A stretch of 63,570 nt of DNA from a virus. The stretch spans positions 1 through 63,570 of IMG/VR virus record IMGVR_UViG_3300031997_000009; one strand, given 5' to 3'. This document shows, piece after piece, positions 1 through 63,570 of the stretch. A program made the position numbers and the translations under genes. Numbering within the stretch: position 1 is the first letter of the stretch; the number at the start of each line of letters is the position of its first letter. The notes below the pieces were generated by a model. It was not told the DNA's origin. It worked only from the letters and a program-made list of their open reading frames with translations, and did not search any database.

Positions 1-200
1 CAGGTGGATAATCGCATAGGGCCACGTTGGCGCCATCATGGATAGGCCATACCGCCTTAATTGAGCGGCCGCTGGCCTATCTTTTTTTTTCACCCATTCA
101 ACACGGAGGCGGTATGGAGTCCATTTTCAGCTCAACGGTGGACGCACTGGAGCGTCTGCAGGAGGAGCGCGAGTGCGCTCTGCAGGACGGTGACGCCGAG
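1..200. repeat. Left copy of the terminal direct repeat
   Basis: Bases 1-200 match 63371-63570 with one visible difference (A at 101, C at 63471). It holds the end of a small cysteine-rich gene, a terminator and the start of the 114-239 gene. The simplest reading is the overlap left when a circular or circularly permuted genome is linearised; a true 200-bp physical terminal repeat is possible. The mismatch may reflect population variation or an assembly error. Confidence 0.9.
41..90 (+). terminator. Rho-independent terminator
   Basis: A perfect 9-bp stem (GATAGGCCA at 41-49, TGGCCTATC at 73-81) is followed by nine T residues (82-90). It lies just after the cysteine-rich gene that crosses the junction and before the 114-239 gene, so it separates two plus-strand units. 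The copy at 63411-63460 is the same element in the repeat. Confidence 0.9.
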
Positions 201-239
201 GCATTCGCGGAGGCTGACGAAGAAATCGCAGCGTACTGA
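114..239 (+). CDS. Small acidic protein, 41 aa
   Basis: The reading frame is open further upstream, but that part runs through the terminator. The ATG at 114 is chosen because GGAGG sits about 6 nt before it. The product is acidic and helical (many E, D and A residues) with no recognised domain. It is the first gene after the terminator and is repeated, truncated, at the right end. Function unknown. Confidence 0.6.
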   Translation: MESIFSSTVDALERLQEERECALQDGDAEAFAEADEEIAAY

Positions 240-425
240 GTCTGCAGGGGCGGGCGTGGCCGATACGGGCTTTGTTGTCCGGAGGCGTGCGCCTGTCCCC
301 TTTCCCATCGCTTTGCAATCCCATCAAGGCAGGCGGATGCGTCAAAACGCAGGGCCGCAAGTCCACGCAGGGAGAAGTGGGCATGGCCTGGCGGTCAGTG
401 TTCGCCTTTCTTTTCGCACATTCGC
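240..425. other. Non-coding stretch before the tandem leader repeat
   Basis: I see no gene with a usable ribosome site here. There are short inverted repeats (AGGCG/CGCCT near 285, GGCG/CGCC near 390 followed by a pyrimidine run), but neither is a convincing terminator. No known riboswitch consensus was recognised. Confidence 0.4.
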
Positions 426-500
426 AAGGGTCGGATAAACTTAAACCGGAGGTCTGTATGAGAAGGGTCGGATAAACTTAAACCGGAGGTCTGTATGAGA
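426..500 (+). repeat. Tandem 37-bp duplication of a ribosome-binding leader
   Basis: Two adjacent copies of a 37-bp unit (426-462, 463-499) each contain ACCGGAGG and an ATG. The first ATG (458) opens only a five-codon frame ending inside the second copy; the second ATG (495) starts the 52-aa gene. A diverged third copy precedes the ATG at 689. The unit is not a multiple of three, so it duplicates an initiation region rather than protein sequence. Confidence 0.85.
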
Positions 501-653
501 ACGAATCGGCACGTTGATGCCCGCACGCTCGCACTCACGATTGCAGGCGTCAGGCAGGCGGCACTCACGACCGAGTACCTGCTCAAGAAGTGGGAACAGG
601 AAAGGGGCTGGCAGGGGCGGGGCGTCGAGCGCATCACCCGCCAGCTCGCGTAA
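495..653 (+). CDS. Small basic protein, 52 aa
   Basis: It starts in the second copy of the 37-bp leader (CCGGAGG 7 nt upstream) and ends with TAA at 651. The product is arginine-rich and probably helical, with no recognised family. Its position in the string of tiny early genes suggests a host-takeover accessory protein, which is inference only. Confidence 0.65.
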   Translation: MRTNRHVDARTLALTIAGVRQAALTTEYLLKKWEQERGWQGRGVERITRQLA

Positions 654-688
654 AAGAGTGGTCGGGCAAACTCAAAACCGGAGGTCCC

Positions 689-790
689 ATGTTTCTCAAA
701 TCCAAGGAAAACCCGCGCTCCTGGGCGAACAGGAAGCGCGATGACAGCAAGACGTACGAGTCACGGCCGGTGAACTGGATCGGCAAGTAG
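689..790 (+). CDS. Small basic protein, 33 aa
   Basis: The ATG at 689 follows ACCGGAGG, part of a diverged copy of the leader seen at 426-500. The short product is rich in K, R, S and W and has no family match I can name. The strong ribosome site is the main support for the gene. Confidence 0.5.
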   Translation: MFLKSKENPRSWANRKRDDSKTYESRPVNWIGK

Positions 791-929
791 GCCAGCAAAG
801 GCCGCACACGGACGGCCATAAGGGGTATGCTTCCGCGCACCCCATCCGCGTCAGCCCCATGTGCAGGCGTCCACGCCGCGGGGCCGGATAACCAACCAAC
901 TGCACCAACCTTTACACAGGAGGGCTCAC

Positions 930-1061
930 ATGACCGAACGCATGAAGTCCTGGCTCGGCTACACGGGCCAGAAGTGGAAGCGCCTGAACCGCAAGGCCCG
1001 CGTCGAGACCATCTTCGAGATGCAGTTCCACGACCTCGACAACCCGCCGGTGAGGATGTAA
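930..1061 (+). CDS. Small protein, 43 aa
   Basis: The ATG at 930 follows ACAGGAGGG. The in-frame open stretch upstream lacks a ribosome site. The product is basic at the N-terminus and acidic later. The next gene begins directly after its stop codon. Unknown function. Confidence 0.6.
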   Translation: MTERMKSWLGYTGQKWKRLNRKARVETIFEMQFHDLDNPPVRM

Positions 1062-1322
1062 GTGAACGACATCACCAACCTCGAAATCGCCCCGAAGGTG
1101 GTCGAGCACGGAATAAGCCGGACGCTCGCCACCGGACGCGCCACCTTCAACGACGCCATCACCGCACCCTTCAAAATCAACGAAAGGCGCGATGGCATCT
1201 ATGTTGTCTGGATCGGCATCGGATTCGCAAATGACGCCGCGCGCAAGGAGGCGTCCAACCGCGTGTTAGCCCACTACGTCATAAACCATTACATCTCGGA
1301 CTACGAAACGACCGAAAAATAA
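1062..1322 (+). CDS. Hypothetical protein, 86 aa
   Basis: A GTG start at 1062 immediately follows the previous TAA; GAGGA lies about 8 nt upstream, inside the end of that gene. The product alternates beta and helical segments, with a hydrophobic strand near residues 47-54. No family recognised. It is part of the early plus-strand operon. Confidence 0.65.
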   Translation: MNDITNLEIAPKVVEHGISRTLATGRATFNDAITAPFKINERRDGIYVVWIGIGFANDAARKEASNRVLAHYVINHYISDYETTEK

Positions 1323-1345
1323 ACCTTAACACAGGAGGGTATCGA

Positions 1346-1480
1346 ATGGTAACGAACACCACGACCTTCAAGTTCGACCGCCAGGGGCGGTCAGTCCCAT
1401 GCTCGCAGGTTCAGGAGAACCTCGACGCGAATTCCGTCCACGCGCTCTGCCAGCTCAAGCGCAAGCTGAGGGGGTACTGA
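1346..1480 (+). CDS. Small protein, 44 aa
   Basis: The ATG at 1346 follows CACAGGAGGG within a leader (AAACCTTAACACAGGAGG) that recurs, slightly shortened, before the 1823 gene. Two cysteines and a basic C-terminus are visible. No family recognised. Confidence 0.6.
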   Translation: MVTNTTTFKFDRQGRSVPCSQVQENLDANSVHALCQLKRKLRGY

Positions 1481-1481
1481 A

Positions 1482-1643
1482 ATGGCGCGCTTCAAAGTGC
1501 AGGTCACGGCAGAAGTCGTGCTTGACGCCGACACGCCCAATGGCGCCATGACTGCGGTCTCGCATCACCTCGGCAACGACTTCGACATCAAGGGTAACAG
1601 CATGGCCCGGTTCGTGCAGGGCCGGGGATGGGTGCAGGTGTGA
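1482..1643 (+). CDS. Small protein, 53 aa
   Basis: The ATG at 1482 begins one base after the previous stop. The product looks like a small mixed alpha/beta protein (MARFKVQVTAEVVLDA at the N-terminus, a C-terminal strand ending QGRGWVQV). Unknown function; probably translationally coupled. Confidence 0.6.
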   Translation: MARFKVQVTAEVVLDADTPNGAMTAVSHHLGNDFDIKGNSMARFVQGRGWVQV

Positions 1644-1804
1644 ACTGGCCCCTCATGTCCCACAGCCAGCAAGTCAGCTTGTACCACATCATCCGCGAGC
1701 ACGGACACCCGCAGTCAGTCACAGCGGGAAGCCGTGGAGAAGTCAAAGTCAATCTCGGCGCCGTCACGCTCACCATAGACGCCGGCGGCGTCATCAACGC
1801 ATAA
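1640..1804 (+). CDS. Small protein, 54 aa
   Basis: A GTG at 1640 overlaps the previous stop in a GTGA arrangement, typical of coupled translation; an ATG at 1655 is the alternative. The C-terminal half has alternating hydrophobic residues, suggesting beta strands. No family recognised. Confidence 0.5.
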   Translation: MNWPLMSHSQQVSLYHIIREHGHPQSVTAGSRGEVKVNLGAVTLTIDAGGVINA

Positions 1805-1822
1805 ACCTTAACAGGAGGTCTC

Positions 1823-1984
1823 ATGCTTTACACGGTCATGGTTCAGGGGGCGGGACACCCGCTACCCGCGGAAGTCGGAGAGTTCACCCTCGGCAAAGCC
1901 CTTCGGTGCGCCGAGAAACTGCACGCAAAGAAGGCCGGAGAAATCTGCATCGTATCCAGCTCCGGACGCAGGTATCTGTACTAA
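1823..1984 (+). CDS. Small protein, 53 aa
   Basis: The ATG at 1823 follows AACAGGAGG in the recurring AAACCTTAACAGGAGG leader. The product has one cysteine in the middle and another near the C-terminus, and a strand-rich end. Unknown function. Confidence 0.6.
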   Translation: MLYTVMVQGAGHPLPAEVGEFTLGKALRCAEKLHAKKAGEICIVSSSGRRYLY

Positions 1985-2002
1985 GCGAGAGGAGGAACGC
2001 GA

Positions 2003-3544
2003 ATGAGTGAAGACAAAGACACGGGATTGTATGCTGGCCTCATGCTGTCTGCTCCCGAAGTCAAGACGCCACCGAAACGCAAGGGCTCGAAGCGCGAGAA
2101 GGAACAGCTCGGCAGAATACTCAATGACATCGCCAAAAGGATGCCCGTCTCCCCGCCCACGGTGCAAATCTGCTACGATTGCAAAGAGTGGTTTCCCGTG
2201 AACGTCGGCACATGGGTGCAGGATGGCGACAGGTTTGTGTGTCACGACTGCCGCGACGAGCACTATTTCAAGTGTGCCAGATGCGGAGATTACGAATACG
2301 CCGATAACGCCTGCACCGGATCGGACGACTGCTCCTACTGCCAGCACTGCTTTGACGATAAGTTTATATGTTGCGAGAAGTGCGGCGAGACCATGAGCGT
2401 CGATAACTCCTGCACCGGCGCGGACGACTGCTCCTACTGTCAATCGTGCTTCGGCCTCGCGTTCGTCGCCTGCGCCCACTGTGCCAGAACGATGGAACGG
2501 GACGACAATGACGGCGTTGAGCTTGACGGCGACCTGTGGTGCCGGAGATGCGCCGAAAGATATCTTGCTTACTGCGTCCATTGCGAAGAATACCACCACA
2601 ACGATGACTCACGCAACCACCGGGATGGATGGCAGGGATGCGTGAGCTGCTACGACGAATACTGCAACGGTATCCCGGACGGAGCACCGAATGAAGGGAC
2701 ACAGATGATACACGACCACACCTATAAGCCGACGCCAATCTACTTCCGTACGGAGAAGGATGAGAAATTACGACCCGACCAGAGGGCCTACCTGGGCTTC
2801 GAGCTTGAGGTGGAGGCGGTTACGGCCGACCACGCCAAGGGCGCAAAGGACGTGACTGAGATGTCCGCCATTAACGGAAACCAGCTCTTCTACTGCAAGT
2901 GGGACGGCTCGCTCAGTAACGGCTTCGAGGTTGTCAGTCACCCGATGACCCGCGACTTCATCTTCAACGAGAGGAAGGGCGCGAAGAAGATGATTGCCGA
3001 GGCCATCACAATGCTCCGGCGTTCAGGGTTCCGGTCGTACAACACGACGACCTGCGGCCTGCACTTTCACCTGTCAAGAAAGCACTTCGAGGGCACGTTC
3101 CACCTGTTCAAATTCCTGCGCTTCTGGTACGCCATGGACAAGGCCTTCGTGGTCTCGGTCTCTGGACGCAGTGATGAGAGGTCGATGCAGCAGTATTGCT
3201 CGCTGACGGACAACGAACATTCAAGCGCAAAGGAAGCCTGCATCTACAAGTCGAAGGAAAAGTACGGACGTAACAGGTATCAGGCTGTCAACCTGTGTAA
3301 TCGCCACACCATCGAGGTCCGCATCTTCAAGGGCACGCTGAACGTGGACAGCTTCTTCCGCAAGGCCGAACTCATGTTCGCCGCCATCGAGTTCACAAGG
3401 CAGGCGCCCCACACCTACGTCCTCGACGACTTCTTCCGGTGGGTCAACGAGCATTACAAGGAATACCCGTACAGTTTCGGGTGGTTGACATCTAAACGCC
3501 TTATAGTCGCAGTCAAACAAGAGGAGGAGATAGCGTGTGCATAA
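2003..3544 (+). CDS. Zinc-ribbon / amidoligase fusion, 513 aa
   Basis: Residues about 55-220 are dense in CxxC pairs; two nearly identical repeats share the pattern C-x2-CG-x4-DN-x-CTG-x-DDCSYCQ-x-CF (around 91-118 and 124-150). Residues about 263-445 match the amidoligase family (PF12224-like): GFELEVEAV near 265, TTTCGLHFHLS near 348-358 and HTIEVRIFKGTL near 435. Family members are glutamine-synthetase-fold COOH-NH2 ligases that form amide bonds on peptides or small acids using ATP. It overlaps by 10 bp a class II glutamine amidotransferase gene, so the two probably act together, with the amidotransferase supplying ammonia. The substrate is unknown; the cysteine array may bind it. Confidence 0.8.
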   Translation: MSEDKDTGLYAGLMLSAPEVKTPPKRKGSKREKEQLGRILNDIAKRMPVSPPTVQICYDCKEWFPVNVGTWVQDGDRFVCHDCRDEHYFKCARCGDYEYADNACTGSDDCSYCQHCFDDKFICCEKCGETMSVDNSCTGADDCSYCQSCFGLAFVACAHCARTMERDDNDGVELDGDLWCRRCAERYLAYCVHCEEYHHNDDSRNHRDGWQGCVSCYDEYCNGIPDGAPNEGTQMIHDHTYKPTPIYFRTEKDEKLRPDQRAYLGFELEVEAVTADHAKGAKDVTEMSAINGNQLFYCKWDGSLSNGFEVVSHPMTRDFIFNERKGAKKMIAEAITMLRRSGFRSYNTTTCGLHFHLSRKHFEGTFHLFKFLRFWYAMDKAFVVSVSGRSDERSMQQYCSLTDNEHSSAKEACIYKSKEKYGRNRYQAVNLCNRHTIEVRIFKGTLNVDSFFRKAELMFAAIEFTRQAPHTYVLDDFFRWVNEHYKEYPYSFGWLTSKRLIVAVKQEEEIACA

Positions 3545-4452
3545 TCATCGTCAAGCCTGCGGGCAAGGCGGTTACAAAGAAACAGCTTCACAATGCCTGG
3601 GACAACAACGATGACGGGGCCGGCTTCGTCTATGCCAGGGACGGCAAGCTCGTCATCCACAAGGAGCTCCATTCGTTCCGCAAGTTCTGGAAAGCGTATC
3701 ATCAAAACTGCCTCGACAATGAGAACGTGCTGCTTCATTTCAGGATTATGTCAAGCGGATATCACGATATCCAAAACGTCCATCCGTTCCTCATCGACGA
3801 AAACCACGCCCTCGTACACAATGGAGTACTAAGCTGCGTCAAGGTTCCGCTTGACTCGGACATCAACGACACGCAGGTTTTCATCGAGGAGTTTCTCAGG
3901 TGTATGGTTGACTCGGGAACAGGCGGTCCCGTGGATTGGGTGAACAACGAACTCGCCGCGGATTATGCCGAGGCCGTCATCGGAAAGTGGAATAAGATGG
4001 CGGTTATCAACAGCAATGGCGACGTCAACATCTGGAACGAGAGCGAAGGGCATTGGGCCGATGGGTGCTGGTTCAGCAACTACACATACTCCTACGGGAA
4101 ATCGGTCTCGACATACAGCTACGGATACCCTGAAATCGGATGGTACGAAGTCGGAAATAAGAACTACAAGGACAAGTGGCTCGAAGATTGGGAGCGCAAC
4201 AGGTTCGGCAACCGGGAACCATACGGCGGAAGCCAGGTGACATTCCTCACCGACGACCTCGCAGAGAAAAAGAAATGGCCGGAGTCGGAAGACATTGACA
4301 GCGAGAGCACGGACAGGGACGTAACGGTTTACGACCAGGGGTGTCTGGAATGCGGCGTCCTCCTGTCAAAGGAGGAGATACGCTCGGGGTGGGGATGCTG
4401 CGCCGATTGCGTGCAAAAAGCATTCGAGGCGCAAGACGGGATGGTAACATGA
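3535..4452 (+). CDS. Class II glutamine amidotransferase, 305 aa
   Basis: A GTG start at 3535 places Cys at residue 2, the N-terminal nucleophile of Ntn-type glutaminase domains. NNDDGAGF (about 24-31), HFRIMSSG (about 67-74), HPF and LVHNGVL (about 93-99) match the conserved glutamine-binding loops. GAGGAGG lies upstream inside the amidoligase gene. The product should hydrolyse glutamine to release ammonia. The C-terminal third is aromatic-rich and ends in a CxxC...CCxxC cluster resembling a zinc ribbon. Phage and bacterial gene sets that pair such a domain with a COOH-NH2 ligase are known; I infer the same partnership. Confidence 0.82.
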   Translation: MCIIIVKPAGKAVTKKQLHNAWDNNDDGAGFVYARDGKLVIHKELHSFRKFWKAYHQNCLDNENVLLHFRIMSSGYHDIQNVHPFLIDENHALVHNGVLSCVKVPLDSDINDTQVFIEEFLRCMVDSGTGGPVDWVNNELAADYAEAVIGKWNKMAVINSNGDVNIWNESEGHWADGCWFSNYTYSYGKSVSTYSYGYPEIGWYEVGNKNYKDKWLEDWERNRFGNREPYGGSQVTFLTDDLAEKKKWPESEDIDSESTDRDVTVYDQGCLECGVLLSKEEIRSGWGCCADCVQKAFEAQDGMVT

Positions 4453-4466
4453 AAGGAGGTTTCGGT

Positions 4467-4664
4467 ATGGCAAAATTCGCAGTCGTCAGAAAAGACCTAC
4501 GGGAAGCGCGGCTCCATGTCCCGCTCGAAGATGAAACGTACATCGGGCCGGACGGGCATTGGGAATACCGATGGCTCGAAGGCGATGTCTTCGAGGTCAA
4601 GGTGAACGAGGAGTGGAAGGTTGCCGACAGCGCCGACTTCGACTTCAGCAACGAGGCCTTGTGA
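4467..4664 (+). CDS. Hypothetical protein, 65 aa
   Basis: The ATG at 4467 has AAAGGAGG 8 nt upstream. An in-frame ATG at 4449 overlaps the previous stop but would place the ribosome site inside the coding region. The product is acidic and strand-rich. No family recognised. Confidence 0.6.
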   Translation: MAKFAVVRKDLREARLHVPLEDETYIGPDGHWEYRWLEGDVFEVKVNEEWKVADSADFDFSNEAL

Positions 4665-4924
4665 AAAGAAAGCTGTTCAGATTCGGAGTGATGAAGTGGG
4701 GCGGATACGCCGAGATCAGCATCAGACCCTGCAAAGAATCGGACGCAGGCATCTGCGTCTTCGCCTACTACAACGCCAAGACCCCGCCCGGAAGAGAGTG
4801 GGGCGACCGGGAATTGTACGGACGCTTCCATCTCGGCATCGGGTTCGGTCGGTTCCTGTTCGAGTTCAGATCCAAGGGTGGGTTCCACTACTGCAACTAC
4901 TTCGCCACGGGAGTCGGAGGGTGA
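4661..4924 (+). CDS. Hypothetical protein, 87 aa
   Basis: A GTG at 4661 overlaps the previous TGA (GTGA); an ATG at 4691 is the alternative. The product is aromatic- and glycine-rich (GRFHLGIGFGRFLFEF) and probably a small beta-barrel-like protein. No named family. Confidence 0.6.
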   Translation: MKRKLFRFGVMKWGGYAEISIRPCKESDAGICVFAYYNAKTPPGREWGDRELYGRFHLGIGFGRFLFEFRSKGGFHYCNYFATGVGG

Positions 4925-4925
4925 G

Positions 4926-5099
4926 ATGCAAATAGGAACGAAAGAATACCTGGGCGACAGCGTGTACATCGAGTTCACGGGAGACGGAGTGCGCCTGTAT
5001 CTTGACATCGGCATGGGCGCCCACACGGAAATCTTTATGGAGGGGGATGTCATCGACAAGTTTCAGCAGTTTATTAAACGAGCACAGGAGCCAATATGA
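4926..5099 (+). CDS. Hypothetical protein, 57 aa
   Basis: The ATG at 4926 follows GGAGGGTGAG. The small acidic product has alternating beta strands. The next gene overlaps it by ATGA. Unknown function. Confidence 0.55.
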   Translation: MQIGTKEYLGDSVYIEFTGDGVRLYLDIGMGAHTEIFMEGDVIDKFQQFIKRAQEPI

Positions 5100-5269
5100 A
5101 AAAGAAAAAGCGTTCCCCGTTAATATGCTATTACATCACGGATAAAGGAGAGAGGATGCGAGTCGAACACCGCGGAAAATATCGCTCCTGCCCGTGGATA
5201 GCGGCATCTCGATGCCATAACAAATCGTGTGAACTGGCGGGCCCTCGCCTGCTCAACCATAACCAATAA
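5096..5269 (+). CDS. Small basic cysteine-containing protein, 57 aa
   Basis: The ATG at 5096 overlaps the previous stop (ATGA). The product starts with a lysine cluster and has four spaced cysteines (C12 and three in the second half), suggesting metal or nucleic-acid binding. No family recognised. Confidence 0.55.
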   Translation: MKKKKRSPLICYYITDKGERMRVEHRGKYRSCPWIAASRCHNKSCELAGPRLLNHNQ

Positions 5270-5283
5270 CAGGAGGAGGATTA

Positions 5284-5685
5284 GTGTATCTCAAGGGTCT
5301 GACAAAAGAAGTGGTCATCGCAACCACAGAGTCTCAAAAGCTGCCTGAATTTAGCGAGAAGGGCAAGGCTATAATGAAAATCCTTAACGCGGCCAGCATA
5401 GACCCGACATACAAAGGCGTCCTCATCAATGCCTTCTCCGAACTTTTGGACGAGAAGTTGTCGGCTGTAGGCACAACATTGCCCGCCCTTTTCACGGCGA
5501 TTGTGTTTACAGCGAACACTAACGGACACAGTTATCCCATGAATGCGGTCTGCATATATGACCTGCCCCACAACCGATGCTGGACAAAGAACGGAACCCA
5601 GGGAAACTCCGCGCCTTGCGACAGAGCGGATAATTCATGGCGGTTCGCTACCAAGGAAGAAATAGAAGCGGCGTTCACAGAGTAA
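5284..5685 (+). CDS. Hypothetical protein, 133 aa
   Basis: A GTG at 5284 follows AGGAGGAGGATTA, a strong ribosome site. The N-terminal half is helical; the second half has three cysteines and a tryptophan-rich stretch. No domain recognised. Confidence 0.65.
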   Translation: MYLKGLTKEVVIATTESQKLPEFSEKGKAIMKILNAASIDPTYKGVLINAFSELLDEKLSAVGTTLPALFTAIVFTANTNGHSYPMNAVCIYDLPHNRCWTKNGTQGNSAPCDRADNSWRFATKEEIEAAFTE

Positions 5686-5722
5686 CGCCAGAGCCCCATA
5701 ACCCAATCAAAGGAGAAGCAGA

Positions 5723-5959
5723 ATGATCAAAACCATCAAAATCAACCCCGGCACGGGCGAAACGAACTCGGACGGCGACAAAATCCTCGCCACCGCGACC
5801 GTGACCCTGGAGTGCGGCGCCATCCTCACGGGCATCGAGGTCATCAGGACCGACCGTGACGAGACGAAGGTGTCCCGCGACAGCCGGCCCCTGTTCACCA
5901 CCAAGGAGATCCGCAGGGACTTCTGCGCCAAGATCGTCTCCGCCTACCAGGCCGCCTAA
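5723..5959 (+). CDS. Hypothetical protein, 78 aa
   Basis: The ATG at 5723 follows AAAGGAGAAG. The product has repeating Thr/Val-rich strands and a C-terminal helix. It is the last gene before a strong terminator, so it closes a transcription sub-unit. Unknown function. Confidence 0.65.
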   Translation: MIKTIKINPGTGETNSDGDKILATATVTLECGAILTGIEVIRTDRDETKVSRDSRPLFTTKEIRRDFCAKIVSAYQAA

Positions 5960-5977
5960 CAGACGGAGCCAAAGGAC

Positions 5978-6013
5978 GGGGCCGGAACTTCCGGCCCCGC
6001 CCCTTTCTTTTTC
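5978..6013 (+). terminator. Rho-independent terminator
   Basis: A perfect 8-bp GC stem (GGGGCCGG/CCGGCCCC, loop AACTT) is followed by GCCCCTTTCTTTTT. The next gene has its own strong ribosome site 12 bases later, so read-through or an unseen promoter must serve the genes beyond. Confidence 0.88.
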
Positions 6014-6025
6014 ACAGGAGGAGAC

Positions 6026-6313
6026 ATGATTAAGTGGGAAAAGTTATCACGCAAATCCGCGGAGCTCGCTCACAACATCGCGTTCCGCGCATTCAAACTG
6101 CTCACGAAGCAGGAAGTGGAACAGCACGGGCTCAAGTTGCACGAACTGGAGATGGATATCTGCGCCGCGCATCTCAGGAGCCCCATCAACCTTGAAGGCC
6201 TGCTCTCTGCGACAGACAGCGACCTCGGCCACGACGTATTCGGAATCCGCAGGTTCATCGACAGAGACACGGGCTTTCTCAAGCACGGGTTCAGCCCGAG
6301 GTGGTCCAAGTGA
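6026..6313 (+). CDS. Hypothetical helical protein, 95 aa
   Basis: The ATG at 6026 follows ACAGGAGGAGAC. The product is largely helical with several His residues (HGLKLHELEMDICAAH). No family recognised. It is the first gene after the 5978 terminator and begins a new run of overlapping genes. Confidence 0.65.
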   Translation: MIKWEKLSRKSAELAHNIAFRAFKLLTKQEVEQHGLKLHELEMDICAAHLRSPINLEGLLSATDSDLGHDVFGIRRFIDRDTGFLKHGFSPRWSK

Positions 6314-6573
6314 AAACACAAATGTTCATGGCCTCAATCCAGGAGGTCAACGGCGAACAGGAATACAAGCAGGACGCAATCATATTCGCAAAGACGCTCG
6401 CCAATGCGACAAAGAAGGCGGAGAAGTCCGTGCGTCATTGGTACGGAGACGATGAAGACTCGGGCAAAGAAGAAGGCGGAGGGTATTATTTCCTCGGCGG
6501 TCGAGTCCATGTGAGTCTGGAAAATGTTTGCCCGATAACGGCAGATGAATTTATCAGGAGGCACACGCTATGA
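6310..6573 (+). CDS. Hypothetical protein, 87 aa
   Basis: A GTG at 6310 overlaps the preceding TGA; an ATG at 6322 is the alternative. The N-terminal strand-helix part is followed by an acidic Gly-rich loop (DDEDSGKEEGGG) and a final strand-helix. No named family. Confidence 0.6.
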   Translation: MKTQMFMASIQEVNGEQEYKQDAIIFAKTLANATKKAEKSVRHWYGDDEDSGKEEGGGYYFLGGRVHVSLENVCPITADEFIRRHTL

Positions 6574-6683
6574 AACAAGGCAAAGGCAGGCCACGCAAGA
6601 ACGGAAAGACCTTCAGGTTTGTCGTGGTCGTGCGTATCAAAGGCCGCAACTACTCGGCCAAAATCTTCAAAGACCGGAGGTAG
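6570..6683 (+). CDS. Small basic protein, 37 aa
   Basis: The ATG at 6570 overlaps the previous stop and follows CAGGAGGC. Eleven of the 37 residues are K or R, so nucleic-acid binding is plausible. Unknown family. Confidence 0.5.
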   Translation: MKQGKGRPRKNGKTFRFVVVVRIKGRNYSAKIFKDRR

Positions 6684-6688
6684 ACAGA

Positions 6689-6964
6689 ATGAGAAAGCGA
6701 TACGTCATACCAAAGATAAGAGTGGACGTGCTGCGAGATGGTAAGGTTGTCGATACCATCACCCGAGCCTGCTGCTACCAAGGAGTCATCTTCTCCTGCA
6801 AATACAAGGGGTGTATCTACCCCATCTACCCTAACGTGTTCCGGAAGAAGAGGATCCATAACAAACCATTCATCGTCCTCGATGTGCCTTACGAACTAAG
6901 GGGGGAGTCGAAAGACCAGCCCTTCGCCGGACACGACGGAGGACAGGAGGGTGCTGATGATTAA
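6689..6964 (+). CDS. Hypothetical protein, 91 aa
   Basis: The ATG at 6689 follows CCGGAGGTAGACAG. Three to four cysteines lie in a strand-rich core (ACCYQGVIFSCKYKGC). The C-terminus is polar. No family recognised. Confidence 0.6.
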   Translation: MRKRYVIPKIRVDVLRDGKVVDTITRACCYQGVIFSCKYKGCIYPIYPNVFRKKRIHNKPFIVLDVPYELRGESKDQPFAGHDGGQEGADD

Positions 6965-7127
6965 GCTCACACAGAAACAGAAGGGCCGCATTAAAGAATA
7001 CCTGCTTACGCCACATCAGGATTATATCGCAAAACATTTCATCACGAAGCGGCAGCGCAAGGAACTTGCAAAGACGCGCGAGACCAGGGCCCTCATCGGT
7101 CGCGAATGCGACCTCATTCTTAACTAA
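6957..7127 (+). CDS. Small basic protein, 56 aa
   Basis: The ATG at 6957 overlaps the previous gene by 8 bp and follows AGGAGGGTGCTG. The product is lysine/arginine-rich and helical. Unknown function. Confidence 0.55.
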   Translation: MIKLTQKQKGRIKEYLLTPHQDYIAKHFITKRQRKELAKTRETRALIGRECDLILN

Positions 7128-7152
7128 TTCGAGAAGGAGAACCCAAGATACT

Positions 7153-7422
7153 ATGAAGCAAAAGCGTAATCCCAAAGCAAAAGAATGGACGGTGTGCGGT
7201 TACTTCGAGGACAATGGGCAGCCGTGGGTGGAGTACGCGACAGCGGCCACATGGGACCGAGCCGTAAAGAAAGCGGTAGAGCTCCATAGGCGTCGCTACA
7301 ACCCCGACATGGACTTTGCCAATTACATTATCGTATGCTGCTTCTTAGGCGAGGTCGTTGATTACAGCGAACACTCAAGCGTCTGCACGGCAGCAGACTT
7401 TCTGGAGGGATTCAAAAAATGA
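7153..7422 (+). CDS. Hypothetical protein, 89 aa
   Basis: The ATG at 7153 follows GAGAAGGAGAACCC. After a basic N-terminus comes a compact alpha/beta protein with conserved-looking aromatic residues. No family recognised. Confidence 0.6.
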   Translation: MKQKRNPKAKEWTVCGYFEDNGQPWVEYATAATWDRAVKKAVELHRRRYNPDMDFANYIIVCCFLGEVVDYSEHSSVCTAADFLEGFKK

Positions 7423-7658
7423 GCAAACCCAAGAGCATATCCGAGCAGGTGATCGCCGTGCTCACCGGAACCATCGAGGCATCCATCGAGCACGCTATGA
7501 AGATGGAGGGCCGCATCAAGGTAGCGTGCGTGGAACTGGAGAATCTCAAAGGACAATACCGCCCTACCCCTGGATTTTCAGCCATCGAAGATTTCAAACG
7601 AGAGGGGCTATTCAATGCCCTGACCGACATTCAAAACATACTGGAGGGAAAGGAATGA
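7419..7658 (+). CDS. Hypothetical helical protein, 79 aa
   Basis: The ATG at 7419 overlaps the previous stop (ATGA) and follows TGGAGGGA. The product is mainly amphipathic helix. Unknown function. Confidence 0.6.
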   Translation: MSKPKSISEQVIAVLTGTIEASIEHAMKMEGRIKVACVELENLKGQYRPTPGFSAIEDFKREGLFNALTDIQNILEGKE

Positions 7659-7807
7659 AATATCTTATCATGGACGAGCGGTACAGATTCGACGAGGACG
7701 CGGCTGTCTGCATGGATACCGCAGACACGCTCGAAGAAGCAAGGGAAGCGGCGCACGACCAGGGCGGCATCGTGGTCGAGGTAGACAGCGGGGAGATTGT
7801 CGAATGA
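7655..7807 (+). CDS. Small acidic protein, 50 aa
   Basis: The ATG at 7655 overlaps the previous stop and follows TGGAGGGAAAGGA. The strongly acidic product has a helix (TLEEAREAAHD) and a terminal strand. Small acidic early proteins sometimes mimic DNA or bind host enzymes; that is speculation here. Confidence 0.55.
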   Translation: MKYLIMDERYRFDEDAAVCMDTADTLEEAREAAHDQGGIVVEVDSGEIVE

Positions 7808-7908
7808 AGAAATTTCTTCTCGACTTCCTCTTGTGTATCGGGGCTTTATTACTTATATACGGCACAATAACCGTACTCCAAAATCTTAAAAGTTTCTTTA
7901 ACAAATAA
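7804..7908 (+). CDS. Single-pass membrane peptide, 34 aa
   Basis: The ATG at 7804 overlaps the previous stop. Residues about 4-25 form one hydrophobic segment (FLLDFLLCIGALLLIYGTI) with a basic C-terminal tail, so an inner-membrane location is likely. Function unknown; lysis or exclusion roles cannot be judged. Confidence 0.5.
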   Translation: MKKFLLDFLLCIGALLLIYGTITVLQNLKSFFNK

Positions 7909-7918
7909 AGGAGGGCTG

Positions 7919-8239
7919 ATGAATTTCAGTTCGCTGTTTGGCAAGAGGTCGAAGGCTGCGGCGCAGGTCGCCGTGGCAGAAGCAGAGGTCAGGGAAACGG
8001 AAGAGACGAAGGGCGAGGCCAGGGTACGCTCGTACTTCGAGGCGCTCGGCATCAGGTCCAGCGAGATCATTCCACGGGTCAACGTGCTCACGTTCGACGG
8101 GTGGTTGGTGCAGGGCCGTATCGTGAAGAAGGGGCAGCACGGATGCAAGCTCGTCACGTTCAAAGACCAGGGCAACGGCAAGAAGAAGCCCATCTACTAC
8201 AGCCTGTTCCATGTGTCGCAGACCACGGAAAACAAATGA
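7919..8239 (+). CDS. Hypothetical protein, 106 aa
   Basis: The ATG at 7919 follows AAAGGAGGGCTG. An N-terminal Ala/Glu helix is followed by a compact strand-rich domain of small basic loops. No family recognised. Confidence 0.65.
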   Translation: MNFSSLFGKRSKAAAQVAVAEAEVRETEETKGEARVRSYFEALGIRSSEIIPRVNVLTFDGWLVQGRIVKKGQHGCKLVTFKDQGNGKKKPIYYSLFHVSQTTENK

Positions 8240-8610
8240 AGATGATGGTCTGCACGAAACAGGGGCAGGGCAAGCGTAAGAGCGACTTCTCGTGGACGGA
8301 GGAGGGCGAGCTCGCCTACTTCGGGTTCACCTGCGATGGCGAGAAGCTCGATGGTGGGTGCGGATGCGAGCGCTCGTTCTGCGGGATGGACAGCGGCAAG
8401 GCGGGGACGACGGCGAAGATTGTGGATTCCCCTATGACAATAGCGGAGTTCATCAAGAAGCGTACGGCCTCGGACAAGGCGGCGGGATGGAACCAGAAAG
8501 CTGCGGACATCAAAGAAGAGTGCATAGAACTACTCCGTATTGCCAACGTCTTTCCCGTCGGCGCAGTAATCGAGAAACGCGGCGACAAGATACAGATTCG
8601 TAAACTTTAA
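8236..8610 (+). CDS. Cysteine-motif hypothetical protein, 124 aa
   Basis: The ATG at 8236 overlaps the previous stop (ATGA). The N-terminal half carries GGCGCERSFCGMDSGKAGTT, a Cys/Arg/Ser/Gly arrangement I associate with a small uncharacterised family (DUF7715-like; uncertain). The C-terminal half is helical and ends in a strand pair. Confidence 0.6.
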   Translation: MKMMVCTKQGQGKRKSDFSWTEEGELAYFGFTCDGEKLDGGCGCERSFCGMDSGKAGTTAKIVDSPMTIAEFIKKRTASDKAAGWNQKAADIKEECIELLRIANVFPVGAVIEKRGDKIQIRKL

Positions 8611-8622
8611 TGAAAGGATCGT

Positions 8623-9588
8623 ATGGCCCACAATTTAACGCAGCGCAAAGACGGCAGCGTCGAGTACGCTTATGCCGGGGAGACCCCATGGCACAAGCTC
8701 GGCACGGCCGTCCTGGGCGCGATGACTGCAGAGGAAGCGATCAGGTTGGCGAACCTGGCGTGGACCGTGAGTAAGCGTCAGCTAATGACGCTCGACGGGA
8801 TTGACTGCCCCGAGTTTTTCGCCACCGTCAGGGATGATAACAACCTGCCCTTGGGCATGGTCGGCCCTGCCTACGCAGTCTTCCAGAACCACCAGGCTTT
8901 CGCGAGCTTCGACGGAGCGGTCGGAGACCTCGGAGGCAAGTACGTGAGCTGCGGCAGTATCGACGGCGGCAAGCGCATCTTCCTCTTGGCCGAGCTCAAG
9001 GACGACCTCATCATCAAGAAGGTGGATCAGCTTAGGCTCTACCTTCTCCTCACCCATGCCCACGATGGGACGGCGGCAATCAGGTTCATGCGGACAGCGG
9101 TGAGGGTTGTGTGCCAGAACACGCTGAACATGGCTCTGGCTGCTGGCGGGTCGGGCCTGTACGCCAGGCACACCCGGAACGCGAGCGAGAAGATCGTGAA
9201 CGGGGCAGAGCTGGTGGGCCTGTACAGCAAGTCCATGCTCAAGTTCAAGGAGCAGGCCGAGGCCCTGGCCTCAGTCGTGGTCAAAGCGCAGGAGGTGGAG
9301 AAGTTCATCCGCGAAGTGTTCGAGGTGCCAGAGAATGCGGAGGAGACGAGCACGCAGAAGCAGCAGGCAATCAACACCGTGCTCAACAAGTTCGAGAACG
9401 GCGAGCTCAATCGCATCCCCGGGATAGCGGGGACGGCCTGGGCGCTGTTGAACGCCACGACCGAGTACGCCGATCACATGGCGCCATCGGTCACGGACAC
9501 TCCAGAGCGCAGGTTCAAGTCGTCCATGTTCGGCACGTCAAACGACCTGAAGAACGCAGCCCTGACCGCAGCGCTGAAGCTGATATAA
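8623..9588 (+). CDS. DUF932 family protein, 321 aa
   Basis: The ATG at 8623 lies downstream of GAAAGGATC. The start (MAHNLTQRKDGSVEYAYAGE followed by TPWHKLG) and the RLYLLLTHAHDGTAAIRFMRT block are typical of the DUF932 / phage-plasmid-like family of about 300-330 aa. Members are widespread on plasmids and phages and often lie near DNA metabolism genes; their biochemical role is not established. It is the largest early gene after the amidoligase. Confidence 0.85.
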   Translation: MAHNLTQRKDGSVEYAYAGETPWHKLGTAVLGAMTAEEAIRLANLAWTVSKRQLMTLDGIDCPEFFATVRDDNNLPLGMVGPAYAVFQNHQAFASFDGAVGDLGGKYVSCGSIDGGKRIFLLAELKDDLIIKKVDQLRLYLLLTHAHDGTAAIRFMRTAVRVVCQNTLNMALAAGGSGLYARHTRNASEKIVNGAELVGLYSKSMLKFKEQAEALASVVVKAQEVEKFIREVFEVPENAEETSTQKQQAINTVLNKFENGELNRIPGIAGTAWALLNATTEYADHMAPSVTDTPERRFKSSMFGTSNDLKNAALTAALKLI

Positions 9589-9591
9589 ACC

Positions 9592-9819
9592 ATGGACAAA
9601 AAAAACTGTATCGGCTGCCGTGACAATTTCTACAACGGCAATAACGGCCTCGGAGTCAAAGAGTGCTGGAATTTCGAGGACGCCAGGATGATGCTCCGGA
9701 AGAAGGTTGGCGTATGGGACCGGCCGCCCTGGACGTGGAAGCCAAAACTCTTTCCGTCTTGCTATAGTGCGGATGGATTTGCTATGATTAACTGTGACAA
9801 AGAGGACAGGCAATACTGA
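9592..9819 (+). CDS. Small cysteine-containing protein, 75 aa
   Basis: The ATG at 9592 lies 3 bases after the previous stop, with no clear ribosome site of its own, so coupling is likely. Five cysteines (CIGC at the N-terminus and three more) suggest metal binding. It ends just before the tRNA gene. Unknown function. Confidence 0.5.
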   Translation: MDKKNCIGCRDNFYNGNNGLGVKECWNFEDARMMLRKKVGVWDRPPWTWKPKLFPSCYSADGFAMINCDKEDRQY

Positions 9820-9825
9820 AACCGT

Positions 9826-9902
9826 GTTGATGGTAGCTCAATCGGCAGAGTTCCGGCTTGTGATGCCGGCGGTTGTGGGTTCGAGCCCCACCCATCGACC
9901 CA
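9826..9902 (+). tRNA. tRNA-His (anticodon GTG)
   Basis: The sequence folds into a full cloverleaf: an 8-bp acceptor stem (GTTGATGG/CCATCGAC with one wobble), a D arm, an anticodon stem CCGGC/GCCGG with loop TTGTGAT, and a T stem GTGGG/CCCAC with loop TTCGAGC. The extra G-1:C73 pair is diagnostic of histidine tRNA, and CCA is encoded. It sits inside the plus-strand operon, 6 bases after a stop codon. Confidence 0.95.
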
Positions 9903-9919
9903 TTTTAACAGGAGGAAGC

Positions 9920-10246
9920 GTGGACGGAAAAAGTAGAGATGTCGATTGCACGGAGCAAGAGCTTTTGTTCAACGCTCAACACATAATTGAACAGCGCCAG
10001 CCCTTCGTGCTCATCTACGTGGACAAACTTAAAGACGGCGGACAAGGCGCGAGCATGGGCAGGATGAGGTATCCAGGTGAAGGCACGGACGAGGAAAAGA
10101 ACATGGCGTCGCATCACCTGGCGAAAGCCATAATTCTTTCTTCTTTTGACCGCAAACTCGTCTCGGACCAAATCAGGATTATGACCCTTCTTGAAAAGAT
10201 GGCGGACATTAACGGCCCACCGGCCGCTCCAAAGGAAGGTGAATAA
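9920..10246 (+). CDS. Hypothetical protein, 108 aa
   Basis: A GTG at 9920 follows AACAGGAGGAAGC just after the tRNA. The product is helical with a central loop and a Pro-rich C-terminus (GPPAAPKEGE). No family recognised. The next gene overlaps by one base (TAATG). Confidence 0.6.
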   Translation: MDGKSRDVDCTEQELLFNAQHIIEQRQPFVLIYVDKLKDGGQGASMGRMRYPGEGTDEEKNMASHHLAKAIILSSFDRKLVSDQIRIMTLLEKMADINGPPAAPKEGE

Positions 10247-10536
10247 TGCTGACGTATCTGCGTATTGTAGACCTCACCGCCTACCACGACTTCGTCTGGT
10301 ATCCGGTGAAGGATGCGGGCGATGACTGCGTGGTAGCAATCACGGACAAAGACGATAAGAGCCCGGTCCTGTACTATTCAGTGTACGGAAAAAAGGCGGT
10401 TGTTGTCAGCTTTGTTGGCGAAGTCGAAGTCGAAGACGCGATTGCGGACTTTACCATGCCTACGGAAGCGACAACGTACTGTATCCTTCTCAACGCCGCA
10501 CTCGAAGGCCGCATCGTAGAATTCAAAAAGGAGTAA
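10246..10536 (+). CDS. Hypothetical protein, 96 aa
   Basis: The ATG at 10246 overlaps the preceding TAA; GGAAGG lies upstream. The product alternates strands and helices and is acidic. Unknown function. Confidence 0.6.
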   Translation: MLTYLRIVDLTAYHDFVWYPVKDAGDDCVVAITDKDDKSPVLYYSVYGKKAVVVSFVGEVEVEDAIADFTMPTEATTYCILLNAALEGRIVEFKKE

Positions 10537-10540
10537 GCCT

Positions 10541-10807
10541 ATGGCCAAGACTGAGAAAAAAAAGACGCCGGCACAATTCGTGACCATACAAAAAATCGGA
10601 GATTACTTGAATGCCGATCCCGAAGTCGTGGACTTCTACCTTTACCGATTCTACTGTACCTGGGGCAAGAATGCGCTTCGGGCCTTGGTCCGTTTCGTAA
10701 TATGGGCTGAGGAGAACGACAGCCACGACATTATCGCTTCAACGCTTACGCACGATTTCACGCTCGAAAACAAGAACTGCGCGAGACCGAGAACGTCAAA
10801 CTACTGA
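10541..10807 (+). CDS. Hypothetical protein, 88 aa
   Basis: The ATG at 10541 follows AAGGAGTAAGCCT. After a Lys-rich N-terminus comes a helical, aromatic-rich body. No family recognised. Confidence 0.6.
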   Translation: MAKTEKKKTPAQFVTIQKIGDYLNADPEVVDFYLYRFYCTWGKNALRALVRFVIWAEENDSHDIIASTLTHDFTLENKNCARPRTSNY

Positions 10808-10817
10808 GGAGGGGAAA

Positions 10818-10910
10818 ATGAAAAAGATATTATGGTATTGGTTCTGGGGAGTCTTGGGTTGGGCGTCATTGATGTACGGCCTGACCGTTTGGGTAAAACA
10901 TCATCCATAG
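10818..10910 (+). CDS. Single-pass membrane peptide, 30 aa
   Basis: The ATG at 10818 follows GAGGAGGGGAAA, a strong ribosome site. Residues 4-26 are hydrophobic and Trp-rich (ILWYWFWGVLGWASLMYGL), so a membrane location is likely. Function unknown. Confidence 0.55.
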   Translation: MKKILWYWFWGVLGWASLMYGLTVWVKHHP

Positions 10911-10918
10911 GAGGAATT

Positions 10919-11086
10919 ATGAAAACAGTTGTCATCGCGATTGCACTCATGTTTGCGTCCATTCATCTTCGTGACCCAAGGGATGAGTTTATGAAATGGT
11001 ACTTCCCGATGTGGCGCGCCCATGATGGGATGGGCCGGGTCTACGTCCAGGCTATAGAACCCTGCCGTCAATCCTTTTTGGGATAA
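10919..11086 (+). CDS. Small protein with N-terminal hydrophobic segment, 55 aa
   Basis: The ATG at 10919 follows TAGGAGGAATT. Residues 1-17 (MKTVVIAIALMFASIHL) look like a signal or membrane anchor. Its 3' end overlaps the 3' end of the convergent terminase gene by 35 bp. It is the last plus-strand gene of the early block. Confidence 0.5.
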   Translation: MKTVVIAIALMFASIHLRDPRDEFMKWYFPMWRAHDGMGRVYVQAIEPCRQSFLG

Positions 11087-13223
11087 TGTACTTGATTTTG
11101 CTCTGGTGCCCTTCCGCAAATATCTTCTCTGTCTTGTTCAGAAACTTCTCCTTGCTTCCGCGTTGGATAATCTGCCCCTCTTTCGTTATCGTGACACCGT
11201 AAGGAATAAGAGGTATCGGCTTCCTGTCCATGCGCTTGGTCTGGTGGAGCATGGAGATGATGTTGCCGAGGGCCATGCACAGTCCGTAGCCTTCCACCGC
11301 AGGCCTTTCGTTATCTATCACCCACGTCTCGAGCTGTGTTTTGAGTCCGATAAGGTCGGGCAAAATCGTTATTCTGTACTCGTCCAGCATCCGGTTAAGG
11401 TACAGGATCGCGCCGTTAAGGTCGAAGTGGAAGTTCGGCAGGAGCGCAACCATGTGCTTATTCTGCCATGCCAGGTACGGGCCATCCTTGATATTGGTCA
11501 TCTCAAAAGCCTGGTCTGATATTCCGAACATGGCCCGGTTCGCGTACCATATAAATCTTCGGGGGCGGACCCAGGTTTTGTGCTGTTCGTTGTACATATT
11601 CACGACATTTGTGAGGCTGGTAATGATAGCGTCGGGGCCGCCCACGTTCGCCACGCCCTCATAGAACAGCGTCAGATGCCCCGTCTCCTTGTCCCATATA
11701 CCCACGAGGCAGCTCTCTTTCATATCGCGCTCATGCCACACCGAACCAATGATTTCCGCACGCTTGATGTTGAGAAAGTTGAAGGGGACGACGACGTTTC
11801 GGAACACGCTCTCCCGGAGATTGATGAGCTTAGGCAGGATCCTGGGCTTGTCCTGGCTATTGGAACAGCAGAGTACGAGGGCATCGGCACGGTCGGGACT
11901 GCGCTTTATCCTTTCCTTGAAACTCTCCTTGGGCTCAATCTTCTGTCTGCTCCTGTTGTCGAGGCTGGTTTCCCAATTACGTCCACACAGCTCCTCAATC
12001 AAGGCGTCGTCCTGCGGCAACCCGAGCTTGCCCATCATATCCCTCAGCTCCGCCCACATCACCGAGGCCGAATTGGAATAGTAATCGTTGCCGACGCCTC
12101 CGAAAAGACAGGGGATGACATCTATACCGTCTGACGTATTCCGGCGCAGGTGATCGACGACTCCGCCTCCCATAGTGCTATCGTCTATCTTAATCCTTAT
12201 CACTCTCTTGTGGTTGTACTTGGCCCGGAGCTCGCGCACGAGCGAGAGGATATTCTGCTCGGTCTCGAACGTGTCCTGCTTTTTGTATGCCCGTACGGGG
12301 AAGACCTTGTACCCGTGTCGGTAGCAGATGATGGTCTGGTCGTCTCCGAACCTTGCAACGTCCACTCCAATCTCTATTGCGCCTTCGGCAGTCACCTCCC
12401 TGTTCACGGCGTCCCAGACATCGGAAAGGGAGAGGACGGCACGCGGGTTTCCACTCGGGAAGTTGCCGAACACGCTCACCTGCACTATGTCGTGGTCGCG
12501 TCCGTAAAGGCGGATCAGGCGCAGCGCGCCCATGTCGGACTTGATTTCGTCTTCGGTCACATCGAAGTGAATTGGAACCCACATATCACGCCAGGAAGCA
12601 AGCGTTTGCGTTTTGTAAAAGTAGCCCGTTATCTTCGTAGGGTTGCTGATATGTATTGTTATTATCTCTTTCTTGCTGTCGGAAGCCTTGTTCGATGTCT
12701 GCGTTGCTTCGATAGTTTCGCTGATTTCGTCGGGCACGCCCGAACTCTCATCGACGATAAACATCTGATGTTCTTCGTGGAATCCCGAGAAGTTCTCCTT
12801 GTTCTTGGCCGTACGTGCTACCGCGAACCAGCCCTCGGGCATTTCAACGCACTCGATTTTTTCCTTTCCCCACGCCAGCATCTCCTTGAGAGGGCTGAAG
12901 TGGAGCCACTTCGCTATCTCCGTCCACAACACGTCACTCAACTGATCGGCCTTGGGCGCCGTACACACAACACGCGCACGCGGCCTTGTGGCCAGAAACC
13001 ACAGGCATAACAATGCCACGCCCGTAGTCTTGCCACGGCCGCGGCCCGACCTGACGCTGATGAATTGGCCTTTGGTCACGGCGTCGAACAGTTTTATCTG
13101 GTTGCGGTTGAGAACAGGCTTGGGATCTGTGGGATAGTAACGAAAGATTACGTCCTCCACGAATTCGCGGGGACGGTCAATATAGGGGACGAGAAGGCTG
13201 GGATCAATCTTTATCTTACCCAT
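11052..13223 (-). CDS. terL: Terminase large subunit, 723 aa
   Basis: The motor packages phage DNA into the prohead. Walker A is RSGRGRGKTTG (about 58-68) and Walker B MFIVDE (about 154-159). The C-terminal RNase H-like nuclease shows GVDVARFGDD (about 286), IDDSTMGGG (about 346) and DRADAL (about 444). The start at 13223 has AAGGGTGG upstream and overlaps terS by 8 bp; an ATG at 13256 lacks a ribosome site. Typical large subunits are about 450-600 aa; here some 270 residues follow the nuclease domain with no obvious family. Confidence 0.93.
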   Translation of the reverse strand: MGKIKIDPSLLVPYIDRPREFVEDVIFRYYPTDPKPVLNRNQIKLFDAVTKGQFISVRSGRGRGKTTGVALLCLWFLATRPRARVVCTAPKADQLSDVLWTEIAKWLHFSPLKEMLAWGKEKIECVEMPEGWFAVARTAKNKENFSGFHEEHQMFIVDESSGVPDEISETIEATQTSNKASDSKKEIITIHISNPTKITGYFYKTQTLASWRDMWVPIHFDVTEDEIKSDMGALRLIRLYGRDHDIVQVSVFGNFPSGNPRAVLSLSDVWDAVNREVTAEGAIEIGVDVARFGDDQTIICYRHGYKVFPVRAYKKQDTFETEQNILSLVRELRAKYNHKRVIRIKIDDSTMGGGVVDHLRRNTSDGIDVIPCLFGGVGNDYYSNSASVMWAELRDMMGKLGLPQDDALIEELCGRNWETSLDNRSRQKIEPKESFKERIKRSPDRADALVLCCSNSQDKPRILPKLINLRESVFRNVVVPFNFLNIKRAEIIGSVWHERDMKESCLVGIWDKETGHLTLFYEGVANVGGPDAIITSLTNVVNMYNEQHKTWVRPRRFIWYANRAMFGISDQAFEMTNIKDGPYLAWQNKHMVALLPNFHFDLNGAILYLNRMLDEYRITILPDLIGLKTQLETWVIDNERPAVEGYGLCMALGNIISMLHQTKRMDRKPIPLIPYGVTITKEGQIIQRGSKEKFLNKTEKIFAEGHQSKIKYIIPKRIDGRVL

Positions 13224-13830
13224 TGCCACCCTTCTTTTCTTCGTCCTTTCCGGCATCGATCTCGATCATGCCCTTCATCTGCGGCAGAACCCGACGCTCT
13301 TCGTGGGCCCTATGCAAGGCTTCAAACAGAGACTCCTGCAACTGTCCGTCTTCACGGTCAGTCTTCTTGTCCGGGTCGATAGGGCGCTTCATCATTCCCA
13401 GGCCCTGCATCATCAGGTCGATGGCCTTGACTTTGTCGTGCAATATCAGCTTCACGCCCGTCTTCGTCTTCTCTATGCCCTTCACGGCCTTGCTGTTCTT
13501 GAGCTCTTTGGAGGCGAGGAGGTTTATCTTGTTCCCATCCGTCCATTTCACGAAGTCGCGAATGTCCGAGGTCATCACCGACAACAACTCTTCGAGGGTC
13601 TTCTTTACCAACTCTTCGTTCTCGAGCCTGCGCTTTTCCAGGTACGCGGACACGGCTTTGTGAATATTAGGATCTTCACGCATCCATTTCTTCACGGTGT
13701 TGATTTCGATATTGAGGACGCGTGCCGCCCTCGCGGCATTGAAGTCTATGATGTATTCTACGACAAAAGATAGCTTCCTGTCCGTAAGACCGAAGGCGTT
13801 GTCGGCGATATTGTAGCCCATATTGGTCAT
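13216..13830 (-). CDS. terS: Terminase small subunit, 204 aa
   Basis: The N-terminal LTDRKLSFVVEYIIDFNAAR with a following helix-turn-helix (VKKWMREDPNIHKAVSAYL) matches the Terminase_2 type. Such subunits form rings that recognise the packaging site and stimulate the motor. It directly precedes terL. The start at 13830 follows ATGGAGGAGATG; an ATG three codons later is possible. Confidence 0.85.
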   Translation of the reverse strand: MTNMGYNIADNAFGLTDRKLSFVVEYIIDFNAARAARVLNIEINTVKKWMREDPNIHKAVSAYLEKRRLENEELVKKTLEELLSVMTSDIRDFVKWTDGNKINLLASKELKNSKAVKGIEKTKTGVKLILHDKVKAIDLMMQGLGMMKRPIDPDKKTDREDGQLQESLFEALHRAHEERRVLPQMKGMIEIDAGKDEEKKGGNG

Positions 13831-14006
13831 AAATACATCTCCTCCATGTTATTAAGATAGTCCAGGTACGCTCGAGAGAGCAAGAGCACCCTCTCGGGAT
13901 CTCCGAGAAGGATCTTCTTTTCGTTTTCGCCCATACCCACTTTATCGCAATAATCAGTCGCGAGCTTTATGCGCCAATGGTCGAACCTTAGCACCGCCTC
14001 ATCCAT
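13827..14006 (-). CDS. Hypothetical protein, 59 aa
   Basis: The ATG at 14006 overlaps the end of the glycosyltransferase-like gene by 8 bp; the frame is open further upstream without a ribosome site. The product is acidic and helical (LSRAYLDYLNNMEEMYL). It may belong with the packaging genes by position. Unknown family. Confidence 0.55.
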   Translation of the reverse strand: MDEAVLRFDHWRIKLATDYCDKVGMGENEKKILLGDPERVLLLSRAYLDYLNNMEEMYL

Positions 14007-14688
14007 GTCGTTTCCATTTGTGAGAGTTAATGAGCTTGAACAGGGGGTTGGGATTGCGGACGGTTTCATCCCATATCGTTTCGCCCGTCGGATTCAGGTA
14101 CTTGAGATCGCCCTTCTCATGGGCTATCACAATCCTCGGCACGGCCCTGTTTTCACAGAGGATGGAAAACTCGGCATCGTCGAGGTTGTCGTTCCGGAAG
14201 TCGGCGGCGTCAATCTGCAGCGTCTGACTATGATAGGCCATGGCGCCGGTGCCGATGATGTCCACTTCGACGTCTTCCAAGACCGTGCCAAGGCACGGGT
14301 AGTTCTTGTCTACTCGGCCGGGGCCGGTTCCGAACATGGATGTCAGGGGAGGGTTTATGGTCTTGCCGTGCCAGCCCACCACCGCCTTCCTCTTCTTCTC
14401 TTCTATCTTGTCGCACAGCCCGTCAACATAGTAGGGGGGATAGGCAAGGTCGTCGTCGCAGAAAAACAGGTATCCATCCAAGCCCTTGGCGAGAGCGAAC
14501 CTGCTCGCGCTCCCGCGGTTTACGTCCTTTGAGAATACGAAACTGCGATGAGAAGGCAGACTGCTTAGATCGCATCCGAAGCCGAACACGTACAAGACGT
14601 CTACCTGGGGCAAGATGCTTTCAATGGCCGCGCCCACGCAGTCGTAACGCGATGGCATCGTAGGCATGAACGCGTAAATTCTTTCCAT
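13999..14688 (-). CDS. Glycosyltransferase-like protein, 229 aa
   Basis: The product begins MERIYAFMPTMPSRYDC and carries FFCDDDLAYPP around residue 95, a DXD-type metal/nucleotide-sugar motif of GT-A enzymes (GT2-like). The ATG at 14688 shares its A with the preceding TGA. It would transfer a sugar to DNA, virion protein or host surface; the acceptor is unknown. It follows three related genes and is more distant from them than they are from one another. Confidence 0.65.
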   Translation of the reverse strand: MERIYAFMPTMPSRYDCVGAAIESILPQVDVLYVFGFGCDLSSLPSHRSFVFSKDVNRGSASRFALAKGLDGYLFFCDDDLAYPPYYVDGLCDKIEEKKRKAVVGWHGKTINPPLTSMFGTGPGRVDKNYPCLGTVLEDVEVDIIGTGAMAYHSQTLQIDAADFRNDNLDDAEFSILCENRAVPRIVIAHEKGDLKYLNPTGETIWDETVRNPNPLFKLINSHKWKRHG

Positions 14689-15359
14689 CAGTACACCATC
14701 TTCCTTTCTTCCCGCATCCGGTAGTAATTCTGTTTCTGGCGCTTGCGGTCCAGGGGCCGGAGGTCGCACCTATGGTCGAACCATATCCTCTCGCCTTCGG
14801 CATCAAGGAGAAAGGGTGCTCGGATATTGTTCAAGCTCGCGCGCGATACCAATCCCGTTTCGAGGTCGTGGGGCTGGTGCTGATTGCCGCGGTAGATACG
14901 GCAATGCTGGTACAGGTACACGAGGTCGGGGTATTTCTTGAATACCCTGGTGCAATTCATCCTCTGCACGGGACCGCGCTCGTTGTGCCGGTTCTCCATG
15001 AGCTTGTACGAATCTTCAACGAGAGAGTCCGGACCAAGCCGGAACGGGTGCAGGATCTCGTCTGAGTCGATGACGAAGAAGTATTCGCCGTCAGGAATCA
15101 GGGACACGTACGCGTTTCTCTTCGTCTGCTGATACGGCCACCCGCCTTCGGGCGCGGGGACGTAAGTGTGCGCATACTTTCTGGCCACATCCACGCACCC
15201 ATCGTCGCTGTATGCGGGGAGATCGCGCTCGTGTTCGATGAACTCGCGGAAGGCGCCATCGACGGCGATGATATTAAGCCCGTTCTCTTTCAGCGCCATC
15301 AGGCTTTTCTGCAGCATTTCTGGTCCGTCGTTATAGAAGACAACACAAGCATGGATCAT
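14688..15359 (-). CDS. Glycosyltransferase-like paralogue 1, 223 aa
   Basis: The pattern FYNDGPEMLQ at the start, NIIAVDGAF near residue 30 and FFVIDSDEIL near residue 95 give a GT2-type fold with a DSDE metal motif. The ATG at 15359 overlaps the previous gene (ATGA); a GTG 12 bases upstream is the alternative. Two tandem neighbours share FYNDGP, IAVDG and D[SA]DE, so the set arose by duplication. Confidence 0.7.
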   Translation of the reverse strand: MIHACVVFYNDGPEMLQKSLMALKENGLNIIAVDGAFREFIEHERDLPAYSDDGCVDVARKYAHTYVPAPEGGWPYQQTKRNAYVSLIPDGEYFFVIDSDEILHPFRLGPDSLVEDSYKLMENRHNERGPVQRMNCTRVFKKYPDLVYLYQHCRIYRGNQHQPHDLETGLVSRASLNNIRAPFLLDAEGERIWFDHRCDLRPLDRKRQKQNYYRMREERKMVY

Positions 15360-16036
15360 GTTCGCGTCCACGGGTATTTATTCTCAGCCCTGATTTTGAG
15401 GTAGACGTTCTTGATGTCCATGCGCTGCTTCGGACGTTCGAGAAGATAGTGGTCCATAGCCACGTTTGCGCCGTTCACGTCCTTGAGCACGGGAAAGCGT
15501 GCGTTCCCGGGGTCGCGGCCGCAGAAGATGAGGCCGCTGTTAAGGTCCATGGGGTCGTGCTGGTCGAGCCTGTACAGACGCGCGTGCTGATACCTGTGTC
15601 CGAGGTCGGGATACTTCTTGTACACGCGTATGGTCTGCACGTTCTTGGCTCTGCGCTCGCGCCAGTAGTTGTCGAGAATGTAGACGTCCTGGGAGGGCTC
15701 ACCTTCTGGCAGGACAAAGGGGCGAATGATCTCGTCCGCGTCCACGTACCACACGTAGTCGCCCACTGGAACTTCGCGGATATAGGTATTGCGCTTCTCG
15801 AGTTCGACAGTGATCGGCGCCTCGATGACGAGATCGGCCTCCGCCCTCGCCACATCCAGGCAGCCGTCCGTGGAGTGAGGAGTAAGTTCAACGCCGCATT
15901 GACGAGCGGCCGTCACAAATTCGAGCCACGGCCCGTCCACAGCGATGACCTTAATCTTGCACGCCTTCAGAGCGCGGATGCAGCGCTGCAGGAGTTCGGG
16001 TCCGTCATTGTAAAACAGCACGCCGGCGTAATTCAT
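15356..16036 (-). CDS. Glycosyltransferase-like paralogue 2, 226 aa
   Basis: LFYNDGPELLQ, VIAVDGPW and YVWYVDADEII align with the flanking paralogues. The shared C-terminal part contains KKYPDL...YQHARLYR. The ATG at 16036 follows AGGGGGTAGC. It is probably a nucleotide-sugar-dependent transferase; donor and acceptor are unknown. Confidence 0.7.
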   Translation of the reverse strand: MNYAGVLFYNDGPELLQRCIRALKACKIKVIAVDGPWLEFVTAARQCGVELTPHSTDGCLDVARAEADLVIEAPITVELEKRNTYIREVPVGDYVWYVDADEIIRPFVLPEGEPSQDVYILDNYWRERRAKNVQTIRVYKKYPDLGHRYQHARLYRLDQHDPMDLNSGLIFCGRDPGNARFPVLKDVNGANVAMDHYLLERPKQRMDIKNVYLKIRAENKYPWTRT

Positions 16037-16037
16037 G

Positions 16038-16736
16038 CTACCCCCTGTATCGGAATGCGAGAGCTTTCTCGCCCCTGGTAAAATAATACGATTCCTTCTG
16101 TCTTCGCCTCTCCTCGCTCCTGAGCGTGGTGTCGTGTATGAATGTCACAATCTTGCCGTTGACGTCGTAAAGGAATGGATAGACAATACCTCGGGGAGCG
16201 TGCTCGAAATGCGATAATCCACTCATAATGTCGTTGGGATTGTGGGTGTCCGTGCGATAGAGCCGGTAGTGAACGTACAGATACCGGAGATCGTCGTATT
16301 TCTTGTGCATACGGATGAAGTGGAGGTCGCGGATCAGGCCATGTCTCCTTACGCGCTTTTCGTTAAGGACGTACCAATCGGCATCATAATCGGTTCTTAA
16401 TGTGTGCTCCCGCAAAAACTCGTCCGCGTCCAAGACCAGGAAGTATTTACCGTTTTCTATTGGTTTAACGTATTCATTACGCTTTTGTGCTTGGTCGGGC
16501 CAGCCGTGCTCTGGGCATGGAATATAGAGGTCGGCCTCGGCCTTGGCTACGTCGATACAGCCGTCGGTGGAATAGGGTGTGTCGGTGCCGGCGACCTTCA
16601 TAAACTCCTGGAACGCGCCATCGACTGCGATAACGCGTAGACCGCTGTTGTGGCAGGCCTGGATGGCCTCAGAAAGCATCTTCGGCCCGTCGTTGTAGAA
16701 GATCATGCCCACAGTCACAAGCGCGTTTGTTTCCAC
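16038..16736 (-). CDS. Glycosyltransferase-like paralogue 3, 232 aa
   Basis: IFYNDGPKMLS, VIAVDGAF and FLVLDADEFL match the two downstream paralogues, as does the KKYDDL...YVHYRLYR segment. A GTG at 16736 has GGGAG 8 nt upstream; a second GTG at 16718 overlaps the previous stop and aligns better with the paralogues' N-termini. Divergence among the three suggests different acceptors or donors. Confidence 0.7.
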   Translation of the reverse strand: METNALVTVGMIFYNDGPKMLSEAIQACHNSGLRVIAVDGAFQEFMKVAGTDTPYSTDGCIDVAKAEADLYIPCPEHGWPDQAQKRNEYVKPIENGKYFLVLDADEFLREHTLRTDYDADWYVLNEKRVRRHGLIRDLHFIRMHKKYDDLRYLYVHYRLYRTDTHNPNDIMSGLSHFEHAPRGIVYPFLYDVNGKIVTFIHDTTLRSEERRRQKESYYFTRGEKALAFRYRG

Positions 16737-16864
16737 CTATCGAACTCCCTTTGCGCCTTATCCAGGCCCTCAATTCTGTCCTGAAAATCGAACGTAATAT
16801 CGAAAAATTTGAAGCATACCTTTAAAACTAACAAATATGCTATCAACGCAAGCAACCATTTCAT
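16715..16864 (-). CDS. Membrane-anchored small protein, 49 aa
   Basis: The ATG at 16864 opens a frame with a hydrophobic N-terminus (WLLALIAYLLVLKVCF) and a charged helix (DRIEGLDKAQREFDRW). It overlaps the start of paralogue 3. It has a plausible one-pass topology; function unknown. The ribosome site is weak, so the call is tentative. Confidence 0.45.
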   Translation of the reverse strand: MKWLLALIAYLLVLKVCFKFFDITFDFQDRIEGLDKAQREFDRWKQTRL

Positions 16865-16868
16865 TCAT

Positions 16869-17069
16869 TCACGCTAAAGGAAGGGGGCGAGCCGGCGCCA
16901 CCTGGTACCGGCGACTATACGCGATCCGGTTCTGTTCGGTATCGACCACGCAGCGCTCGCCCACGTTACAAATCTCTACCGCCTCGTTCCAATCGTTTGT
17001 ACCCGTAATTAGCATCGCCTTCTCGGGTTCGGTGATGTAGTTGTAATCATATATCAAGTAGTGTGGCAC
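16869..17069 (-). CDS. Hypothetical protein, 66 aa
   Basis: A GTG at 17069 lies after GGGGGTCTCCGG. The product begins MPHYLIYDYNYI and has two cysteines in a helix-strand core (VEICNVGERCVV). No family recognised. Confidence 0.5.
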   Translation of the reverse strand: MPHYLIYDYNYITEPEKAMLITGTNDWNEAVEICNVGERCVVDTEQNRIAYSRRYQVAPARPLPLA

Positions 17070-17080
17070 CCGGAGACCCC

Positions 17081-17548
17081 CTATACGTTTTTTATCAGAA
17101 ACTTTTTTCCGCTGGCCTTATACTTGTCGATGACGCAGGCGCAAAACCGCATCGTTTTCATCTTGTTCGGAAGCATGACCACGTTCCAGCCCTGCCCATG
17201 GCAGGGCTTGTGCCCTTTCTTGGGGGGAAACATGGTGATAAACTGCTCTCCCGTGATGGTCCGGTATCCGGCAATATACATCTGCACCCTGCGCTTGTAG
17301 TCAGAAAACCCGCGCCTGATCCTGGCGTAATAGACAAACACCAGCACCTTGAGCTGCGTCAGCCTGGACTCAACTACAAACTTACTCTTTTGCCATAACC
17401 AGAAGGGAAAGTTTATTGCGACGTTCTTCCAGTTTACGCTCTTCCAATCTATCTTCTTCGGATCTGAAACGGGCTCTGCCGATGCCGTGGCCGGGGAATC
17501 CTTCTCCTTCTTCTTGTCCATGACTTCTTTCAGCAAGTCTTTCTTCAT
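17081..17548 (-). CDS. Hypothetical protein, 155 aa
   Basis: The ATG at 17548 follows ACGGAGGAAGAGA. The N-terminus is Lys-rich, then a Trp-rich segment (DWKSVNWKNVAINFPFWLW), then a basic domain with three cysteines. Its first 167 bp lie inside the 3' end of the RusA-like gene in another frame. Unknown family. Confidence 0.55.
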   Translation of the reverse strand: MKKDLLKEVMDKKKEKDSPATASAEPVSDPKKIDWKSVNWKNVAINFPFWLWQKSKFVVESRLTQLKVLVFVYYARIRRGFSDYKRRVQMYIAGYRTITGEQFITMFPPKKGHKPCHGQGWNVVMLPNKMKTMRFCACVIDKYKASGKKFLIKNV

Positions 17549-17918
17549 TCTCTTCCTCCGTTGTTACATCGTAAACACACACTTCCGTTCTGGGGATAGC
17601 CTTGTCCTTGTACTTGTGCAGGTGCAGGGACACTATCTGTTGATCGTCGTCGTACACGATCCCGGTCATGGCATCGAGCATGGCCTTGGCGATGTTATCG
17701 AGATCCCCTCTCTCCGTCTCAAAATACACGGCCGCTATTACGCATACCTTCCTGGGTTTGCAGATACGCGAGACCCGTCCGTCGCTCATCGCCTGCTTCG
17801 CTATCCACCCAACCTCGGTCTTGAAAACCCTACCTCTCTTGGTGGGTATTCGCCTGCCATGGATTGTCGAATACAGATGATTTACCGACACTGGCCTGCC
17901 TGGTATTGTGAAGTGCAT
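17382..17918 (-). CDS. rusA: RusA-like Holliday junction resolvase, 178 aa
   Basis: The product begins MHFTIPGRPVSVNHLY and carries GDLDNIAKAMLDAMTG and VYDDDQQI, the conserved aspartates of RusA-type endonucleases that cut four-way junctions as a metal-dependent dimer. It should resolve recombination or packaging intermediates. Typical RusA proteins are about 120 aa; this frame continues some 55 charged residues that are also read, in another frame, as the start of the next gene. The start at 17918 matches the family N-terminus. Confidence 0.85.
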   Translation of the reverse strand: MHFTIPGRPVSVNHLYSTIHGRRIPTKRGRVFKTEVGWIAKQAMSDGRVSRICKPRKVCVIAAVYFETERGDLDNIAKAMLDAMTGIVYDDDQQIVSLHLHKYKDKAIPRTEVCVYDVTTEEENEERLAERSHGQEEGEGFPGHGIGRARFRSEEDRLEERKLEERRNKLSLLVMAKE

Positions 17919-18048
17919 TTGCCCTATCCTCCTTCGACATTCCCGCACACGGCTTGTTACAGCTCGTGCAGGCATAAAAATAAATAGACTCTGGCCGCCC
18001 CGCCCTCAATGACGCGCCGCAGCACTCGCTTACCCTGCCCTTGCTCAT
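17830..18048 (-). CDS. Zinc-ribbon-like small protein, 72 aa
   Basis: The ATG at 18048 overlaps the previous stop (ATGA). CC at residues 9-10 and C-x2-C-x3-C near residue 27-34 suggest a metal site. The 3' end overlaps the rusA start by about 89 bp, an unusually long overlap; the C-terminal part may be read-through of low importance. Confidence 0.5.
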   Translation of the reverse strand: MSKGRVSECCGASLRAGRPESIYFYACTSCNKPCAGMSKEDRANALHNTRQASVGKSSVFDNPWQANTHQER

Positions 18049-18326
18049 TTTTTCTCGGCGAAGTTCGATTTGAAAAAGTCACAGACAAAACCCCTGTCGA
18101 TGTCGCTGGCCGATGAATCGGTCACTCCAACAACGGTGCATTTCTTTTCGCCCACGATATTCTTACAGATGGCACAGGACAGGCCCTTCTTGATGTCGTC
18201 TTTCGTCGCCTTCCGGTAGTTGCCATTTTCCCAAAATTTTTCCATCGCGTCCTGTCTCTTCTTCCGCTCCTTCACGTTCACGACCTGACCCGTGAACATA
18301 TCGTTATACGCTAACCTGGTAGCCAT
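18045..18326 (-). CDS. Cysteine-containing hypothetical protein, 93 aa
   Basis: The ATG at 18326 follows AAGGGAGGAAAG. Residues about 50-82 hold CAIC, KKC and a later C, a likely metal-binding fold. The N-terminal half is basic and helical. No named family. Confidence 0.6.
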   Translation of the reverse strand: MATRLAYNDMFTGQVVNVKERKKRQDAMEKFWENGNYRKATKDDIKKGLSCAICKNIVGEKKCTVVGVTDSSASDIDRGFVCDFFKSNFAEKK

Positions 18327-18588
18327 CTTTCCTCCCTTGTCTTATTGTTCTTTGGACGTACCGGCACGAATCCTCGTTTCCAATCATACTATCAAAGGCG
18401 TTCATGGGCTGCATCTTCAATGGTTCTATAGTGTTGATTATCATCATCCCCCGAATTCTGCCTATCTTACCCGGGATAATCACATCCACGTCCTCGACAT
18501 TCCACCACGGATTCACGTTCTGAGGATTCCAGTCGCCTATAAAATCCCTGCTGTGGTCACAGGCGGATGGAAGTTTGTTAAGGTTCAT
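18304..18588 (-). CDS. Hypothetical protein, 94 aa
   Basis: The ATG at 18588 overlaps the previous stop in a TAATG junction with GGAGAAA upstream. The product has a Trp-rich N-terminal half and a strand (DVDVIIPGKIGRIRGMMII). No family recognised. Confidence 0.6.
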   Translation of the reverse strand: MNLNKLPSACDHSRDFIGDWNPQNVNPWWNVEDVDVIIPGKIGRIRGMMIINTIEPLKMQPMNAFDSMIGNEDSCRYVQRTIRQGRKDGYQVSV

Positions 18589-18893
18589 TATTTCTCCTTC
18601 ATTATCGATCCCAACAGCGAGTCCCTGCTGTTCTTGAGTACGAGCAGGCGCGCGCGCATGAGCTTCTTCTCTGCCGCGGTCATGCTGTCGCGGTCGGCGA
18701 TGTCCGTCTCGACCTGGCTCAAGGCCGAGAGCGCGCACTTGAGGCTCGCGTTCGAGTTGTCCAGCATCGACGCATTGATGAGGGCGTTATCGCTGATGGC
18801 CTGCCGGCACTCTCGGCGCAAAACACCAACCTGATAACACAGGTATAGAATCTCAAGCGTAAAAACGATTAAAATTGCCATCATCTTTTTCAT
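18588..18893 (-). CDS. Membrane-anchored coiled-coil protein, 101 aa
   Basis: The start (MKKMMAILIVFTLEILYLC) is one membrane segment, followed by a long helical, coiled-coil-prone domain. This topology fits an inner-membrane spanin-like protein, but no outer lipoprotein partner was found nearby, so this is only a possibility. The ATG overlaps the previous gene. Confidence 0.5.
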   Translation of the reverse strand: MKKMMAILIVFTLEILYLCYQVGVLRRECRQAISDNALINASMLDNSNASLKCALSALSQVETDIADRDSMTAAEKKLMRARLLVLKNSRDSLLGSIMKEK

Positions 18894-19315
18894 GGGGCTA
18901 CCAAAATAGGAGGCTCAGACCGCGGGAGTGTGGCCTTATACGCAAACGAGGTCTCCACTCCTCGGTAATAAGCCCAAGCCGTAATCTGAAAACCCTTGTC
19001 CTGGATGATGCAATACTGGATTTCCTTGTTTGCGAGATGATAGAATTTGTCGCGCTCCAAAAGTCCAAGGCGAATCATCTGGAAGATAATGTCGTGTATC
19101 AGGGAGCCGCGCTTCACCGAGCGAAGGTCAGGAGAATAACTTGCCCCGTCCCAGGCGTAATACTCCTCCCAAGTCAGCAGGCCATCGGCCCTCAGCGTAG
19201 CAAGCAGATGTCCGGATTGGGTTTTAAGTTCGATGTCGCGGCCCGGTATAACGAATTTGCATTGATGGCTATCTCGGGCGCGCGTAACATAATCGTACCC
19301 TTCAGAGTATTTCAT
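18890..19315 (-). CDS. DUF1353-like phage protein, 141 aa
   Basis: The ATG at 19315 follows AGGGGGAGCT. The WDGASYSPD...SLIHDIIFQMIR arrangement resembles the DUF1353 family of small phage proteins with a conserved His-Asp after a WDGAS-type motif. Function is not established; a peptidase-like role has been suggested for some relatives, which I cannot support here. Confidence 0.6.
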   Translation of the reverse strand: MKYSEGYDYVTRARDSHQCKFVIPGRDIELKTQSGHLLATLRADGLLTWEEYYAWDGASYSPDLRSVKRGSLIHDIIFQMIRLGLLERDKFYHLANKEIQYCIIQDKGFQITAWAYYRGVETSFAYKATLPRSEPPILVAP

Positions 19316-19323
19316 AGCTCCCC

Positions 19324-19530
19324 CTATTCGTTGCAAGCAATCGAAGCGTTTGCCGTCATCACGGCCTCGCGGACCTTGCGGATGGCAGCAGACCTATCCG
19401 CCGAATCCGGGCAACAAGCCATAATACAGCGAGCAAAAACCTTCGCGTTGGCGCGCAGAAGCTCGTATCGCTCCTGCTGGTTATCCTTCGGTGCGTGATA
19501 CGTGAACAGATTGTCAAGTTCATCTCCCAT
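19324..19530 (-). CDS. acb2: Acb2/Tad1 hairpin-domain-like anti-CBASS protein, 68 aa
   Basis: The small helical protein carries LFTYHAP near residue 8, a spaced Q-x3-RY, then CCPDSADRSAAIRKVREAVM and ANASIA. This pattern matches the Acb2-like family. Characterised members form hexamers that sequester cyclic di- and trinucleotides and so block CBASS effectors (some also bind Thoeris signals). Length fits the family (about 65-95 aa). The ATG at 19530 follows AAAGGAGGATCT and overlaps the previous gene. Binding specificity is untested here. Confidence 0.8.
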   Translation of the reverse strand: MGDELDNLFTYHAPKDNQQERYELLRANAKVFARCIMACCPDSADRSAAIRKVREAVMTANASIACNE

Positions 19531-19945
19531 AGATCCTCCTTTGTATTTCTTCCCTGTACGCCTCTATCCCATCCCTCCTGGCTTCGCAGGTGGCGCACCA
19601 TCGATCATCGTGGGCCGTGTCGTGGCAGTCACGGGAGATGGCGAGGGCGAGTGCATCATCGTTGAGAACATTCTTTAGAGAATGAGTGCTCAAGAAGTCA
19701 TCGTTATTCTCTATCCATATCCGGTAGAGACCGTCTTTCCCAATCTGCGTTACAATAACCGCCTTTCCTGGAGAAAAATCGTACTCTGCGAACCAAGCCA
19801 AAAGTAGCTTGTCCTTGTATTTTTCAGTAAATTCCTGGATTTCCTTGCAGATTCGCGAGAAAAGTCCAGGCTCATTTCTATCGGTGAACCGAACTTCGCT
19901 TCTGAATTTCGCACAAAGACTATCCATGCTCTCTGCTTGTTCCAT
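19520..19945 (-). CDS. Hypothetical protein, 141 aa
   Basis: The product has a charged helical N-terminal half, a strand-rich middle and a C-terminal CATC. The start at 19945 lies 3 bases after the previous stop, so translation is probably coupled. No family recognised; it sits directly before the Acb2-like gene. Confidence 0.6.
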   Translation of the reverse strand: MEQAESMDSLCAKFRSEVRFTDRNEPGLFSRICKEIQEFTEKYKDKLLLAWFAEYDFSPGKAVIVTQIGKDGLYRIWIENNDDFLSTHSLKNVLNDDALALAISRDCHDTAHDDRWCATCEARRDGIEAYREEIQRRIYGR

Positions 19946-19948
19946 TTC

Positions 19949-20386
19949 TCAGCCCACCTTGTTCTCGTCGAGTTTGTGGTCGCCACAAAAGTCATTCTCA
20001 AACACGACCGGATACCCGCCCATCGTGGGAGCATGGCGCCTGCACCGGCCGAGCTTCGACTTCCCGCCCGTAACGCTCGCTTTCATTACGCACCACATAC
20101 AGGTAGCGCAGCTCATCCCTTTTGAACGGTGCTTCCAAGGGTCTGTCTGCAGGAAGATGGCGTCAGGGATTTCGGTCTTTTCTTTCTTCTCAAGCGCCTC
20201 CGTAAGCATGGCCTCCCTTTGATTGATTGATACCTGGGCGAGCTTGAAGTTTGGGTCGTGAACGGATTTCGCCTGGTAAATTTTTGAATACCTCCAATCC
20301 AAGTCCTTGCTGCCCTTCTTCTTTATCACACGCCCTATTGAAACAGAATTCACCTTATCGAGTCTCTGGCCCCTCGGAATGCTCAT
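19949..20386 (-). CDS. Zinc-finger phage protein, 145 aa
   Basis: The C-terminal part has CATCMWC, then CRRHAPTMGGYP and NDFCGDH, a Cys/His set common in small phage proteins thought to bind zinc. The N-terminal half is basic. The ATG at 20386 overlaps the previous gene (ATGA). Function unknown. Confidence 0.65.
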   Translation of the reverse strand: MSIPRGQRLDKVNSVSIGRVIKKKGSKDLDWRYSKIYQAKSVHDPNFKLAQVSINQREAMLTEALEKKEKTEIPDAIFLQTDPWKHRSKGMSCATCMWCVMKASVTGGKSKLGRCRRHAPTMGGYPVVFENDFCGDHKLDENKVG

Positions 20387-20763
20387 ACACCCTCCTTAAA
20401 TAAATTAGCCTGCGCTTCGTCCGGAAAGCAAGACTTGAGCCTGCTGATTGTAAAGCTGATACTGTCGCGCCTTTCAGTCATGTGATCCACGGTGCATTGC
20501 AGTTCGGCGTAGTTCCTGGCGAGGAAGTACCCATCCCCGCAGGACGCGATGGGTACGCCCTCACGCCGAGCGTGAGACACGATGGCGCGTAGCTGGACAG
20601 GGGAAATGTCGCGGTCCTCGCAGATGATGTCTCCGCACGTCACCTTCTCGCGCCCCTCGCAGTTCTCCTCCAGGTACGACAGGACCGCTGCGTACTTCTC
20701 GGCAAACAGGCGGGATTGCCTGAAGGCGTCCATTTCGTCAGAATATTTCTCAAAGCTCGTCAT
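20383..20763 (-). CDS. Hypothetical helix-turn-helix-like protein, 126 aa
   Basis: The ATG at 20763 follows GGAGGAAAAAAG. Residues about 60-95 (VQLRAIVSHARREGVPIASC followed by a GDGYFLA hairpin) look like a winged-helix fold. The N- and C-terminal helices have three cysteines in all. It may be a regulator; no named family. Confidence 0.55.
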   Translation of the reverse strand: MTSFEKYSDEMDAFRQSRLFAEKYAAVLSYLEENCEGREKVTCGDIICEDRDISPVQLRAIVSHARREGVPIASCGDGYFLARNYAELQCTVDHMTERRDSISFTISRLKSCFPDEAQANLFKEGV

Positions 20764-21136
20764 CTTTTTTCCTCCCACACTTGGAGCAGATATTAAGTTC
20801 AACCCCTACGCTAAAGTCGTGCTCGCAAATTCTTACGTCCTGCTGCTTAAACACCTTGGCCGGCTCTGAGGGTATTCTGCCCGTCACGATCCCGGCGATT
20901 TCATCAAAGCCATTGAGAATCTCCTTGCGCTGGAGCTCGTCATCCACGGCCGCAGATGTCTGCTTTAAAAGGTGTAGGGCTATCATGGCGATCTTGGATG
21001 GGTGCAGGGTTGTGCTCATATCGAGAGCAAAAGCCCCGGGCCCCACCTCGTCAGCCACGAGAATCAGGCGCCCTGTCGGCCTGGACAAGGGCGCAGTCCT
21101 CATTTGAAGCCTCGGATCGTTAAAAATGTCGCTCAC
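20750..21136 (-). CDS. Hypothetical protein with C-terminal zinc ribbon, 128 aa
   Basis: The product ends with CEHDFSVGVELNICSKCGRK, a CxH...CxxC site. The N-terminal part is helical. The ATG at 21136 overlaps the dam gene by 4 bp. No family recognised. Confidence 0.6.
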   Translation of the reverse strand: MSDIFNDPRLQMRTAPLSRPTGRLILVADEVGPGAFALDMSTTLHPSKIAMIALHLLKQTSAAVDDELQRKEILNGFDEIAGIVTGRIPSEPAKVFKQQDVRICEHDFSVGVELNICSKCGRKKDDEL

Positions 21137-21642
21137 TTATCCCCCTTCTTGTTCGGCTGAAAAATGAATTTGATGTGGCGCTGCCTCAAGAAATTAGCAT
21201 CGAAAATAAAAACAGCATGGGACTGCTGGGACGTATCCTTGCTGCCGGAGAACCGCAGGCGCTTCTGGATAAAATTAATCTCGGTGGCGAAGTAACAGGC
21301 CTGCATCCACCACTCCTGATCCGTCTTGCACGGCACAAGGAGGGCGGTCATAAACCGAAAACCCTCTGCCTGCGCGACAAAGCAAATCTTTATGATGTGT
21401 GAGGTAATTTTCCACAGTGTTTTTGTGTCATAAGGAGGGTTGCAGAATACGGCGGCATACGCCCTGGAGATCATATCGGGAGCGGTATTCTCGAAGGGGC
21501 TGCTGATGTCGCAATACTTGTCGCACAGGTTGTTTTCGGCGCTGGCGCAAGCGTCAAAATCAAAATGAAAGCGCCTGTCCAGCGCTTCAAATAACCATGC
21601 TGGCGTCCGCCATTCGCTCGACTTGCTCTTTTCAATTCGCAT
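21133..21642 (-). CDS. dam: Phage DNA N6-adenine methyltransferase (Dam-type), 169 aa
   Basis: EWRTPAWLFEAL at the start, FDFDACASAENNLC and the catalytic CNPPYDTK match the short phage Dam family (PF05869-like). It would methylate adenine in host-type sites, most likely protecting phage DNA from restriction or mimicking host marking. Target sequence unknown. The ATG at 21642 is used (GTG three bases earlier); GGCGG lies upstream. Confidence 0.88.
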   Translation of the reverse strand: MRIEKSKSSEWRTPAWLFEALDRRFHFDFDACASAENNLCDKYCDISSPFENTAPDMISRAYAAVFCNPPYDTKTLWKITSHIIKICFVAQAEGFRFMTALLVPCKTDQEWWMQACYFATEINFIQKRLRFSGSKDTSQQSHAVFIFDANFLRQRHIKFIFQPNKKGDK

Positions 21643-21658
21643 CACTACCGCCTTTAAT

Positions 21659-21961
21659 TTAGGCCAAATCGTTTGCCGACATATATTCTCGGCTCAATAG
21701 CTTATCGTGGTGTTTTTTGTCCAGGAATTTTCTATCCGCATCGCATGGAATTGGTAGAGCTTGAACCTGCCCTCCAGGATTAATACCCAGGCGGTGTGTT
21801 TTTTGGAGAGCATGGGAAAGGCCTAAGGCCTCCGTAATAATAACCCCGCGGAACCCATCTTCTGCGGCAAAAGAAAGCCACCAGAGCTCCGACTTCCCAG
21901 CCTCAACTTCTTCTGAAAGTCGCTCACCGATTCTTTGCTGGACTTGAGATTCGCTTAACAT
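21659..21961 (-). CDS. Hypothetical protein, 100 aa
   Basis: The product contains LWWLSFAAEDGFRGVIITEA and a conserved-looking LGINPGGQVQALPIP, a compact alpha/beta fold common in phages with no known role. The ATG at 21961 follows AAAAGGAGAAAAG and overlaps the previous stop. Confidence 0.65.
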   Translation of the reverse strand: MLSESQVQQRIGERLSEEVEAGKSELWWLSFAAEDGFRGVIITEALGLSHALQKTHRLGINPGGQVQALPIPCDADRKFLDKKHHDKLLSREYMSANDLA

Positions 21962-22146
21962 CTTTTCTCCTTTTCCCGGTCTTGTTTAATAAGATCTTCC
22001 AGTGCTTCCATAAGAGAGACAGGGCGTTGCAAGCCTATCGACATAAACCCAGCCCAAACCAGTGCCTTGCGCCCAGCCAACTCCCTGCGCGTCCACTCTT
22101 CCCCGCTCTCTTTCAGGTATTGCCATTTGTACTCCATCGAATTCAT
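21955..22146 (-). CDS. Hypothetical protein, 63 aa
   Basis: The ATG at 22146 follows GGGAGAAAAG and lies 8 bases beyond a GTTCGGG box that may be the last cassette boundary. The helical product contains LAGRKALVWAGFMSIG and a charged C-terminus. Unknown function. Confidence 0.55.
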   Translation of the reverse strand: MNSMEYKWQYLKESGEEWTRRELAGRKALVWAGFMSIGLQRPVSLMEALEDLIKQDREKEKRC

Positions 22147-22153
22147 CTTTTCT

Positions 22154-22215
22154 CCCGAACGCTTGCGTGCGTTCCGTCTTCCGCGAAACGGATGGCGCAA
22201 TGCACGCCGTTAAAT
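22154..22215 (-). repeat. Degenerate attC-like site 8 (array end)
   Basis: On the minus strand ATTTAAC (an RYYYAAC match) is followed by a hairpin with GCGTGC/GCACGC and CCGT/ACGG stems and ends at GTTCGGG. The ATTTAAC box is not complementary to the bases that open its module (TTGTCC), unlike the better sites, so this may be a decayed site or an unrelated hairpin. Confidence 0.35.
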
Positions 22216-22428
22216 TTTATCATAGCTACAGTTAGGACACATTTCCTGCAACACAATAGGCACAACCATCTTGTCACAGTTGGGACACTTTTTTAATGGC
22301 TTGCTTGCGCTGTTGTCCGATGGGGGCGCGGGCCGATATGATGGGCAATTAGGAGGGCAAAGCCCGTTTTCCATAATCGTATGGTTATGATATTCTACAT
22401 CAAAAACACTGGAAGCATATTCTGTCAT
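22210..22428 (-). CDS. Cassette 8: zinc-ribbon protein, 72 aa
   Basis: The frame is open from 22452, but the upstream part runs through the recombination box; the ATG at 22428 has AAGGAG upstream. CPPNC in the N-terminal half and KKCPNCDK...MCPNC near the end form a classic two-knuckle zinc ribbon. It probably contacts nucleic acid or protein; function unknown. Module start box GTTGTCC. Confidence 0.65.
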   Translation of the reverse strand: MTEYASSVFDVEYHNHTIMENGLCPPNCPSYRPAPPSDNSASKPLKKCPNCDKMVVPIVLQEMCPNCSYDKI

Positions 22429-22446
22429 TTTCTTCGCGCTCCTTTC

Positions 22447-22586
22447 GGACAACGGTCAAGGCACCGGCCCGACCGACTATTATTTTATATTGTCGGGGCG
22501 GATGGGGCGAAGTGCGCCAACTCCCACTGCTCTTTACATTCGGGACATAAGTATGTGGGCGCATTTTGCCCTGCTTGTTGTTGTAC
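22447..22586 (-). repeat. attC-like recombination site 7
   Basis: Read on the minus strand it opens with GTACAAC and closes with GTTGTCC (140 bp). Its stem GGGCAAAATGCGCC / GGCGCACTTCGCCC is the same design as in sites 1 and 2. GTACAAC is the reverse complement of the GTTGTAC that opens its own module at 22861. An extra hairpin (CCGAC/GTCGG) sits on the closing side. Confidence 0.7.
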
Positions 22587-22805
22587 GCTGGATTTTGCGA
22601 TGCCTTGCGCCGCCTCTTTGTGTTCCGGTATTTCGGGGTGACGGATAAGCATATCAGATTGTAGTGCAGCATTCCAAGCGCATTCCGCTAAATCCTCTTT
22701 GGATATTTCAGTGAGCCTATTTTTGTTTTGAAAAGTAGCCACCCACCAATCCGAAAACGACAATCCTTTGCGAAACAGAAGATCGTTTATGTCTCTTTGG
22801 TCCAT
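22485..22805 (-). CDS. Cassette 7: hypothetical protein, 106 aa
   Basis: The ATG at 22805 follows CAAGGAGAAAAG. The N-terminal helical region (FSDWWVATFQNKN, ECAWNAALQSD) precedes a C-terminal CPECKEQWE half-ribbon. The last third of the gene is encoded inside site 7, as happens when a long recombination site overlaps the reading frame. No family recognised. Confidence 0.6.
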   Translation of the reverse strand: MDQRDINDLLFRKGLSFSDWWVATFQNKNRLTEISKEDLAECAWNAALQSDMLIRHPEIPEHKEAAQGIAKSSVQQQAGQNAPTYLCPECKEQWELAHFAPSAPTI

Positions 22806-22854
22806 CTTTTCTCCTTGCCTTGCGGCGCTGATTTATTTCCTCGCAAAATCTTGC

Positions 22855-22928
22855 GTACAACGGTTGCGAATGGCCGCAGTAAACATCAAGCCTCCGCCTC
22901 GTTTATTGCGGCCTTCGCGTTGTTGCAT
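22855..22928 (-). repeat. attC-like recombination site 6
   Basis: 74 bp on the minus strand, from ATGCAAC to GTTGTAC. The arms GCGAAGGCCGCA and TGCGGCCATTCGC form a near-perfect stem with one extrahelical base, as in known attC sites. ATGCAAC is the reverse complement of GTTGCAT, which opens its own module at 23348. Confidence 0.75.
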
Positions 22929-23290
22929 GGGGCATCTTCGCCCGTACCGTTTGCCCGCTCCCCGCCCACGGATGGGCGGTCTTCGATGTGTTCACGCACT
23001 CCGTCTTTATCGGGCGGACCCCATGTTCTTTTTTCGTTGCCCGCCATTTTCTTTTCCGCTTCCAAGATAAGCGAGAAATTGTTTTTGTGGGCGAGGTGGT
23101 AAAGCAAAAGCAAGCAGTCCGCAGACTCTTCGGCAATGTCCGCGTGTTCGTTGGACTCAATAGCGGAATCGAGTTCCGCGACTTCCTTTTTAAGATGTGC
23201 TACGATTGATTTGCTCGTAGCCCCAGGAAAGGTAGAGTAGGCCCACATTCCAACATAAACCTGAAGCGTATTTACCGTTATGTCTTTCAT
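22886..23290 (-). CDS. Cassette 6: MazG-like nucleotide pyrophosphohydrolase, 134 aa
   Basis: HLKKEVAEL followed by EESADCLLLL gives the EExxE...ExxD-type metal site of all-alpha NTP pyrophosphatases (DUF550/MazG-like). Such phage enzymes hydrolyse dNTPs or alarmones, cleaning the nucleotide pool or altering host signalling. The ATG at 23290 follows AAGAAAGGAAAGA; the same frame is open to 23434 but that part is the previous recombination site. The C-terminus also reads into site 6. Confidence 0.75.
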   Translation of the reverse strand: MKDITVNTLQVYVGMWAYSTFPGATSKSIVAHLKKEVAELDSAIESNEHADIAEESADCLLLLYHLAHKNNFSLILEAEKKMAGNEKRTWGPPDKDGVREHIEDRPSVGGERANGTGEDAPCNNAKAAINEAEA

Positions 23291-23341
23291 TCTTTCCTTT
23301 CTTGCGGCCCCGGATGGGCCGCTGTCTTGCGGGCAAATGGT

Positions 23342-23434
23342 ATGCAACGCCCGTTGCTTGCCGAAGTTTGCGTACTCGCAAATTTGGGAGAGCGCCGGAA
23401 ACCCCGGCGCGAACCGGCAAGCAATTTGTTGCAT
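23342..23434 (-). repeat. attC-like recombination site 5
   Basis: 93 bp on the minus strand, from ATGCAAC to GTTGCAT, so both boxes are exact reverse complements. Inner arms TTGCTTGCCG and CGGCAAGCAA pair perfectly, with a further GCGCCGGGG/CCGGCGC stem inside. The opening box matches the start of its own module at 23848. Confidence 0.78.
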
Positions 23435-23458
23435 GAAGTAAAACCCCGCCGTTTTTCA

Positions 23459-23623
23459 TTATTCTGATGCCTCGATAATGTCCGCTGCCGCCCGTAATGC
23501 TTTTGATTTCAATCTTAGGTAGCTCACATACGCACCAAGGCATGACCCTGCCGCACCGATAATCAGGGCGCACATCAGCAGCACGATGGAAAGATTTGGT
23601 ACCGTGATTGATATCGTTGACAT
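23459..23623 (-). CDS. Cassette 5b: single-pass membrane protein, 54 aa
   Basis: The ATG at 23623 directly follows the stop of the upstream gene. Residues about 10-35 are hydrophobic (LSIVLLMCALIIGAAGSCLG), with a basic helical tail. It is in the same module as the 52-aa protein. A small membrane protein of unknown role; a lysis or exclusion function is only a guess. Confidence 0.6.
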   Translation of the reverse strand: MSTISITVPNLSIVLLMCALIIGAAGSCLGAYVSYLRLKSKALRAAADIIEASE

Positions 23624-23782
23624 TTAGTCCGCCTCCCTTTTAATTTTGTCGAGTTGCTGCGCCGTGTATGGCTTGTTCTCTTCCGTGATAACGCCGCCCA
23701 GCGTGGCAACATCCTTGATAACGGCAACCGGAAGCATGGCCGTGTTGACCGCAGTTCTGATTAAGGCTCCGAATAATCCCAT
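23624..23782 (-). CDS. Cassette 5a: small phage protein, 52 aa
   Basis: The ATG at 23782 follows CAAGAAAGGAAAAAC. The helical product begins MGLFGALIRTAVNTAMLPVA and ends with a charged segment (AQQLDKIKREAD). Similar short proteins occur in phages without known function. It shares one recombination module with the membrane protein that follows. Confidence 0.65.
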   Translation of the reverse strand: MGLFGALIRTAVNTAMLPVAVIKDVATLGGVITEENKPYTAQQLDKIKREAD

Positions 23783-23841
23783 GTTTTTCCTTTCTTGCGG
23801 CCTTGGCCGCTCCCGCTTCGCCTTCGGCGGGGTTTTATTTT

Positions 23842-23925
23842 ATGCAACGGGAAGCTATGCCGAAGCCGCGTCAGCGGTTTGCGGTGCGGGACTTGTTCCC
23901 GCGCCCGGCATAGCGTTTGTTGCCT
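23842..23925 (-). repeat. attC-like recombination site 4
   Basis: 84 bp on the minus strand, from AGGCAAC to GTTGCAT. Inner arms GCTATGCCG and CGGCATAGC are perfect inverted repeats, with a second stem CGCGGGAA / TTCCCG-like inside. GGCAAC is the reverse complement of GTTGCC, which opens its own module at 24490. The site overlaps the 3' end of the methyltransferase gene. Confidence 0.72.
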
Positions 23926-24427
23926 GCTGTGTTTCGGCGCGGTCTTCTGTCTTTATGAATGCGACCCAATGAGTCTTTTGCTGCTTTCCGCTTTTGTGCC
24001 CGAAAAGCGGCCGGTAGGGCGTGAGCGCCAGAATACGCGAAACCGGAATTTCATCGGCACACCACTTGAAAACAAGGACGCCATTATCTTTAAGAACGCG
24101 GAACGCTTCGGCAAACCCAGCGCGGAGCATCTCGCTCCAGTCTCCTTTAAGAGTACCGTACTTTAACCCCACCCATCCGGTAGCACCATTGCGCTCAAAA
24201 TGTGGCGGGTCGAAAACGACCAAGGAGAAGGAGCCGCTTTCAAAAGGCAGGGCCGTAAAGTCGCATTGATAATCGGGGTCGATGACAAGCTCACGGCTCC
24301 CTCCAGTGCTGGAAATGTCAGGAAGTGTGCGCCGCTCTTTGCGCTGGTCCACAAAAACGGCCCGCTGGTCATTCTTGTCAAACCAGAACATCTTGCTTCC
24401 GCAGCACATATCCAGGACTGGCTTCAT
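23855..24427 (-). CDS. Cassette 4: class I SAM-dependent methyltransferase, 190 aa
   Basis: VLDMCCGSKMFWFD near the start is a SAM-binding motif typical of a phage methyltransferase group, and FDPPHFERN is a DPPY-like catalytic motif of amino-group DNA methylases. It probably methylates a base in DNA; specificity unknown. The ATG at 24427 follows TGGAGAAAAAGA; longer frames upstream run through the cassette boundary. The Ala/Pro-rich C-terminal tail is encoded by site 4. Confidence 0.75.
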   Translation of the reverse strand: MKPVLDMCCGSKMFWFDKNDQRAVFVDQRKERRTLPDISSTGGSRELVIDPDYQCDFTALPFESGSFSLVVFDPPHFERNGATGWVGLKYGTLKGDWSEMLRAGFAEAFRVLKDNGVLVFKWCADEIPVSRILALTPYRPLFGHKSGKQQKTHWVAFIKTEDRAETQQATNAMPGAGTSPAPQTADAASA

Positions 24428-24483
24428 TCTTTTTCTCCAGCGGGCTTGCCCCGCGTTAATTGTCTTCCGCGCCGAAACATTGC

Positions 24484-24490
24484 CGGCAAC
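24484..24490 (-). other. Cassette boundary with degenerate attC (site 3)
   Basis: GTTGCCG on the minus strand opens the methyltransferase module, as shown by the complementary AGGCAAC at its far end. The hairpin expected just upstream (end of module 3) is not recognisable, and no GTACAAC is seen, so the site has been lost, truncated or replaced. Confidence 0.45.
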
Positions 24491-24500
24491 GTCCGACCCA

Positions 24501-24842
24501 TTAAGCAGTTGGTTGTTTCTGCTCATCACATTTAATCAACCGATTGAGGCGGTCGATTCCGGCATTCAAAAAGCCACGCGCCTTTTCAATATTTCCACTA
24601 TTCAAACAAGCACCAGCCATGTCAAATTGAACCTTGGCGTCTTCGACCGCCGCCTTAATGGGGCTTGTTGTGCGAAGTGACGCGCCTGCCTTTAATTCTT
24701 CAAGTTCGCTAAATGTTTTTGCCAAATCGTTCAGGACTGTGTAAACATCGGGGGGATACATTGTGTCCTTACCAAACGGCAGATAATGATAACGAGCCTG
24801 GAAGCGTTTAGCAAACAGCTCAAAACTTTCATTTGCATTCAT
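24501..24842 (-). CDS. Cassette 3: hypothetical protein, 113 aa
   Basis: The ATG at 24842 follows CAAGGAGAAAAAGCA. The product has helical repeats and is acidic in the middle (VLNDLAKTFSELEELKAG). No family recognised. Module start box GTTGTAC; the far-end site is degenerate. Confidence 0.6.
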   Translation of the reverse strand: MNANESFELFAKRFQARYHYLPFGKDTMYPPDVYTVLNDLAKTFSELEELKAGASLRTTSPIKAAVEDAKVQFDMAGACLNSGNIEKARGFLNAGIDRLNRLIKCDEQKQPTA

Positions 24843-24874
24843 TGCTTTTTCTCCTTGTCTTGGCGCGGCATTTT

Positions 24875-25000
24875 GTACAACGGATTGCCCCACTTTGGGA
24901 CGCATCCACAAATATTATTTTTCGTCCCGAAGAATGGGCGAAGCGTTCCGCTTCTTCAAATCAATTTTTGCGGAACGTTTTGCCCTGGGGCTTGTTAGGT
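24875..25000 (-). repeat. attC-like recombination site 2
   Basis: 126 bp on the minus strand, from ACCTAAC to GTTGTAC. The stem GGGCAAAACGTTCCGC / GCGGAACGCTTCGCCC has the same AAAA/CTTC bulge as sites 1 and 7; outer AGCCCC/GGGGC arms also pair. ACCTAAC is the exact reverse complement of GTTAGGT at the start of its own module (25400). A further hairpin (GGGACG/CGTCCC) is nested near the closing box. Confidence 0.78.
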
Positions 25001-25355
25001 GCTGTTTTACAAATTCGTTTAACAGGTAATACGCCTTGTCCACGCAACAGCACATCCCCTCTTTTTCATCAATATCTTTTTCGAGCAGGTCTTCAAAAAG
25101 CGGGAAGCCTTTTAGAACGCGAAATAACTCATTGTCAACTTGCTTGCCAGTCTTTGTTTCGATAACGTGGCAGGCGTCTAAAACAATCGACATTATTTGA
25201 TGTTCGACATCACGTAGCAGCCCAGTAAAGCTGACGCCATCAGTTTTGCGAAACATATTCTGGTAGCTCTCGCTTTTTTCGCGTTCTATTCTTCCCGCCT
25301 CAAATAGACCTGTGAGAACTTCTTTGATTGCTGTTGCAGTCACTTTCTCTACCAT
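24915..25355 (-). CDS. Cassette 2: hypothetical protein, 146 aa
   Basis: The ATG at 25355 follows AAAGGACGGTAGAATT. The helical product has a CCC cluster near residue 102 and a basic C-terminal tail; the tail (about 28 residues) is encoded within site 2. No family recognised. By eye the region is less GC-rich than flanking phage genes. Confidence 0.6.
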   Translation of the reverse strand: MVEKVTATAIKEVLTGLFEAGRIEREKSESYQNMFRKTDGVSFTGLLRDVEHQIMSIVLDACHVIETKTGKQVDNELFRVLKGFPLFEDLLEKDIDEKEGMCCCVDKAYYLLNEFVKQHLTSPRAKRSAKIDLKKRNASPILRDEK

Positions 25356-25393
25356 AATTCTACCGTCCTTTCAGACAACACTTGTAAAATTGC

Positions 25394-25471
25394 ACCTAAC
25401 GCTATGCCGAAGGGCGAAGCGGATTATTCAAAATACATCCTTTAATCCGTTTTGCCCTGGCGCTGTTGTAC
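25394..25471 (-). repeat. attC-like recombination site 1
   Basis: 78 bp on the minus strand, from GTACAAC to GTTAGGT; the closing box is a perfect GTTRRRY core. Arms GGGCAAAACGGATTA and TAATCCGCTTCGCCC pair with an AAAA/CTTC internal bulge. GTACAAC is the reverse complement of GTTGTAC at the start of its own module (25794). Confidence 0.8.
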
Positions 25472-25643
25472 GCAAAACCGGCGATGATTTTGATTGCGCC
25501 GATTCAATTAGCCCCTCTGTTTCAATTCTGTCTCTTAAATAACAGAACTCTCTATTTGTCATATCCAAAACCACTCTGACCATATTAGTATGTTCGCTTA
25601 CCCCACCTTTCGTTCTAAACCTATCATGCTTTACTATTTTCAT
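25428..25643 (-). CDS. Cassette 1b: hypothetical protein, 71 aa
   Basis: The ATG at 25643 overlaps the stop of the 33-aa gene (ATGA); an ATG at 25649 is also possible. It is a basic alpha/beta protein whose C-terminal part (TTAPGQNGLKDVF) is encoded by site 1. No family recognised. Confidence 0.55.
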   Translation of the reverse strand: MKIVKHDRFRTKGGVSEHTNMVRVVLDMTNREFCYLRDRIETEGLIESAQSKSSPVLRTTAPGQNGLKDVF

Positions 25644-25741
25644 TTCCATTTCCCACAACAAAGACAGCGCATTCTTTCAACCGGGAATGTAAATCGTGGC
25701 CACGAATGACCAAATATTTTACAGAATAATCTTTTAATCAT
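25640..25741 (-). CDS. Cassette 1a: small zinc-binding-like protein, 33 aa
   Basis: The ATG at 25741 follows ATAAGAAAGGAAAGAC, the leader type shared by several modules. FCKIFGHSWPRF then CLCCGKW resembles very short phage proteins of the DUF1660 type (hydrophobic CxxxGH plus CxxCG). Function unknown. Confidence 0.55.
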   Translation of the reverse strand: MIKRLFCKIFGHSWPRFTFPVERMRCLCCGKWK

Positions 25742-25787
25742 GTCTTTCCTTTCTTATCGGCGCTCTTGGCTATTTCGCCGGTTTTGC

Positions 25788-25794
25788 GTACAAC
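25788..25794 (-). other. First cassette boundary (attI-like or secondary site)
   Basis: GTTGTAC on the minus strand opens the array 61 bases after the nuclease stop codon. The preceding 60 bases show no attC-type hairpin, so the point could be an attI-like or secondary G^TT target used when the first cassette entered. No integrase gene accompanies it. Confidence 0.5.
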
Positions 25795-25854
25795 TACCAC
25801 TATGATGCAATAACATTCACCCTATGCTCTGATTTTGCACGTAAGACGAAGCTG

Positions 25855-26766
25855 CTACACGGATTCTATTGCGAACCTGAACGTGCCCCTGCTGTCGGGC
25901 TTGCCCTCGATCTTGTACTTGCCGATAAGGATTTTCAACGACTGCCCCTTGGCTGTGGCCACGACGCGATTGCGAATGACCTCGTAGATATCGTCGCACT
26001 CTTTCGCGTCAGACTTCATGGACAGGTACTTGTCGATCCTGTGCTCAAACTCTGGATCGTCGGCAATCTTCATCTCCGTACCGAAGTTCATGCCAGGGGC
26101 GCATACGGTCTTCATCGGACAATCCTTGCACACCTCCACGTCCTTGATGCGCTCGGGCAGGGTGCCGGCCTTCACATGGGTGTTGATGGTCTCGCAAGCC
26201 TTGATACAGGACTCGGCGAGGGCATAATCGAGCTTAACATCCACGGTCTTGATCGCGCCCGTGCTCTTGTTTTTGAGGATGAAAATGCCGTGATCGACGT
26301 TTTTGCCGAGGAGGTAGATCTGGATCTGCGCGAGGTAGGCGCGCGTCCATGGCTTTTTGTTGAAGTCGTCCAGGCACTTGATCATGTCGTAGATGTGCGG
26401 CGCCATGCTCTTGATTTCAATCGGAACCGCCACGCCATCGTCCACGATCACGCCGTCGAGATGCCATGTGATGTTGTACTTCTCCCACTCGCCCACGCTC
26501 TGCTGTTCGATCACGGTTATGCCTGCGTCCTCGAGCATACGCAGAACCGCCTTCTCCTCGCGGTTGCCCTCGTCGTAGATCATCTGCAGGCGCGTGTCCG
26601 GAAGTTCCTTCTCCTGCCAGCGCGTGCGCTCGAGCGCACCCCGGCGTAGACAGCCGTTGAGTTCTGGAACATAATGACCCACGCTCGACGCGCGATTGCT
26701 CTTGCAGGGGATACGCTTGATACGGGTCTGGACGTTCTTTTCGACCGCCTCCACGATATTTATCAT
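25855..26766 (-). CDS. Cas4/RecB-like PD-(D/E)XK nuclease, 303 aa
   Basis: ITWHLDGVIV followed by VPIEIKS gives the D...ExK nuclease core, and AYLAQIQIYL the QxxxY helix. GCLRR near residue 37 plus CKDCPMKTVCAPG near residue 225 supply four cysteines placed as in the iron-sulphur cluster of Cas4/AddB-type exonucleases. It would resect DNA ends for the neighbouring annealing protein. The ATG at 26766 follows AAGGAGTGACA (a GTG two codons earlier is less likely). Confidence 0.82.
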   Translation of the reverse strand: MINIVEAVEKNVQTRIKRIPCKSNRASSVGHYVPELNGCLRRGALERTRWQEKELPDTRLQMIYDEGNREEKAVLRMLEDAGITVIEQQSVGEWEKYNITWHLDGVIVDDGVAVPIEIKSMAPHIYDMIKCLDDFNKKPWTRAYLAQIQIYLLGKNVDHGIFILKNKSTGAIKTVDVKLDYALAESCIKACETINTHVKAGTLPERIKDVEVCKDCPMKTVCAPGMNFGTEMKIADDPEFEHRIDKYLSMKSDAKECDDIYEVIRNRVVATAKGQSLKILIGKYKIEGKPDSRGTFRFAIESV

Positions 26767-26860
26767 TGTCACTCCTTAAAGTTAAAGCGCGGTTTTTAGC
26801 TCCATGGATAACCGCAAACCATCCGGGGGAGAAGGAAAGCAAGGAACTCCCCGGTTCACT

Positions 26861-27808
26861 TTACTGTCCGGGCTCGGGCGGCGGAGGCGCTTCCTCGTTG
26901 CCTTGCGCCTGTTTGCCGAAGAGCTCGTAGTGCTCCTTCTCCACGGCCGGGACGAGATGCTTCATCATGGCCTCGCTCACGTCCTCGATCTTGGTCTTTC
27001 CAGACACCATCTTATTCTCCCTGTTCTTCCACGTAGTCAGGCGCGCAAGGGATTTGGACGCGAGATCGGTATCGCCATCGGCCATTTCCAGTAGCATCTT
27101 CCAGACCTTACTCTTGGCGTCGGCGGTCTGCGGGGCCTCGGTCTTGCCACCCTGCGTGCCCTTGCCGTGACGGACCTGAACGCACAGAGACTGCGTGATC
27201 TTGTTCCCGGTAGCGGCCGCGATCTCATCCCACGAGAAGCTCATGCCCAGAAGGCTTTTGAGTCCGCGGTTAAGCGCGTTCGTAAGCGCCTTCTTCTTGA
27301 TGTCGTTGATGTCGATCTCGGACAGGGGCAGAAAATACTTCTCGCTCTTGTGCGTCTGCGCGTCCCATTTGCTGCGCTGCGCGAAGAACTGATCGTGGGT
27401 GCTGCACGACCCGATTTCTGGCACGCTCCGTCCCGCGTAACGGACGGTAGTTTCGCATTGGATATTAATGAATTCGCCCTTATCGTCCGACACGATCTCC
27501 TGTGTGAACCTGGGCGTGTCGTAGCTGACGCCAAAGGCCGAGGCGATCTTGGCCGTTCCCGTCCACATCAGGTAGGGCTTGCCGTCCTGATCGACAAGGT
27601 CGTGGACGTTAAGCATATTGATACAGGCCTTTCGGATACGGCCCTGCGCCTCCATGTATTTCTCGATACGCTTCGTCTGCGCCTCCACACCCTCAGCGGT
27701 CGAGAGATCGATCTGGGTGTTGTCACGCACCTTAATTTGCGTGCTCTCACGAACATCGACTTCGCCGACGCCAGCGCTCTCGGGATCTTTTGCCTTCTGT
27801 TCAGCCAT
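26861..27808 (-). CDS. Putative single-strand annealing recombinase, 315 aa
   Basis: The block DINDIKKKALTNALNRGLKS plus LLGM resembles the conserved helix of Erf/RecT/Rad52-type phage annealing proteins, and the gene sits beside an exonuclease, the usual pairing. It would anneal complementary strands during replication or recombination. The C-terminus is Pro/Glu-rich (EEAPPPPEPGQ). The ATG at 27808 has AAAAGGAGG upstream; the longer open frame does not. The exact family is uncertain. Confidence 0.6.
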   Translation of the reverse strand: MAEQKAKDPESAGVGEVDVRESTQIKVRDNTQIDLSTAEGVEAQTKRIEKYMEAQGRIRKACINMLNVHDLVDQDGKPYLMWTGTAKIASAFGVSYDTPRFTQEIVSDDKGEFINIQCETTVRYAGRSVPEIGSCSTHDQFFAQRSKWDAQTHKSEKYFLPLSEIDINDIKKKALTNALNRGLKSLLGMSFSWDEIAAATGNKITQSLCVQVRHGKGTQGGKTEAPQTADAKSKVWKMLLEMADGDTDLASKSLARLTTWKNRENKMVSGKTKIEDVSEAMMKHLVPAVEKEHYELFGKQAQGNEEAPPPPEPGQ

Positions 27809-28067
27809 GACGGCCTCCTTTTGAAAGTGGACGATCAGCATCGGCAGCATCCCACCTGTATTCAATAACAGGTCGGCCAGTTTCCGACGCTCCTTCTTGT
27901 TTCAAAATCTTAAACCTGTTCTTTTTAATGAGCCTAAGGTCGCGCTTGAGGTCGGCCGTACCCGTAAGGGCTACGATCTCGGCCTCGCTGTGCCACATCC
28001 CGTCCGCCAAAAACTCGAGTACGCGCCGGGCCGTTGGAGACGGGTTTGTTCCGCTCATATACATCAC
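27801..28067 (-). CDS. Winged-helix DNA-binding protein, 88 aa
   Basis: ARRVLEFLADGMWHSEAEIV...LKRDLRLIKKNRF followed by a strand pair is typical of a small winged helix-turn-helix. It overlaps the Cro-like gene by 4 bp and the annealing protein gene by 8 bp. Probably a transcription regulator of the middle operon. Start may be the ATG at 28067 or 28058. Confidence 0.6.
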   Translation of the reverse strand: MMYMSGTNPSPTARRVLEFLADGMWHSEAEIVALTGTADLKRDLRLIKKNRFKILKQEGASETGRPVIEYRWDAADADRPLSKGGRHG

Positions 28068-28267
28068 GCCCTTGCCCCCTGCCCCCCCGGGCCTCTTCGC
28101 TTAAAAGCCAACAAGATGTGTCGAGCCTTCTTTAATTCCTCGTCAGGCCAAGGCGAGAAACCGCACATCCTGTTGGACAAATGCTGATATGAAATGCCCA
28201 TTTCGGCGGCCAGTTCTTTACGGGTCATTCCGGCATTAATAATTTCGGAGGCGGTCAGGTTGCCCAT
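28064..28267 (-). CDS. Cro/C1-type helix-turn-helix regulator, 67 aa
   Basis: ASEIINAGMTRKELAAEMGI and SYQHLSNRMCG form a lambda-repressor-like helix-turn-helix with little else. The ATG at 28267 has no ribosome site; the promoter at 28278-28306 would start the message only about four bases upstream. A 15-bp inverted repeat overlaps that promoter's -35 box, suggesting self-repression. It is the first gene of the middle operon. Confidence 0.75.
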   Translation of the reverse strand: MGNLTASEIINAGMTRKELAAEMGISYQHLSNRMCGFSPWPDEELKKARHILLAFKRRGPGGQGARA

Positions 28268-28277
28268 GTGTCAAATA

Positions 28278-28306
28278 ATAATAATAAATTTAACGGGGAA
28301 AGTCAA
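28278..28306 (-). promoter_or_regulatory. Sigma70-type promoter giving a near-leaderless message
   Basis: TTGACT (28306-28301), a 17-bp spacer and TATTAT (28283-28278) lie 10 bases before the ATG of the regulator. The predicted start, an A at about 28271, leaves a leader of about four nucleotides. It likely drives the minus-strand block from 28267 down to the terminase genes. Confidence 0.75.
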
Positions 28307-28313
28307 GGACTTT
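28299..28313. promoter_or_regulatory. Candidate operator
   Basis: AAAGTC-AAG-GACTTT is a perfect 6-bp inverted repeat with a 3-bp centre, covering the -35 box of the promoter just downstream. It is a good candidate binding site for the Cro-like protein encoded next. Confidence 0.5.
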
Positions 28314-28315
28314 TT

Positions 28316-28519
28316 TTAGCTGGAGGCGAAAGGGTCGAAGCCAAAGCGATGCTTGGTTATGTTTTTCAATGCGTTAAGAAGTCCTGAAATAATTGGTATC
28401 GTCAGCTCGCGCGGGAGCTTATTAATGTATGGGGCGTACTCGGCGATAACCACGGCAACGGCGACATAGCCGGTCACGAAGCCGGCCTTGCGCGTGGTTA
28501 TGGTCTTATTTAATGCCAT
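28316..28519 (-). CDS. Small membrane-associated protein, 67 aa
   Basis: The product has two moderately hydrophobic segments (FVTGYVAVAVVIAEYAPYI and LTIPIISGLLNALKNI) and polar ends. Size and position beside a DUF5675-like gene would suit a holin, but the pattern is weak. It overlaps that gene by 14 bp and ends the late operon. Confidence 0.5.
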   Translation of the reverse strand: MALNKTITTRKAGFVTGYVAVAVVIAEYAPYINKLPRELTIPIISGLLNALKNITKHRFGFDPFASS

Positions 28520-28940
28520 CGTTTACGCCTATGACTTCAATTTGAATCTCCCTGTCCCTGCCGGCCGCCTTCATAAATTCATTGAAGGCCACCCTGCTTT
28601 CGAGGACACCTACTGTTGATTTCCTCGCCCACGGCCGTCCCTTCCAGACGAGCCCGTGATACTTGCCAACAAGAACACAGCCACTTGTATCAGCCAAATC
28701 GTTGCCGATATGCACCTGTATTTCATCACGCCCAGGAACGTCTTGAAGTTCATAACACCACCCGTGTTTAGGACTGTTCACGTACTTCGCCACATACAGG
28801 CCCTGCGGGAAGCAGGACAGGTTGTGCTCGTTATTCACCCATGGGGGCTCGAAGGTGTTGACCAGGGGTATTTCGTTTAAAAACATGGAGCCAAGGGTAA
28901 ACCCCTTCTGATAATACCGCAGCATCGTAAAGACTTTCAT
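28506..28940 (-). CDS. DUF5675-like protein, 144 aa
   Basis: CFPQGLY, then VHIGNDLADTSGCVLVG, matches the DUF5675 family of phage proteins. The HxGN...SGC arrangement recalls the His/Cys active site of L,D-transpeptidase-type folds. A role in cell-wall processing or lysis is an inference; no other endolysin was found. The ATG at 28940 follows AGGAGGCGAA. Confidence 0.7.
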   Translation of the reverse strand: MKVFTMLRYYQKGFTLGSMFLNEIPLVNTFEPPWVNNEHNLSCFPQGLYVAKYVNSPKHGWCYELQDVPGRDEIQVHIGNDLADTSGCVLVGKYHGLVWKGRPWARKSTVGVLESRVAFNEFMKAAGRDREIQIEVIGVNDGIK

Positions 28941-28948
28941 TTCGCCTC

Positions 28949-29056
28949 CTACATCATTCCTGGGAAAATTCTGTTGGTTTCGTCGAGCTTGCAGGCCAAG
29001 TCCACGAACAGGCCGTTATCGACAACAAGCGCGGTAATGTCTTTGACGTTTTTCAT
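28949..29056 (-). CDS. Small protein, 35 aa
   Basis: The ATG at 29056 lies just after the stop of the giant polyvalent gene, and its stop precedes the AGGAGG of the next gene. The product is a short acidic helix (KDITALVVDNGLFVDLACKL). Unknown function. Confidence 0.45.
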   Translation of the reverse strand: MKNVKDITALVVDNGLFVDLACKLDETNRIFPGMM

Positions 29057-29058
29057 TG

Positions 29059-32000
29059 TCACTGATTCCTTATGCTAAAAGGCTGTTCGCCTTCACCGGC
29101 CGGCGCGACCTCCGCCTGGGGCGCTTTCTTTTTCGGTATAATTCCCGTGCCGAGCTTGTTCATCTGTGCCGCCCAGGTGTTGAGAAAATCCGTCTGCTGG
29201 GCAATAGTCTTCTGCTCGGTAGCGGTGTCGCCACGCTCGCGTGCGGCCTTGGCAATCTTATTGAGGTTAGACATGGCAGTATTGACGTACCGCGTGAGAT
29301 TGTAGGCCATAATCTCGTTCTGGTTCTGGTCCAGGAAGGCCTTTGCGGCCTCGGTGTCTGATGCCGCCAGATCCGTATATTGCTCCCAATATGCCTGTAG
29401 CTCATCTTTCTTGCGGTAAAACATACCCTTGCTGGCGTTAGGAAGCGGAGCGCCTTTGATTCTGCGCCAGAAGGGGATCTCTCTGGTCGCAGGCAGCTCC
29501 GCGCCCGGGACTCCACGAGCATATTGCGCGGTCTTCCATCCCGAACTCACGCCCTTCATCAGAAAATCTCCAAGGCCACCGACCTGTTGTTTGATGAAGT
29601 AGTCAAACAGCTCGGGCGTAATGTCCACCATTCCAGGCCTGTACTTGCTCCCGCCCGTTATCTGGTTCAGCCTCTCCGCAACCGCTTTTGACTGCGCGCT
29701 CACGCCCTTGAAATACATCTGGCTCTCAGGTTTCCACTTCTCATACATCGCTCGTTCCGGGTACATGGGATTGCCGGCGAAATCGGTATTCAGGCGGTAG
29801 TCTTCGTACCAGCGAATAGCGGTTGGAAACATAGTCTGAGCGACATTACCGGAACCGAGCGGATTGAACGATCCCACGATATTAGAAAGAATGTTGGCGG
29901 TAGCCTGTTCGGGCTTCGTCACGCCCCTGGTCATGGACTCAAAAAGCACGCCCGTGGCATAGAATACGCCGAAGTTGAACGGAAGCGGAATCTTATAATA
30001 GGTTCCGTCGGCCTTGGGGATAATCCAGTTCCGGGTGCGGGTAAAGAGCGGTATCTTCTCGTAGTTCTCGTCACCCATCATCATCCGGCCCCACTCCGCG
30101 AAACCCACGCCCATCGTGCCCAGGCCCACGGTAAAGGCTACGCCCTTCGGCGTTTTGAGGATTTGTAGTGCGCGGCGGTTTCCCTGCATGGCCGCATTCG
30201 CGAACATATACAGAGCGTTGAATGTCGCGCCCCATTCGCCCTTGCGGTTGAAGTTGACGGTGAGATTCTTCGCGACCTGGGCCGCGCGTTCGGGTGAGTA
30301 CCCGTGCTCGCGCATGACCTTGAAACAGGACAAGCGCGTTCCGTTTTCGACCGCGGAGTTCATAACGTCTACAAAGTCTTTGACGCCGAAGACAAACTTC
30401 TTGAGGTTGTTCATGGCGCTCTTATCCATGGAGTTGATTTCGCTTACAAAGCGCTTCTGCACAGACTCGAGATCGTTGAAGTTCACGAACTCGACCGTGC
30501 CCCCGTGCTCGCTGAATTCGCGTGCCCACTTCTGCGCATCCGTGATTCCGGACTCCCCTATCATCTTCAGGATCCACTTTCCCGCCACATCCTTTTCCTT
30601 GAACAGATGTCCGTACATACCCTTCATCATCCTCGGCACGCCAAAGGCTATCTGCGCCGCCATCGCCGCGCTGTGCTCGGACGTGATGTTAATCATAGCC
30701 TCCTGTAAGTCACGCTGGAAGTTGGAGATGATGAATTCGGGACTCCATCGCGTGATCATGCCCGCGAGGAAGCGGTTGTACGCACCCGCGGTCCTGACGA
30801 TTTTAGCGAAAGTGCTGTCGTTCATGGTGCCCATGTTCTTCATCGCGTTCGCCAGCGCGTCGTCGTTTATGCGGATAATATTGTCTTCGCCGTTGACCTT
30901 AACAACCACGACATTGGAGGCGCGCTTCCAGTTCGGGGTGACAATTTCCCAGACCTTGTTGTTGGGGCTTTCCATCACCAGGCCCAGAAAGGCGCGCCCG
31001 ACCTCATTCCTGTGCGCAGTAATGATGTCTTTCTGAATCTGGGTGAGAATGTTGGCGATTATGTTATCGGCATTGGCCATGGTCTCGCGCCCCATCGCCG
31101 TCTTAGGCTTGTAGCTGACGCTAAACCCCTTGGCTCCGCCGATAGGGCGGAACTCGGCTTCGAGATCCTTAATCTGCTCTGCCGTAAGCCCCTTCATTCC
31201 CAGCATCTGCGCGTCCTCGGACTCCTGGAAGCCCTTGAGCGGGACGTAGTTTTTCCATGCCCGGTTCCAGCCTTTGATTGTTTCCGCGCTCACGAGGCCA
31301 TACTTTTGCAGGACGTATTCGTGGTAAGTGTTGATGTTCTTGACCATCTTCTCGATTTTGTACAGCTGCGCGAGCTTCTCCGGATGTACGCTCATTTGTT
31401 TGATTATGGCGTCGGCAATAACATCGAACATACCCGAGGAGGGGTTAAGCTGCTCAATGCCATTGAAGAGAACTTTCTGCGCGAACACAGGGTTAATCTT
31501 GGCGCCACTGGCGTTGCGCTCTTTTGCGTGTCGGGCATAGAGCCAAATCCCGATTTCGCGCACGTTCATGCCCGAATCGTGAATAGCTCTTTCGAGTGGT
31601 AACACGTAGTTGACGCGGAAGGAATCGAGCATGGCCTTGGTCTTGCCGTGCATTATCTCCTGTTTCAGATACGCGTCAAAGGCCTCAGGGATCTTCCGCA
31701 CCTGCTGAATCGCCTTCTGGACAAACCCAAGGCGAGCGAACTCGTCAACAGTCTTGCGCTTAAACCACTCGCGAATGCCCTCGCCCGCGACCGTGAAGGA
31801 CTCGTACGCGCCTTCAGGGCTCATGGGGTCGGCGGGAGGGGGCTTGGGAATTAGGGCGCCGCCGGCAGGAGGCGGGGCCTCCGCACCCTTGCGGCCGTAG
31901 ATATGCTCCTCGGCCCTGCGCACGCGCTCCTGTTCCGGGATCTCCTCGGCAGGCTTCGCCGCCTCATCAATCGGCATGGGCTTTTCTTTCGCGAACAACG

Positions 32001-35000
32001 GCTGTCCCTCATACAAGACCTTATCTCTCATCGCCGGCGTGATGTCGAAAGCGGGCTGGTTTTCATGAACGCCCTTGTCCGCAAAGTCACCCTCCTCGTG
32101 AGCCCTTCCTCGTGCCTCGTAGGGAATGTTTATTTTTCCTACTTTCCCACCGCCGAGCCTTCTTAATATGTCGTCGGCTACCTGGGGAAGCATCTCGTCA
32201 TAGAATCTTATGAACCCCTTGCCGCCTACGGTCAAGCCTTTTCCGGTGATCTCTCCCGACTCCTTTCCCATTATCTCAGCGGCGTTGGCTTTATTGGATA
32301 GGAGTTCGGACAGGGGCTTGCCGATCCATTCGTTATTGCCCGATGAACTGTCCAAAATTTTACCCTCACTATCTACATAAACCCTCACTTCACCTGATCG
32401 CTTGGTGTCGAGAATAACCTTTTTTACCGCGAGCAGTCTCGGATGTTCAATTCCTGGACCTGCTGCCAATGCGTTATCGTACTTCCCCCACCTTACTCCA
32501 TTAAGCACCGATCTCATGCTTTTCGACCATCTCGCCACTTGCTGTATGCCAGTCGTCCACGCAACCCTATCCATCCCCCGTTCCGCCGCATAGCGTATGG
32601 CGCGTTTCAAGGCGAGACCAACCCATGCCTTCGTATTCGTAACAAAGGGGCCGCGAGAAACGCCGGTACTTACCAATTCCCGAAAATGATCCGCGGCATC
32701 AGTTACATCGTTTTGTGCTTGATGATACTCGTTTCTTGCAAGAAATTCCTTTCTCGCATCAGATTTTTCGCCCCGCTTTAGGGCTTCCGAGATGGCGTCC
32801 AGCTCGCGGGCTGCAACAGCAAATCTTTCTTCCGCTCTTTTAAGCGTGGCCTGGGCGGTTTCGATGGCGATCCTGTCGTATTTTCCGCCTTCTTTCCTGT
32901 AGCTCTGTCCCCAATCGCTTTGGATTTCTTCAAGAAACAAAACCTTTTTGCCTTCGGCATCCACGCGCTCGTTGAAGCGTATCCACGCAAGCACATTCTT
33001 AATTTCAGGATAATGCGGGCCAGCGGCCAATTCCGGGCCCGGAAGCGAAATAGCCAGCTCGCCGTAATTTTCTCCGCCGGGAAGGCGCCATAATGGGCTC
33101 ATGTATTGGGGTACTGTTCCAGGGTAGTTTCGTTCTCGAATATAATTGTCAATGGTTTCTTGGGGAAGAATGTCAACCATCCTTCCGTTAAAATTCAGCC
33201 TGAGTTTTGTTGGCTCAAAATCAGACGGCCGTGTCTGCCATAAGTTACCCAGCGGGTCGGTAAAAGACCGTTCTCCATCGGCAGGCCCCTCCCATGGAAT
33301 ATCCATTTTTCTAACGGCGAGCATCGTGGTTTCTTCGGGCTTTGGAACGCCGGGCCCTATTTTGTCTTTGTCGTACTTCCCGTCCAGGTATTCGATTATG
33401 GTATTGCGCTCTACCGGCGCCTCGTCCACAAGCTCAAGAAATTCCTTGATCCCCGACCATTCGATCTCGTCTTGTTTGATGCCGAGCTTGCCCTTGTTAC
33501 TGTCGAGCCATTGGATCCATTGTTTGCCCTTGAGATTGTCGAATCTGGCGGGAGCATTCTCGAATGCGCGCTTGAGAACGGAGTAGAACGTGGGGGCGGT
33601 AGGACCCCCACCTTCGCGAGCGTACCGGGTCGTGGCTTTTTCACGCTCGTTCTTGTTCTTGAGCCGGCCCAGGACATCGCGAATTATGGCATCAATCTCC
33701 TCTGTCCGCGTGTACTCGGTGAGCCCAAAACGCTGCAGCAGGCGCTTAAAGAAGGCGCGGATCATTCCCTTGACCGTGACGTTGGCCTTGGTGTAGCTGC
33801 GGGCGTCGTAGCGTTCGATCTGCTTGGCTATCCACTCGTCCATGAGCACGTCGGGGGTGGCGTCACGGTAGGTATGGAATACCTGCACGCGCTCGATATA
33901 ATCCCGCAACTCCTTGCTCTTGAGCCAATTCTCTTTGTACTTTGATTTCAGTTCTTCCGTTATCCGGTTCAAGGGCGTGTCCTGAAAATACTTGCGGTCT
34001 TCCTCGAACAGGCGCTTGATGACGTCGTGGATCCTGGGGTCGGAACGGATTAAGGGAGAAGCGCCGAAGTGTCCTGCTATTTCATGGACGAGGATGCGCC
34101 GGAGCTCGGATGCGGGCAGGCGCGAACTGATGGTGACACGGGCTCGTCCGTCTGCGCCCATGAAGATTTCGGCCTGGGCGTCAGGTGGAAGACGGCCCTC
34201 GGTATCGAGAACGATATCGAGATTTTCCGGCTTATAGTGCCCGAAGTAGTCTTCGAGAACGGTCGCTGTTACCTTGGATACTATTTCTGGCGCTCGCCCC
34301 ACGGCCGTAGAAGGACGGGGGCGGGGCGCGCCCACTACCAGACGGTTGCGCCTGGACAGACGCCATTGTCCAACATCAGTATTGGGCAAGACCTTCTTCA
34401 GGTCCGCCATCAGCGAGTTCCAATCGTCGGCGCTGACCTCTTCCATGTCGCCGTCGGGGTTGTCCCTCTTCATCTCCGCGCGCCGGCGGGCCGCCTCCTC
34501 GTTTTTGTTCGTAATCTCGCGCCGGGCATCGTCCTCACTCTCCCATTCCAGGTCCTGCTGCTCGTCCCGGAGGCGCTTTACTTCTTTCCTTATCGCGGCT
34601 TCGGTAATTTTCTCTTTTCTGGCCGTAAGCGTGGCACGGGCCCGGGCCTGGAGCTCGGAGTCGGTGACGACGATGTTGTCTGCCCTGATTTTTTCCACTT
34701 CCCTGGCAATGTCGGCCTCGCTGATGCTTTTCTTCTTCGACACCCCGCCCCTGGCCGCGACATCGCGACGCCGAGCCTGAATTTGGTTGCGGGCCATCTG
34801 CTTGAGCTCGTTTTCGTCGGCGACGAAGACCCGGCGCTTGACCTTTTCCGCGGTCATGTAGCCGCCTTCGCCCTCGACGGCTATGCCCACCTGTGTAAAC
34901 ACCTTCTTCTGCGCAAGATAGTCTCGGACTTCGTAAGACTGTCCGGACTTGGTGTAACCGTCGTCGTGAAGCTGCTGCCTGATCCCGTCTACCTTCTGTT

Positions 35001-37368
35001 TGACGCCAAAATCGTCGATTTTTGAATCAAAACCGGCATCCTCGTACTTCTTTATCACCGCCGCCAGCTGCTGTGGCTCCCACATCTCGCGGTTGGCCTC
35101 GGCCTTGTCGATTTCGCGCACGAGCGCGTTCATGGCCTGAGCCTCTTCTGGCGTTTTCAGCGTAAAAACAGCCATTCTCTCTTCTGCCGTCCTCGGTTTG
35201 TATCCAAGTGCAACAGCATCTCGGTAATTCTGCTTTTCGGCCTCGTCTTTCAGGACTTCCCGTTCCTTCTGCGCCTCAGTTTTCTGTTTTTTCTTCTTAA
35301 TTTCGACCTTTTCCTTCTTAACCGCGGGCCGGCTCTCATCGGGTATGGTCGGGGCCATGGCCGCGACAGCTTTGATGGCCTCTGGCGACATCGGATCCGA
35401 GTTCACGAGCTCCTCGACTTCGTCGGGCGTGAGCTCTTCGGGCTTTTTCGCTACCCGCTTCGGAGGGACTGCGGCTTCCCCTTCCTTGGGGGTTACGGCA
35501 GGCGCAGGCGGGGGCGCAGGGGGTGGAACGGGGGGTGTGGCGGGTCTTTCCTCGGCTTTTGGGGCCTCGGCGATTTTAGGGGCCTCTGGAGCGGCCGGGG
35601 CTGCAGGGGCAGGCGGAGGCGGTACGGCAGTTTTTGCCTCTTCAGCGGCCTTGGCCTTGGCGGCTTCGGCTTTGGCATCGGCATCGCGCCGGCGATTCTT
35701 AACCTCCTCCACGACCACGCCCTTGTCGCCCTCGTGCAAATCCTCAAAAACGTACTTGGAGGGGTCGCGTTCGACCGCGTCCACGTACTCGCTCGCGGTA
35801 AGTTTAAGATCTTTGAGCGAATGCCGTTCCCGTGGTTTCGGCAGCAGGCCCGCGACTTCGGCAGCCTTTCTCACTCCCCTGCTCACTAAGCCTTCGGGTA
35901 CGCCCCTTATCGCTCCCGGGACCATGCCCATGGCAAAACCCGCGAGAGTGGCGTCGATTCCGTTTCTGACCATCTGGTTCCAGGTCAGGCCCGGGTTCAC
36001 GCCCGTGACCTTGTCGATGAGGTTCTGGCCCATGGTCATGCCGAGCATGGTCGCGGCCGCATTCCTGCCCTCTCCGAGCGCGTGCTTGGACATATTCACA
36101 AGCACGCCCGATACCATCTTCTCCGCAGCCTCTTTCCCGACGGCGGCGCTTGTGGCCTTGAACGCGAGAGCGAGGCGGTTGAATATCCCACCCATTCCAA
36201 CGGTCATAAAGACTGTCTCGACGGCGCCCTTTCCGAATGCCGCGAAATCGGCAATGGTCTCGTCCGGCAGTTTCTCGCCTCCGATAACGCGCTTGAGATA
36301 TTCTTCCTGGCTCTCACCCATCCTCGATACGCCAAGAACCGCGCCCGGAACCAGCATTGGTATCTTCAGGGCCGCGGATGCGGCAAAGCCCACCAGAAGA
36401 GGTATGGATTGCAAGGTCTCGAGTGTGAGAAGTTTTCCGGCTTCCGCTATCTCTCCTTTTTGAATCAGGCTCGATGCGGTCTCGTTGCCGAAGCGCTGCT
36501 CGATAATGTTGTTTTTGGCCTCGACATCGCTCAAGAACTTGTAAACAGGGTTCTCGTCCGCTGTCGGAGGCGTGATCTTTGTTGGAAGATCCGTGCCGAA
36601 ACTGTCATTTATGCCGGCGTTTACGGAGCTAACAGTGATCCACAGGGCCTTGTTGAGCTCGTGTCCGACCATGGCTCCGGATTTAAGCCACGACGCCGTG
36701 CCAGCAGTAAGCACGCCTTTAACGCTCTTCCATGTCCCCGGGGCTTCCACCGGAGTTTCTTTCTCGGGTTCGGCGGCAGGCTTCGTTTCAAGCGCGGCAG
36801 GCTCGGGCTTTTCTTCAATGGGCGCGCCCTCGAAGTCGAGCTTCATGGGTTCGGGCCTGTATTCGGCCACAACCTCCTGCAACGGTCGCCCCGTAGCCAG
36901 GTATGCCGCACGCTTCGCCCTATCGGTTCGGAGGAGTTCGGGTTCGGCGGGAGGTATGGGGGTTTTAACGCCCAGGCCTGGAGCCGAGGGCGCGATTGAG
37001 GTGGGTGGAGCCTCGTGGACTTTAAAACCTCTTACGTCAACGAGTTCGCGCTTTGGAGGCAGAGGCGGAGCCTCGGCAATCCTTTTCTCCCAATCGGGAG
37101 TGATGTCGATCTTGGGGGCAGCCGCGAGTTCTTCCTGGCGCTTGACCTCCGCCTCCCGTTGCTGCAGTTCCGCGACCGGAAGGCCGAGTATGCCGGCCTC
37201 GAGTTCGGGCGTGTAGGTGGGCGGCGGGGCTTGGAAAGCGGCAGCAAGCTGTTCGAGCGTGGCCCCGTCTCTGATGGCGGCGTCGGTGTCGAAATAAGTG
37301 CCAAGAAAATCTTTTATCTGGCTGTCGCTGGCACCATCTCTCCTCGCCGATTCTATATCAAAAGGCAT
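29059..37368 (-). CDS. Giant polyvalent internal virion protein, 2769 aa
   Basis: The N-terminus (FDIESARRDGASDSQIKDFL) is typical of polyvalent phage proteins. Hydrophobic, amphipathic helices lie around 320-500, Pro/Ala linkers around 580-680 and charged coiled coils around 690-1010. VHEIAGHF near residue 1094 is a zincin-type metallopeptidase motif. WSGIKEFLE (about 1305) and EEIQSDWGQ (about 1482) belong to blocks seen in other large polyvalent proteins. The last third, with NFQRDLQEAMIN (about 2210) and TRTRNWIIPKADGTYYKIPL (about 2440), resembles the C-terminal polyvalent-associated domain LPD38. Such proteins are packaged and ejected with DNA and act early in the host. One gene is 13 percent of the genome. 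Confidence 0.75.
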   Translation of the reverse strand: MPFDIESARRDGASDSQIKDFLGTYFDTDAAIRDGATLEQLAAAFQAPPPTYTPELEAGILGLPVAELQQREAEVKRQEELAAAPKIDITPDWEKRIAEAPPLPPKRELVDVRGFKVHEAPPTSIAPSAPGLGVKTPIPPAEPELLRTDRAKRAAYLATGRPLQEVVAEYRPEPMKLDFEGAPIEEKPEPAALETKPAAEPEKETPVEAPGTWKSVKGVLTAGTASWLKSGAMVGHELNKALWITVSSVNAGINDSFGTDLPTKITPPTADENPVYKFLSDVEAKNNIIEQRFGNETASSLIQKGEIAEAGKLLTLETLQSIPLLVGFAASAALKIPMLVPGAVLGVSRMGESQEEYLKRVIGGEKLPDETIADFAAFGKGAVETVFMTVGMGGIFNRLALAFKATSAAVGKEAAEKMVSGVLVNMSKHALGEGRNAAATMLGMTMGQNLIDKVTGVNPGLTWNQMVRNGIDATLAGFAMGMVPGAIRGVPEGLVSRGVRKAAEVAGLLPKPRERHSLKDLKLTASEYVDAVERDPSKYVFEDLHEGDKGVVVEEVKNRRRDADAKAEAAKAKAAEEAKTAVPPPPAPAAPAAPEAPKIAEAPKAEERPATPPVPPPAPPPAPAVTPKEGEAAVPPKRVAKKPEELTPDEVEELVNSDPMSPEAIKAVAAMAPTIPDESRPAVKKEKVEIKKKKQKTEAQKEREVLKDEAEKQNYRDAVALGYKPRTAEERMAVFTLKTPEEAQAMNALVREIDKAEANREMWEPQQLAAVIKKYEDAGFDSKIDDFGVKQKVDGIRQQLHDDGYTKSGQSYEVRDYLAQKKVFTQVGIAVEGEGGYMTAEKVKRRVFVADENELKQMARNQIQARRRDVAARGGVSKKKSISEADIAREVEKIRADNIVVTDSELQARARATLTARKEKITEAAIRKEVKRLRDEQQDLEWESEDDARREITNKNEEAARRRAEMKRDNPDGDMEEVSADDWNSLMADLKKVLPNTDVGQWRLSRRNRLVVGAPRPRPSTAVGRAPEIVSKVTATVLEDYFGHYKPENLDIVLDTEGRLPPDAQAEIFMGADGRARVTISSRLPASELRRILVHEIAGHFGASPLIRSDPRIHDVIKRLFEEDRKYFQDTPLNRITEELKSKYKENWLKSKELRDYIERVQVFHTYRDATPDVLMDEWIAKQIERYDARSYTKANVTVKGMIRAFFKRLLQRFGLTEYTRTEEIDAIIRDVLGRLKNKNEREKATTRYAREGGGPTAPTFYSVLKRAFENAPARFDNLKGKQWIQWLDSNKGKLGIKQDEIEWSGIKEFLELVDEAPVERNTIIEYLDGKYDKDKIGPGVPKPEETTMLAVRKMDIPWEGPADGERSFTDPLGNLWQTRPSDFEPTKLRLNFNGRMVDILPQETIDNYIRERNYPGTVPQYMSPLWRLPGGENYGELAISLPGPELAAGPHYPEIKNVLAWIRFNERVDAEGKKVLFLEEIQSDWGQSYRKEGGKYDRIAIETAQATLKRAEERFAVAARELDAISEALKRGEKSDARKEFLARNEYHQAQNDVTDAADHFRELVSTGVSRGPFVTNTKAWVGLALKRAIRYAAERGMDRVAWTTGIQQVARWSKSMRSVLNGVRWGKYDNALAAGPGIEHPRLLAVKKVILDTKRSGEVRVYVDSEGKILDSSSGNNEWIGKPLSELLSNKANAAEIMGKESGEITGKGLTVGGKGFIRFYDEMLPQVADDILRRLGGGKVGKINIPYEARGRAHEEGDFADKGVHENQPAFDITPAMRDKVLYEGQPLFAKEKPMPIDEAAKPAEEIPEQERVRRAEEHIYGRKGAEAPPPAGGALIPKPPPADPMSPEGAYESFTVAGEGIREWFKRKTVDEFARLGFVQKAIQQVRKIPEAFDAYLKQEIMHGKTKAMLDSFRVNYVLPLERAIHDSGMNVREIGIWLYARHAKERNASGAKINPVFAQKVLFNGIEQLNPSSGMFDVIADAIIKQMSVHPEKLAQLYKIEKMVKNINTYHEYVLQKYGLVSAETIKGWNRAWKNYVPLKGFQESEDAQMLGMKGLTAEQIKDLEAEFRPIGGAKGFSVSYKPKTAMGRETMANADNIIANILTQIQKDIITAHRNEVGRAFLGLVMESPNNKVWEIVTPNWKRASNVVVVKVNGEDNIIRINDDALANAMKNMGTMNDSTFAKIVRTAGAYNRFLAGMITRWSPEFIISNFQRDLQEAMINITSEHSAAMAAQIAFGVPRMMKGMYGHLFKEKDVAGKWILKMIGESGITDAQKWAREFSEHGGTVEFVNFNDLESVQKRFVSEINSMDKSAMNNLKKFVFGVKDFVDVMNSAVENGTRLSCFKVMREHGYSPERAAQVAKNLTVNFNRKGEWGATFNALYMFANAAMQGNRRALQILKTPKGVAFTVGLGTMGVGFAEWGRMMMGDENYEKIPLFTRTRNWIIPKADGTYYKIPLPFNFGVFYATGVLFESMTRGVTKPEQATANILSNIVGSFNPLGSGNVAQTMFPTAIRWYEDYRLNTDFAGNPMYPERAMYEKWKPESQMYFKGVSAQSKAVAERLNQITGGSKYRPGMVDITPELFDYFIKQQVGGLGDFLMKGVSSGWKTAQYARGVPGAELPATREIPFWRRIKGAPLPNASKGMFYRKKDELQAYWEQYTDLAASDTEAAKAFLDQNQNEIMAYNLTRYVNTAMSNLNKIAKAARERGDTATEQKTIAQQTDFLNTWAAQMNKLGTGIIPKKKAPQAEVAPAGEGEQPFSIRNQ

Positions 37369-38424
37369 TTATGGTTTCCCGATAACGTATTTGCTCATGT
37401 CCAAAGGCGCGGCCGCTCCGGCTCCGAGCTTATTAATCGCGCTCAACAATGACGCGCCACGATAGATTCCCTGCTGCATCCGGTATTGGTCCAGGTCCGC
37501 GGCGAGGGTGTGAATTTTTTTGTCGATATCCGTGATGCTCTTGTTGATGGCGTCGTCGTCGCCCTTGAGTTCGGCCCACGTCCACGTCTCCATGGACATT
37601 GGGCTCTTTGCTTTTCCGAGCTTACTCTTGAGGGCGAGCTTGGACTGCTGCAGGTCATTTTTTTCCTTGATGAGATTCCTGACGTCGTCTTCTTTTGCGT
37701 CAGCAATTTTTTCCGCCTCCTGCTTGAGCTTCTCCCCCTGAAAGCCCGCTCCCGTTCCAGCAGCCTTAGCCCTGGCCTCGGCCTCTAAAGAAGGCGCGAC
37801 CTTGGCCTGTTCCACGCCCTCGCTTCCGAGATCAGAAGCCTGCACGCCCCTGCGCGCTGCCTCTGCCTTTATCTCTTCGAGTTTCCAACCCGGGTGCTCG
37901 GCCTGTATTTCGCCGTAAACCTTCAGCGCCGCCTGGCTGGCCGTGCCCTTGCGTTGCTGTTCCGCGGTCTTGGCCTGCTCCTCCTGCCTCTTCTCGCCCG
38001 CCTTCCCCTGCAAGGTCTCGGCTGCGGCCACCCGCTTCTCCAGATCCGCGAACATGGCCTTGGCACCGTCCTCGCTCGCGCCGAAGATCGCGGTCTCGAA
38101 CTGATCCTTATCGGGCAGAGCCACATTCAATTTCTCCGCCTGCGCGAATAAGCTCATGCCCACGCCCAGGTGCGCGAGACCCTTGCCGAACTCCTCCGCC
38201 GTGGTCTCCTGTTTCACCACCGGGGCCAGATGAGGCATTTTTTGGATTATTTCGTTTTTGGCCTTCAGCAACAGCTCTTCCTTGTTCTTGGCTTTTTCCC
38301 ATGCCGCGTAATCCTGTGTGGCCTTGTTTACTACCGCACCCGCGCCGACCATGGTTTCGGCGACTTTGCCGTAGGGGCCGGCGATGTCGATGGGCGCATA
38401 CGCCTGTTCGAGAGAAATGGGCAT
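37369..38424 (-). CDS. Putative internal virion protein, coiled coil, 351 aa
   Basis: The ATG at 38424 follows GGAGGTAATC; the longer frame overlaps the previous gene without a ribosome site. Almost the whole protein is Ala/Glu/Lys-rich helix with coiled-coil character and a Gly/Ala C-terminus. It lies between a hydrophobic-segment protein and the giant polyvalent protein, as ejection proteins do in T7- and P22-like phages. Assignment is by position and composition. Confidence 0.55.
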   Translation of the reverse strand: MPISLEQAYAPIDIAGPYGKVAETMVGAGAVVNKATQDYAAWEKAKNKEELLLKAKNEIIQKMPHLAPVVKQETTAEEFGKGLAHLGVGMSLFAQAEKLNVALPDKDQFETAIFGASEDGAKAMFADLEKRVAAAETLQGKAGEKRQEEQAKTAEQQRKGTASQAALKVYGEIQAEHPGWKLEEIKAEAARRGVQASDLGSEGVEQAKVAPSLEAEARAKAAGTGAGFQGEKLKQEAEKIADAKEDDVRNLIKEKNDLQQSKLALKSKLGKAKSPMSMETWTWAELKGDDDAINKSITDIDKKIHTLAADLDQYRMQQGIYRGASLLSAINKLGAGAAAPLDMSKYVIGKP

Positions 38425-38426
38425 GA

Positions 38427-39092
38427 TTACCTCCGATAAGTTTGAGCGAGTCCGTAGCGGGTCTTGGGGCTGCTGAAGTGATCCATCATCGACTGCATGA
38501 CCTGTAGCATCTTGTCCCACCTCATCGCCTCTTTCTGCATTCCCAACTGCGCCGTACCCATCTTTTCCGTGTACGCCTGCTGGCGAAGGCCCATGGTCTG
38601 CCCGAATTTCTGTGCCTGCGCCTGCTGCTGCTGCGTGATGTCCCACCTGCGCGTGCCTTCGGCCTCTTGCCTCTCATAGGCGGCCTGCGCCGCGGCCTGC
38701 GCAGCTTTATTGGCCTTCATCTGCTTGTTCGCAGCCCACCAGTTCATGATCAGAGCGCCCACGCCAGTGATGCCGGAAATGATATTGCCAACACCCGCAA
38801 GCGTGCTCCCTATTCCCGATGGCTTTTGTATCTGAGGAGTAGGCGCTTCCGGATACGCCCCGCCGGGCACGGGCACATCTTCCGGTTTCGCGTATGAGGC
38901 CATGGGGAAGCCGAGATTGAAGGAGCCGGTTCCGTACTGGCCCAATGCCGAGCCCTGGCCCTCAGGGTACTGGCCCAGGAACGATGTTCCGGTATCGCCA
39001 GCATTCGATTCCGGCTCGGCCCCCATGGCCAGCACGTCCCAGCCGGATCCGCCCCCATACTGATACCCTATCGGCGCAATCGCTTTTGTCAT
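38427..39092 (-). CDS. Putative internal (ejection) protein with hydrophobic segment, 221 aa
   Basis: The N-terminal half is Gly/Pro-rich; residues about 95-120 form a hydrophobic stretch (STLAGVGNIISGITGVGALI) and the rest is Gln/Ala-rich helix. This layout resembles membrane-penetrating ejection proteins such as T7 gp14 or P22 gp7. The ATG at 39092 follows AAAAGGAGAAGAT. Function inferred. Confidence 0.55.
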   Translation of the reverse strand: MTKAIAPIGYQYGGGSGWDVLAMGAEPESNAGDTGTSFLGQYPEGQGSALGQYGTGSFNLGFPMASYAKPEDVPVPGGAYPEAPTPQIQKPSGIGSTLAGVGNIISGITGVGALIMNWWAANKQMKANKAAQAAAQAAYERQEAEGTRRWDITQQQQAQAQKFGQTMGLRQQAYTEKMGTAQLGMQKEAMRWDKMLQVMQSMMDHFSSPKTRYGLAQTYRR

Positions 39093-39109
39093 ATCTTCTC
39101 CTTTTATTA

Positions 39110-41605
39110 TCAGGCGTACTGGCGCGTGAACGCGTTTTCAAAGGCACCGTCGTCAAGATACTGGAGCTTAATAGTCCAGTTTCTTTCGTTTTTGCTTCCG
39201 GGCGGGGACGTATAATATTTGTAGTCGGCCGAAACTACCTTTGCCGGTCTTCCGTTGATGGTTATGACGCTGCCAACCTTGTTGCCGGGATTCTGGTCGG
39301 CCCCCCAATAAGAATTGGGGACAATGATTACGTTCTTTAACGTACTGCTTGCTACTTTGGCCTTCCAATCGCCAAATTTATATGTAACGGAAGCGGCCTG
39401 CGTCCCATTCCATTTTGAAATGGCTCTGGAATTAAGGGCCGTCTTCACGTTTTCATTGTTGGCGTAGTCCTTGTTTCCAACCGGGTCGGCTATTACCTTG
39501 TTTACCACCCAGGCCGTAGCGGTAGCGTTTCCGGCGTCCACATACTCCGTTATGACGGCGGCGTTGGCCGTCTTCGTTCCCAGGCTCTTGATGTATTCGT
39601 TGAACAGCGTGCCGTCGATATCGGCGGTGGCGACTTTGGTAAGCATCGCGGTGTTGGATGCGAGCTTGCCGATGTCGGATGCGACAAAGTCCCTGGTTTC
39701 GCCGGTCGCGGTGTTGACGATTACCGTCGCCCCGGAATCGGTTGTGGCAAAAGCGTGGGTGTTATCCATGAACGTGCCAGAGAGCTTGAGTTTCTCCGTC
39801 TCTCCGGTTTCGGGGTTGATATGGGTAATAGGCGCGTCTTCGCCGTCCGCATCCCTGTACGTTGCGTATCCGCCCGTGGCACTGTTGTACACGCTTTCGT
39901 TCTTGATTGCGGCTCCGCCCGCATCGACGTTGGCGGCGGCGGCATCGGCTCCCGCATTCTGCCCGAAAATGGAGTCGAACAGGTCGTTGTCGATCTTGAA
40001 CGTGTGCGTTGTCGAGTTCCAGACCGCGCCGTTGTTCTGGAAGAGCTTGGTCATGTCCGATTTCCAGCCTTCGTAACCCGTGCCCCCGCCGACCTTTGAC
40101 ACGTACTTATTCACTTCGTCCGCGCTTCCCAGACGCGCAACCGCCGCGTCCATGGTCAGGGATTTCTGCCACATCTTGTCGGGGTTGTAGCTGTCCTTGT
40201 AATCCTGCAATGTCTGGGTCGCCCACGCCTGATCCATCGGCACTCCAGGATGCTGGGCCTGCCACATCGACTGCAGGGTAGGAAGCGCCTGATCTATGGT
40301 TGTCGAATCTCCGAAACGGACGATGGTGGCATCGAGGTTATTGCTGGCGGTGTTGAAGGCGTCGGAAAGTTTTGACGCTTTCCCGGCCCGGAACAGGGCC
40401 ATGTCGGGTTCGGATCCGTAGAGATCCCTGTACGCGTTCCTGTATTCGTTCTCGTCTCCTCCAGCCGTCGCGGCGTCGAGCCTGGTTTGAGCGTGCTGGC
40501 GCTGTTGCGTCTGCTGTGTCTGCGCAGCCGTTACCAGGGCTTGAGCGGCAGGGAGTTCCTGGGCCATGGCCTGCTGGCTTATGTCTTTCGTTATCTGCGC
40601 TTCCTGAATGCGACCGGCTCTTTCCGATGTCGCAAGTGCGGCGGCCGTGGCTTCCGGGCTGAGGCCGAGTTGGTTCGCGCGCATCTGAGTCTCGGCCACA
40701 TCCGTAGCCGACCGGGTGGCCGCGGGCTCGAGAGCGCTCTTGAGCATGGATTCATAAACCGGGCTTTTGCCGGCCGCCGTAGAACGCAGAATGTCTATTC
40801 CCAGATCCGCGTCCGTATTCCCTCCGGATATTGGAGGAAGCGAAGACGATAATACCGAAGATGTCGATCCCGCACCCGTACCCGTGACCGGGTCCACGTC
40901 CGTATCTTCTCCCGGCTCGCCTCCGGCCTGGAAACTCGTTCGGATATTACTTATGGGTTCGGTCTTCTTGTCTCCGTCTTCGAGGGCGAGAATGGGTTTG
41001 AGGCTCCGGATCTGGGCTTGATTTCCCTGCGACTGCGTCACCCTCTTCTTGGCGGCTTCAATCATAAGCTGTTCTACCTTGTCCGGACCGCCGATGATGT
41101 TGACCATGGGCGCGTTGACATAGTATTCACCCTCGTGATCCACGAACGTCTTTTCGTTCACTTCCTTATCCGCAACGACCTTATCTCCGTCGTCTCCGGT
41201 GTAGGCTCCGGGCTCAGAATCGACTATGGCGGCCATGCCCCCGACGGCGTACCCGCGCTTGCGCCTGTGCCCGGCCCTTATCGAACCTTCGTAACCGAGA
41301 GCTTTCGTGGCGATAGCAAACGCAGAATCGTCGGGCCTGCCTTCGGCCTTGAGTTTTTCCGCCAATCTCTTGAATTTTTCCGTATGCACTCCGCCTCCCC
41401 CGGCTTTGCCGGAAGAAGACGAGGAGCGGCTCGCGCCTGCGGACATGGGCGATGGGGCGGAAGATGGGCCGCTGATTTCGGGAACGCGTCTAATGGGGGC
41501 GTGCGAATACTGTTCTTTGCGCTTGCGCTGGTACTGGCTCATGGGCCCGCCCTTCATGGCTTCGGGTAAGAGTTCGATCCAGAGCACATCGGAAGACTTG
41601 TCCAT
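39110..41605 (-). CDS. Putative virion structural protein, 831 aa
   Basis: The ATG at 41605 follows AGGAGCGTGAT. The low-complexity Ser/Gly/Lys N-terminus includes FKRLAEKLKAEGRPDDSAFA and IATKALG, a short motif seen in phage head or internal proteins; the middle is Ala/Gln helix and the C-terminal 250 residues are strand-rich with a tryptophan-rich end. It lies in the ejection-protein cluster. Exact role unknown. Confidence 0.5.
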   Translation of the reverse strand: MDKSSDVLWIELLPEAMKGGPMSQYQRKRKEQYSHAPIRRVPEISGPSSAPSPMSAGASRSSSSSGKAGGGGVHTEKFKRLAEKLKAEGRPDDSAFAIATKALGYEGSIRAGHRRKRGYAVGGMAAIVDSEPGAYTGDDGDKVVADKEVNEKTFVDHEGEYYVNAPMVNIIGGPDKVEQLMIEAAKKRVTQSQGNQAQIRSLKPILALEDGDKKTEPISNIRTSFQAGGEPGEDTDVDPVTGTGAGSTSSVLSSSLPPISGGNTDADLGIDILRSTAAGKSPVYESMLKSALEPAATRSATDVAETQMRANQLGLSPEATAAALATSERAGRIQEAQITKDISQQAMAQELPAAQALVTAAQTQQTQQRQHAQTRLDAATAGGDENEYRNAYRDLYGSEPDMALFRAGKASKLSDAFNTASNNLDATIVRFGDSTTIDQALPTLQSMWQAQHPGVPMDQAWATQTLQDYKDSYNPDKMWQKSLTMDAAVARLGSADEVNKYVSKVGGGTGYEGWKSDMTKLFQNNGAVWNSTTHTFKIDNDLFDSIFGQNAGADAAAANVDAGGAAIKNESVYNSATGGYATYRDADGEDAPITHINPETGETEKLKLSGTFMDNTHAFATTDSGATVIVNTATGETRDFVASDIGKLASNTAMLTKVATADIDGTLFNEYIKSLGTKTANAAVITEYVDAGNATATAWVVNKVIADPVGNKDYANNENVKTALNSRAISKWNGTQAASVTYKFGDWKAKVASSTLKNVIIVPNSYWGADQNPGNKVGSVITINGRPAKVVSADYKYYTSPPGSKNERNWTIKLQYLDDGAFENAFTRQYA

Positions 41606-41618
41606 ATCACGCTCCTGT

Positions 41619-41777
41619 TTATAGCTTGTCGATTCTGTCTTTAATGTCCATCAGCGTACGCCAGATTGTTTCAAAATTCTTTTGAATAATCAGATTCGCC
41701 TTTCTCTGATCTGCTCCCGCGGGCAAATCCATGAGCCTGCTCTTTTCCGCCGCCTGCCTGTACGTGTTCTCGGCCAT
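41619..41777 (-). CDS. Small helical protein, 52 aa
   Basis: The ATG at 41777 overlaps the previous stop by a base (TAATATG context, TTGAGG upstream). The short charged helix (AEKSRLMDL, NFETIWRTLMDIKDRIDK) could be a minor structural or chaperone peptide. Unknown function. Confidence 0.5.
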   Translation of the reverse strand: MAENTYRQAAEKSRLMDLPAGADQRKANLIIQKNFETIWRTLMDIKDRIDKL

Positions 41778-41778
41778 A

Positions 41779-42273
41779 TTACCTCAACGGCAACAGGGAC
41801 CGGCCCTGGTTCTGGTAAATGTCGTCGTAGTAGTAGTCGGACGCGGCCTTTGGGATGTCTCTGTCCAGCACGCGTATGTCAAACATCTTCGCCGTGCTGT
41901 ATTCGCCGATATGTACCACGCCACCATAATTGATGTGGATTAAGGGTATGGGCGCGAGATCGGTTTTGTCCACGGTGATGTAGAGGTTGTCGTCGAGACG
42001 CCGGAGTTTGATTATCGCCCACGCATTCCCGTCTTCCTGCTCCTCCGTGAATGGGAGCATGACCCTGAGATCGTTGATACCGTCCTGGAAGATTAGGTAC
42101 GCGGAATCGCCTTCATGGGCGATGTCGATAATGAGATTTCCACCCTCAAAACGAATGAGCGCTTCGCCCACCGGGGCTGGCGTAAATACATAGAATCCCG
42201 CTGCCGCCACTCTCGGGCTTGCGGAGTCGAAGGCGTATCCGCCGTCGGCGGTTATTCTCGAAACAAAAGCCAT
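41779..42273 (-). CDS. Hypothetical virion-region protein, 164 aa
   Basis: The product is strand-rich throughout with few helices and an acidic C-terminal tail containing YYYDD. It starts at the ATG overlapping the end of the long repeat protein. Probably a small tail or receptor-region protein; no family recognised. Confidence 0.55.
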   Translation of the reverse strand: MAFVSRITADGGYAFDSASPRVAAAGFYVFTPAPVGEALIRFEGGNLIIDIAHEGDSAYLIFQDGINDLRVMLPFTEEQEDGNAWAIIKLRRLDDNLYITVDKTDLAPIPLIHINYGGVVHIGEYSTAKMFDIRVLDRDIPKAASDYYYDDIYQNQGRSLLPLR

Positions 42274-45200
42274 TACGCGCTCTCCATTTTGTCCTTGGTA
42301 AATATCGTCCCGTTATCCGTTACCTTCTCTTTGATAACTGCGACCCCTGCATCGTTGTAAACCGTCCCGTACTTGTTTTCCTCTGTGGGGTCTTCCTGGA
42401 CGAACTTGTTTCTTGCCTTCATATAGGCAAGCATCGCAGCCTCGTCCCTCGTTGGTAGGGCGCCTGCATCACCCGTAAGTTCGGAAAGTTGCTTGTCGCC
42501 GATACTGTCAATGGCCGTATCCACGCTGCCCAGGGCCAGAAGGACCGCGTTCTTGTTGGCCGTCGCAATGGCCTCGCTCGTCGGGTCCGCCGGCAGGTGT
42601 TCGGTCTTGTCCTTAACGGCCAACACATTAACGGATATTCCGTTGACAACAATCTCCGTCCTGTTCGTATTGCCCAGGATTGTTTCTGTGTCTGCTGCTA
42701 TGGAATGAACTTCAACCGCCACGTCGCCGATAGCCGAATCAATGCTTACCAGGCCGTTGTCCAGGCTCGTAAACCTGGGCGCCAGGGTCGTGTCAATGGA
42801 AGTCAGGGCTCCGGTTTCCATGGTCTGCACGTCCGCCTTGATGGTGTTATCGGACTGCAGGGCGTTCCGCAGATATCCGGCCGGCCCGGTTTCATCCTTG
42901 ATTTCCTGGACGTCGGCCTTAATCAAACTCATTCCGAATTCTGTTTTCAGGGCCGCGGCCAGCGCCGTCGCCTTGCTTGCTGTTCCATCAATAGCCTTAA
43001 CGTCCGCCGGCAGGTTTCCGCCTGCAATCAAGGCGTTGTCTATTGACGTAAGGGCGTCGGCTTTTATAGCCTGGACCGTAACCCCTGCAACAAGTACGGT
43101 TGTTTGTCCGTGTATGGTTTCGGTTTCGCCAGCCGCAGAATGGACCTCGATTGCAATATCACCGATTTCGGTGTCAATGGTTGTCAGCGCATTGTTGATA
43201 TCGGTGAACCTGGGCGCCAGGGCCGCGTCAATAGAAGACAAGGCGCCGGCCTCTATCGCCATAACTGTGACAGCGCCGGACGCAAGGGCATCCCAGGAGC
43301 CAGGGCCGTGTGTTAAGGAAAGGGCGGAATCTATTGAGGTTAGGGCGTTTTCTTCAACGATCCTTACCTTTGCCTCGATTATGCCACCAAGTTCCGGATC
43401 TTCTGTTATCGCATCGTTAAGATATTGAGCCTTGTTGGAATCGCCCTTTATTCTCTGCAGGTCTGCCAATATACAGTCATTGGTTGCATCCAGGGCGTCG
43501 TAAAGTGTTTGGGCTTTGGAAGAATTGGTCATTATCCCTATTACGTTTGCCTTTATCGCGCTATCCGAGCCGACAGTTCCCATTGCCTCACCAAGTTGTT
43601 CGGCATCCGTTTTGTTGCCTTGTATGGACTCCATGCTGGCACGAACATGGTTATCTCCGTTAAGGCTTTCGGGTTCCGTCCCTTTCCATCTTTTAACATT
43701 CGCCGGTACATCTCCACTTACAAGAAGTGAAACGGCCTCCCCTTCCCATTGTTTTACGTTGGCAGGCTTGTTTCCTCCGGCCACAAGTGCATCATCAATG
43801 GATTGCAGGGCGCCGGCCTGGATCGCCATGACCGTCACAGGACCGCTTGCCAATGCGTCCCAGGAACCAGGGCCGTGGACCAAGGACAGGGCTGCGTCAA
43901 TGGACTGTAAGGCGTCGATTCCGATAGACCCAACCGACACGTCGCCTACTGGCACTTCAGACAAGGGGTAGAATCCATCCACGTCCACGCCAGTTCCGTT
44001 TACAAGTTCTCCAGATCCACCGCGGATTACAATCGCGCTCGGATAGGTGCAGGATGCGTCAATGACGATCTTCCCTTCAAATCCGTTTAGCCGCACCTTC
44101 TTGTTCGCGGTCGTCACATTGGCAATAGTAAGAATGCCTTTGCACTTCTGGAGACTTACTATCGTGCTTGTTACCACACCCATATTCAAGGTGGCGTCGT
44201 TGAATGCCGTATCCTCAATGCTCTCCGCGGTGCTGCTTGTATCGGGCCGGATCGTTATACCTGAAAGTACGACGCTCTGTTGAATCCTGCAATTCCTGGG
44301 ATAAAGCCCTCCGTAAATAACGCAGCGCAAGAACATTGCCGTCCGAGAGTCTTCTGTTCCCTTTACTCTCAAGTTCTCGTAAGTCGCCCCCTCATTAGCT
44401 TCCAGAGCAAGGCCTCCGGCAAGCGGAGAATCTGCCCCTACAATATGCCTATACGCAAAGTCACTGTGAGCGATTGTGCGCTCCGAAGTCCCCACCTTAA
44501 CCTTGATCCTGGACAACTTGTTTGCTGACGCAATCGCCGAAGCGTCACCAGAGTTATCAACGGGGTATTTTGCCGTTCCAGTCGGGAAACTGAATCCAGA
44601 AATTCCGCTGTCGAAGTCCAGATAAACAAAGCCGTCATTGAAGTTGGGCTGCCCGTTGTATCCTGTCCCGGTTATGAAGTTGTCTCTGGCATTGGTCGCT
44701 GCGGTAGCATCTCCGTCCAATGCTTTCACGTCAGAAGGCAGGTTGGCACCGGATGCAAGGGCGGCGTCGATAGAAGAAAGGACATTTACTCCGATTGCCT
44801 GAACGTCCGCTGGCAGGTTCCCGCCGGCCATAAGTGCGCTGTCGATGCTTGAAAGCGCGTCGGTCTGAATTGCATATACGTCCGCTTTTATGGTCCCTGA
44901 TTCGCCGTCGCCTTGCAGCGCTGCCCTTAACGCATGGGCCTTTACGTCGTCAGAGTCTATCGCCTTAACGTCTGCTTTTACTTTGTCCGGGGAAATGAGG
45001 GCATTATAAAGAGTATTGGCTTTCCCCTCATCACCGGAAATACGCATAACATTTACGTCCATAAGTTCCATGCCAAGATTAAGCGCCTTTTCCAAAGTCT
45101 CGGCTTTTGCGGTATTGCTGTTTATGGCCTTAATATCCACCGGCAGGTTCCCACCTGCCATGAGAGCGTCATCAATGCTGGAAAGGGCATCGGTGCTGAT

Positions 45201-45941
45201 TGAGAATACTTCTGACAGGACGTGCAGACCGGCTTCATCGAAGTTTAGTTTATCGGTCTTCTCCTGAATCGTGTCCACCGCAGTATCAATCGTCGTAAGT
45301 GCGTTGGTTTGCGCCGTCTGCGCGGCCAGGCTTGCGCGGGTGCTGATCGCAGCGTCCAGGTTGTCCAGTTTTGCAGCCCTGGCCGTGGTCCAATCAACGG
45401 AAGACAATGCGTTGGCGGCGGCGGCGCGGCTGGAAATCGTCGTGTCCAGGTTATCCAGTTTTGCGGCTCTTGCCACGGTGTAGTCTACAGAGGAAAGCGC
45501 CGAAGCTGCCGCCGCCCTGGTGGTTATAGCGGCATCAAGCTGTGCGCCCAGGTCGCGGGCGGTCTGCGTTGTTGCTCCAACGGAAACGGTATTCACGGCG
45601 GGGGTGATTTGTGAGAAGTCGAAAGGAATTGAAGCTGAAGCGTGTCCGTAGGTCTGCAAGATAATTTCCTGGTCTTCCCATTCCTTTGTCACGTCAACAT
45701 CACGAAGTTGGACAGTAACTATTTTTGCGGATACTTCATCGGCAGTAAGGGCAACCTTAATCTGTGCGCTCCCTGCGGGCGAGTTAGTGGGGATTGCCGT
45801 TATCGTTGCCCCCGCTCCACCATCTTTATAAACCAGGCAGTCGTTAGTTGCCAGTGTCGGAGTGAGTTTGAAGTCCTGCGAACCTCTTGTAATTGCCGGA
45901 AGATAAACGTCAACGGCAACACCGTATTTTACGAGCATCAT
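42273..45941 (-). CDS. Repeat-rich tail-fibre-like protein, 1222 aa
   Basis: A strand-rich N-terminus of about 110 residues (VDVYLPAITRGSQDF...) is followed by many imperfect repeats built on AL[ST]SID-x-AL, LP[AV]DVKAI and KAxxLxxAL, with a beta-helix-like insert around residues 460-700. Such repeats suit a long trimeric coiled-coil fibre. The C-terminus (NKYGTVYNDAGVAVIKEKVT) looks like a small beta domain. It likely contacts the host surface. The ATG at 45941 follows GGAAGGGGTTTGAT. Confidence 0.6.
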   Translation of the reverse strand: MMLVKYGVAVDVYLPAITRGSQDFKLTPTLATNDCLVYKDGGAGATITAIPTNSPAGSAQIKVALTADEVSAKIVTVQLRDVDVTKEWEDQEIILQTYGHASASIPFDFSQITPAVNTVSVGATTQTARDLGAQLDAAITTRAAAASALSSVDYTVARAAKLDNLDTTISSRAAAANALSSVDWTTARAAKLDNLDAAISTRASLAAQTAQTNALTTIDTAVDTIQEKTDKLNFDEAGLHVLSEVFSISTDALSSIDDALMAGGNLPVDIKAINSNTAKAETLEKALNLGMELMDVNVMRISGDEGKANTLYNALISPDKVKADVKAIDSDDVKAHALRAALQGDGESGTIKADVYAIQTDALSSIDSALMAGGNLPADVQAIGVNVLSSIDAALASGANLPSDVKALDGDATAATNARDNFITGTGYNGQPNFNDGFVYLDFDSGISGFSFPTGTAKYPVDNSGDASAIASANKLSRIKVKVGTSERTIAHSDFAYRHIVGADSPLAGGLALEANEGATYENLRVKGTEDSRTAMFLRCVIYGGLYPRNCRIQQSVVLSGITIRPDTSSTAESIEDTAFNDATLNMGVVTSTIVSLQKCKGILTIANVTTANKKVRLNGFEGKIVIDASCTYPSAIVIRGGSGELVNGTGVDVDGFYPLSEVPVGDVSVGSIGIDALQSIDAALSLVHGPGSWDALASGPVTVMAIQAGALQSIDDALVAGGNKPANVKQWEGEAVSLLVSGDVPANVKRWKGTEPESLNGDNHVRASMESIQGNKTDAEQLGEAMGTVGSDSAIKANVIGIMTNSSKAQTLYDALDATNDCILADLQRIKGDSNKAQYLNDAITEDPELGGIIEAKVRIVEENALTSIDSALSLTHGPGSWDALASGAVTVMAIEAGALSSIDAALAPRFTDINNALTTIDTEIGDIAIEVHSAAGETETIHGQTTVLVAGVTVQAIKADALTSIDNALIAGGNLPADVKAIDGTASKATALAAALKTEFGMSLIKADVQEIKDETGPAGYLRNALQSDNTIKADVQTMETGALTSIDTTLAPRFTSLDNGLVSIDSAIGDVAVEVHSIAADTETILGNTNRTEIVVNGISVNVLAVKDKTEHLPADPTSEAIATANKNAVLLALGSVDTAIDSIGDKQLSELTGDAGALPTRDEAAMLAYMKARNKFVQEDPTEENKYGTVYNDAGVAVIKEKVTDNGTIFTKDKMESA

Positions 45942-45942
45942 A

Positions 45943-46263
45943 TCAAACCCCTTCCTTTACGCTGTGAATTACGGCAAACATTTCTTCTGGAAATGAGGCC
46001 GTTGATTTTAGTTTCCCCTCGAATTTTTGATTGTTGACGGTGAACGATACCTTTCCATTGCTGTCAAGTTTAATCTTTTCAGCATTATGAAATTTCTCAA
46101 TACGAAGACAATAGTTTCCGTCCGTCATTTTCGTTATCTTCGTTGCGCGTCCTTTGTCTAACTGCCTTGATAGGGTCTTAATGCGTTCCATTAATTGCAT
46201 ATCAATTTCCGCAAGAACTTTAGGCAGAGTGTCAGGAGTTTTAATTTTCGGGTTAATCCTCAC
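45943..46263 (-). CDS. Hypothetical protein, 106 aa
   Basis: A GTG at 46263 overlaps the preceding TGA. A basic helical N-terminal part is followed by a small beta-rich domain (GNYCLRIEKF, KVSFTVNNQKFEGKL). No family recognised; located among tail genes. Confidence 0.55.
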   Translation of the reverse strand: MRINPKIKTPDTLPKVLAEIDMQLMERIKTLSRQLDKGRATKITKMTDGNYCLRIEKFHNAEKIKLDSNGKVSFTVNNQKFEGKLKSTASFPEEMFAVIHSVKEGV

Positions 46264-47006
46264 GACACAACCCTCCTTCCCACGCCTCGCATAATTCCTC
46301 TTTCGGTGGATTTAAAATCCCCTCCGGTAGCGGCCACTACAATCGGCCCAGGAAACGTCCAATCATCCCAGATGTGATGGCGATTGAAAAGCAATGTGTT
46401 GGTGTTGGCAACCGCATCCATACTTCCAATTCTGCAAATCTCAATATCGACGGACGATACAGTATTCGATGCTTGAGTAGAACCTATTTGCGTCGCTCCG
46501 TTCTCACTCCATAACTTGAATGATGCTCCGCTTGTCGTATTCGTCTTATAGATAATTTCGCATTGATACCACTTGTTTAACTCAATGGCAATATTACTTC
46601 CGTATTGAACGAATGAACCGGAAGAAGAACCCGTCCGGGTAAATCCTTGTATCTCCGGCGTTCCCGCATTGTTATAAAGTTTTATCGCGTGTTGAGATGC
46701 TGACGAAACATTCCTGATAATGTGAATACTTACAGATTGCGTGTCATTCATTCCCAAAGAGGTTATTTTGAACATGAATCTTCCAGAGGTCTGTCCTGCT
46801 ATTGCCGAAAGCTGTATCTGCGGGTATCTGGATGCGCTTGCTGTAACAAGTTTTAAATAATTGGTGTCGCTGTTCCATCCAAGCCCGTCAGTCATTTTTG
46901 TGAAATCAGTGGAGCCAGCCACACTATCATAAGCGTATTCCCCGCCCGGAGGCGAAGTATTCTGAACGTCCGTCCCGCCCCAATTACAATAAAAAAGTTC
47001 GCTCAT
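46260..47006 (-). CDS. Concanavalin-like jelly-roll tail protein, 248 aa
   Basis: A continuous beta-strand pattern with YPQIQLSAIAGQTSGRFMF, NKWYQCEIIYKTN and FNRHHIWDDWTFPGP fits the lectin/glucanase-like jelly roll found in phage receptor-binding or capsid-decorating proteins. It probably binds carbohydrate or forms a virion surface domain. It directly precedes the fibre genes. Confidence 0.6.
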   Translation of the reverse strand: MSELFYCNWGGTDVQNTSPPGGEYAYDSVAGSTDFTKMTDGLGWNSDTNYLKLVTASASRYPQIQLSAIAGQTSGRFMFKITSLGMNDTQSVSIHIIRNVSSASQHAIKLYNNAGTPEIQGFTRTGSSSGSFVQYGSNIAIELNKWYQCEIIYKTNTTSGASFKLWSENGATQIGSTQASNTVSSVDIEICRIGSMDAVANTNTLLFNRHHIWDDWTFPGPIVVAATGGDFKSTERGIMRGVGRRVVS

Positions 47007-47218
47007 TAGTGCGCCCTTGGTAGTTTCGCGCCCAGGTTATTTATGTCAGTCTTTATGAGGCTATGATCCTTGTCGTTCTGGTCGTGAAGTATTCTGCATA
47101 TTTCTTTCGATTGCCTGGTTTCCAGCTTGTTGAAAATCATCTTCATCCAAAAACCGACTACGGCGATTGCCGCTATCGAAACAATCTGCAGCACCGTGTT
47201 AATCGTTGATGTTTCCAT
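47006..47218 (-). CDS. Membrane-anchored small protein, 70 aa
   Basis: The ATG at 47218 overlaps the preceding TAA. Residues 8-30 are one hydrophobic segment (VLQIVSIAAIAVVGFWMKMI) followed by a charged helix. It resembles small holin-like or anchor proteins; function uncertain. Confidence 0.55.
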   Translation of the reverse strand: METSTINTVLQIVSIAAIAVVGFWMKMIFNKLETRQSKEICRILHDQNDKDHSLIKTDINNLGAKLPRAH

Positions 47219-47400
47219 TATTTTTTATACCCGAATTGAATGGTGAAGTCTGAACCAAGATCCCGGTGGAGCTCGATCTCGAGACTGTCGCTGCCGTCAA
47301 ACGCTATCGCCGAACCTGGGACGCCGTCTGGTCCCGTAACCTTCTCTGCGTAATCTCCGCTCGCTCTCTTTCCCGTCTGCCGGTTGAGAATGTACGCCAT
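47218..47400 (-). CDS. Small hypothetical protein, 60 aa
   Basis: A compact strand-rich protein with a Gly/Pro loop (TGPDGVPGSAIAFDGSDSL). It begins immediately at the end of the long nozzle-like gene. Possibly a minor tail protein. Confidence 0.5.
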   Translation of the reverse strand: MAYILNRQTGKRASGDYAEKVTGPDGVPGSAIAFDGSDSLEIELHRDLGSDFTIQFGYKK

Positions 47401-50400
47401 TATCTACCCCTTGTCAGCCACAGCAGGCCCTCGCCATACAGGCGCTGTTGTCCGGTTTCCGTCGTGTCCCGGTTTTCCATGGCCGTGTGGCCGGCCGTGT
47501 CCCGGACAACGTATATTACTTCCGAATCCCCGAACGTGAAATAGGACGTGGACATCACGTACTCGTTCTGGATCATCTTGCTGTTGATTTTGCGGTCATA
47601 AACGTAGTCGCCGTCCACCGGCTGATCCACGGTCTTGGCCGAGTACACGCGGTTGTTGTCAACGTAGATGTTCGTGGTCACAGTAAAGCCTATCCTGAAC
47701 GTGGGGCCGATGACGATAAAGCCCATGCCGGTCCTGTCCTTCTTCGTCGATGCGCTGTAGAGCGTGAGCTGGGTGTCGCTGTCGCGGGTGAGCACGCGCC
47801 TGTTCTCGATGGCGCCGTCGGTGTCTATGGCTATCTGGTAGCCCAGGCCGATGTCGGCGGGGAAGGTAGAGCCGTCGAGGGTGACTACGAGCCCGGTAGC
47901 GTCTATGGAGATCGTGCCTTCGCCGAAGACATTGGCGGTCACGGGCGCGTTGATGTCGCCATGGCTCTCCATGTGCTCGAGGAGATCGGTCTGTTTGGAC
48001 CCGAAATGGCGGGACCCTTTGACGGAGCACAGGATTTCGGTGTCGTCCTTGTCCGTGAACGTCTCTTCCAGGCCCGATCCCGCGGGACCGGAAAAGGTGT
48101 TGATCTGGTGCCACTTTCCCGTACGCTCGTCCAACATCACCTGTATGGGCATATCCACGGCATTGCTCACCCTGATACCGCCGGTATTGGGGTAGGGGCT
48201 GACCATGGCCTCGCCACCCCATTTCGACCACAGCCAGCCCTGCGATGACAGGATCGCGAGCCTGTAGCATACGCCCTCGGTCATGTTCACGGCGTTATAG
48301 GCATCGGAGCTGACGATGTTAGAGCCGAAGATCGTGTAGCCGCCATGGGGGTCGTAGTTGGACATGATTTGAGTGTGGAGGGTCCGCAGCGCCTTCCACA
48401 CCCTGTTCTCGGCAAGGTTCGCAGCCGAATACTGAGAGCCGTCGAAAACCCTGACGCCGCCGTCGTGACAAATCATGATCGACTGTCCGACGCCAATGCC
48501 CTGGATGCTGCCGACATGGATGAGTCCGTGCTGGTCGATAAGAGAGAAAGAGGGTACGGTGAATATAGATTCACCGATATCCAGAGTCTTGATATTCGTG
48601 AGCGCGGAAATGTTCGTGCCCCATGTCGATTTCTTTCCGAAAGCAATCATGCGGTCGGGGTAGGACTTCAGGTGGGTGACGATGTCGTCTATTCCGGAAT
48701 CGGCCTGATAGGTCGGATGGTAAAAGCCGACAACGTATTCTCTCGCTGCCGGCATATCCGAATACGCGATCCCGTTCTTGCTGACAAACATGAAGTTTTG
48801 TCCAATGGCCGCTATCGAAGACGACGGAAGGGGAATGCGAAACCTGGACTGCAGAACAAAAGAAGGGCTGTCTGCCCGACTTGCAAGCGTGTCGTCGGTC
48901 ACGGTGTCATTGAAAAACCTCGACGGCATTCCAGAGTCTTTCAGGGGGTCGCTGCTGCCGTCAATCAACCAATCAACATTGCGGGCCACGATGGCCGTAA
49001 GTCCCGAACCATCAGGGCTAAGATTGGGATCTGAATATGTCACGTTCGCCAAATCGGAGGAGGCTCCGACAATCTTTCCCCGATACGGGGTTTTGCCCAT
49101 GAAGATATAAATAAAGCAGCCGATGTCGGCGGATGTGAATTCCGGGCCGGACACCCTTGTAATGTCGAACGCTCCGGTCGCGCCGGCAGTCTTGTCGATG
49201 ACAACCCGCTTGTTGTCGCCAGGAGAGGGCGCATCCTTCAGGAGTATCGGGTCCCAGGCAATCGCCTCCATGGCCGACACGTTTCCGAACTCAATATCCT
49301 CGTGAACGGTACAGCTCTCTCCATCTTCTGCTACGGCAAGTACGTGCCTGATGCTTCCGTCTTCAAGAAAGAGGATTTTTCCGACGTCCGACTGTGATAA
49401 GAGATTGAATCCGAGGGCCGATGCCGAATCAAGGGTGACGGTGTTCAAAATCTGGTATCCGGTGTTTATCTTCTTGGCCCCTATTGCGATGGCCTCTGTT
49501 TCGTTGAAAAACTCGGAGTCAAATGCCGCCGATGCCTCGACCTCATGCTTGGATGTGTTGCCATCAAGGTCGATCAGTTTTGTTATCCTATGCACGAGAC
49601 CTTCCCGGGACCGAACATACGAGCCGACATCATCAACGGAAAAACCCTTCTCCCCGTTTGTTGTCTCATAATTAACGCTGGTAATGTGCGTAACACGGAA
49701 AGCCTTGACGACGGGAACGTCCTTTTCCCAGACCAGAAGGTCGGGGTTGTTGGCGACAATGGTTCCGTCCGGCAGGGTCTTGTGTATCGTATCCTCGGAA
49801 CCATAAATGCCGAAATGCGTGGTCTTCTGAGATTCCGGATAAAAACCATATACGGGGTCGGGGGCGTCAATAATCGCATCATCGACCCTGGCCCCTGTCG
49901 CGTAGGTAAGCCACAGAGTAGCGGACACGTCCGTGCCGTTTGTCGGCGAGCCAGCATAGGAAATAGTGTTCTTGTTTTCCACCCCGCCGTCGATTATAAG
50001 CCTTGACGTTCCCAAGGGACCGGAGCCGACGGAACAGTTGGCAAGAGGAATAATCCTTCGCAGACTTTCCTGTATCACGGCGGCCGCGTCTTCAAAAATC
50101 ACGATATCGGTAAGGTCGAAAATAACATCCCTTGGGCCCGTTTCATTGATGGTAATGGAAAATCCGGCGTCATCAATGGTTTTGAGCGTTGCGACATCCG
50201 GCGTGAAATAACCTCCGAATAGGCGCTCGTACGACTTGGCTCCGATGCCTACGGGGCTTGCAAAGGTATCGGCGCTCGTGTCTTTTCCGTTCGAGTCGCT
50301 ATGTACGGGAGCGGTTTCCTGCTGCACCTCTACGCCGGCGGTCGTCCGGTTTCCATGCAGGCATCCAGGACCGATGATTCGCATGGCCGTATAAATGCGA

Positions 50401-51131
50401 TTGCGTCCGTACGTGTCGGGCGGAAGCAACTCGTCCGAATAAATCCGGAACTGCGGCTGCCCGTCGTTAATTTTAAAACAATAGGCGCTGTTTTCGTCGA
50501 AAACTACCCGGAAGATTCCGTTGTCATTGTAGACGAAAACCTCGTCATAATCGTCGTCGAACGCAGACCTGGACTGCGCAAGGACCGTGCTTTCGCCCAC
50601 TACGGGAACAGAGACGTAATCGCCAAACTCATTAGTCGTGTAAAGTAGCCGTGTTCCTGTGTGAACCAGGACCCGCTGCATGGCTTCATTGTAGTGAATT
50701 CCCCAGATACGCTCCTGCATGGAGTATTCGCCGTACGCCTGATCTCCGGAGATCGGAGAGGTGAAGCGTCCGGTGGAGTAATTTACGTCGTGAATCTGGT
50801 CGCGGAGCCCATCGGACCACACGATATAATTTCCGTCTTTTTGGTCCGGAGGATTGTAATCGTGAATAAACACTACGTTTCCGCTCTTCTCGGCCTTGCA
50901 CGGAATTTCCAGCACCGGCAGTTCGAGGTCTGATAATTTTCTACTCCCCGTCCGGCCGATGGCGTACTTGCCGATTCCGTACATATTGAAAAATTCGGCC
51001 ACCTCATTGGGCCCGAGCTCCTGCGCGGGAAAATCCGAATTCATGCCCCCGGCATAGCTGCCCTGGTTCTTCTTGATCAGCTCCATGCTCTGCAGCATGG
51101 TGCCGGGATAGGCGAGTCGGCGTTGTGCCAT
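47400..51131 (-). CDS. Tail nozzle / tubular-B-like protein, 1243 aa
   Basis: The N-terminus GSYAGGMNSDFPAQELGPNE followed by VAEFFNMY resembles the GG[ML]N...L..NE..N signature of podoviral nozzle proteins; the rest is predominantly beta-strand with repeated small domains. It lies next to an adaptor-like gene, as in T7- and P22-like phages. At 1243 aa it is longer than T7 gp12 (about 800). It would form the distal tail tube opening. Confidence 0.6.
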   Translation of the reverse strand: MAQRRLAYPGTMLQSMELIKKNQGSYAGGMNSDFPAQELGPNEVAEFFNMYGIGKYAIGRTGSRKLSDLELPVLEIPCKAEKSGNVVFIHDYNPPDQKDGNYIVWSDGLRDQIHDVNYSTGRFTSPISGDQAYGEYSMQERIWGIHYNEAMQRVLVHTGTRLLYTTNEFGDYVSVPVVGESTVLAQSRSAFDDDYDEVFVYNDNGIFRVVFDENSAYCFKINDGQPQFRIYSDELLPPDTYGRNRIYTAMRIIGPGCLHGNRTTAGVEVQQETAPVHSDSNGKDTSADTFASPVGIGAKSYERLFGGYFTPDVATLKTIDDAGFSITINETGPRDVIFDLTDIVIFEDAAAVIQESLRRIIPLANCSVGSGPLGTSRLIIDGGVENKNTISYAGSPTNGTDVSATLWLTYATGARVDDAIIDAPDPVYGFYPESQKTTHFGIYGSEDTIHKTLPDGTIVANNPDLLVWEKDVPVVKAFRVTHITSVNYETTNGEKGFSVDDVGSYVRSREGLVHRITKLIDLDGNTSKHEVEASAAFDSEFFNETEAIAIGAKKINTGYQILNTVTLDSASALGFNLLSQSDVGKILFLEDGSIRHVLAVAEDGESCTVHEDIEFGNVSAMEAIAWDPILLKDAPSPGDNKRVVIDKTAGATGAFDITRVSGPEFTSADIGCFIYIFMGKTPYRGKIVGASSDLANVTYSDPNLSPDGSGLTAIVARNVDWLIDGSSDPLKDSGMPSRFFNDTVTDDTLASRADSPSFVLQSRFRIPLPSSSIAAIGQNFMFVSKNGIAYSDMPAAREYVVGFYHPTYQADSGIDDIVTHLKSYPDRMIAFGKKSTWGTNISALTNIKTLDIGESIFTVPSFSLIDQHGLIHVGSIQGIGVGQSIMICHDGGVRVFDGSQYSAANLAENRVWKALRTLHTQIMSNYDPHGGYTIFGSNIVSSDAYNAVNMTEGVCYRLAILSSQGWLWSKWGGEAMVSPYPNTGGIRVSNAVDMPIQVMLDERTGKWHQINTFSGPAGSGLEETFTDKDDTEILCSVKGSRHFGSKQTDLLEHMESHGDINAPVTANVFGEGTISIDATGLVVTLDGSTFPADIGLGYQIAIDTDGAIENRRVLTRDSDTQLTLYSASTKKDRTGMGFIVIGPTFRIGFTVTTNIYVDNNRVYSAKTVDQPVDGDYVYDRKINSKMIQNEYVMSTSYFTFGDSEVIYVVRDTAGHTAMENRDTTETGQQRLYGEGLLWLTRGR

Positions 51132-51132
51132 A

Positions 51133-51822
51133 TCAGAACTTCTTTATCGGTGTTCCGTCCACTTTTCTCGTAACGTCGATGTGGGCGTGACTGCGCCAGA
51201 ACCGAGGGCAGTAATAGTCCTTGAACTCTTTGAGCTTGTCGCTGCGGCCGTAGTCGTTCTGCTCGATAAATGCCAGCGCGCCGCAGATCAGCATCTCCTC
51301 GCAGGTCTGGTCGAGCGTGAGCGGGATGGTGATGGCCGTGAGCTGCAGGGGCTCGAGGATGGCCTTGTACTTGTACACGTCCGTCGTGGCGCCGGGGTCG
51401 AAGGGGAGGATGATGCGTGCGGGTACGAGTTCGGTCGCGGGCCTGGGCGTGAACTTGTAGTTGGTCTTGCCGCCCTGCACCGTGGCCACATACGGGCGTA
51501 TGACCGTCCGGCGATTGTAGTCGCGGATCTGCTGCTGCTCCGAAAACAGCTCCAAAACCTTGAAGACCCGCAGCTCAACGTCGCCGGTCTCGGGATCGAG
51601 CTCGAGGCTGGTATTGGGAATCTCGTAATCCCTCTTCCCCGCCTCCGTGATCAGGAACGGGTAGTCGCCCGTCAGCGGATCCACGACCACGTTCTCGACC
51701 ACGGGCTTGGACAGGGCGAAATTCTGCGCGCGGTTAAGCATGGACAGGATGGACTTACTGCCTTCAGCGCTCCAACTCGGGGCCTTGAGTTTGATTTCAT
51801 CAACGACTGTGGCTGTGGACAC
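51133..51822 (-). CDS. Head-tail adaptor (tubular-A / gp4-like) protein, 229 aa
   Basis: The helical N-terminus (SILSMLNRAQNFALSK), a central FLITEAGKRDYEIP strand and a C-terminal helix are consistent with the adaptor that joins portal and nozzle in short-tailed phages. Size (about 200-230 aa) and place between coat and nozzle genes agree. Family assignment is moderate. Confidence 0.55.
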   Translation of the reverse strand: MSTATVVDEIKLKAPSWSAEGSKSILSMLNRAQNFALSKPVVENVVVDPLTGDYPFLITEAGKRDYEIPNTSLELDPETGDVELRVFKVLELFSEQQQIRDYNRRTVIRPYVATVQGGKTNYKFTPRPATELVPARIILPFDPGATTDVYKYKAILEPLQLTAITIPLTLDQTCEEMLICGALAFIEQNDYGRSDKLKEFKDYYCPRFWRSHAHIDVTRKVDGTPIKKF

Positions 51823-51846
51823 GCCATCCTCCCATGTTCGGGCCCG

Positions 51847-52695
51847 CTATTCCTTCTTCTCCGGTTCCGGTTTTTTTCCCTCTTTCACGGCAACGGGTTC
51901 GGCCTTGGGTATTTCAAGTCCGTTTGCGGCCGCGAGCTTGTAGTAGAGGTTGTTGATGTCCGACAACACCACTTCTTTGTAATACTGGCTGCTCTGCCAG
52001 AACTTGCCCTTGTCGTGCTTGAGCTTTTCCACCAGGGTCCGGTACTGCTCGTGGATGGCGCGCTCGGCCTCGATTCGGCATTCCTCAATCGTGAGCTTTT
52101 TCACGGGCTCGGGCACCGGCGCCTGTCCGGCTATGACCTGCTCCAGGACCTCCTTGCTGCCGAAAACCGACTGTTTCGGGTCCAGGGGCTTCTCCTTCAT
52201 CATCCCCTTGGCGTCGTTCTCATGTCCGACCTGGACGGTCTGCCCGTAGACGCCGATGACGCGGGTGCGGGGCGGGGCCTTGAAACCGCGCTCATCGGCC
52301 AGGGTGCGGATCTGGACCTGGATGGTCGCGGCATTGACGGTGCCAGTGGGGGTGATGAGGCCGGCGATGACGTAGTGGCTGGTGTAGAAGTTCGAGGCCA
52401 GTATCTCCCTGTTCCTGGGCGTGTCCGGGCAATAGCCTACGGGTACGTTGAACTCGTCGGGATCGAAAAACAACTCGTCCCGCTGTATGACGGCCTTGTA
52501 CGTGGCTCCGGTTTCGACGTTGCCCCTGATCACGAAGTCCATGAGCTCGAAGCCGAAGTAGAACGTGCGAAATTTATGCACCTTTTTCCAGCGCAAAATG
52601 AAGACATTGTACCCGTTCTCGAGCATGAGATTGATCTTGCGTTCAATGGTAAGGCCCTTCTGGCCCGCTATTGAGATTGCTGCTTGGTTCTGCAT
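51847..52695 (-). CDS. Putative virion protein, 282 aa
   Basis: A strand-rich N-terminal half (FYFGFELMDFVIRGN) is followed by a helical, Lys/Glu-rich C-terminal half with a Pro-rich tail. It is the first gene after the terminator that follows the coat gene. No named family; by position a head or connector component. Confidence 0.5.
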   Translation of the reverse strand: MQNQAAISIAGQKGLTIERKINLMLENGYNVFILRWKKVHKFRTFYFGFELMDFVIRGNVETGATYKAVIQRDELFFDPDEFNVPVGYCPDTPRNREILASNFYTSHYVIAGLITPTGTVNAATIQVQIRTLADERGFKAPPRTRVIGVYGQTVQVGHENDAKGMMKEKPLDPKQSVFGSKEVLEQVIAGQAPVPEPVKKLTIEECRIEAERAIHEQYRTLVEKLKHDKGKFWQSSQYYKEVVLSDINNLYYKLAAANGLEIPKAEPVAVKEGKKPEPEKKE

Positions 52696-52720
52696 TTGAT
52701 CCTCTTGGTTAAATTGTTAC

Positions 52721-52754
52721 TAAAAAGGCAGGCAATTTTTTATAGCCGCCTGCC
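52721..52754 (-). terminator. Rho-independent terminator after the coat gene
   Basis: On the minus strand GGCAGGC and GCCTGCC form a perfect 7-bp stem around a 14-base A/T-rich loop, followed by TTTTT. It lies between the coat gene and the connector/tail genes, so it probably lets coat protein be made in excess over tail proteins. Confidence 0.85.
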
Positions 52755-52777
52755 AGGGCGTTTCCCGTGGGCGTCGG

Positions 52778-54142
52778 TTAGGACACGGTCACGAGCGTGG
52801 GCTGGGCCATGATCACGAGACAGGTGCCGCGATTGTAGTTCGTGGCATCGTCACTCGCGGTTCCGCTCGAGGGATCGACGTTGTACTGCACGAGCTGGAT
52901 GCCCGCGCATTGATACGCGCCCTTGCCCTTGATCATCTCGTAATCGTAGGCTTCGGTTGCGTACTTCAGCGGCTGCACGATCCATTCCACGAGCCCGCCT
53001 TTCGCGTACACGCAGCCGCAGTCGAAGACGCGGTTGCTTGAGGCGTTGTAGGGCGCGCGGTTGCGGCCGTCGTTGTTGCCGGGCTGCAGGAAGCCGGGCG
53101 TGAGAGTGGCGGCGCCGAGGCTGCCGCCGACCGTGAGCGTGGCATAGCGCGTGTCTTCGACCAGAAGCAGGTGACGTACGCGGCAGTAGGCGCCGGGGAT
53201 CATCTGCTCGATCTTCTGCAGCGCGCTGACCTCTTTCCAGATCCAGCCGATATTGCGGCCACCCGTGGTCGCGGGATCGCCGGCGGGATTCAGGAGTTTG
53301 ATCATCTGCGTGCTCGGGATCGTTAAAACGAGCGTGGCCTGCCCGCCGATCATGATCGGTTCGAGCTTGAGATTTTCGACACAGTGATAGTCAAGGGCGA
53401 GGAGGCTCTCGATTGTCAGGATCGCGCGTTCGGGGTTGGCGAAGCCGTTGGTGGCGTTCCCGAGTACGCGATAGATGTCGTCGATCTGGCCGCCGCTGTT
53501 GTCGGACACGGCGTTGCTGTGGGGATAGGCCGCGGACGTGGCCTCGGTTTCCGCAAGCGTGTCATACACCGGCATCCCGCCCAAAGCCGTGTTCGGTACG
53601 AAGATGTTGGAGTTGAACTTGTGCTTGAGGCTGATCGGGGCTTCCGTCAGCTCGGCCGCGACCGTGAGCATGGACGCTTCACGGATGCGCTTGCCCCGGA
53701 GTTCCGCGATGTAGTCGATCATGAGCGGGCCGATCTGGCCGTACAGGTCGTACGCCGACACGTCGTTGGCGTTGACGCCGTACTGCTCGGTGGCGACTGC
53801 TTTGCGGATGAGGTTGTAGTACACGGTCATGTGACGGAGAACCAGCGACTCTTCCTGTCCGATGAGGACACTGTTGCCGTAGGTCGCTGGGCCGGACAGG
53901 CGCATGACCAGGGGCAGGGTGATGGAATGCGCACCCGTGACCGACTTCTCGAGCTTGAGGAAGATGGCTTCGGGTACGTTCGCGCCCTTTTCGGAATAGT
54001 CGATGACCGCGGAGAGTTTCTCGAACACGTCGTTCAAGATGGACTCCGTGCGGAGTTTGGTATTGTAGGCTTTGATCTGGAGCGCAGCGGCCCCCATCGC
54101 GACGATACTGGTGGGGGTTGCTGGAGTGACTTGAGTTGCCAT
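52778..54142 (-). CDS. Major capsid protein (N4-gp56-like), 454 aa
   Basis: The block ITLPLVMRLSGPATYGNSVL followed by IGQEESLVLRHMTVYYNLIR resembles the LPL..RLSG..V.GN..L.G.EE..L pattern of the N4-gp56/DUF4043 coat family (HK97 fold). Size and position after a scaffold-like gene and before a strong terminator fit a major coat protein. The start at 54142 follows AAGGAAACGTCCC. Confidence 0.72.
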   Translation of the reverse strand: MATQVTPATPTSIVAMGAAALQIKAYNTKLRTESILNDVFEKLSAVIDYSEKGANVPEAIFLKLEKSVTGAHSITLPLVMRLSGPATYGNSVLIGQEESLVLRHMTVYYNLIRKAVATEQYGVNANDVSAYDLYGQIGPLMIDYIAELRGKRIREASMLTVAAELTEAPISLKHKFNSNIFVPNTALGGMPVYDTLAETEATSAAYPHSNAVSDNSGGQIDDIYRVLGNATNGFANPERAILTIESLLALDYHCVENLKLEPIMIGGQATLVLTIPSTQMIKLLNPAGDPATTGGRNIGWIWKEVSALQKIEQMIPGAYCRVRHLLLVEDTRYATLTVGGSLGAATLTPGFLQPGNNDGRNRAPYNASSNRVFDCGCVYAKGGLVEWIVQPLKYATEAYDYEMIKGKGAYQCAGIQLVQYNVDPSSGTASDDATNYNRGTCLVIMAQPTLVTVS

Positions 54143-54166
54143 GGGACGTTTCCTTAGTTTAGATGG

Positions 54167-55594
54167 TTAGATACCATTTAAACGCAAGGCTCCCTGCCCT
54201 ATCGAAGTCATAATCGCATCCACCATCCTCGCCTTTGACGGATTCCGTTTCAACTCTTCCCTTGGAGTGTCGAGAAGATCGGCAATCTGTTGCGGTGTCA
54301 TATCAGAAAGGCCGAGGGGCTGGCCCCCGGCACCCGTGGGGATGTCGGTGGCGACAGACTTGGCCCGTCTTTCGGCTTCGGCAATGGCGGCCGCGCGCGG
54401 ATTGGGCGGGGCCGGTGGAGCGGGTCTGGGTTCGACAGCGGGAGCGGTGACGGGCTCTAAGCCCGCCTGTTCCTGCGCCTTCAGGTATCGGTATGTTTCT
54501 TCCAGGGTGAATGGAACGGGTTTACCCGAAACCGGATCGCGCTTTGAGAGTCCGTTTCTGGTCTCGACAAGGTGGAGCAGAAGATAGAATTTGCCCAACT
54601 CTTCCGGCGGCCTTATGCCCATTTTGTCCGTTTCCGCCTTTAACGTCTTGCCCTTCTCGCTGTTCTGGTCCAGGTAGACGTCCATCACGGCCATGTTCGA
54701 TCCCAGGCTGCCGTCGGTTCCGGCAATCACGCCCAGGTCGTCGAGGAAGGAGCGGTACTCCTGATCGATGACGTCCACGGGCCTGTTCATCCTGAATTCG
54801 TCATGGCGGGTGACAAAGGCGTTTGCTTCCACATACCGACCCTTGAGCTCGCGTTCACGGAAACGGGACTCTTCCTGTTCCTTTTCGCGCTTTGTTCGCT
54901 CCTGGCGGTCGTGGTCGCGTTCGGCCCGGTCTTCCGCAACCTGTTTCTGCAACTGATAGATAAGGTCTTTCTGTGCCATCTGCTGTTCGCCCAGCTTTCT
55001 CAGGTAGTCGGGGTCGAACGGGTCCAGCACTTCTTCGGCCTTCTCCCTCAGTTCGTCGGTCTTTGCGGGTGCGGGCTTTACGGGTGCGGGTGCTGCCGCA
55101 GGCGCGGGAACGGGAGCCTGAAGTTGTGTCTTCAGCTTCTCGATCTCCGCCCGGTTCGCGGCGTCACGCTCGCGCAACTCCTTCATCGAGGTCTTGGCGC
55201 TGCGGATGAAGGTCTCCTTCTCCCTTATCGCCTTCAGGGCCTCGTTTCGGGACTTGTAAATGAGATTGGTTCCGTCGTCGAATTCGACAACAAACTTGCC
55301 ATCGTCCGTGGGGACGGGCACTTCCTTCTTTTCCGACTCGGGGGTCTTGGGCACGGGCTCCGCCCCAGGCGTCGGAGGCTTGACCTCCGGTGCCGGCGCG
55401 GCGGCGGGTGCGGCCGGTTCGGGTTTTTCCAGCTTGAGACGGCCTGCGAGATAGTCGGTCGCGAATTCGCCATCGGTTTCGAGTTTTCGCACGAATTCGG
55501 CTTCCGTCATCTCCTCTACGGTCTCTGTCGGCGCCGTGGCTTCCGCCACCGCGGTTTCGGGCTGCCCTTCGGGTTCGGGCTTTAAGATTTCCAT
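54167..55594 (-). CDS. Putative capsid scaffolding protein, 475 aa
   Basis: An acidic Pro/Glu/Ala-rich N-terminus is followed by long charged coiled coil (about 120-260) and a small C-terminal domain (LSDMTPQQIADLLDTP). Composition and location just upstream of the coat gene are typical of phage scaffolds. The ATG at 55594 follows AAGGAGCAATAGA. Confidence 0.65.
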   Translation of the reverse strand: MEILKPEPEGQPETAVAEATAPTETVEEMTEAEFVRKLETDGEFATDYLAGRLKLEKPEPAAPAAAPAPEVKPPTPGAEPVPKTPESEKKEVPVPTDDGKFVVEFDDGTNLIYKSRNEALKAIREKETFIRSAKTSMKELRERDAANRAEIEKLKTQLQAPVPAPAAAPAPVKPAPAKTDELREKAEEVLDPFDPDYLRKLGEQQMAQKDLIYQLQKQVAEDRAERDHDRQERTKREKEQEESRFRERELKGRYVEANAFVTRHDEFRMNRPVDVIDQEYRSFLDDLGVIAGTDGSLGSNMAVMDVYLDQNSEKGKTLKAETDKMGIRPPEELGKFYLLLHLVETRNGLSKRDPVSGKPVPFTLEETYRYLKAQEQAGLEPVTAPAVEPRPAPPAPPNPRAAAIAEAERRAKSVATDIPTGAGGQPLGLSDMTPQQIADLLDTPREELKRNPSKARMVDAIMTSIGQGALRLNGI

Positions 55595-55669
55595 TCTATT
55601 GCTCCTTTTTCCTTTTGCGGGTGTATCCGCTTCGGGTTTATTTTTTTTGCAGGAGTGCGGTTGTGCCGC

Positions 55670-57301
55670 TTAAACCTGCGCTTCTTCCGGTACGGGTTCG
55701 GCTACGGGTTCGGCGGCCGCGGGCATACCCGCGCGCATTTCTTCCGATCCCGTGTCCGCAATCATGTTTTCAAAAGCCGAAATCAGATCCCGGGCATCGG
55801 CGGCCATGTCCTTGTACGACGCCGCGAGCGCAGTGTCGTTCATGCTCTTGACAGCCTCGGACCTCTTCGCCTCCACGTCCTTGGCGAACTGCTTGAGCTC
55901 GTCAAGGTATGTCTGCGGGTCTTCGGCGCCTGCGCCGGACAGGGCCTCGTTCAAATTCGAGAAGAGGGTATTGCCCTGCTTCACGAGTTCGAGATCGACG
56001 CCTTCGACTTTTGCATAAGATTCAAAAGGCCCTTTCATGGTGGCCTCACCTTCCGCCGGCTCCGGGGGGCCTCCCCCGGGCTCGGCCATTTCTGTGGTAG
56101 TGTCTGCGACTTCTCCTCCGGCCTGAAAGCCCGCGCCCGAAGCGAAGCCGACATTGGGCTTGTCGCTGTATTGGAGCGAGAGCTTGTTCCTCTCATCCGC
56201 TGAACCCACTGGCGGGTTCTTGTCTCCGGTCTGACTGATGATGCGGCTGAACCGCTGCGTCTCCGCGTCGTTCGGCGTGGCGCTTACGAGCTTTCCGTCC
56301 CTGATGCTGACGTCGTAGACGGCGGCGATGTCGCCTGGCTTGGAGACGCCAAGCTCTTTCTGTATCTGGGCCGAGGTCATGGTCTTCTTCGTGAGTCCGG
56401 CTTCTCCGCCTGTCGCGAGTCCGTCCTTTTTCTCCGAAGGCTGGCCGCCCTTGGCAAGTCCCGGCTTTGACGGAGCCCCGCTGTCCTTGGCAAAACGCTC
56501 GTCGGGTTTGTGCAGGAGCTCCTGATCGGGCTTGGGGTCGTCGGTACGGGACGGCAGCTTCGCGCCCTCGTAACCGCCTTCGACTTCTCCGCCGTGGAAT
56601 TTTTGGGTCTCGTCCTTGATCTTTATTTTCTTTTCCTTCGCGAGGTCGTCGCCCTTGGGCTTGCCCTCCCCCGTCGTCCCGGCCATGCGCGTCACGCGAA
56701 CGGTTGCTGGCTTGAGGCCGGAGAGGGGGGAACCTTCGGGCGGCGTCGTGAGGCCGCCCAAGGCAAAGCCCATCTTCTTTCTCAGGATCGGATCAATCTG
56801 CCACAGGCTTGTTGCGGGGGAGATGTCGGGGTCTCCGGGCTCGGGAATGAGGTCGGGCTTTCCCTCTTCTCCGCCGGTGACGGTTGTTGCGGGCGTGGGA
56901 GCCTCCTCGTATGTGGGCTTCATAATTCCGGAGATGTCCTCTCCGGTGTCCGCGTTCATGATCCTGTCCACGTCGCCTGCGTCCCCGTAGACGACGACGA
57001 TGTTGGCTTTAGCCAAAGACGGATATTTTTCGTTCTTCCTGAGCGTGTCCGCGAGATCGGTTTTCCCCATCCTCTCGAGCGTGTCCGTCCACTTTTCGAG
57101 CGTGGTCTTGATATTATCGGCCATGCCCGTGGGCTTGTTGTACTCCACGTCTTCTTCGGGCTCGGGCGCGATTTTACTTCCGGGCTTACGGGCTTGGATG
57201 CGCGCGGTTTCGGCATACAACATCGGCGTGCTTCCGCCCTCGGCCTTGCCCTTGCGCGTGACCTTGATTTTGCTTTCGCCCTTTTTCTCGGTCTCTGCCA
57301 T
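55670..57301 (-). CDS. Low-complexity virion-assembly protein, 543 aa
   Basis: The product is rich in Gly, Pro, Lys and Glu with several GG[LFVE]-type loops (FALGGL, GFASGAGFQAGGE) and a helical C-terminal third. The ATG at 57301 follows GGGAAGGAGAATAT. It lies between portal and scaffold genes; a head-assembly role is inferred from position. No family recognised. Confidence 0.5.
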   Translation of the reverse strand: MAETEKKGESKIKVTRKGKAEGGSTPMLYAETARIQARKPGSKIAPEPEEDVEYNKPTGMADNIKTTLEKWTDTLERMGKTDLADTLRKNEKYPSLAKANIVVVYGDAGDVDRIMNADTGEDISGIMKPTYEEAPTPATTVTGGEEGKPDLIPEPGDPDISPATSLWQIDPILRKKMGFALGGLTTPPEGSPLSGLKPATVRVTRMAGTTGEGKPKGDDLAKEKKIKIKDETQKFHGGEVEGGYEGAKLPSRTDDPKPDQELLHKPDERFAKDSGAPSKPGLAKGGQPSEKKDGLATGGEAGLTKKTMTSAQIQKELGVSKPGDIAAVYDVSIRDGKLVSATPNDAETQRFSRIISQTGDKNPPVGSADERNKLSLQYSDKPNVGFASGAGFQAGGEVADTTTEMAEPGGGPPEPAEGEATMKGPFESYAKVEGVDLELVKQGNTLFSNLNEALSGAGAEDPQTYLDELKQFAKDVEAKRSEAVKSMNDTALAASYKDMAADARDLISAFENMIADTGSEEMRAGMPAAAEPVAEPVPEEAQV

Positions 57302-57329
57302 ATTCTCTCCTTCCCGCTCTTTGCGGTGG

Positions 57330-59606
57330 TTAGGTTTCGACTCCGGTGACGGCGATGTCGGGTTTGAATGTTTTTATTTTTGCGTCCTGTACGATGTCAA
57401 TCACGCCGCCCTGCTTGAAGCCCATGCTTTTCTCCGGCGGCACGGGCTCGGTTTCGGCTGCCGCAAACGCGTCTATGGGTCCGGCCGCGCCGGCTCCTGG
57501 AGCGGGAGCGACCGCGGGAACGCCGGGTTCTGCGCCAGGGCCGGGGAATGCGCCGGGAAGCGGAGGCGCTGCCTGCGCCGGCGCCTGATCGAGCTGGGCC
57601 TGCATTTGCTTGTTCGCGAGCCTGAGCTTGAGCGTGTTGGCCTTCAGGGTCTCCTTGGCCATCGTCTGTTCGAGCTCGCGCATCTCGTCGAGGTCGGCGT
57701 GCTGCTTGGACGTGAAGGTGTCGAGGCTGTCCACGAGCGCGGCCGTGAAGACCTGACGGGTGCCGATGTATTCCGGAGGTATGACGCGCAGGAGTTCGGT
57801 CGCGACGGCCCTGGTGATGAGCCTGTTGGTGGACGAAGACGGCGACTCGCTGATGACGACCTTGTGCCGGGGCAGATTGGCGAAATCATTTTCGACTTTT
57901 TCAACGGGCTCGCCGCTGTCGTCGTCCTCGAACCACCTGCGGTTGACAACGACGGTCTGCCAGTCGGTTTCGCTCGAACCGCCCACGCCCTTGCGGACGT
58001 TGGCGACGAGGAAGCGGCGTTCGATGCCGCCGATGGTGTACTGTATCTTCGCCTGCTCCATGTAGGCTTCGGCCTTTTCGTTCTCGTGCCTCTTGAGATC
58101 GGCGAAAAGAGTGTAGGACTGCTGCTCGGCCACGCGCGCCTTCTGCGCGAACAGGTAGCCGCTCTCTCCGCTCTTTTCCGAGCGGGCGTCGAAAACGGCC
58201 GGGGCCTTGCTGATTCTGTCGGCATAATCCCACATCCTCTGCAGCTGGTCGCGGACGTCCTGGGGAAAGATGGCCTTGGACACCGGCTGCGGCGCGAGGC
58301 CGCGCTGAAGCGCGCCTGGCGCGGTTTCAAAGGTCTGCCGTGGCTGGTTGCGCTTGAGCTTGTATTCGGCGATCTTGTCCTCGTCCTCGCCGAAGAGCAG
58401 GGGGTCGATGAGCTGGGATCCGCAGGCCTCGGTCTCGATGAGGTTGGTGATGAGTTCTTCGCGGTAGTTGATTTTGTACTGGATGTCGGCGAGGAGATCG
58501 ACGATGCCGCGGCATTTGCCGTTGATGCGGCTCGCGCTCCAGGGGAAGAGGGGCAGGCGGCCAATCTGTACTTCGCACGGCTTCTTCTCCAGGGGTTCGT
58601 TGATGTCGAGCTGTCGGCAGACGGTCGTGACCATGCACACGCGCCTCTTCTCCGTCCGTTTCTTGACGCGCCCGGGCTCCCAGGAGGGGTTATTCTTGTT
58701 CAGGAACGCGAGCTTGGCCGCGTAGTCGGTGCCGACGGGCAGGTCGATGCCGGTCATTTCGTCGTATTCGATGATGACGTCTTCCGTGACCATCTCGAAC
58801 TTGCGGATAATGCGATAGTAGTTAAAGGCAGCCTGCGTCTCGCTCATCTCGAAGAGCGGCGTGACGGAGCTGTCGATGAGGGCGTCGAAAAATTCGCCCT
58901 GCGTCTTCGTCCTCTCGACGTCGCGCTCGACGAAGTTCAGGGTCTTGGCCTTTTCGGGCCACATATCCATGATTTGCGAACCCGTCAGGTACGAGACCAC
59001 CCACGCCATCTGGCAGTCTTTGGCGCTCAACGTCTTCCATCTCGGGTCGTAGGCGACGTAGCCGGGAAGATGGGTGCGGAAGCCGATGTTTCCGAGCGGG
59101 TGATAGCGCCTGTCGATGTACATTTCCTCGTCGCCGCGGTAGATGTTTCCGGCGAGCACGAGCTGGTTGTACGCGGGCTCCCAATCCATCATCTCCTTGT
59201 CCGAGAGATACATGGACTTGAGGACGTTGGTGAGGATGGATTCGGCGCCTTCGACGGGCACGAAGTCGGAGTCGAATTGGTTTTTGAGTATGTTGCCGGT
59301 GAGGCTATCGACTTTCTGCGTGGTGATGTTGAAGGTCGCGAGGTCGCGGCCTTCGAGTTGCGCCTGGGCCTTGTCGTCTTCGGTGTACTGGCCCAGGTCA
59401 AGGCCGGCGTACATCTGCCAGTTGCGCTTGCAGCGCAGGCGGTCCTGGCTCTCGAATGCGATGACGCGGTCGAATTCCTGCTCGATGCGGTTGACGTCCG
59501 AGAGTATGCCCTGCGTGCTCGCGTCCGGAACCTGATCCGTGTTCGACGCGATCTGCACCCCTGGAGAAGAGCTGGCGATATCGTCGTTGGGGTTGAGTCT
59601 TTCCAT
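57330..59606 (-). CDS. Portal protein (P22-type), 758 aa
   Basis: Blocks such as RNWQMYAGLDLGQYTEDDKA, FNITTQKVDSLTGNILKNQ and ADIQYKINYREELITNLIE match the P22-like portal family (about 700-760 aa). Twelve copies would form the DNA-entry vertex and contact the terminase and the adaptor. The C-terminus is Pro/Ala/Gly-rich. The ATG at 59606 overlaps the previous stop and follows GGGAGCGTAA. Confidence 0.85.
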   Translation of the reverse strand: MERLNPNDDIASSSPGVQIASNTDQVPDASTQGILSDVNRIEQEFDRVIAFESQDRLRCKRNWQMYAGLDLGQYTEDDKAQAQLEGRDLATFNITTQKVDSLTGNILKNQFDSDFVPVEGAESILTNVLKSMYLSDKEMMDWEPAYNQLVLAGNIYRGDEEMYIDRRYHPLGNIGFRTHLPGYVAYDPRWKTLSAKDCQMAWVVSYLTGSQIMDMWPEKAKTLNFVERDVERTKTQGEFFDALIDSSVTPLFEMSETQAAFNYYRIIRKFEMVTEDVIIEYDEMTGIDLPVGTDYAAKLAFLNKNNPSWEPGRVKKRTEKRRVCMVTTVCRQLDINEPLEKKPCEVQIGRLPLFPWSASRINGKCRGIVDLLADIQYKINYREELITNLIETEACGSQLIDPLLFGEDEDKIAEYKLKRNQPRQTFETAPGALQRGLAPQPVSKAIFPQDVRDQLQRMWDYADRISKAPAVFDARSEKSGESGYLFAQKARVAEQQSYTLFADLKRHENEKAEAYMEQAKIQYTIGGIERRFLVANVRKGVGGSSETDWQTVVVNRRWFEDDDSGEPVEKVENDFANLPRHKVVISESPSSSTNRLITRAVATELLRVIPPEYIGTRQVFTAALVDSLDTFTSKQHADLDEMRELEQTMAKETLKANTLKLRLANKQMQAQLDQAPAQAAPPLPGAFPGPGAEPGVPAVAPAPGAGAAGPIDAFAAAETEPVPPEKSMGFKQGGVIDIVQDAKIKTFKPDIAVTGVET

Positions 59607-59873
59607 TTACGCTCCCTGGGGTTGGGATAGCCGTACGGGGCCCCGCGTGATCTGCACAAGAGCCTCCACCTTGGAGTCCGGCAGAGACGGGGCGAGGCCT
59701 ATCTCGATAAGGTCGGCGTTGGCGTTGTGGAAGACGCGCCACTGGCTGCCGCACTTGGGACAGGTGGGAGAGACGAGACTGTGATGAGATCTGCAGACTT
59801 TTACGAGATAGCGTCCGCAGGGGCCATCGGCACCTGGGCAGTAGACGGGGATATACTCTTCAATTCCCGACAT
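59607..59873 (-). CDS. Zinc-ribbon protein, 88 aa
   Basis: CPGADGPCG near residue 12 and CPKCG near residue 38 form a two-CxnC ribbon, with intervening CRSHH. The ATG at 59873 lies only nine bases after a TATATT -10 box, so it may be translated from a nearly leaderless message. It directly precedes the portal gene; function unknown. Confidence 0.6.
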   Translation of the reverse strand: MSGIEEYIPVYCPGADGPCGRYLVKVCRSHHSLVSPTCPKCGSQWRVFHNANADLIEIGLAPSLPDSKVEALVQITRGPVRLSQPQGA

Positions 59874-59912
59874 CTTGCTTTTAATATATTCAAGAAAATA
59901 TATAAAAGCAAG
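59874..59912 (-). promoter_or_regulatory. Promoter embedded in a 39-bp inverted repeat
   Basis: Minus-strand TTGCTT (59911-59906), a 17-bp spacer and TATATT (59888-59883) form a sigma70-type promoter for the zinc-ribbon and portal genes. Ten-base arms CTTGCTTTTA / TAAAAGCAAG flank it exactly (59874-59883 and 59903-59912), suggesting an operator over the promoter. Confidence 0.6.
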
Positions 59913-59951
59913 GTATTTTTTATAATGGCCGGTTTTGCCGAACCAACCTGA

Positions 59952-60500
59952 TTATTCCATAGCCATTGCCATGGCCTCGTTTTCACTCTGAAAAGGGGCC
60001 GTAATTTCGCCAAAAACAGACCATGCGACGTCCATGACTTTTGACAGTTCTTTTTCCTGTTCTGGCTTTAAATAGCCGGTTTTATCGCCTACGAGCGTGC
60101 GGTCGCAGGTATCTGTCCATGGCTTGTTTACCATCTCCCAGAACTGGTAATAACTCATTTCCGCCTTTACCCTGCAGAGAATGATGGATTTTTGCAGGAG
60201 CTTGAGATAGCGGCTCCTGGCGCCTCCATGGCCGGAGAAGGGTTCGTCGCTTTTATACTGCGTGGATTTGCGCTCTTCTTCGTGCCGGCGTTTTGTGAGT
60301 GCGATTTTCAGAATGGCTGCGCCCAGGTTCCCCGGCCACTCGCCTTTTTCGACCTCTCCACAGGCGTCAACCATTTCCGTCATGTTCAGGCCGTTGGTCA
60401 TTTTTACCGCTTTGCCAATCCAATCCGGTTTTGACGGTTTTGAGAAGGCGGCAAAAATTTCCTTAATCATAATCTCGCGTTCGATAAAATCCTGGCTCAT
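59952..60500 (-). CDS. Hypothetical replication-region protein, 182 aa
   Basis: The ATG at 60500 overlaps the previous stop (ATGA). Mostly helical; the middle (GEWPGNLGAAILKIALTKRR) and the lysine-rich later part suggest nucleic-acid contact. By position after a replication-initiator-like gene it could be a helicase-loader-type protein, but no motif proves it. Confidence 0.5.
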   Translation of the reverse strand: MSQDFIEREIMIKEIFAAFSKPSKPDWIGKAVKMTNGLNMTEMVDACGEVEKGEWPGNLGAAILKIALTKRRHEEERKSTQYKSDEPFSGHGGARSRYLKLLQKSIILCRVKAEMSYYQFWEMVNKPWTDTCDRTLVGDKTGYLKPEQEKELSKVMDVAWSVFGEITAPFQSENEAMAMAME

Positions 60501-61231
60501 TTCATCACCCCGTATTTTTGACGTATTTTTTCCGCCTGCTCCACGACCCCAGCACCATCCCCGGGAAGGCCGGTCTCGTATCCACTCCTTTCCCACGTCC
60601 TGACCGCGGCCCTCCAATCCTTCATCGGGTTCCTCCCCACCTTCCACCCGTTCGACTCGTAGTGGTCGTAGAACTTTTGCGGATCCACCCTGTTATCCCG
60701 CTCCTCGCAATAAGCCATGATTTCCGGGATTGGGGGTTTGATAAATCTTGGGACGGTCGGGGAGGGGGGTGCCGCAGGCACACTCTTACTCTTCTCTTTT
60801 GTTTCTGTTTTAGTTTCCGTTTCCGTTTCCCCCCTTATTGGGGGATTACTGGGGGGTTTCTGGCCCGATAACTCGTTTTTGCTTCGATTTCGCTCCCTTT
60901 CACGGTCCTTGCGGACCATGCCCATGCGCTTCTGGATTCCGTTCGAGGTGTAGGTACCCTGCGAATTTTTGAAAATTAGGCCAGTGGACACCGCGAAGGT
61001 CAACATACCCAGGTGTTCTTGGGGGGTTATCCGGCAGTTATTGGGGTGTATAACCCCGTAAATTCCATCAAAATCGACACTGCCATTTTCGTCCTGGTAT
61101 GCTGTTTGCCAGAATTTGACTAACCAAACGAAGCCATCGTTCTTAAAAACCGACTCAAATGCTCGAGCTTTTTCGTCCCAAACGCAGTCCATTGGGAAGT
61201 AGGACAGTCCGGTTTTACGGGGTCTTGCCAC
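60497..61231 (-). CDS. Replication-initiator-like protein (DUF4373/Lin1244 type), 244 aa
   Basis: MARPRKTGLSYFPMDCVWDE and the following helical region match the N-terminal DUF4373-like domain of phage replication initiators; the C-terminal region (MAYCEERDNRVDPQKFYDHY) resembles DnaD-type replication proteins. It likely opens the phage origin and recruits host replication enzymes, which suits a genome with no polymerase of its own. A GTG at 61231 follows GGAGAAGGAAA. Confidence 0.78.
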   Translation of the reverse strand: MARPRKTGLSYFPMDCVWDEKARAFESVFKNDGFVWLVKFWQTAYQDENGSVDFDGIYGVIHPNNCRITPQEHLGMLTFAVSTGLIFKNSQGTYTSNGIQKRMGMVRKDRERERNRSKNELSGQKPPSNPPIRGETETETKTETKEKSKSVPAAPPSPTVPRFIKPPIPEIMAYCEERDNRVDPQKFYDHYESNGWKVGRNPMKDWRAAVRTWERSGYETGLPGDGAGVVEQAEKIRQKYGVMK

Positions 61232-61310
61232 TTTCCTTCTCCTTCCTGAGTTGTTCTCGGTCGTATTCTAAGGTCCAGAATTCTGGCTTAATTGTCCTGA
61301 TTCTGGCCAT
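61215..61310 (-). CDS. Short frame resembling a replication-protein N-terminus, 31 aa
   Basis: The ATG at 61310 follows GGAGGGCGGTA. It begins MARIRTIKPEFW, the usual opening of another phage replication-initiator family, then ends after 31 residues. It overlaps the start of the DUF4373-like gene by 17 bp in another frame. Probably a remnant at a recombination seam; a small leader peptide is the alternative. Confidence 0.5.
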   Translation of the reverse strand: MARIRTIKPEFWTLEYDREQLRKEKESGKTP

Positions 61311-61722
61311 TACCGCCCTCCGTTTTAGTTGAAATTTCGCGTTCTTCTTTGAGCATTTCCCTGTCGAGCTCGAGCTTTTCCCTTAAAATTTCGTCAAATT
61401 TTTGTTCCATGTCCTTTCTCTTTTTTGCGAAATCGACTTCAAGCAGCATTTGGGATTTTATTCTTTCCTGTTCGGCCCTGAAGAGGGCCTCTTCCTGCTC
61501 TCTGCGGTGCTGGGCTTGTCGGTAAATGAGTTCGGTTTTGCGGGTAATATCCGCCTCGTATTTCCGTTGAAATTCGGTGGCCGAGCGCCGAGCGTTTTCG
61601 TAACGCAGATCCTCCGCCAGTTTTCTCTCTTTTTTTCTCCTCTCCCTGTTCCTCGAAGCGTAGGGGACCAATAAGACGATAATGGCCAAGACGGCAATCG
61701 AGAATACGGCAGGCGTATCCAC
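61288..61722 (-). CDS. Membrane-anchored coiled-coil protein, 144 aa
   Basis: A GTG at 61722 follows GGAGGAGTA and overlaps the previous stop; the open frame upstream has no ribosome site. Residues about 4-22 (PAVFSIAVLAIIVLLVPYA) are a membrane segment, and the rest is a long Glu/Lys/Arg coiled coil. It could tether replication or take part in lysis; unknown. Confidence 0.6.
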   Translation of the reverse strand: MDTPAVFSIAVLAIIVLLVPYASRNRERRKKERKLAEDLRYENARRSATEFQRKYEADITRKTELIYRQAQHRREQEEALFRAEQERIKSQMLLEVDFAKKRKDMEQKFDEILREKLELDREMLKEEREISTKTEGGNGQNQDN

Positions 61723-61877
61723 TACTCCTCCGAGGATTTTAGGTCGGCCTTGGTTTCCCGGCCGCCGGCGACCTCCGCCGCCTCCATTCCGAGCATGAAG
61801 ATTTCGCGGCTGGTGAGGGTGATTTTGTCCCTGCGCTTTTCCTCCGCATCGTCCAGGTGAAAACTGATGCCTCGCAT
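61722..61877 (-). CDS. Small acidic protein, 51 aa
   Basis: The ATG at 61877 follows AAAGGAGGTCAA and is the first gene after the strong 61.9-kb promoter. An amphipathic, charged helical product. No family recognised. Confidence 0.6.
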   Translation of the reverse strand: MRGISFHLDDAEEKRRDKITLTSREIFMLGMEAAEVAGGRETKADLKSSEE

Positions 61878-61900
61878 TTGACCTCCTTTGTATAGCATTC

Positions 61901-61929
61901 AATATAGCTTTAATGCAGTTAAGAGTCAA
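61901..61929 (-). promoter_or_regulatory. Strong sigma70-type promoter of the minus-strand late block
   Basis: TTGACT (61929-61924), 17-bp spacer, TATATT (61906-61901) on the minus strand, about 25 bases before the ATG at 61877. The -35 context CCTTGACT is identical to that of the 28.3-kb promoter. It heads the block running to the portal, head and tail genes. Confidence 0.8.
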
Positions 61930-62407
61930 GGGTTATTTTTGGGATCGAGAAATAGAATCAACAAGAGGGGGGGAACCTTTAAGGAGGGGGGGTGTTTCCC
62001 CTCCGGCTCCTGTATTTTCCCAGGCTATATTTTTTTAAGCCGCAGGTCCGGAGTTCTGGAAGTAGGGGGATTGAGAAGGGGGGCATGGGTGGGGGGAGAC
62101 GCACTCCCATACTGGCTTCGTGAGATCTGAACGCGCATACCCGGGCGCCCCCGGATTCGCGTGCCCATTCCTCCCCATTCACGCGTCATGCCGACTGCTT
62201 TCGCTCACGCGTTTATTATAACGCCCGCGTTGAACTCGTACATTAACAACATAGAGCCTTGGTCGAAAAACGCTATATAACCGTACTACACCCCATGCTA
62301 AGTCGCTGATTTCGCTGGACTTGTGGCGCTGCCGGGACGATTTCGGCAAGTTTCCGATGTCGCCGATGCACCGAGCAAGCGATGCAGCGACAGAAACAGG
62401 AGGGGTT
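61930..62407. other. Divergent intergenic region, G-rich
   Basis: About 480 bases without a gene between divergent operons, the longest such stretch. G runs occur at 61967-61973, 61984-61992 and 62065-62096; the last (GGGGG, GGGGGG, GGG, GGGGGG with short loops) fits a G-quadruplex pattern. Several weak inverted repeats lie at 62310-62395. It probably holds the early plus-strand promoter and perhaps an origin, but neither is certain. Confidence 0.5.
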
Positions 62408-63037
62408 ATGGTTACTCGCAAGAGTGCCGCAATCCCCCAGGCCGAGGCAGATGAGCTTGCGTCTCTGTTCTCTGACCGTGCCATCAAGGCGCAGGTTGAG
62501 GAGAGGGAACGCGAGAAGGCCGCCAAGGCGCAGGCGAAGCTCCAGGCAGGGGCAGAGCGCGAGTATGTCGTGGTCAAGCGGGTGTTCCCGTTGGCAACGA
62601 AGGTACACACGCAGTTAAGCCCCAGCGGTACGGGTGACGAAGGCACGCAGCAGGCCTATCATCCCGGCTGGACGCACTTGCGTCAGAGTGCGAAGCAGGT
62701 CATCTGGGCAATCTCGGCTGAGGAGGCAGTTCTCAAGGCGCAGCAGCGCACCCTTGGGGACAGGCACAACACCCTCAGCGCAGACGAGGCAGCGTACTGG
62801 ACTGCCCATCTGAGCCGGGGAGAATGGGCTGGCACGGACCACGCGGCGCAAGCTGCCCCATTCCGTGCGGTAGAGGTCGAGGATTTGTCAAAGTGCCCGG
62901 TCAAGGGTGACATTCCCATCACTCCCGACTTGGCCGACATTAACGCCCGCATCACGTTCTGGGAACAGGATGGTGACAAGGAGATGGTCAAGGCGTTACG
63001 CGGTATCAGGCGCCAGATGATGCACATCAAGAGTTAA
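62408..63037 (+). CDS. Hypothetical early protein, 209 aa
   Basis: The ATG at 62408 follows ACAGGAGGGGTT. The N-terminal 80 residues are a charged helix (VEEREREKAAKAQAKLQAGA); the later part is mixed, with HPGWTHLRQSAKQVIWAISA and one CPV. No family recognised. It is the first plus-strand gene after the divergent region. Confidence 0.65.
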   Translation: MVTRKSAAIPQAEADELASLFSDRAIKAQVEEREREKAAKAQAKLQAGAEREYVVVKRVFPLATKVHTQLSPSGTGDEGTQQAYHPGWTHLRQSAKQVIWAISAEEAVLKAQQRTLGDRHNTLSADEAAYWTAHLSRGEWAGTDHAAQAAPFRAVEVEDLSKCPVKGDIPITPDLADINARITFWEQDGDKEMVKALRGIRRQMMHIKS

Positions 63038-63224
63038 TATGCGGGGGATAAGGGTTGCAGCACCCGTTCCCCAACGTCATAACTCGTGCAGGGGCACGGT
63101 GTAGATAGGCAAAGTTTGCCATAACTCCGGTGTCGTATAATCCGGTTATAGGTTTACATAATCTGGGATTGTGTGGTTATTTGCTCAAAAAGGGCAAATC
63201 AGGTTTACATAATCTTGGGGTACC
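63038..63224 (+). promoter_or_regulatory. Probable early regulatory region
   Basis: It holds a perfect TATAAT (63136-63141), a 13-bp palindrome GGCAAAGTTTGCC (63108-63120) and two copies of AGGTTTACATAATCT (63150-63164, 63201-63215), 51 bp apart. A second inverted repeat ATTTGC...GCAAAT lies between the copies. No good -35 is placed for the TATAAT, so it may be an activated or repressed promoter. Confidence 0.45.
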
Positions 63225-63389
63225 ATGGACGTACTTGATGCGTTCAGGGATTGCTCAAGGTGCGCCATGTGCGAATCGTGCGAAAAGCGCGCGATACTTG
63301 AATGGCCGGATGGACGCAAGGAATTTACCTTTGCGCTCTGCGGGGATTTTTCTCCGCTGCCTTCCGGTGACAGGTGGATAATCGCATAG
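63225..63389 (+). CDS. Small cysteine-rich protein, 54 aa
   Basis: The ATG at 63225 starts after a weak TTGGGG. The cysteine pattern C-x2-C-x2-C-x2-C near residues 10-19 (CSRCAMCESC) is a strong metal-binding signature, with a further C at about 39. The gene ends in the terminal repeat and is followed by the terminator. Unknown function. Confidence 0.55.
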   Translation: MDVLDAFRDCSRCAMCESCEKRAILEWPDGRKEFTFALCGDFSPLPSGDRWIIA

Positions 63390-63570
63390 GGCCACGTTGG
63401 CGCCATCATGGATAGGCCATACCGCCTTAATTGAGCGGCCGCTGGCCTATCTTTTTTTTTCACCCATTCACCACGGAGGCGGTATGGAGTCCATTTTCAG
63501 CTCAACGGTGGACGCACTGGAGCGTCTGCAGGAGGAGCGCGAGTGCGCTCTGCAGGACGGTGACGCCGAG
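63371..63570. repeat. Right copy of the terminal direct repeat
   Basis: It repeats bases 1-200 with one mismatch (63471). It includes the terminator copy at 63411-63460 and a truncated copy of the 41-aa gene starting at 63484. See the left copy for interpretation. Confidence 0.9.
63411..63460 (+). terminator. Rho-independent terminator (repeat copy)
   Basis: The same 9-bp stem plus T run as at 41-90, here 22 bases after the stop of the cysteine-rich gene it serves. Confidence 0.88.

Follow-up and report, generated by a model that had tools for sequence, protein, structure and literature searches.

We identified, on the minus strand of a 63,570-nt phage genome (IMG/VR record IMGVR_UViG_3300031997_000009, hereafter the window), a locus that is very probably an array of eight mobile cassettes without a recombinase of its own, a phage counterpart of a CALIN, belonging to a non-canonical type of integron of Patescibacteria and, most likely, their phages. 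The array spans positions 22189-25794 and consists of eight modules, each of which starts with GTT and ends with AAC and a hairpin. The contig probably represents a complete genome, because it carries a 200-bp terminal repeat (1-200 = 63371-63570, 99.5%). As the first-pass annotation had reported, no integrase is visible: PF00589 and TIGR02249 had no match in the window, a Pfam search of 20 window proteins yielded no recombinase, and an Rfam search returned tRNA only. The array is organized as follows.

25795-25815, minus strand: pre-array leader, ..GCATCATAGTGGTA followed by GTTG, placed where an attI-like entry site would sit, a function suggested by position only
25400-25794, minus strand: cassette 1, starting with GTTGTACGCAAAACCGGCGA at 25794; R'' GTACAAC ending at 25465; hairpin 25464-25401; two small ORFs (25741-25640 and 25649-25428)
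24881-25400, minus strand: cassette 2, ends GTTAGGTGC and GCACCTAAC; hairpin 24993-24882; 146-aa ORF 25355-24915
24490-24881, minus strand: cassette 3, GTTGTACAAAATG and R'' GCACAAC ending at 24667; long hairpin 24666-24491; 113-aa ORF 24842-24501, which crosses R''
23848-24490, minus strand: cassette 4, GTTGCCGGCAATG and ..GGCAAC; hairpin 23918-23849; 190-aa DNA methyltransferase 24427-23855 (PHROG 954, 8e-68)
23348-23848, minus strand: cassette 5, GTTGCATAAAATAAAACCCCGCCG and its reverse complement; hairpin 23427-23349; small ORFs of 52 and 54 aa; PHROG 33676 match
22861-23348, minus strand: cassette 6, GTTGCAT.. and ..ATGCAAC; hairpin 22921-22862; 134-aa MazG-like ORF 23290-22886 (Pfam matches: MazG / dATP-dGTP pyrophosphohydrolase); right repeat interrupted by a 15-nt hairpin insertion, read directly
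22453-22861, minus strand: cassette 7, GTTGTACGCAAGATTTTGCGA and its reverse complement; hairpin 22579-22454; 106-aa ORF 22805-22485, which crosses R''
22189-22453, minus strand: cassette 8, GTTGTCCGA and TCGGACAAC ending at 22312; hairpin reaching GTTTCGC at 22189, with a stem GCGCAA/TTGCGC containing one unpaired A, read directly; 72-aa ORF 22428-22210

All boxes and hairpins named in the first-pass annotation are present on this strand. That annotation had also matched module ends over 7 nt in six modules; the boxes stood, but the matching extends to eight modules, cassettes 3 and 8 included, and to about 20 nt. Out of 20 positions, the inverted ends agree at 20 in cassette 1, 18 in cassettes 5 and 7, 17 in cassettes 2 and 4, and 16 in cassettes 3 and 8, so that the eighth site, previously considered doubtful, proved genuine. 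Cassette 3 has an intact R'' (GTACAAC) and an 18/20 end match in a sister phage (contig L003), and its R'' is mutated to GCACAAC in the window phage.

The module ends show a conserved 2-nt mismatch, AA versus TG, at positions 10-11. The window contains six pairs of GTT../..AAC ends that match at 16 or more of 20 positions within 2.5 kb, every one of them between 22.5 and 25.8 kb, whereas 50 shuffles yielded 0.3 on average; when the AA/TG feature is required, there are six on the minus strand, none on the plus strand and none in 100 shuffles. A 35 kb phage contig and a 253 kb myophage carry arrays of the same modules. Across 35 phage modules, mismatches concentrate at positions 10 (26) and 11 (34), with at most nine at any other, and 32 of the 35 carry AA versus TG or AG. 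AAC and GTT are invariant, and most boxes read NNNCAAC / GTTGNNN (e.g., GTTGTAC, GTTGCAT). The resulting site consensus comprises 20-nt inverted ends with the AA/TG mismatch, a 3′ arm that contains one unpaired base, and an R' that is mostly GTTGNNN. Compensatory changes were found at 10 of 12 stem pairs, in sites that had been chosen for having stems, and the folding energies of the two strands revealed no consistent strand preference.

The first-pass annotation had interpreted the locus as an integron-like array of attC sites, to be checked with a covariance model. Its picture of mobile cassettes with G^TT breakpoints and a 3′ hairpin on each cassette was borne out, whereas ordinary attC identity was not. 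Model R1, a covariance model trained on 46 bona fide attC sites, recovered the attC sites published for phage TJE1 as a positive control (34.3, 25.7 and 19.0 bits), yet when run unfiltered it reached no more than 4.7 bits in the window array. It found nothing in the sister phage or in contigs G002 and G003, and gave no match at E 10 in 261 kb of Patescibacteria (CPR) arrays, a result that speaks against these being misbinned canonical integrons. The canonical boxes, R'' RYYYAAC and R' GTTRRRY, are fitted only by GTTAGGT in the window and GTTGGGC in the sister phage. Furthermore, the ends of 23 canonical cassettes pair over only about 7 nt, and their next 13 nt average about 4.6 matches, versus 10-13 here; the published pairing length is 9-11 nt (PMC2727003). 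The window sites are thus not supported as attC in the ordinary sense.

These differences bear on the possibility that the phage acquired ordinary attC cassettes as a canonical CALIN, mobilised by an IntI of the host. Such an origin would share the G^TT cut logic, the hairpin at the cassette end and the one-way array, and phage CALINs have precedent, IntI1 having recombined five of six phage attC sites tested (PMC9892861). Given the silence of R1, the shorter canonical pairing and an unpaired base that falls in the other arm, we regard this explanation as improbable.

To examine cassette mobility, we compared the window with related phage contigs. The sister phage is 99.86% identical over 5,542 bp, stopping at the GTT of site 1, and the hairpin of cassette 1 is common to both phages as far as the GTT at 25400. 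Identity returns for cassette 3 alone (97.3%, 409 bp), which lies between two unrelated cassettes, and stops again at GTT. Cassettes 2 and 4 differ, with breakpoints exactly at GTT boxes: the limits of cassette 2 hold another cassette in the sister phage (GTTGGGC/GCCCAAC), and cassette 4 is swapped for one starting GTTGGGC. Similarly, phage contigs G002 and L153 have one cassette in common, including its hairpin (95.1%, 288 bp), bounded by GTT at both sides and flanked by unrelated sequence. Whole-module change at GTT points, which the first-pass annotation had proposed to seek in related phages, was therefore seen twice. Searches of IMG/VR through the terminase, the Cas4-like gene and the cassette-3 protein retrieved no relatives beyond the sister contig.

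All five resolved junctions fall at GTT, with flanking homology of no more than a few bases. The comparison shows that the window modules move as cassettes, the hairpin travelling with its cassette. The arm carrying the unpaired base had suggested a cut at the hairpin's AAC side; this idea was rejected because the two phages have an identical site 1 hairpin but different cassettes after it.

The inverted ends of about 20 nt on every unit would also suit units resembling transposons, bounded by terminal inverted repeats and mobilised by a trans-acting transposase. We consider this highly unlikely: neighbours stand head to tail with one GTT in common, no target-site duplications were seen, whole units are exchanged at the same point, and the Patescibacteria arrays described below adjoin a tyrosine recombinase in an integron layout. 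Equally implausible is a reading of the hairpins as transcription terminators or RNA elements and of the module differences as ordinary phage mosaicism, which fits mosaic phages and hairpins that come after genes but not genes extending through R'' into the hairpin, junctions confined to GTT with so little flanking homology, or ends matching at 16-20 of 20 positions within modules.

The preferred reading, a non-canonical integron type, draws on the distribution of the sites. A second model (R2), trained only on sites of G002, G003 and L153, detected site 6 of the window best (35.1 bits, E 6e-7), followed by site 2 (24.2 bits), and two sites in the sister phage (27.1 and 24.8 bits), while the remaining window sites were too divergent for it; canonical integrons gave no match. 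R2 matched 5 of 333 Patescibacteria, 0 of 398 Pseudomonadota and 0 of 345 Bacteroidota, an absence elsewhere that weighs little because only 13-15 candidates were scored per genome. The DNA pattern AGGGCAAAAYG..CRCTTCGCCC gave 27 matches in bacterial genomes, all lacking the inner stem and consistent with chance; in IMG/VR it retrieved three real occurrences (L003, L004, L005) and two by chance (L002, L006). None of the seven matches to CGCACAACARCGC..RACGTTG contained modules.

Arrays in Patescibacteria adjoin a divergent, IntI-related tyrosine recombinase of about 270 aa, with the modules upstream of its gene. This recombinase was found in 41 of 317 Patescibacteria and, at 1e-85, in 0 of 296 Bacteroidota. 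Upstream of it, 40 modules lie in integron orientation and none in the opposite one, at 16 of 40 loci; a strict search found no module at the other 24, a shortfall explained in part by contigs that stop a few hundred bases away. Seven other tyrosine-recombinase loci in the same genomes had no modules. The first GTT mostly lies 66-161 bp from the start of the recombinase gene, often after ..GCATAnAAACGA. For the phages, no attI entry site was identified, and the window leader weakly resembles ..ACATCATTTAACTA followed by GTTG, which precedes both G003 arrays. PF00589 and TIGR02249 were negative in G001-G003.

The Patescibacteria recombinases (265-290 aa) are without about 31+7 residues (alignment columns) of IntI, including the IntI-specific insertion near patch III. 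Comparison links the site family to this recombinase in an integron layout, and places the phage and Patescibacteria sites in one family. At the DNA level, none of the phage cassettes recurred in the Patescibacteria arrays that were examined. The same sites occur in the phage and beside the Patescibacteria recombinase; therefore, the gene-swapping system seems common to both.

We propose that each cassette has the layout TT-box1-AA-box2 .. gene(s) .. box2'-TG-box1'-AAC-hairpin-G, such that in a circular cassette both ends would pair into a single long imperfect hairpin. The folded single strand would be the recombination substrate, and the Patescibacteria recombinase would act on these sites, most likely cutting at G^TT, excising cassettes and inserting them either at a different GTT point or at a putative attI-like site adjoining its gene. 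The site type suggests a patescibacterium as host, whose enzyme the phage would employ to acquire, drop and rearrange small genes, among them methyltransferases and the MazG-like enzyme.

More broadly, a second kind of integron, equipped with a hairpin site and an integrase of its own, is likely to be common to Patescibacteria and their phages; the integrase would be an IntI relative that lacks the IntI-specific domain. This system may preserve or parallel an early stage in how integrons evolved, and may act as a shared pool of cassettes for ultra-small bacteria and their viruses. By definition, an integron has attC sites and an IntI with an extra domain, and surveys seek those alone. A cassette system with another integrase and a site missed by the attC model, present both in a very large group of bacteria whose genomes are tiny and in unrelated phages of 35-254 kb, would widen the known range of cassette exchange. 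It would offer a testable comparison for the evolution of IntI from Xer-like enzymes, phages might use it to exchange small genes, for example methyltransferases, and the site type could tag phages of uncultured Patescibacteria. Our literature search, with preprints outside it, found no papers on integrons in Patescibacteria/CPR and no report of this site type, which is apparently undescribed.

Integrase-less attC clusters in phages have already been published (TJE1, P12002L, PH101; PMC9892861) and resemble the window array in lacking an integrase. Integrons in Archaea (PMC9668308) likewise extended integrons beyond the usual bacteria, but their attC sites have the canonical structure and their integrases the IntI-specific domain, both absent here. 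Integrons in general (IntI/attI/attC) share with our arrays the head-to-tail cassettes in one orientation, the hairpin site at the end and G^TT exchange, and with the Patescibacteria loci a tyrosine recombinase, divergent in the latter, next to the array, where a possible attI-like entry point also lies; they differ in their short-pairing, model-detectable sites without the fixed AA/TG mismatch, and in an unpaired base in the 5′ arm rather than mostly the 3′ arm. XerA resolves chromosome dimers at dif. The Patescibacteria recombinases fall in the same length class and score 207-224 bits against NCBIfam NF040815 ('recomb_XerA_Arch', cut-off 220), yet, unlike XerA-type enzymes, they adjoin cassette arrays, and they resemble IntI in a C-terminal ..SPL ending and in having IntI4 (2a3v) as the closest solved structure.

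The minus strand of the window carries, from 25794 to 22189, eight head-to-tail modules, in each of which a GTT start abutting the preceding hairpin is followed by one or two small genes, a terminal AAC, a 60-176-nt hairpin and finally the G of the following GTT. Other features of this contig are:

21133-21645: Dam-type adenine methyltransferase (PF05869), directly outside the array
2003-3544, plus strand: amidoligase-like protein (PF12224)
1-200 and 63371-63570: 200-bp direct terminal repeat (99.5%), which indicates that the contig is probably a complete phage genome, terminally redundant or circular

The first-pass annotation had proposed an integron-like attC cassette array without an integrase, cut at G^TT, in which each module starts with the reverse complement of its far-end box. 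This box rule holds for all eight modules, with two qualifications: the far box of module 3 carries one substitution but is intact in the sister phage contig L003, and the right repeat of module 6 contains a 15-nt hairpin insertion. The inverted-end match extends over about 20 nt (20/20 in module 1, 17/20 in modules 2 and 4, 16/20 in modules 3 and 8, 18/20 in modules 5 and 7). In the whole window, six end pairs match at 16/20 or better, all of them within the array, versus a mean of 0.3 in shuffled windows. The mismatches are placed non-randomly: at positions 10-11 the module start has AA and the reverse-complemented end has TG (or AG). Among 35 phage modules, for which this feature was not a selection criterion, mismatches numbered 26 at position 10, 34 at position 11 and at most 9 at any other position. 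Module ends therefore consist of two paired boxes, each of about 9 bp, with an invariant 2-nt mismatch between them. Genes frequently read through the right-hand box and continue into the hairpin.

The cargo consists of typical phage accessory genes, including a DNA methyltransferase in cassette 4, a MazG-like enzyme in cassette 6 and DNA methyltransferases in three cassettes of the 35-kb phage contig G002 (IMGVR_UViG_3300031707_000086). The latter (L036 8592-12100) represent three different families, like the methyltransferase-bearing CALINs reported in other phages.

Comparison of related phages, a check proposed in the annotation, revealed whole-module differences at GTT points. L003 (IMGVR_UViG_3300031746_003729) shares 99.86% identity with the window phage over 5,542 bp adjoining the array. 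This identity breaks exactly at the GTT following hairpin 1, where L003 carries a different cassette with its own matching ends (GTTGGGC/GCCCAAC, 17/20); it restarts at the GTT of cassette 3, spans that cassette and its hairpin, and breaks again at GTT. Independently, a G002 cassette recurs in L153 (IMGVR_UViG_3300032070_000539; 95.1% over 288 bp) between unrelated flanks, with both limits at GTT and the hairpin inside. Together, these comparisons define the moving unit as GTT to GTT, with the hairpin part of the cassette 3′ end, and the sequence junctions place the cut point at G^TT or within 1-2 bases of it. L003 also has about 63 extra bp (6488-6550) relative to window 30936-30937, inside a 2,769-aa ORF (29059-37368) and not at an array junction. 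In the phage contig G003, two cassettes (L044 14075-14244 and 16054-16208) have near-identical ends and an identical hairpin start but differ internally, a pattern suggestive of cargo exchange at a site that stayed in place.

The identification of these sites as canonical attC was not supported. A covariance model of canonical attC, built from 46 sites in arrays adjoining intI in gammaproteobacterial genomes, recovered the published attC sites of phage TJE1 (34.3, 25.7 and 19.0 bits) and found no match in the window, L003, G002 or G003; with filters off, the window array scored at most 4.7 bits. Whereas canonical cassettes (n = 23) match over the 7-nt R box and average about 4.6 matches over the following 13 positions, phage-type modules show 10-13 there; canonical attC has 9-11 paired nt (PMC2727003). 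Of 37 phage sites, 22 have the unpaired base in the coding-strand 3′ arm and 3 in the 5′ arm; its counterpart in canonical attC sits on the R''-L'' arm (PMC2727003).

The same module arrays occur in G002 and in G003 (IMGVR_UViG_3300017917_002466; 253.7 kb), which encodes tail sheath, baseplate, ribonucleotide reductase and ligase. The G003 arrays have 45-47% G+C against 33.5% for the genome, suggesting foreign origin. A 44-bp leader (97.7% identical) directly precedes both of them (L043 11641-11684 and L044 17852-17895); this leader, a candidate phage entry site, meets the array as ..ACATCATTTAACTA|GTTG, and the window reads ..GCATCATAGTGGTA|GTTG at the corresponding pre-array position. Across 19 aligned sites (from G002, G003 and L153), 10/12 inner-stem pairs carry compensatory changes, a supportive result only, since these sites were picked for having the stem. 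A second covariance model, trained on these 19 sites and no window sequence, matched window sites 6 (35.1 bits, E 6e-7) and 2 (24.2 bits) and two L003 sites (27.1 and 24.8 bits), but matched neither TJE1, nor the examined part of phage H101, nor canonical integron loci. The window phage, which encodes terminase, portal and major head protein, showed no substantial DNA match to G002 or G003.

This phage-trained model also matched 5/333 Patescibacteria genomes, versus 0/398 Pseudomonadota and 0/345 Bacteroidota, an absence that carries little weight because only 13-15 candidates were scored per genome. In two of the five genomes the site adjoins a tyrosine recombinase of about 270-285 aa transcribed away from it, and in a third a further site adjoins its recombinase copy. 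The recombinase family occurs in 41/317 Patescibacteria and 0/296 Bacteroidota at 1e-85. An end-matching search upstream of 40 of these genes identified 40 modules in integron orientation and none opposite, spread over 16 loci; since many contigs run out after only a few hundred bases, this number is a minimum. No module was present at seven further tyrosine-recombinase loci of these genomes. At a stricter 17/20 setting, 31 modules were found in 267 kb upstream of the recombinases and none at 12 canonical integron loci. Mostly, 66-161 bp separate the recombinase start from the first GTT, which often follows ..GCATAnAAACGA and occupies a position like that of attI. The phage-trained model matches many of these neighbourhoods, with strong matches in array orientation; the canonical model, run on 261 kb of these arrays, recovered no attC at a threshold as loose as E 10. 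Phylum assignment relied on sampling around 'Patescibacteria group bacterium UBA5272', with binning errors possible; the 16 independent loci make such errors unlikely as a general explanation. In one genome (L174 2036-2563), the gene following the recombinase resembles, by eye, a REP-associated (Y1/HUH) transposase.

Collectively, at the level of sequence, these data establish cassette units containing their hairpin, a common site family and recombinase linkage in an integron layout. An excised cassette would circularize, its two ends folding together into a single long hairpin; the recombinase would cleave at G^TT, and insertion would take place either at the end of another cassette or at an attI-like site. 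Integrase-less phages would use the host's enzyme; we infer the host of the window phage from its site type.

Integrase-less attC clusters usable by IntI1 were described in phages in 2023 (PMC9892861), and a 2021 review does not include Patescibacteria among phyla with integrons (PMC8618304). Full-text searches, which did not reach preprints and subscription papers, returned no report of this phage/Patescibacteria site type or of Patescibacteria integrons; both are likely, though not proven, to be new.

The Patescibacteria recombinases score 175-224 bits against TIGR02249 (integron integrase) and NF040815 (XerA/integron integrase), nearly all under curated cut-offs, and lower against XerC/D. 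In a midpoint-rooted tree with moderately supported deep nodes, IntI forms a single clade (99/100) near these enzymes, with Xer proteins outside. The Patescibacteria enzymes retain the HSLRH motif and have an IntI-like ..SPL end. Their match to the closest solved relative, IntI4 (2a3v), is split in two stretches because about 31 + 7 residues of the IntI insertion are absent; the IntI-specific domain is retained in archaeal integrons (PMC9668308).
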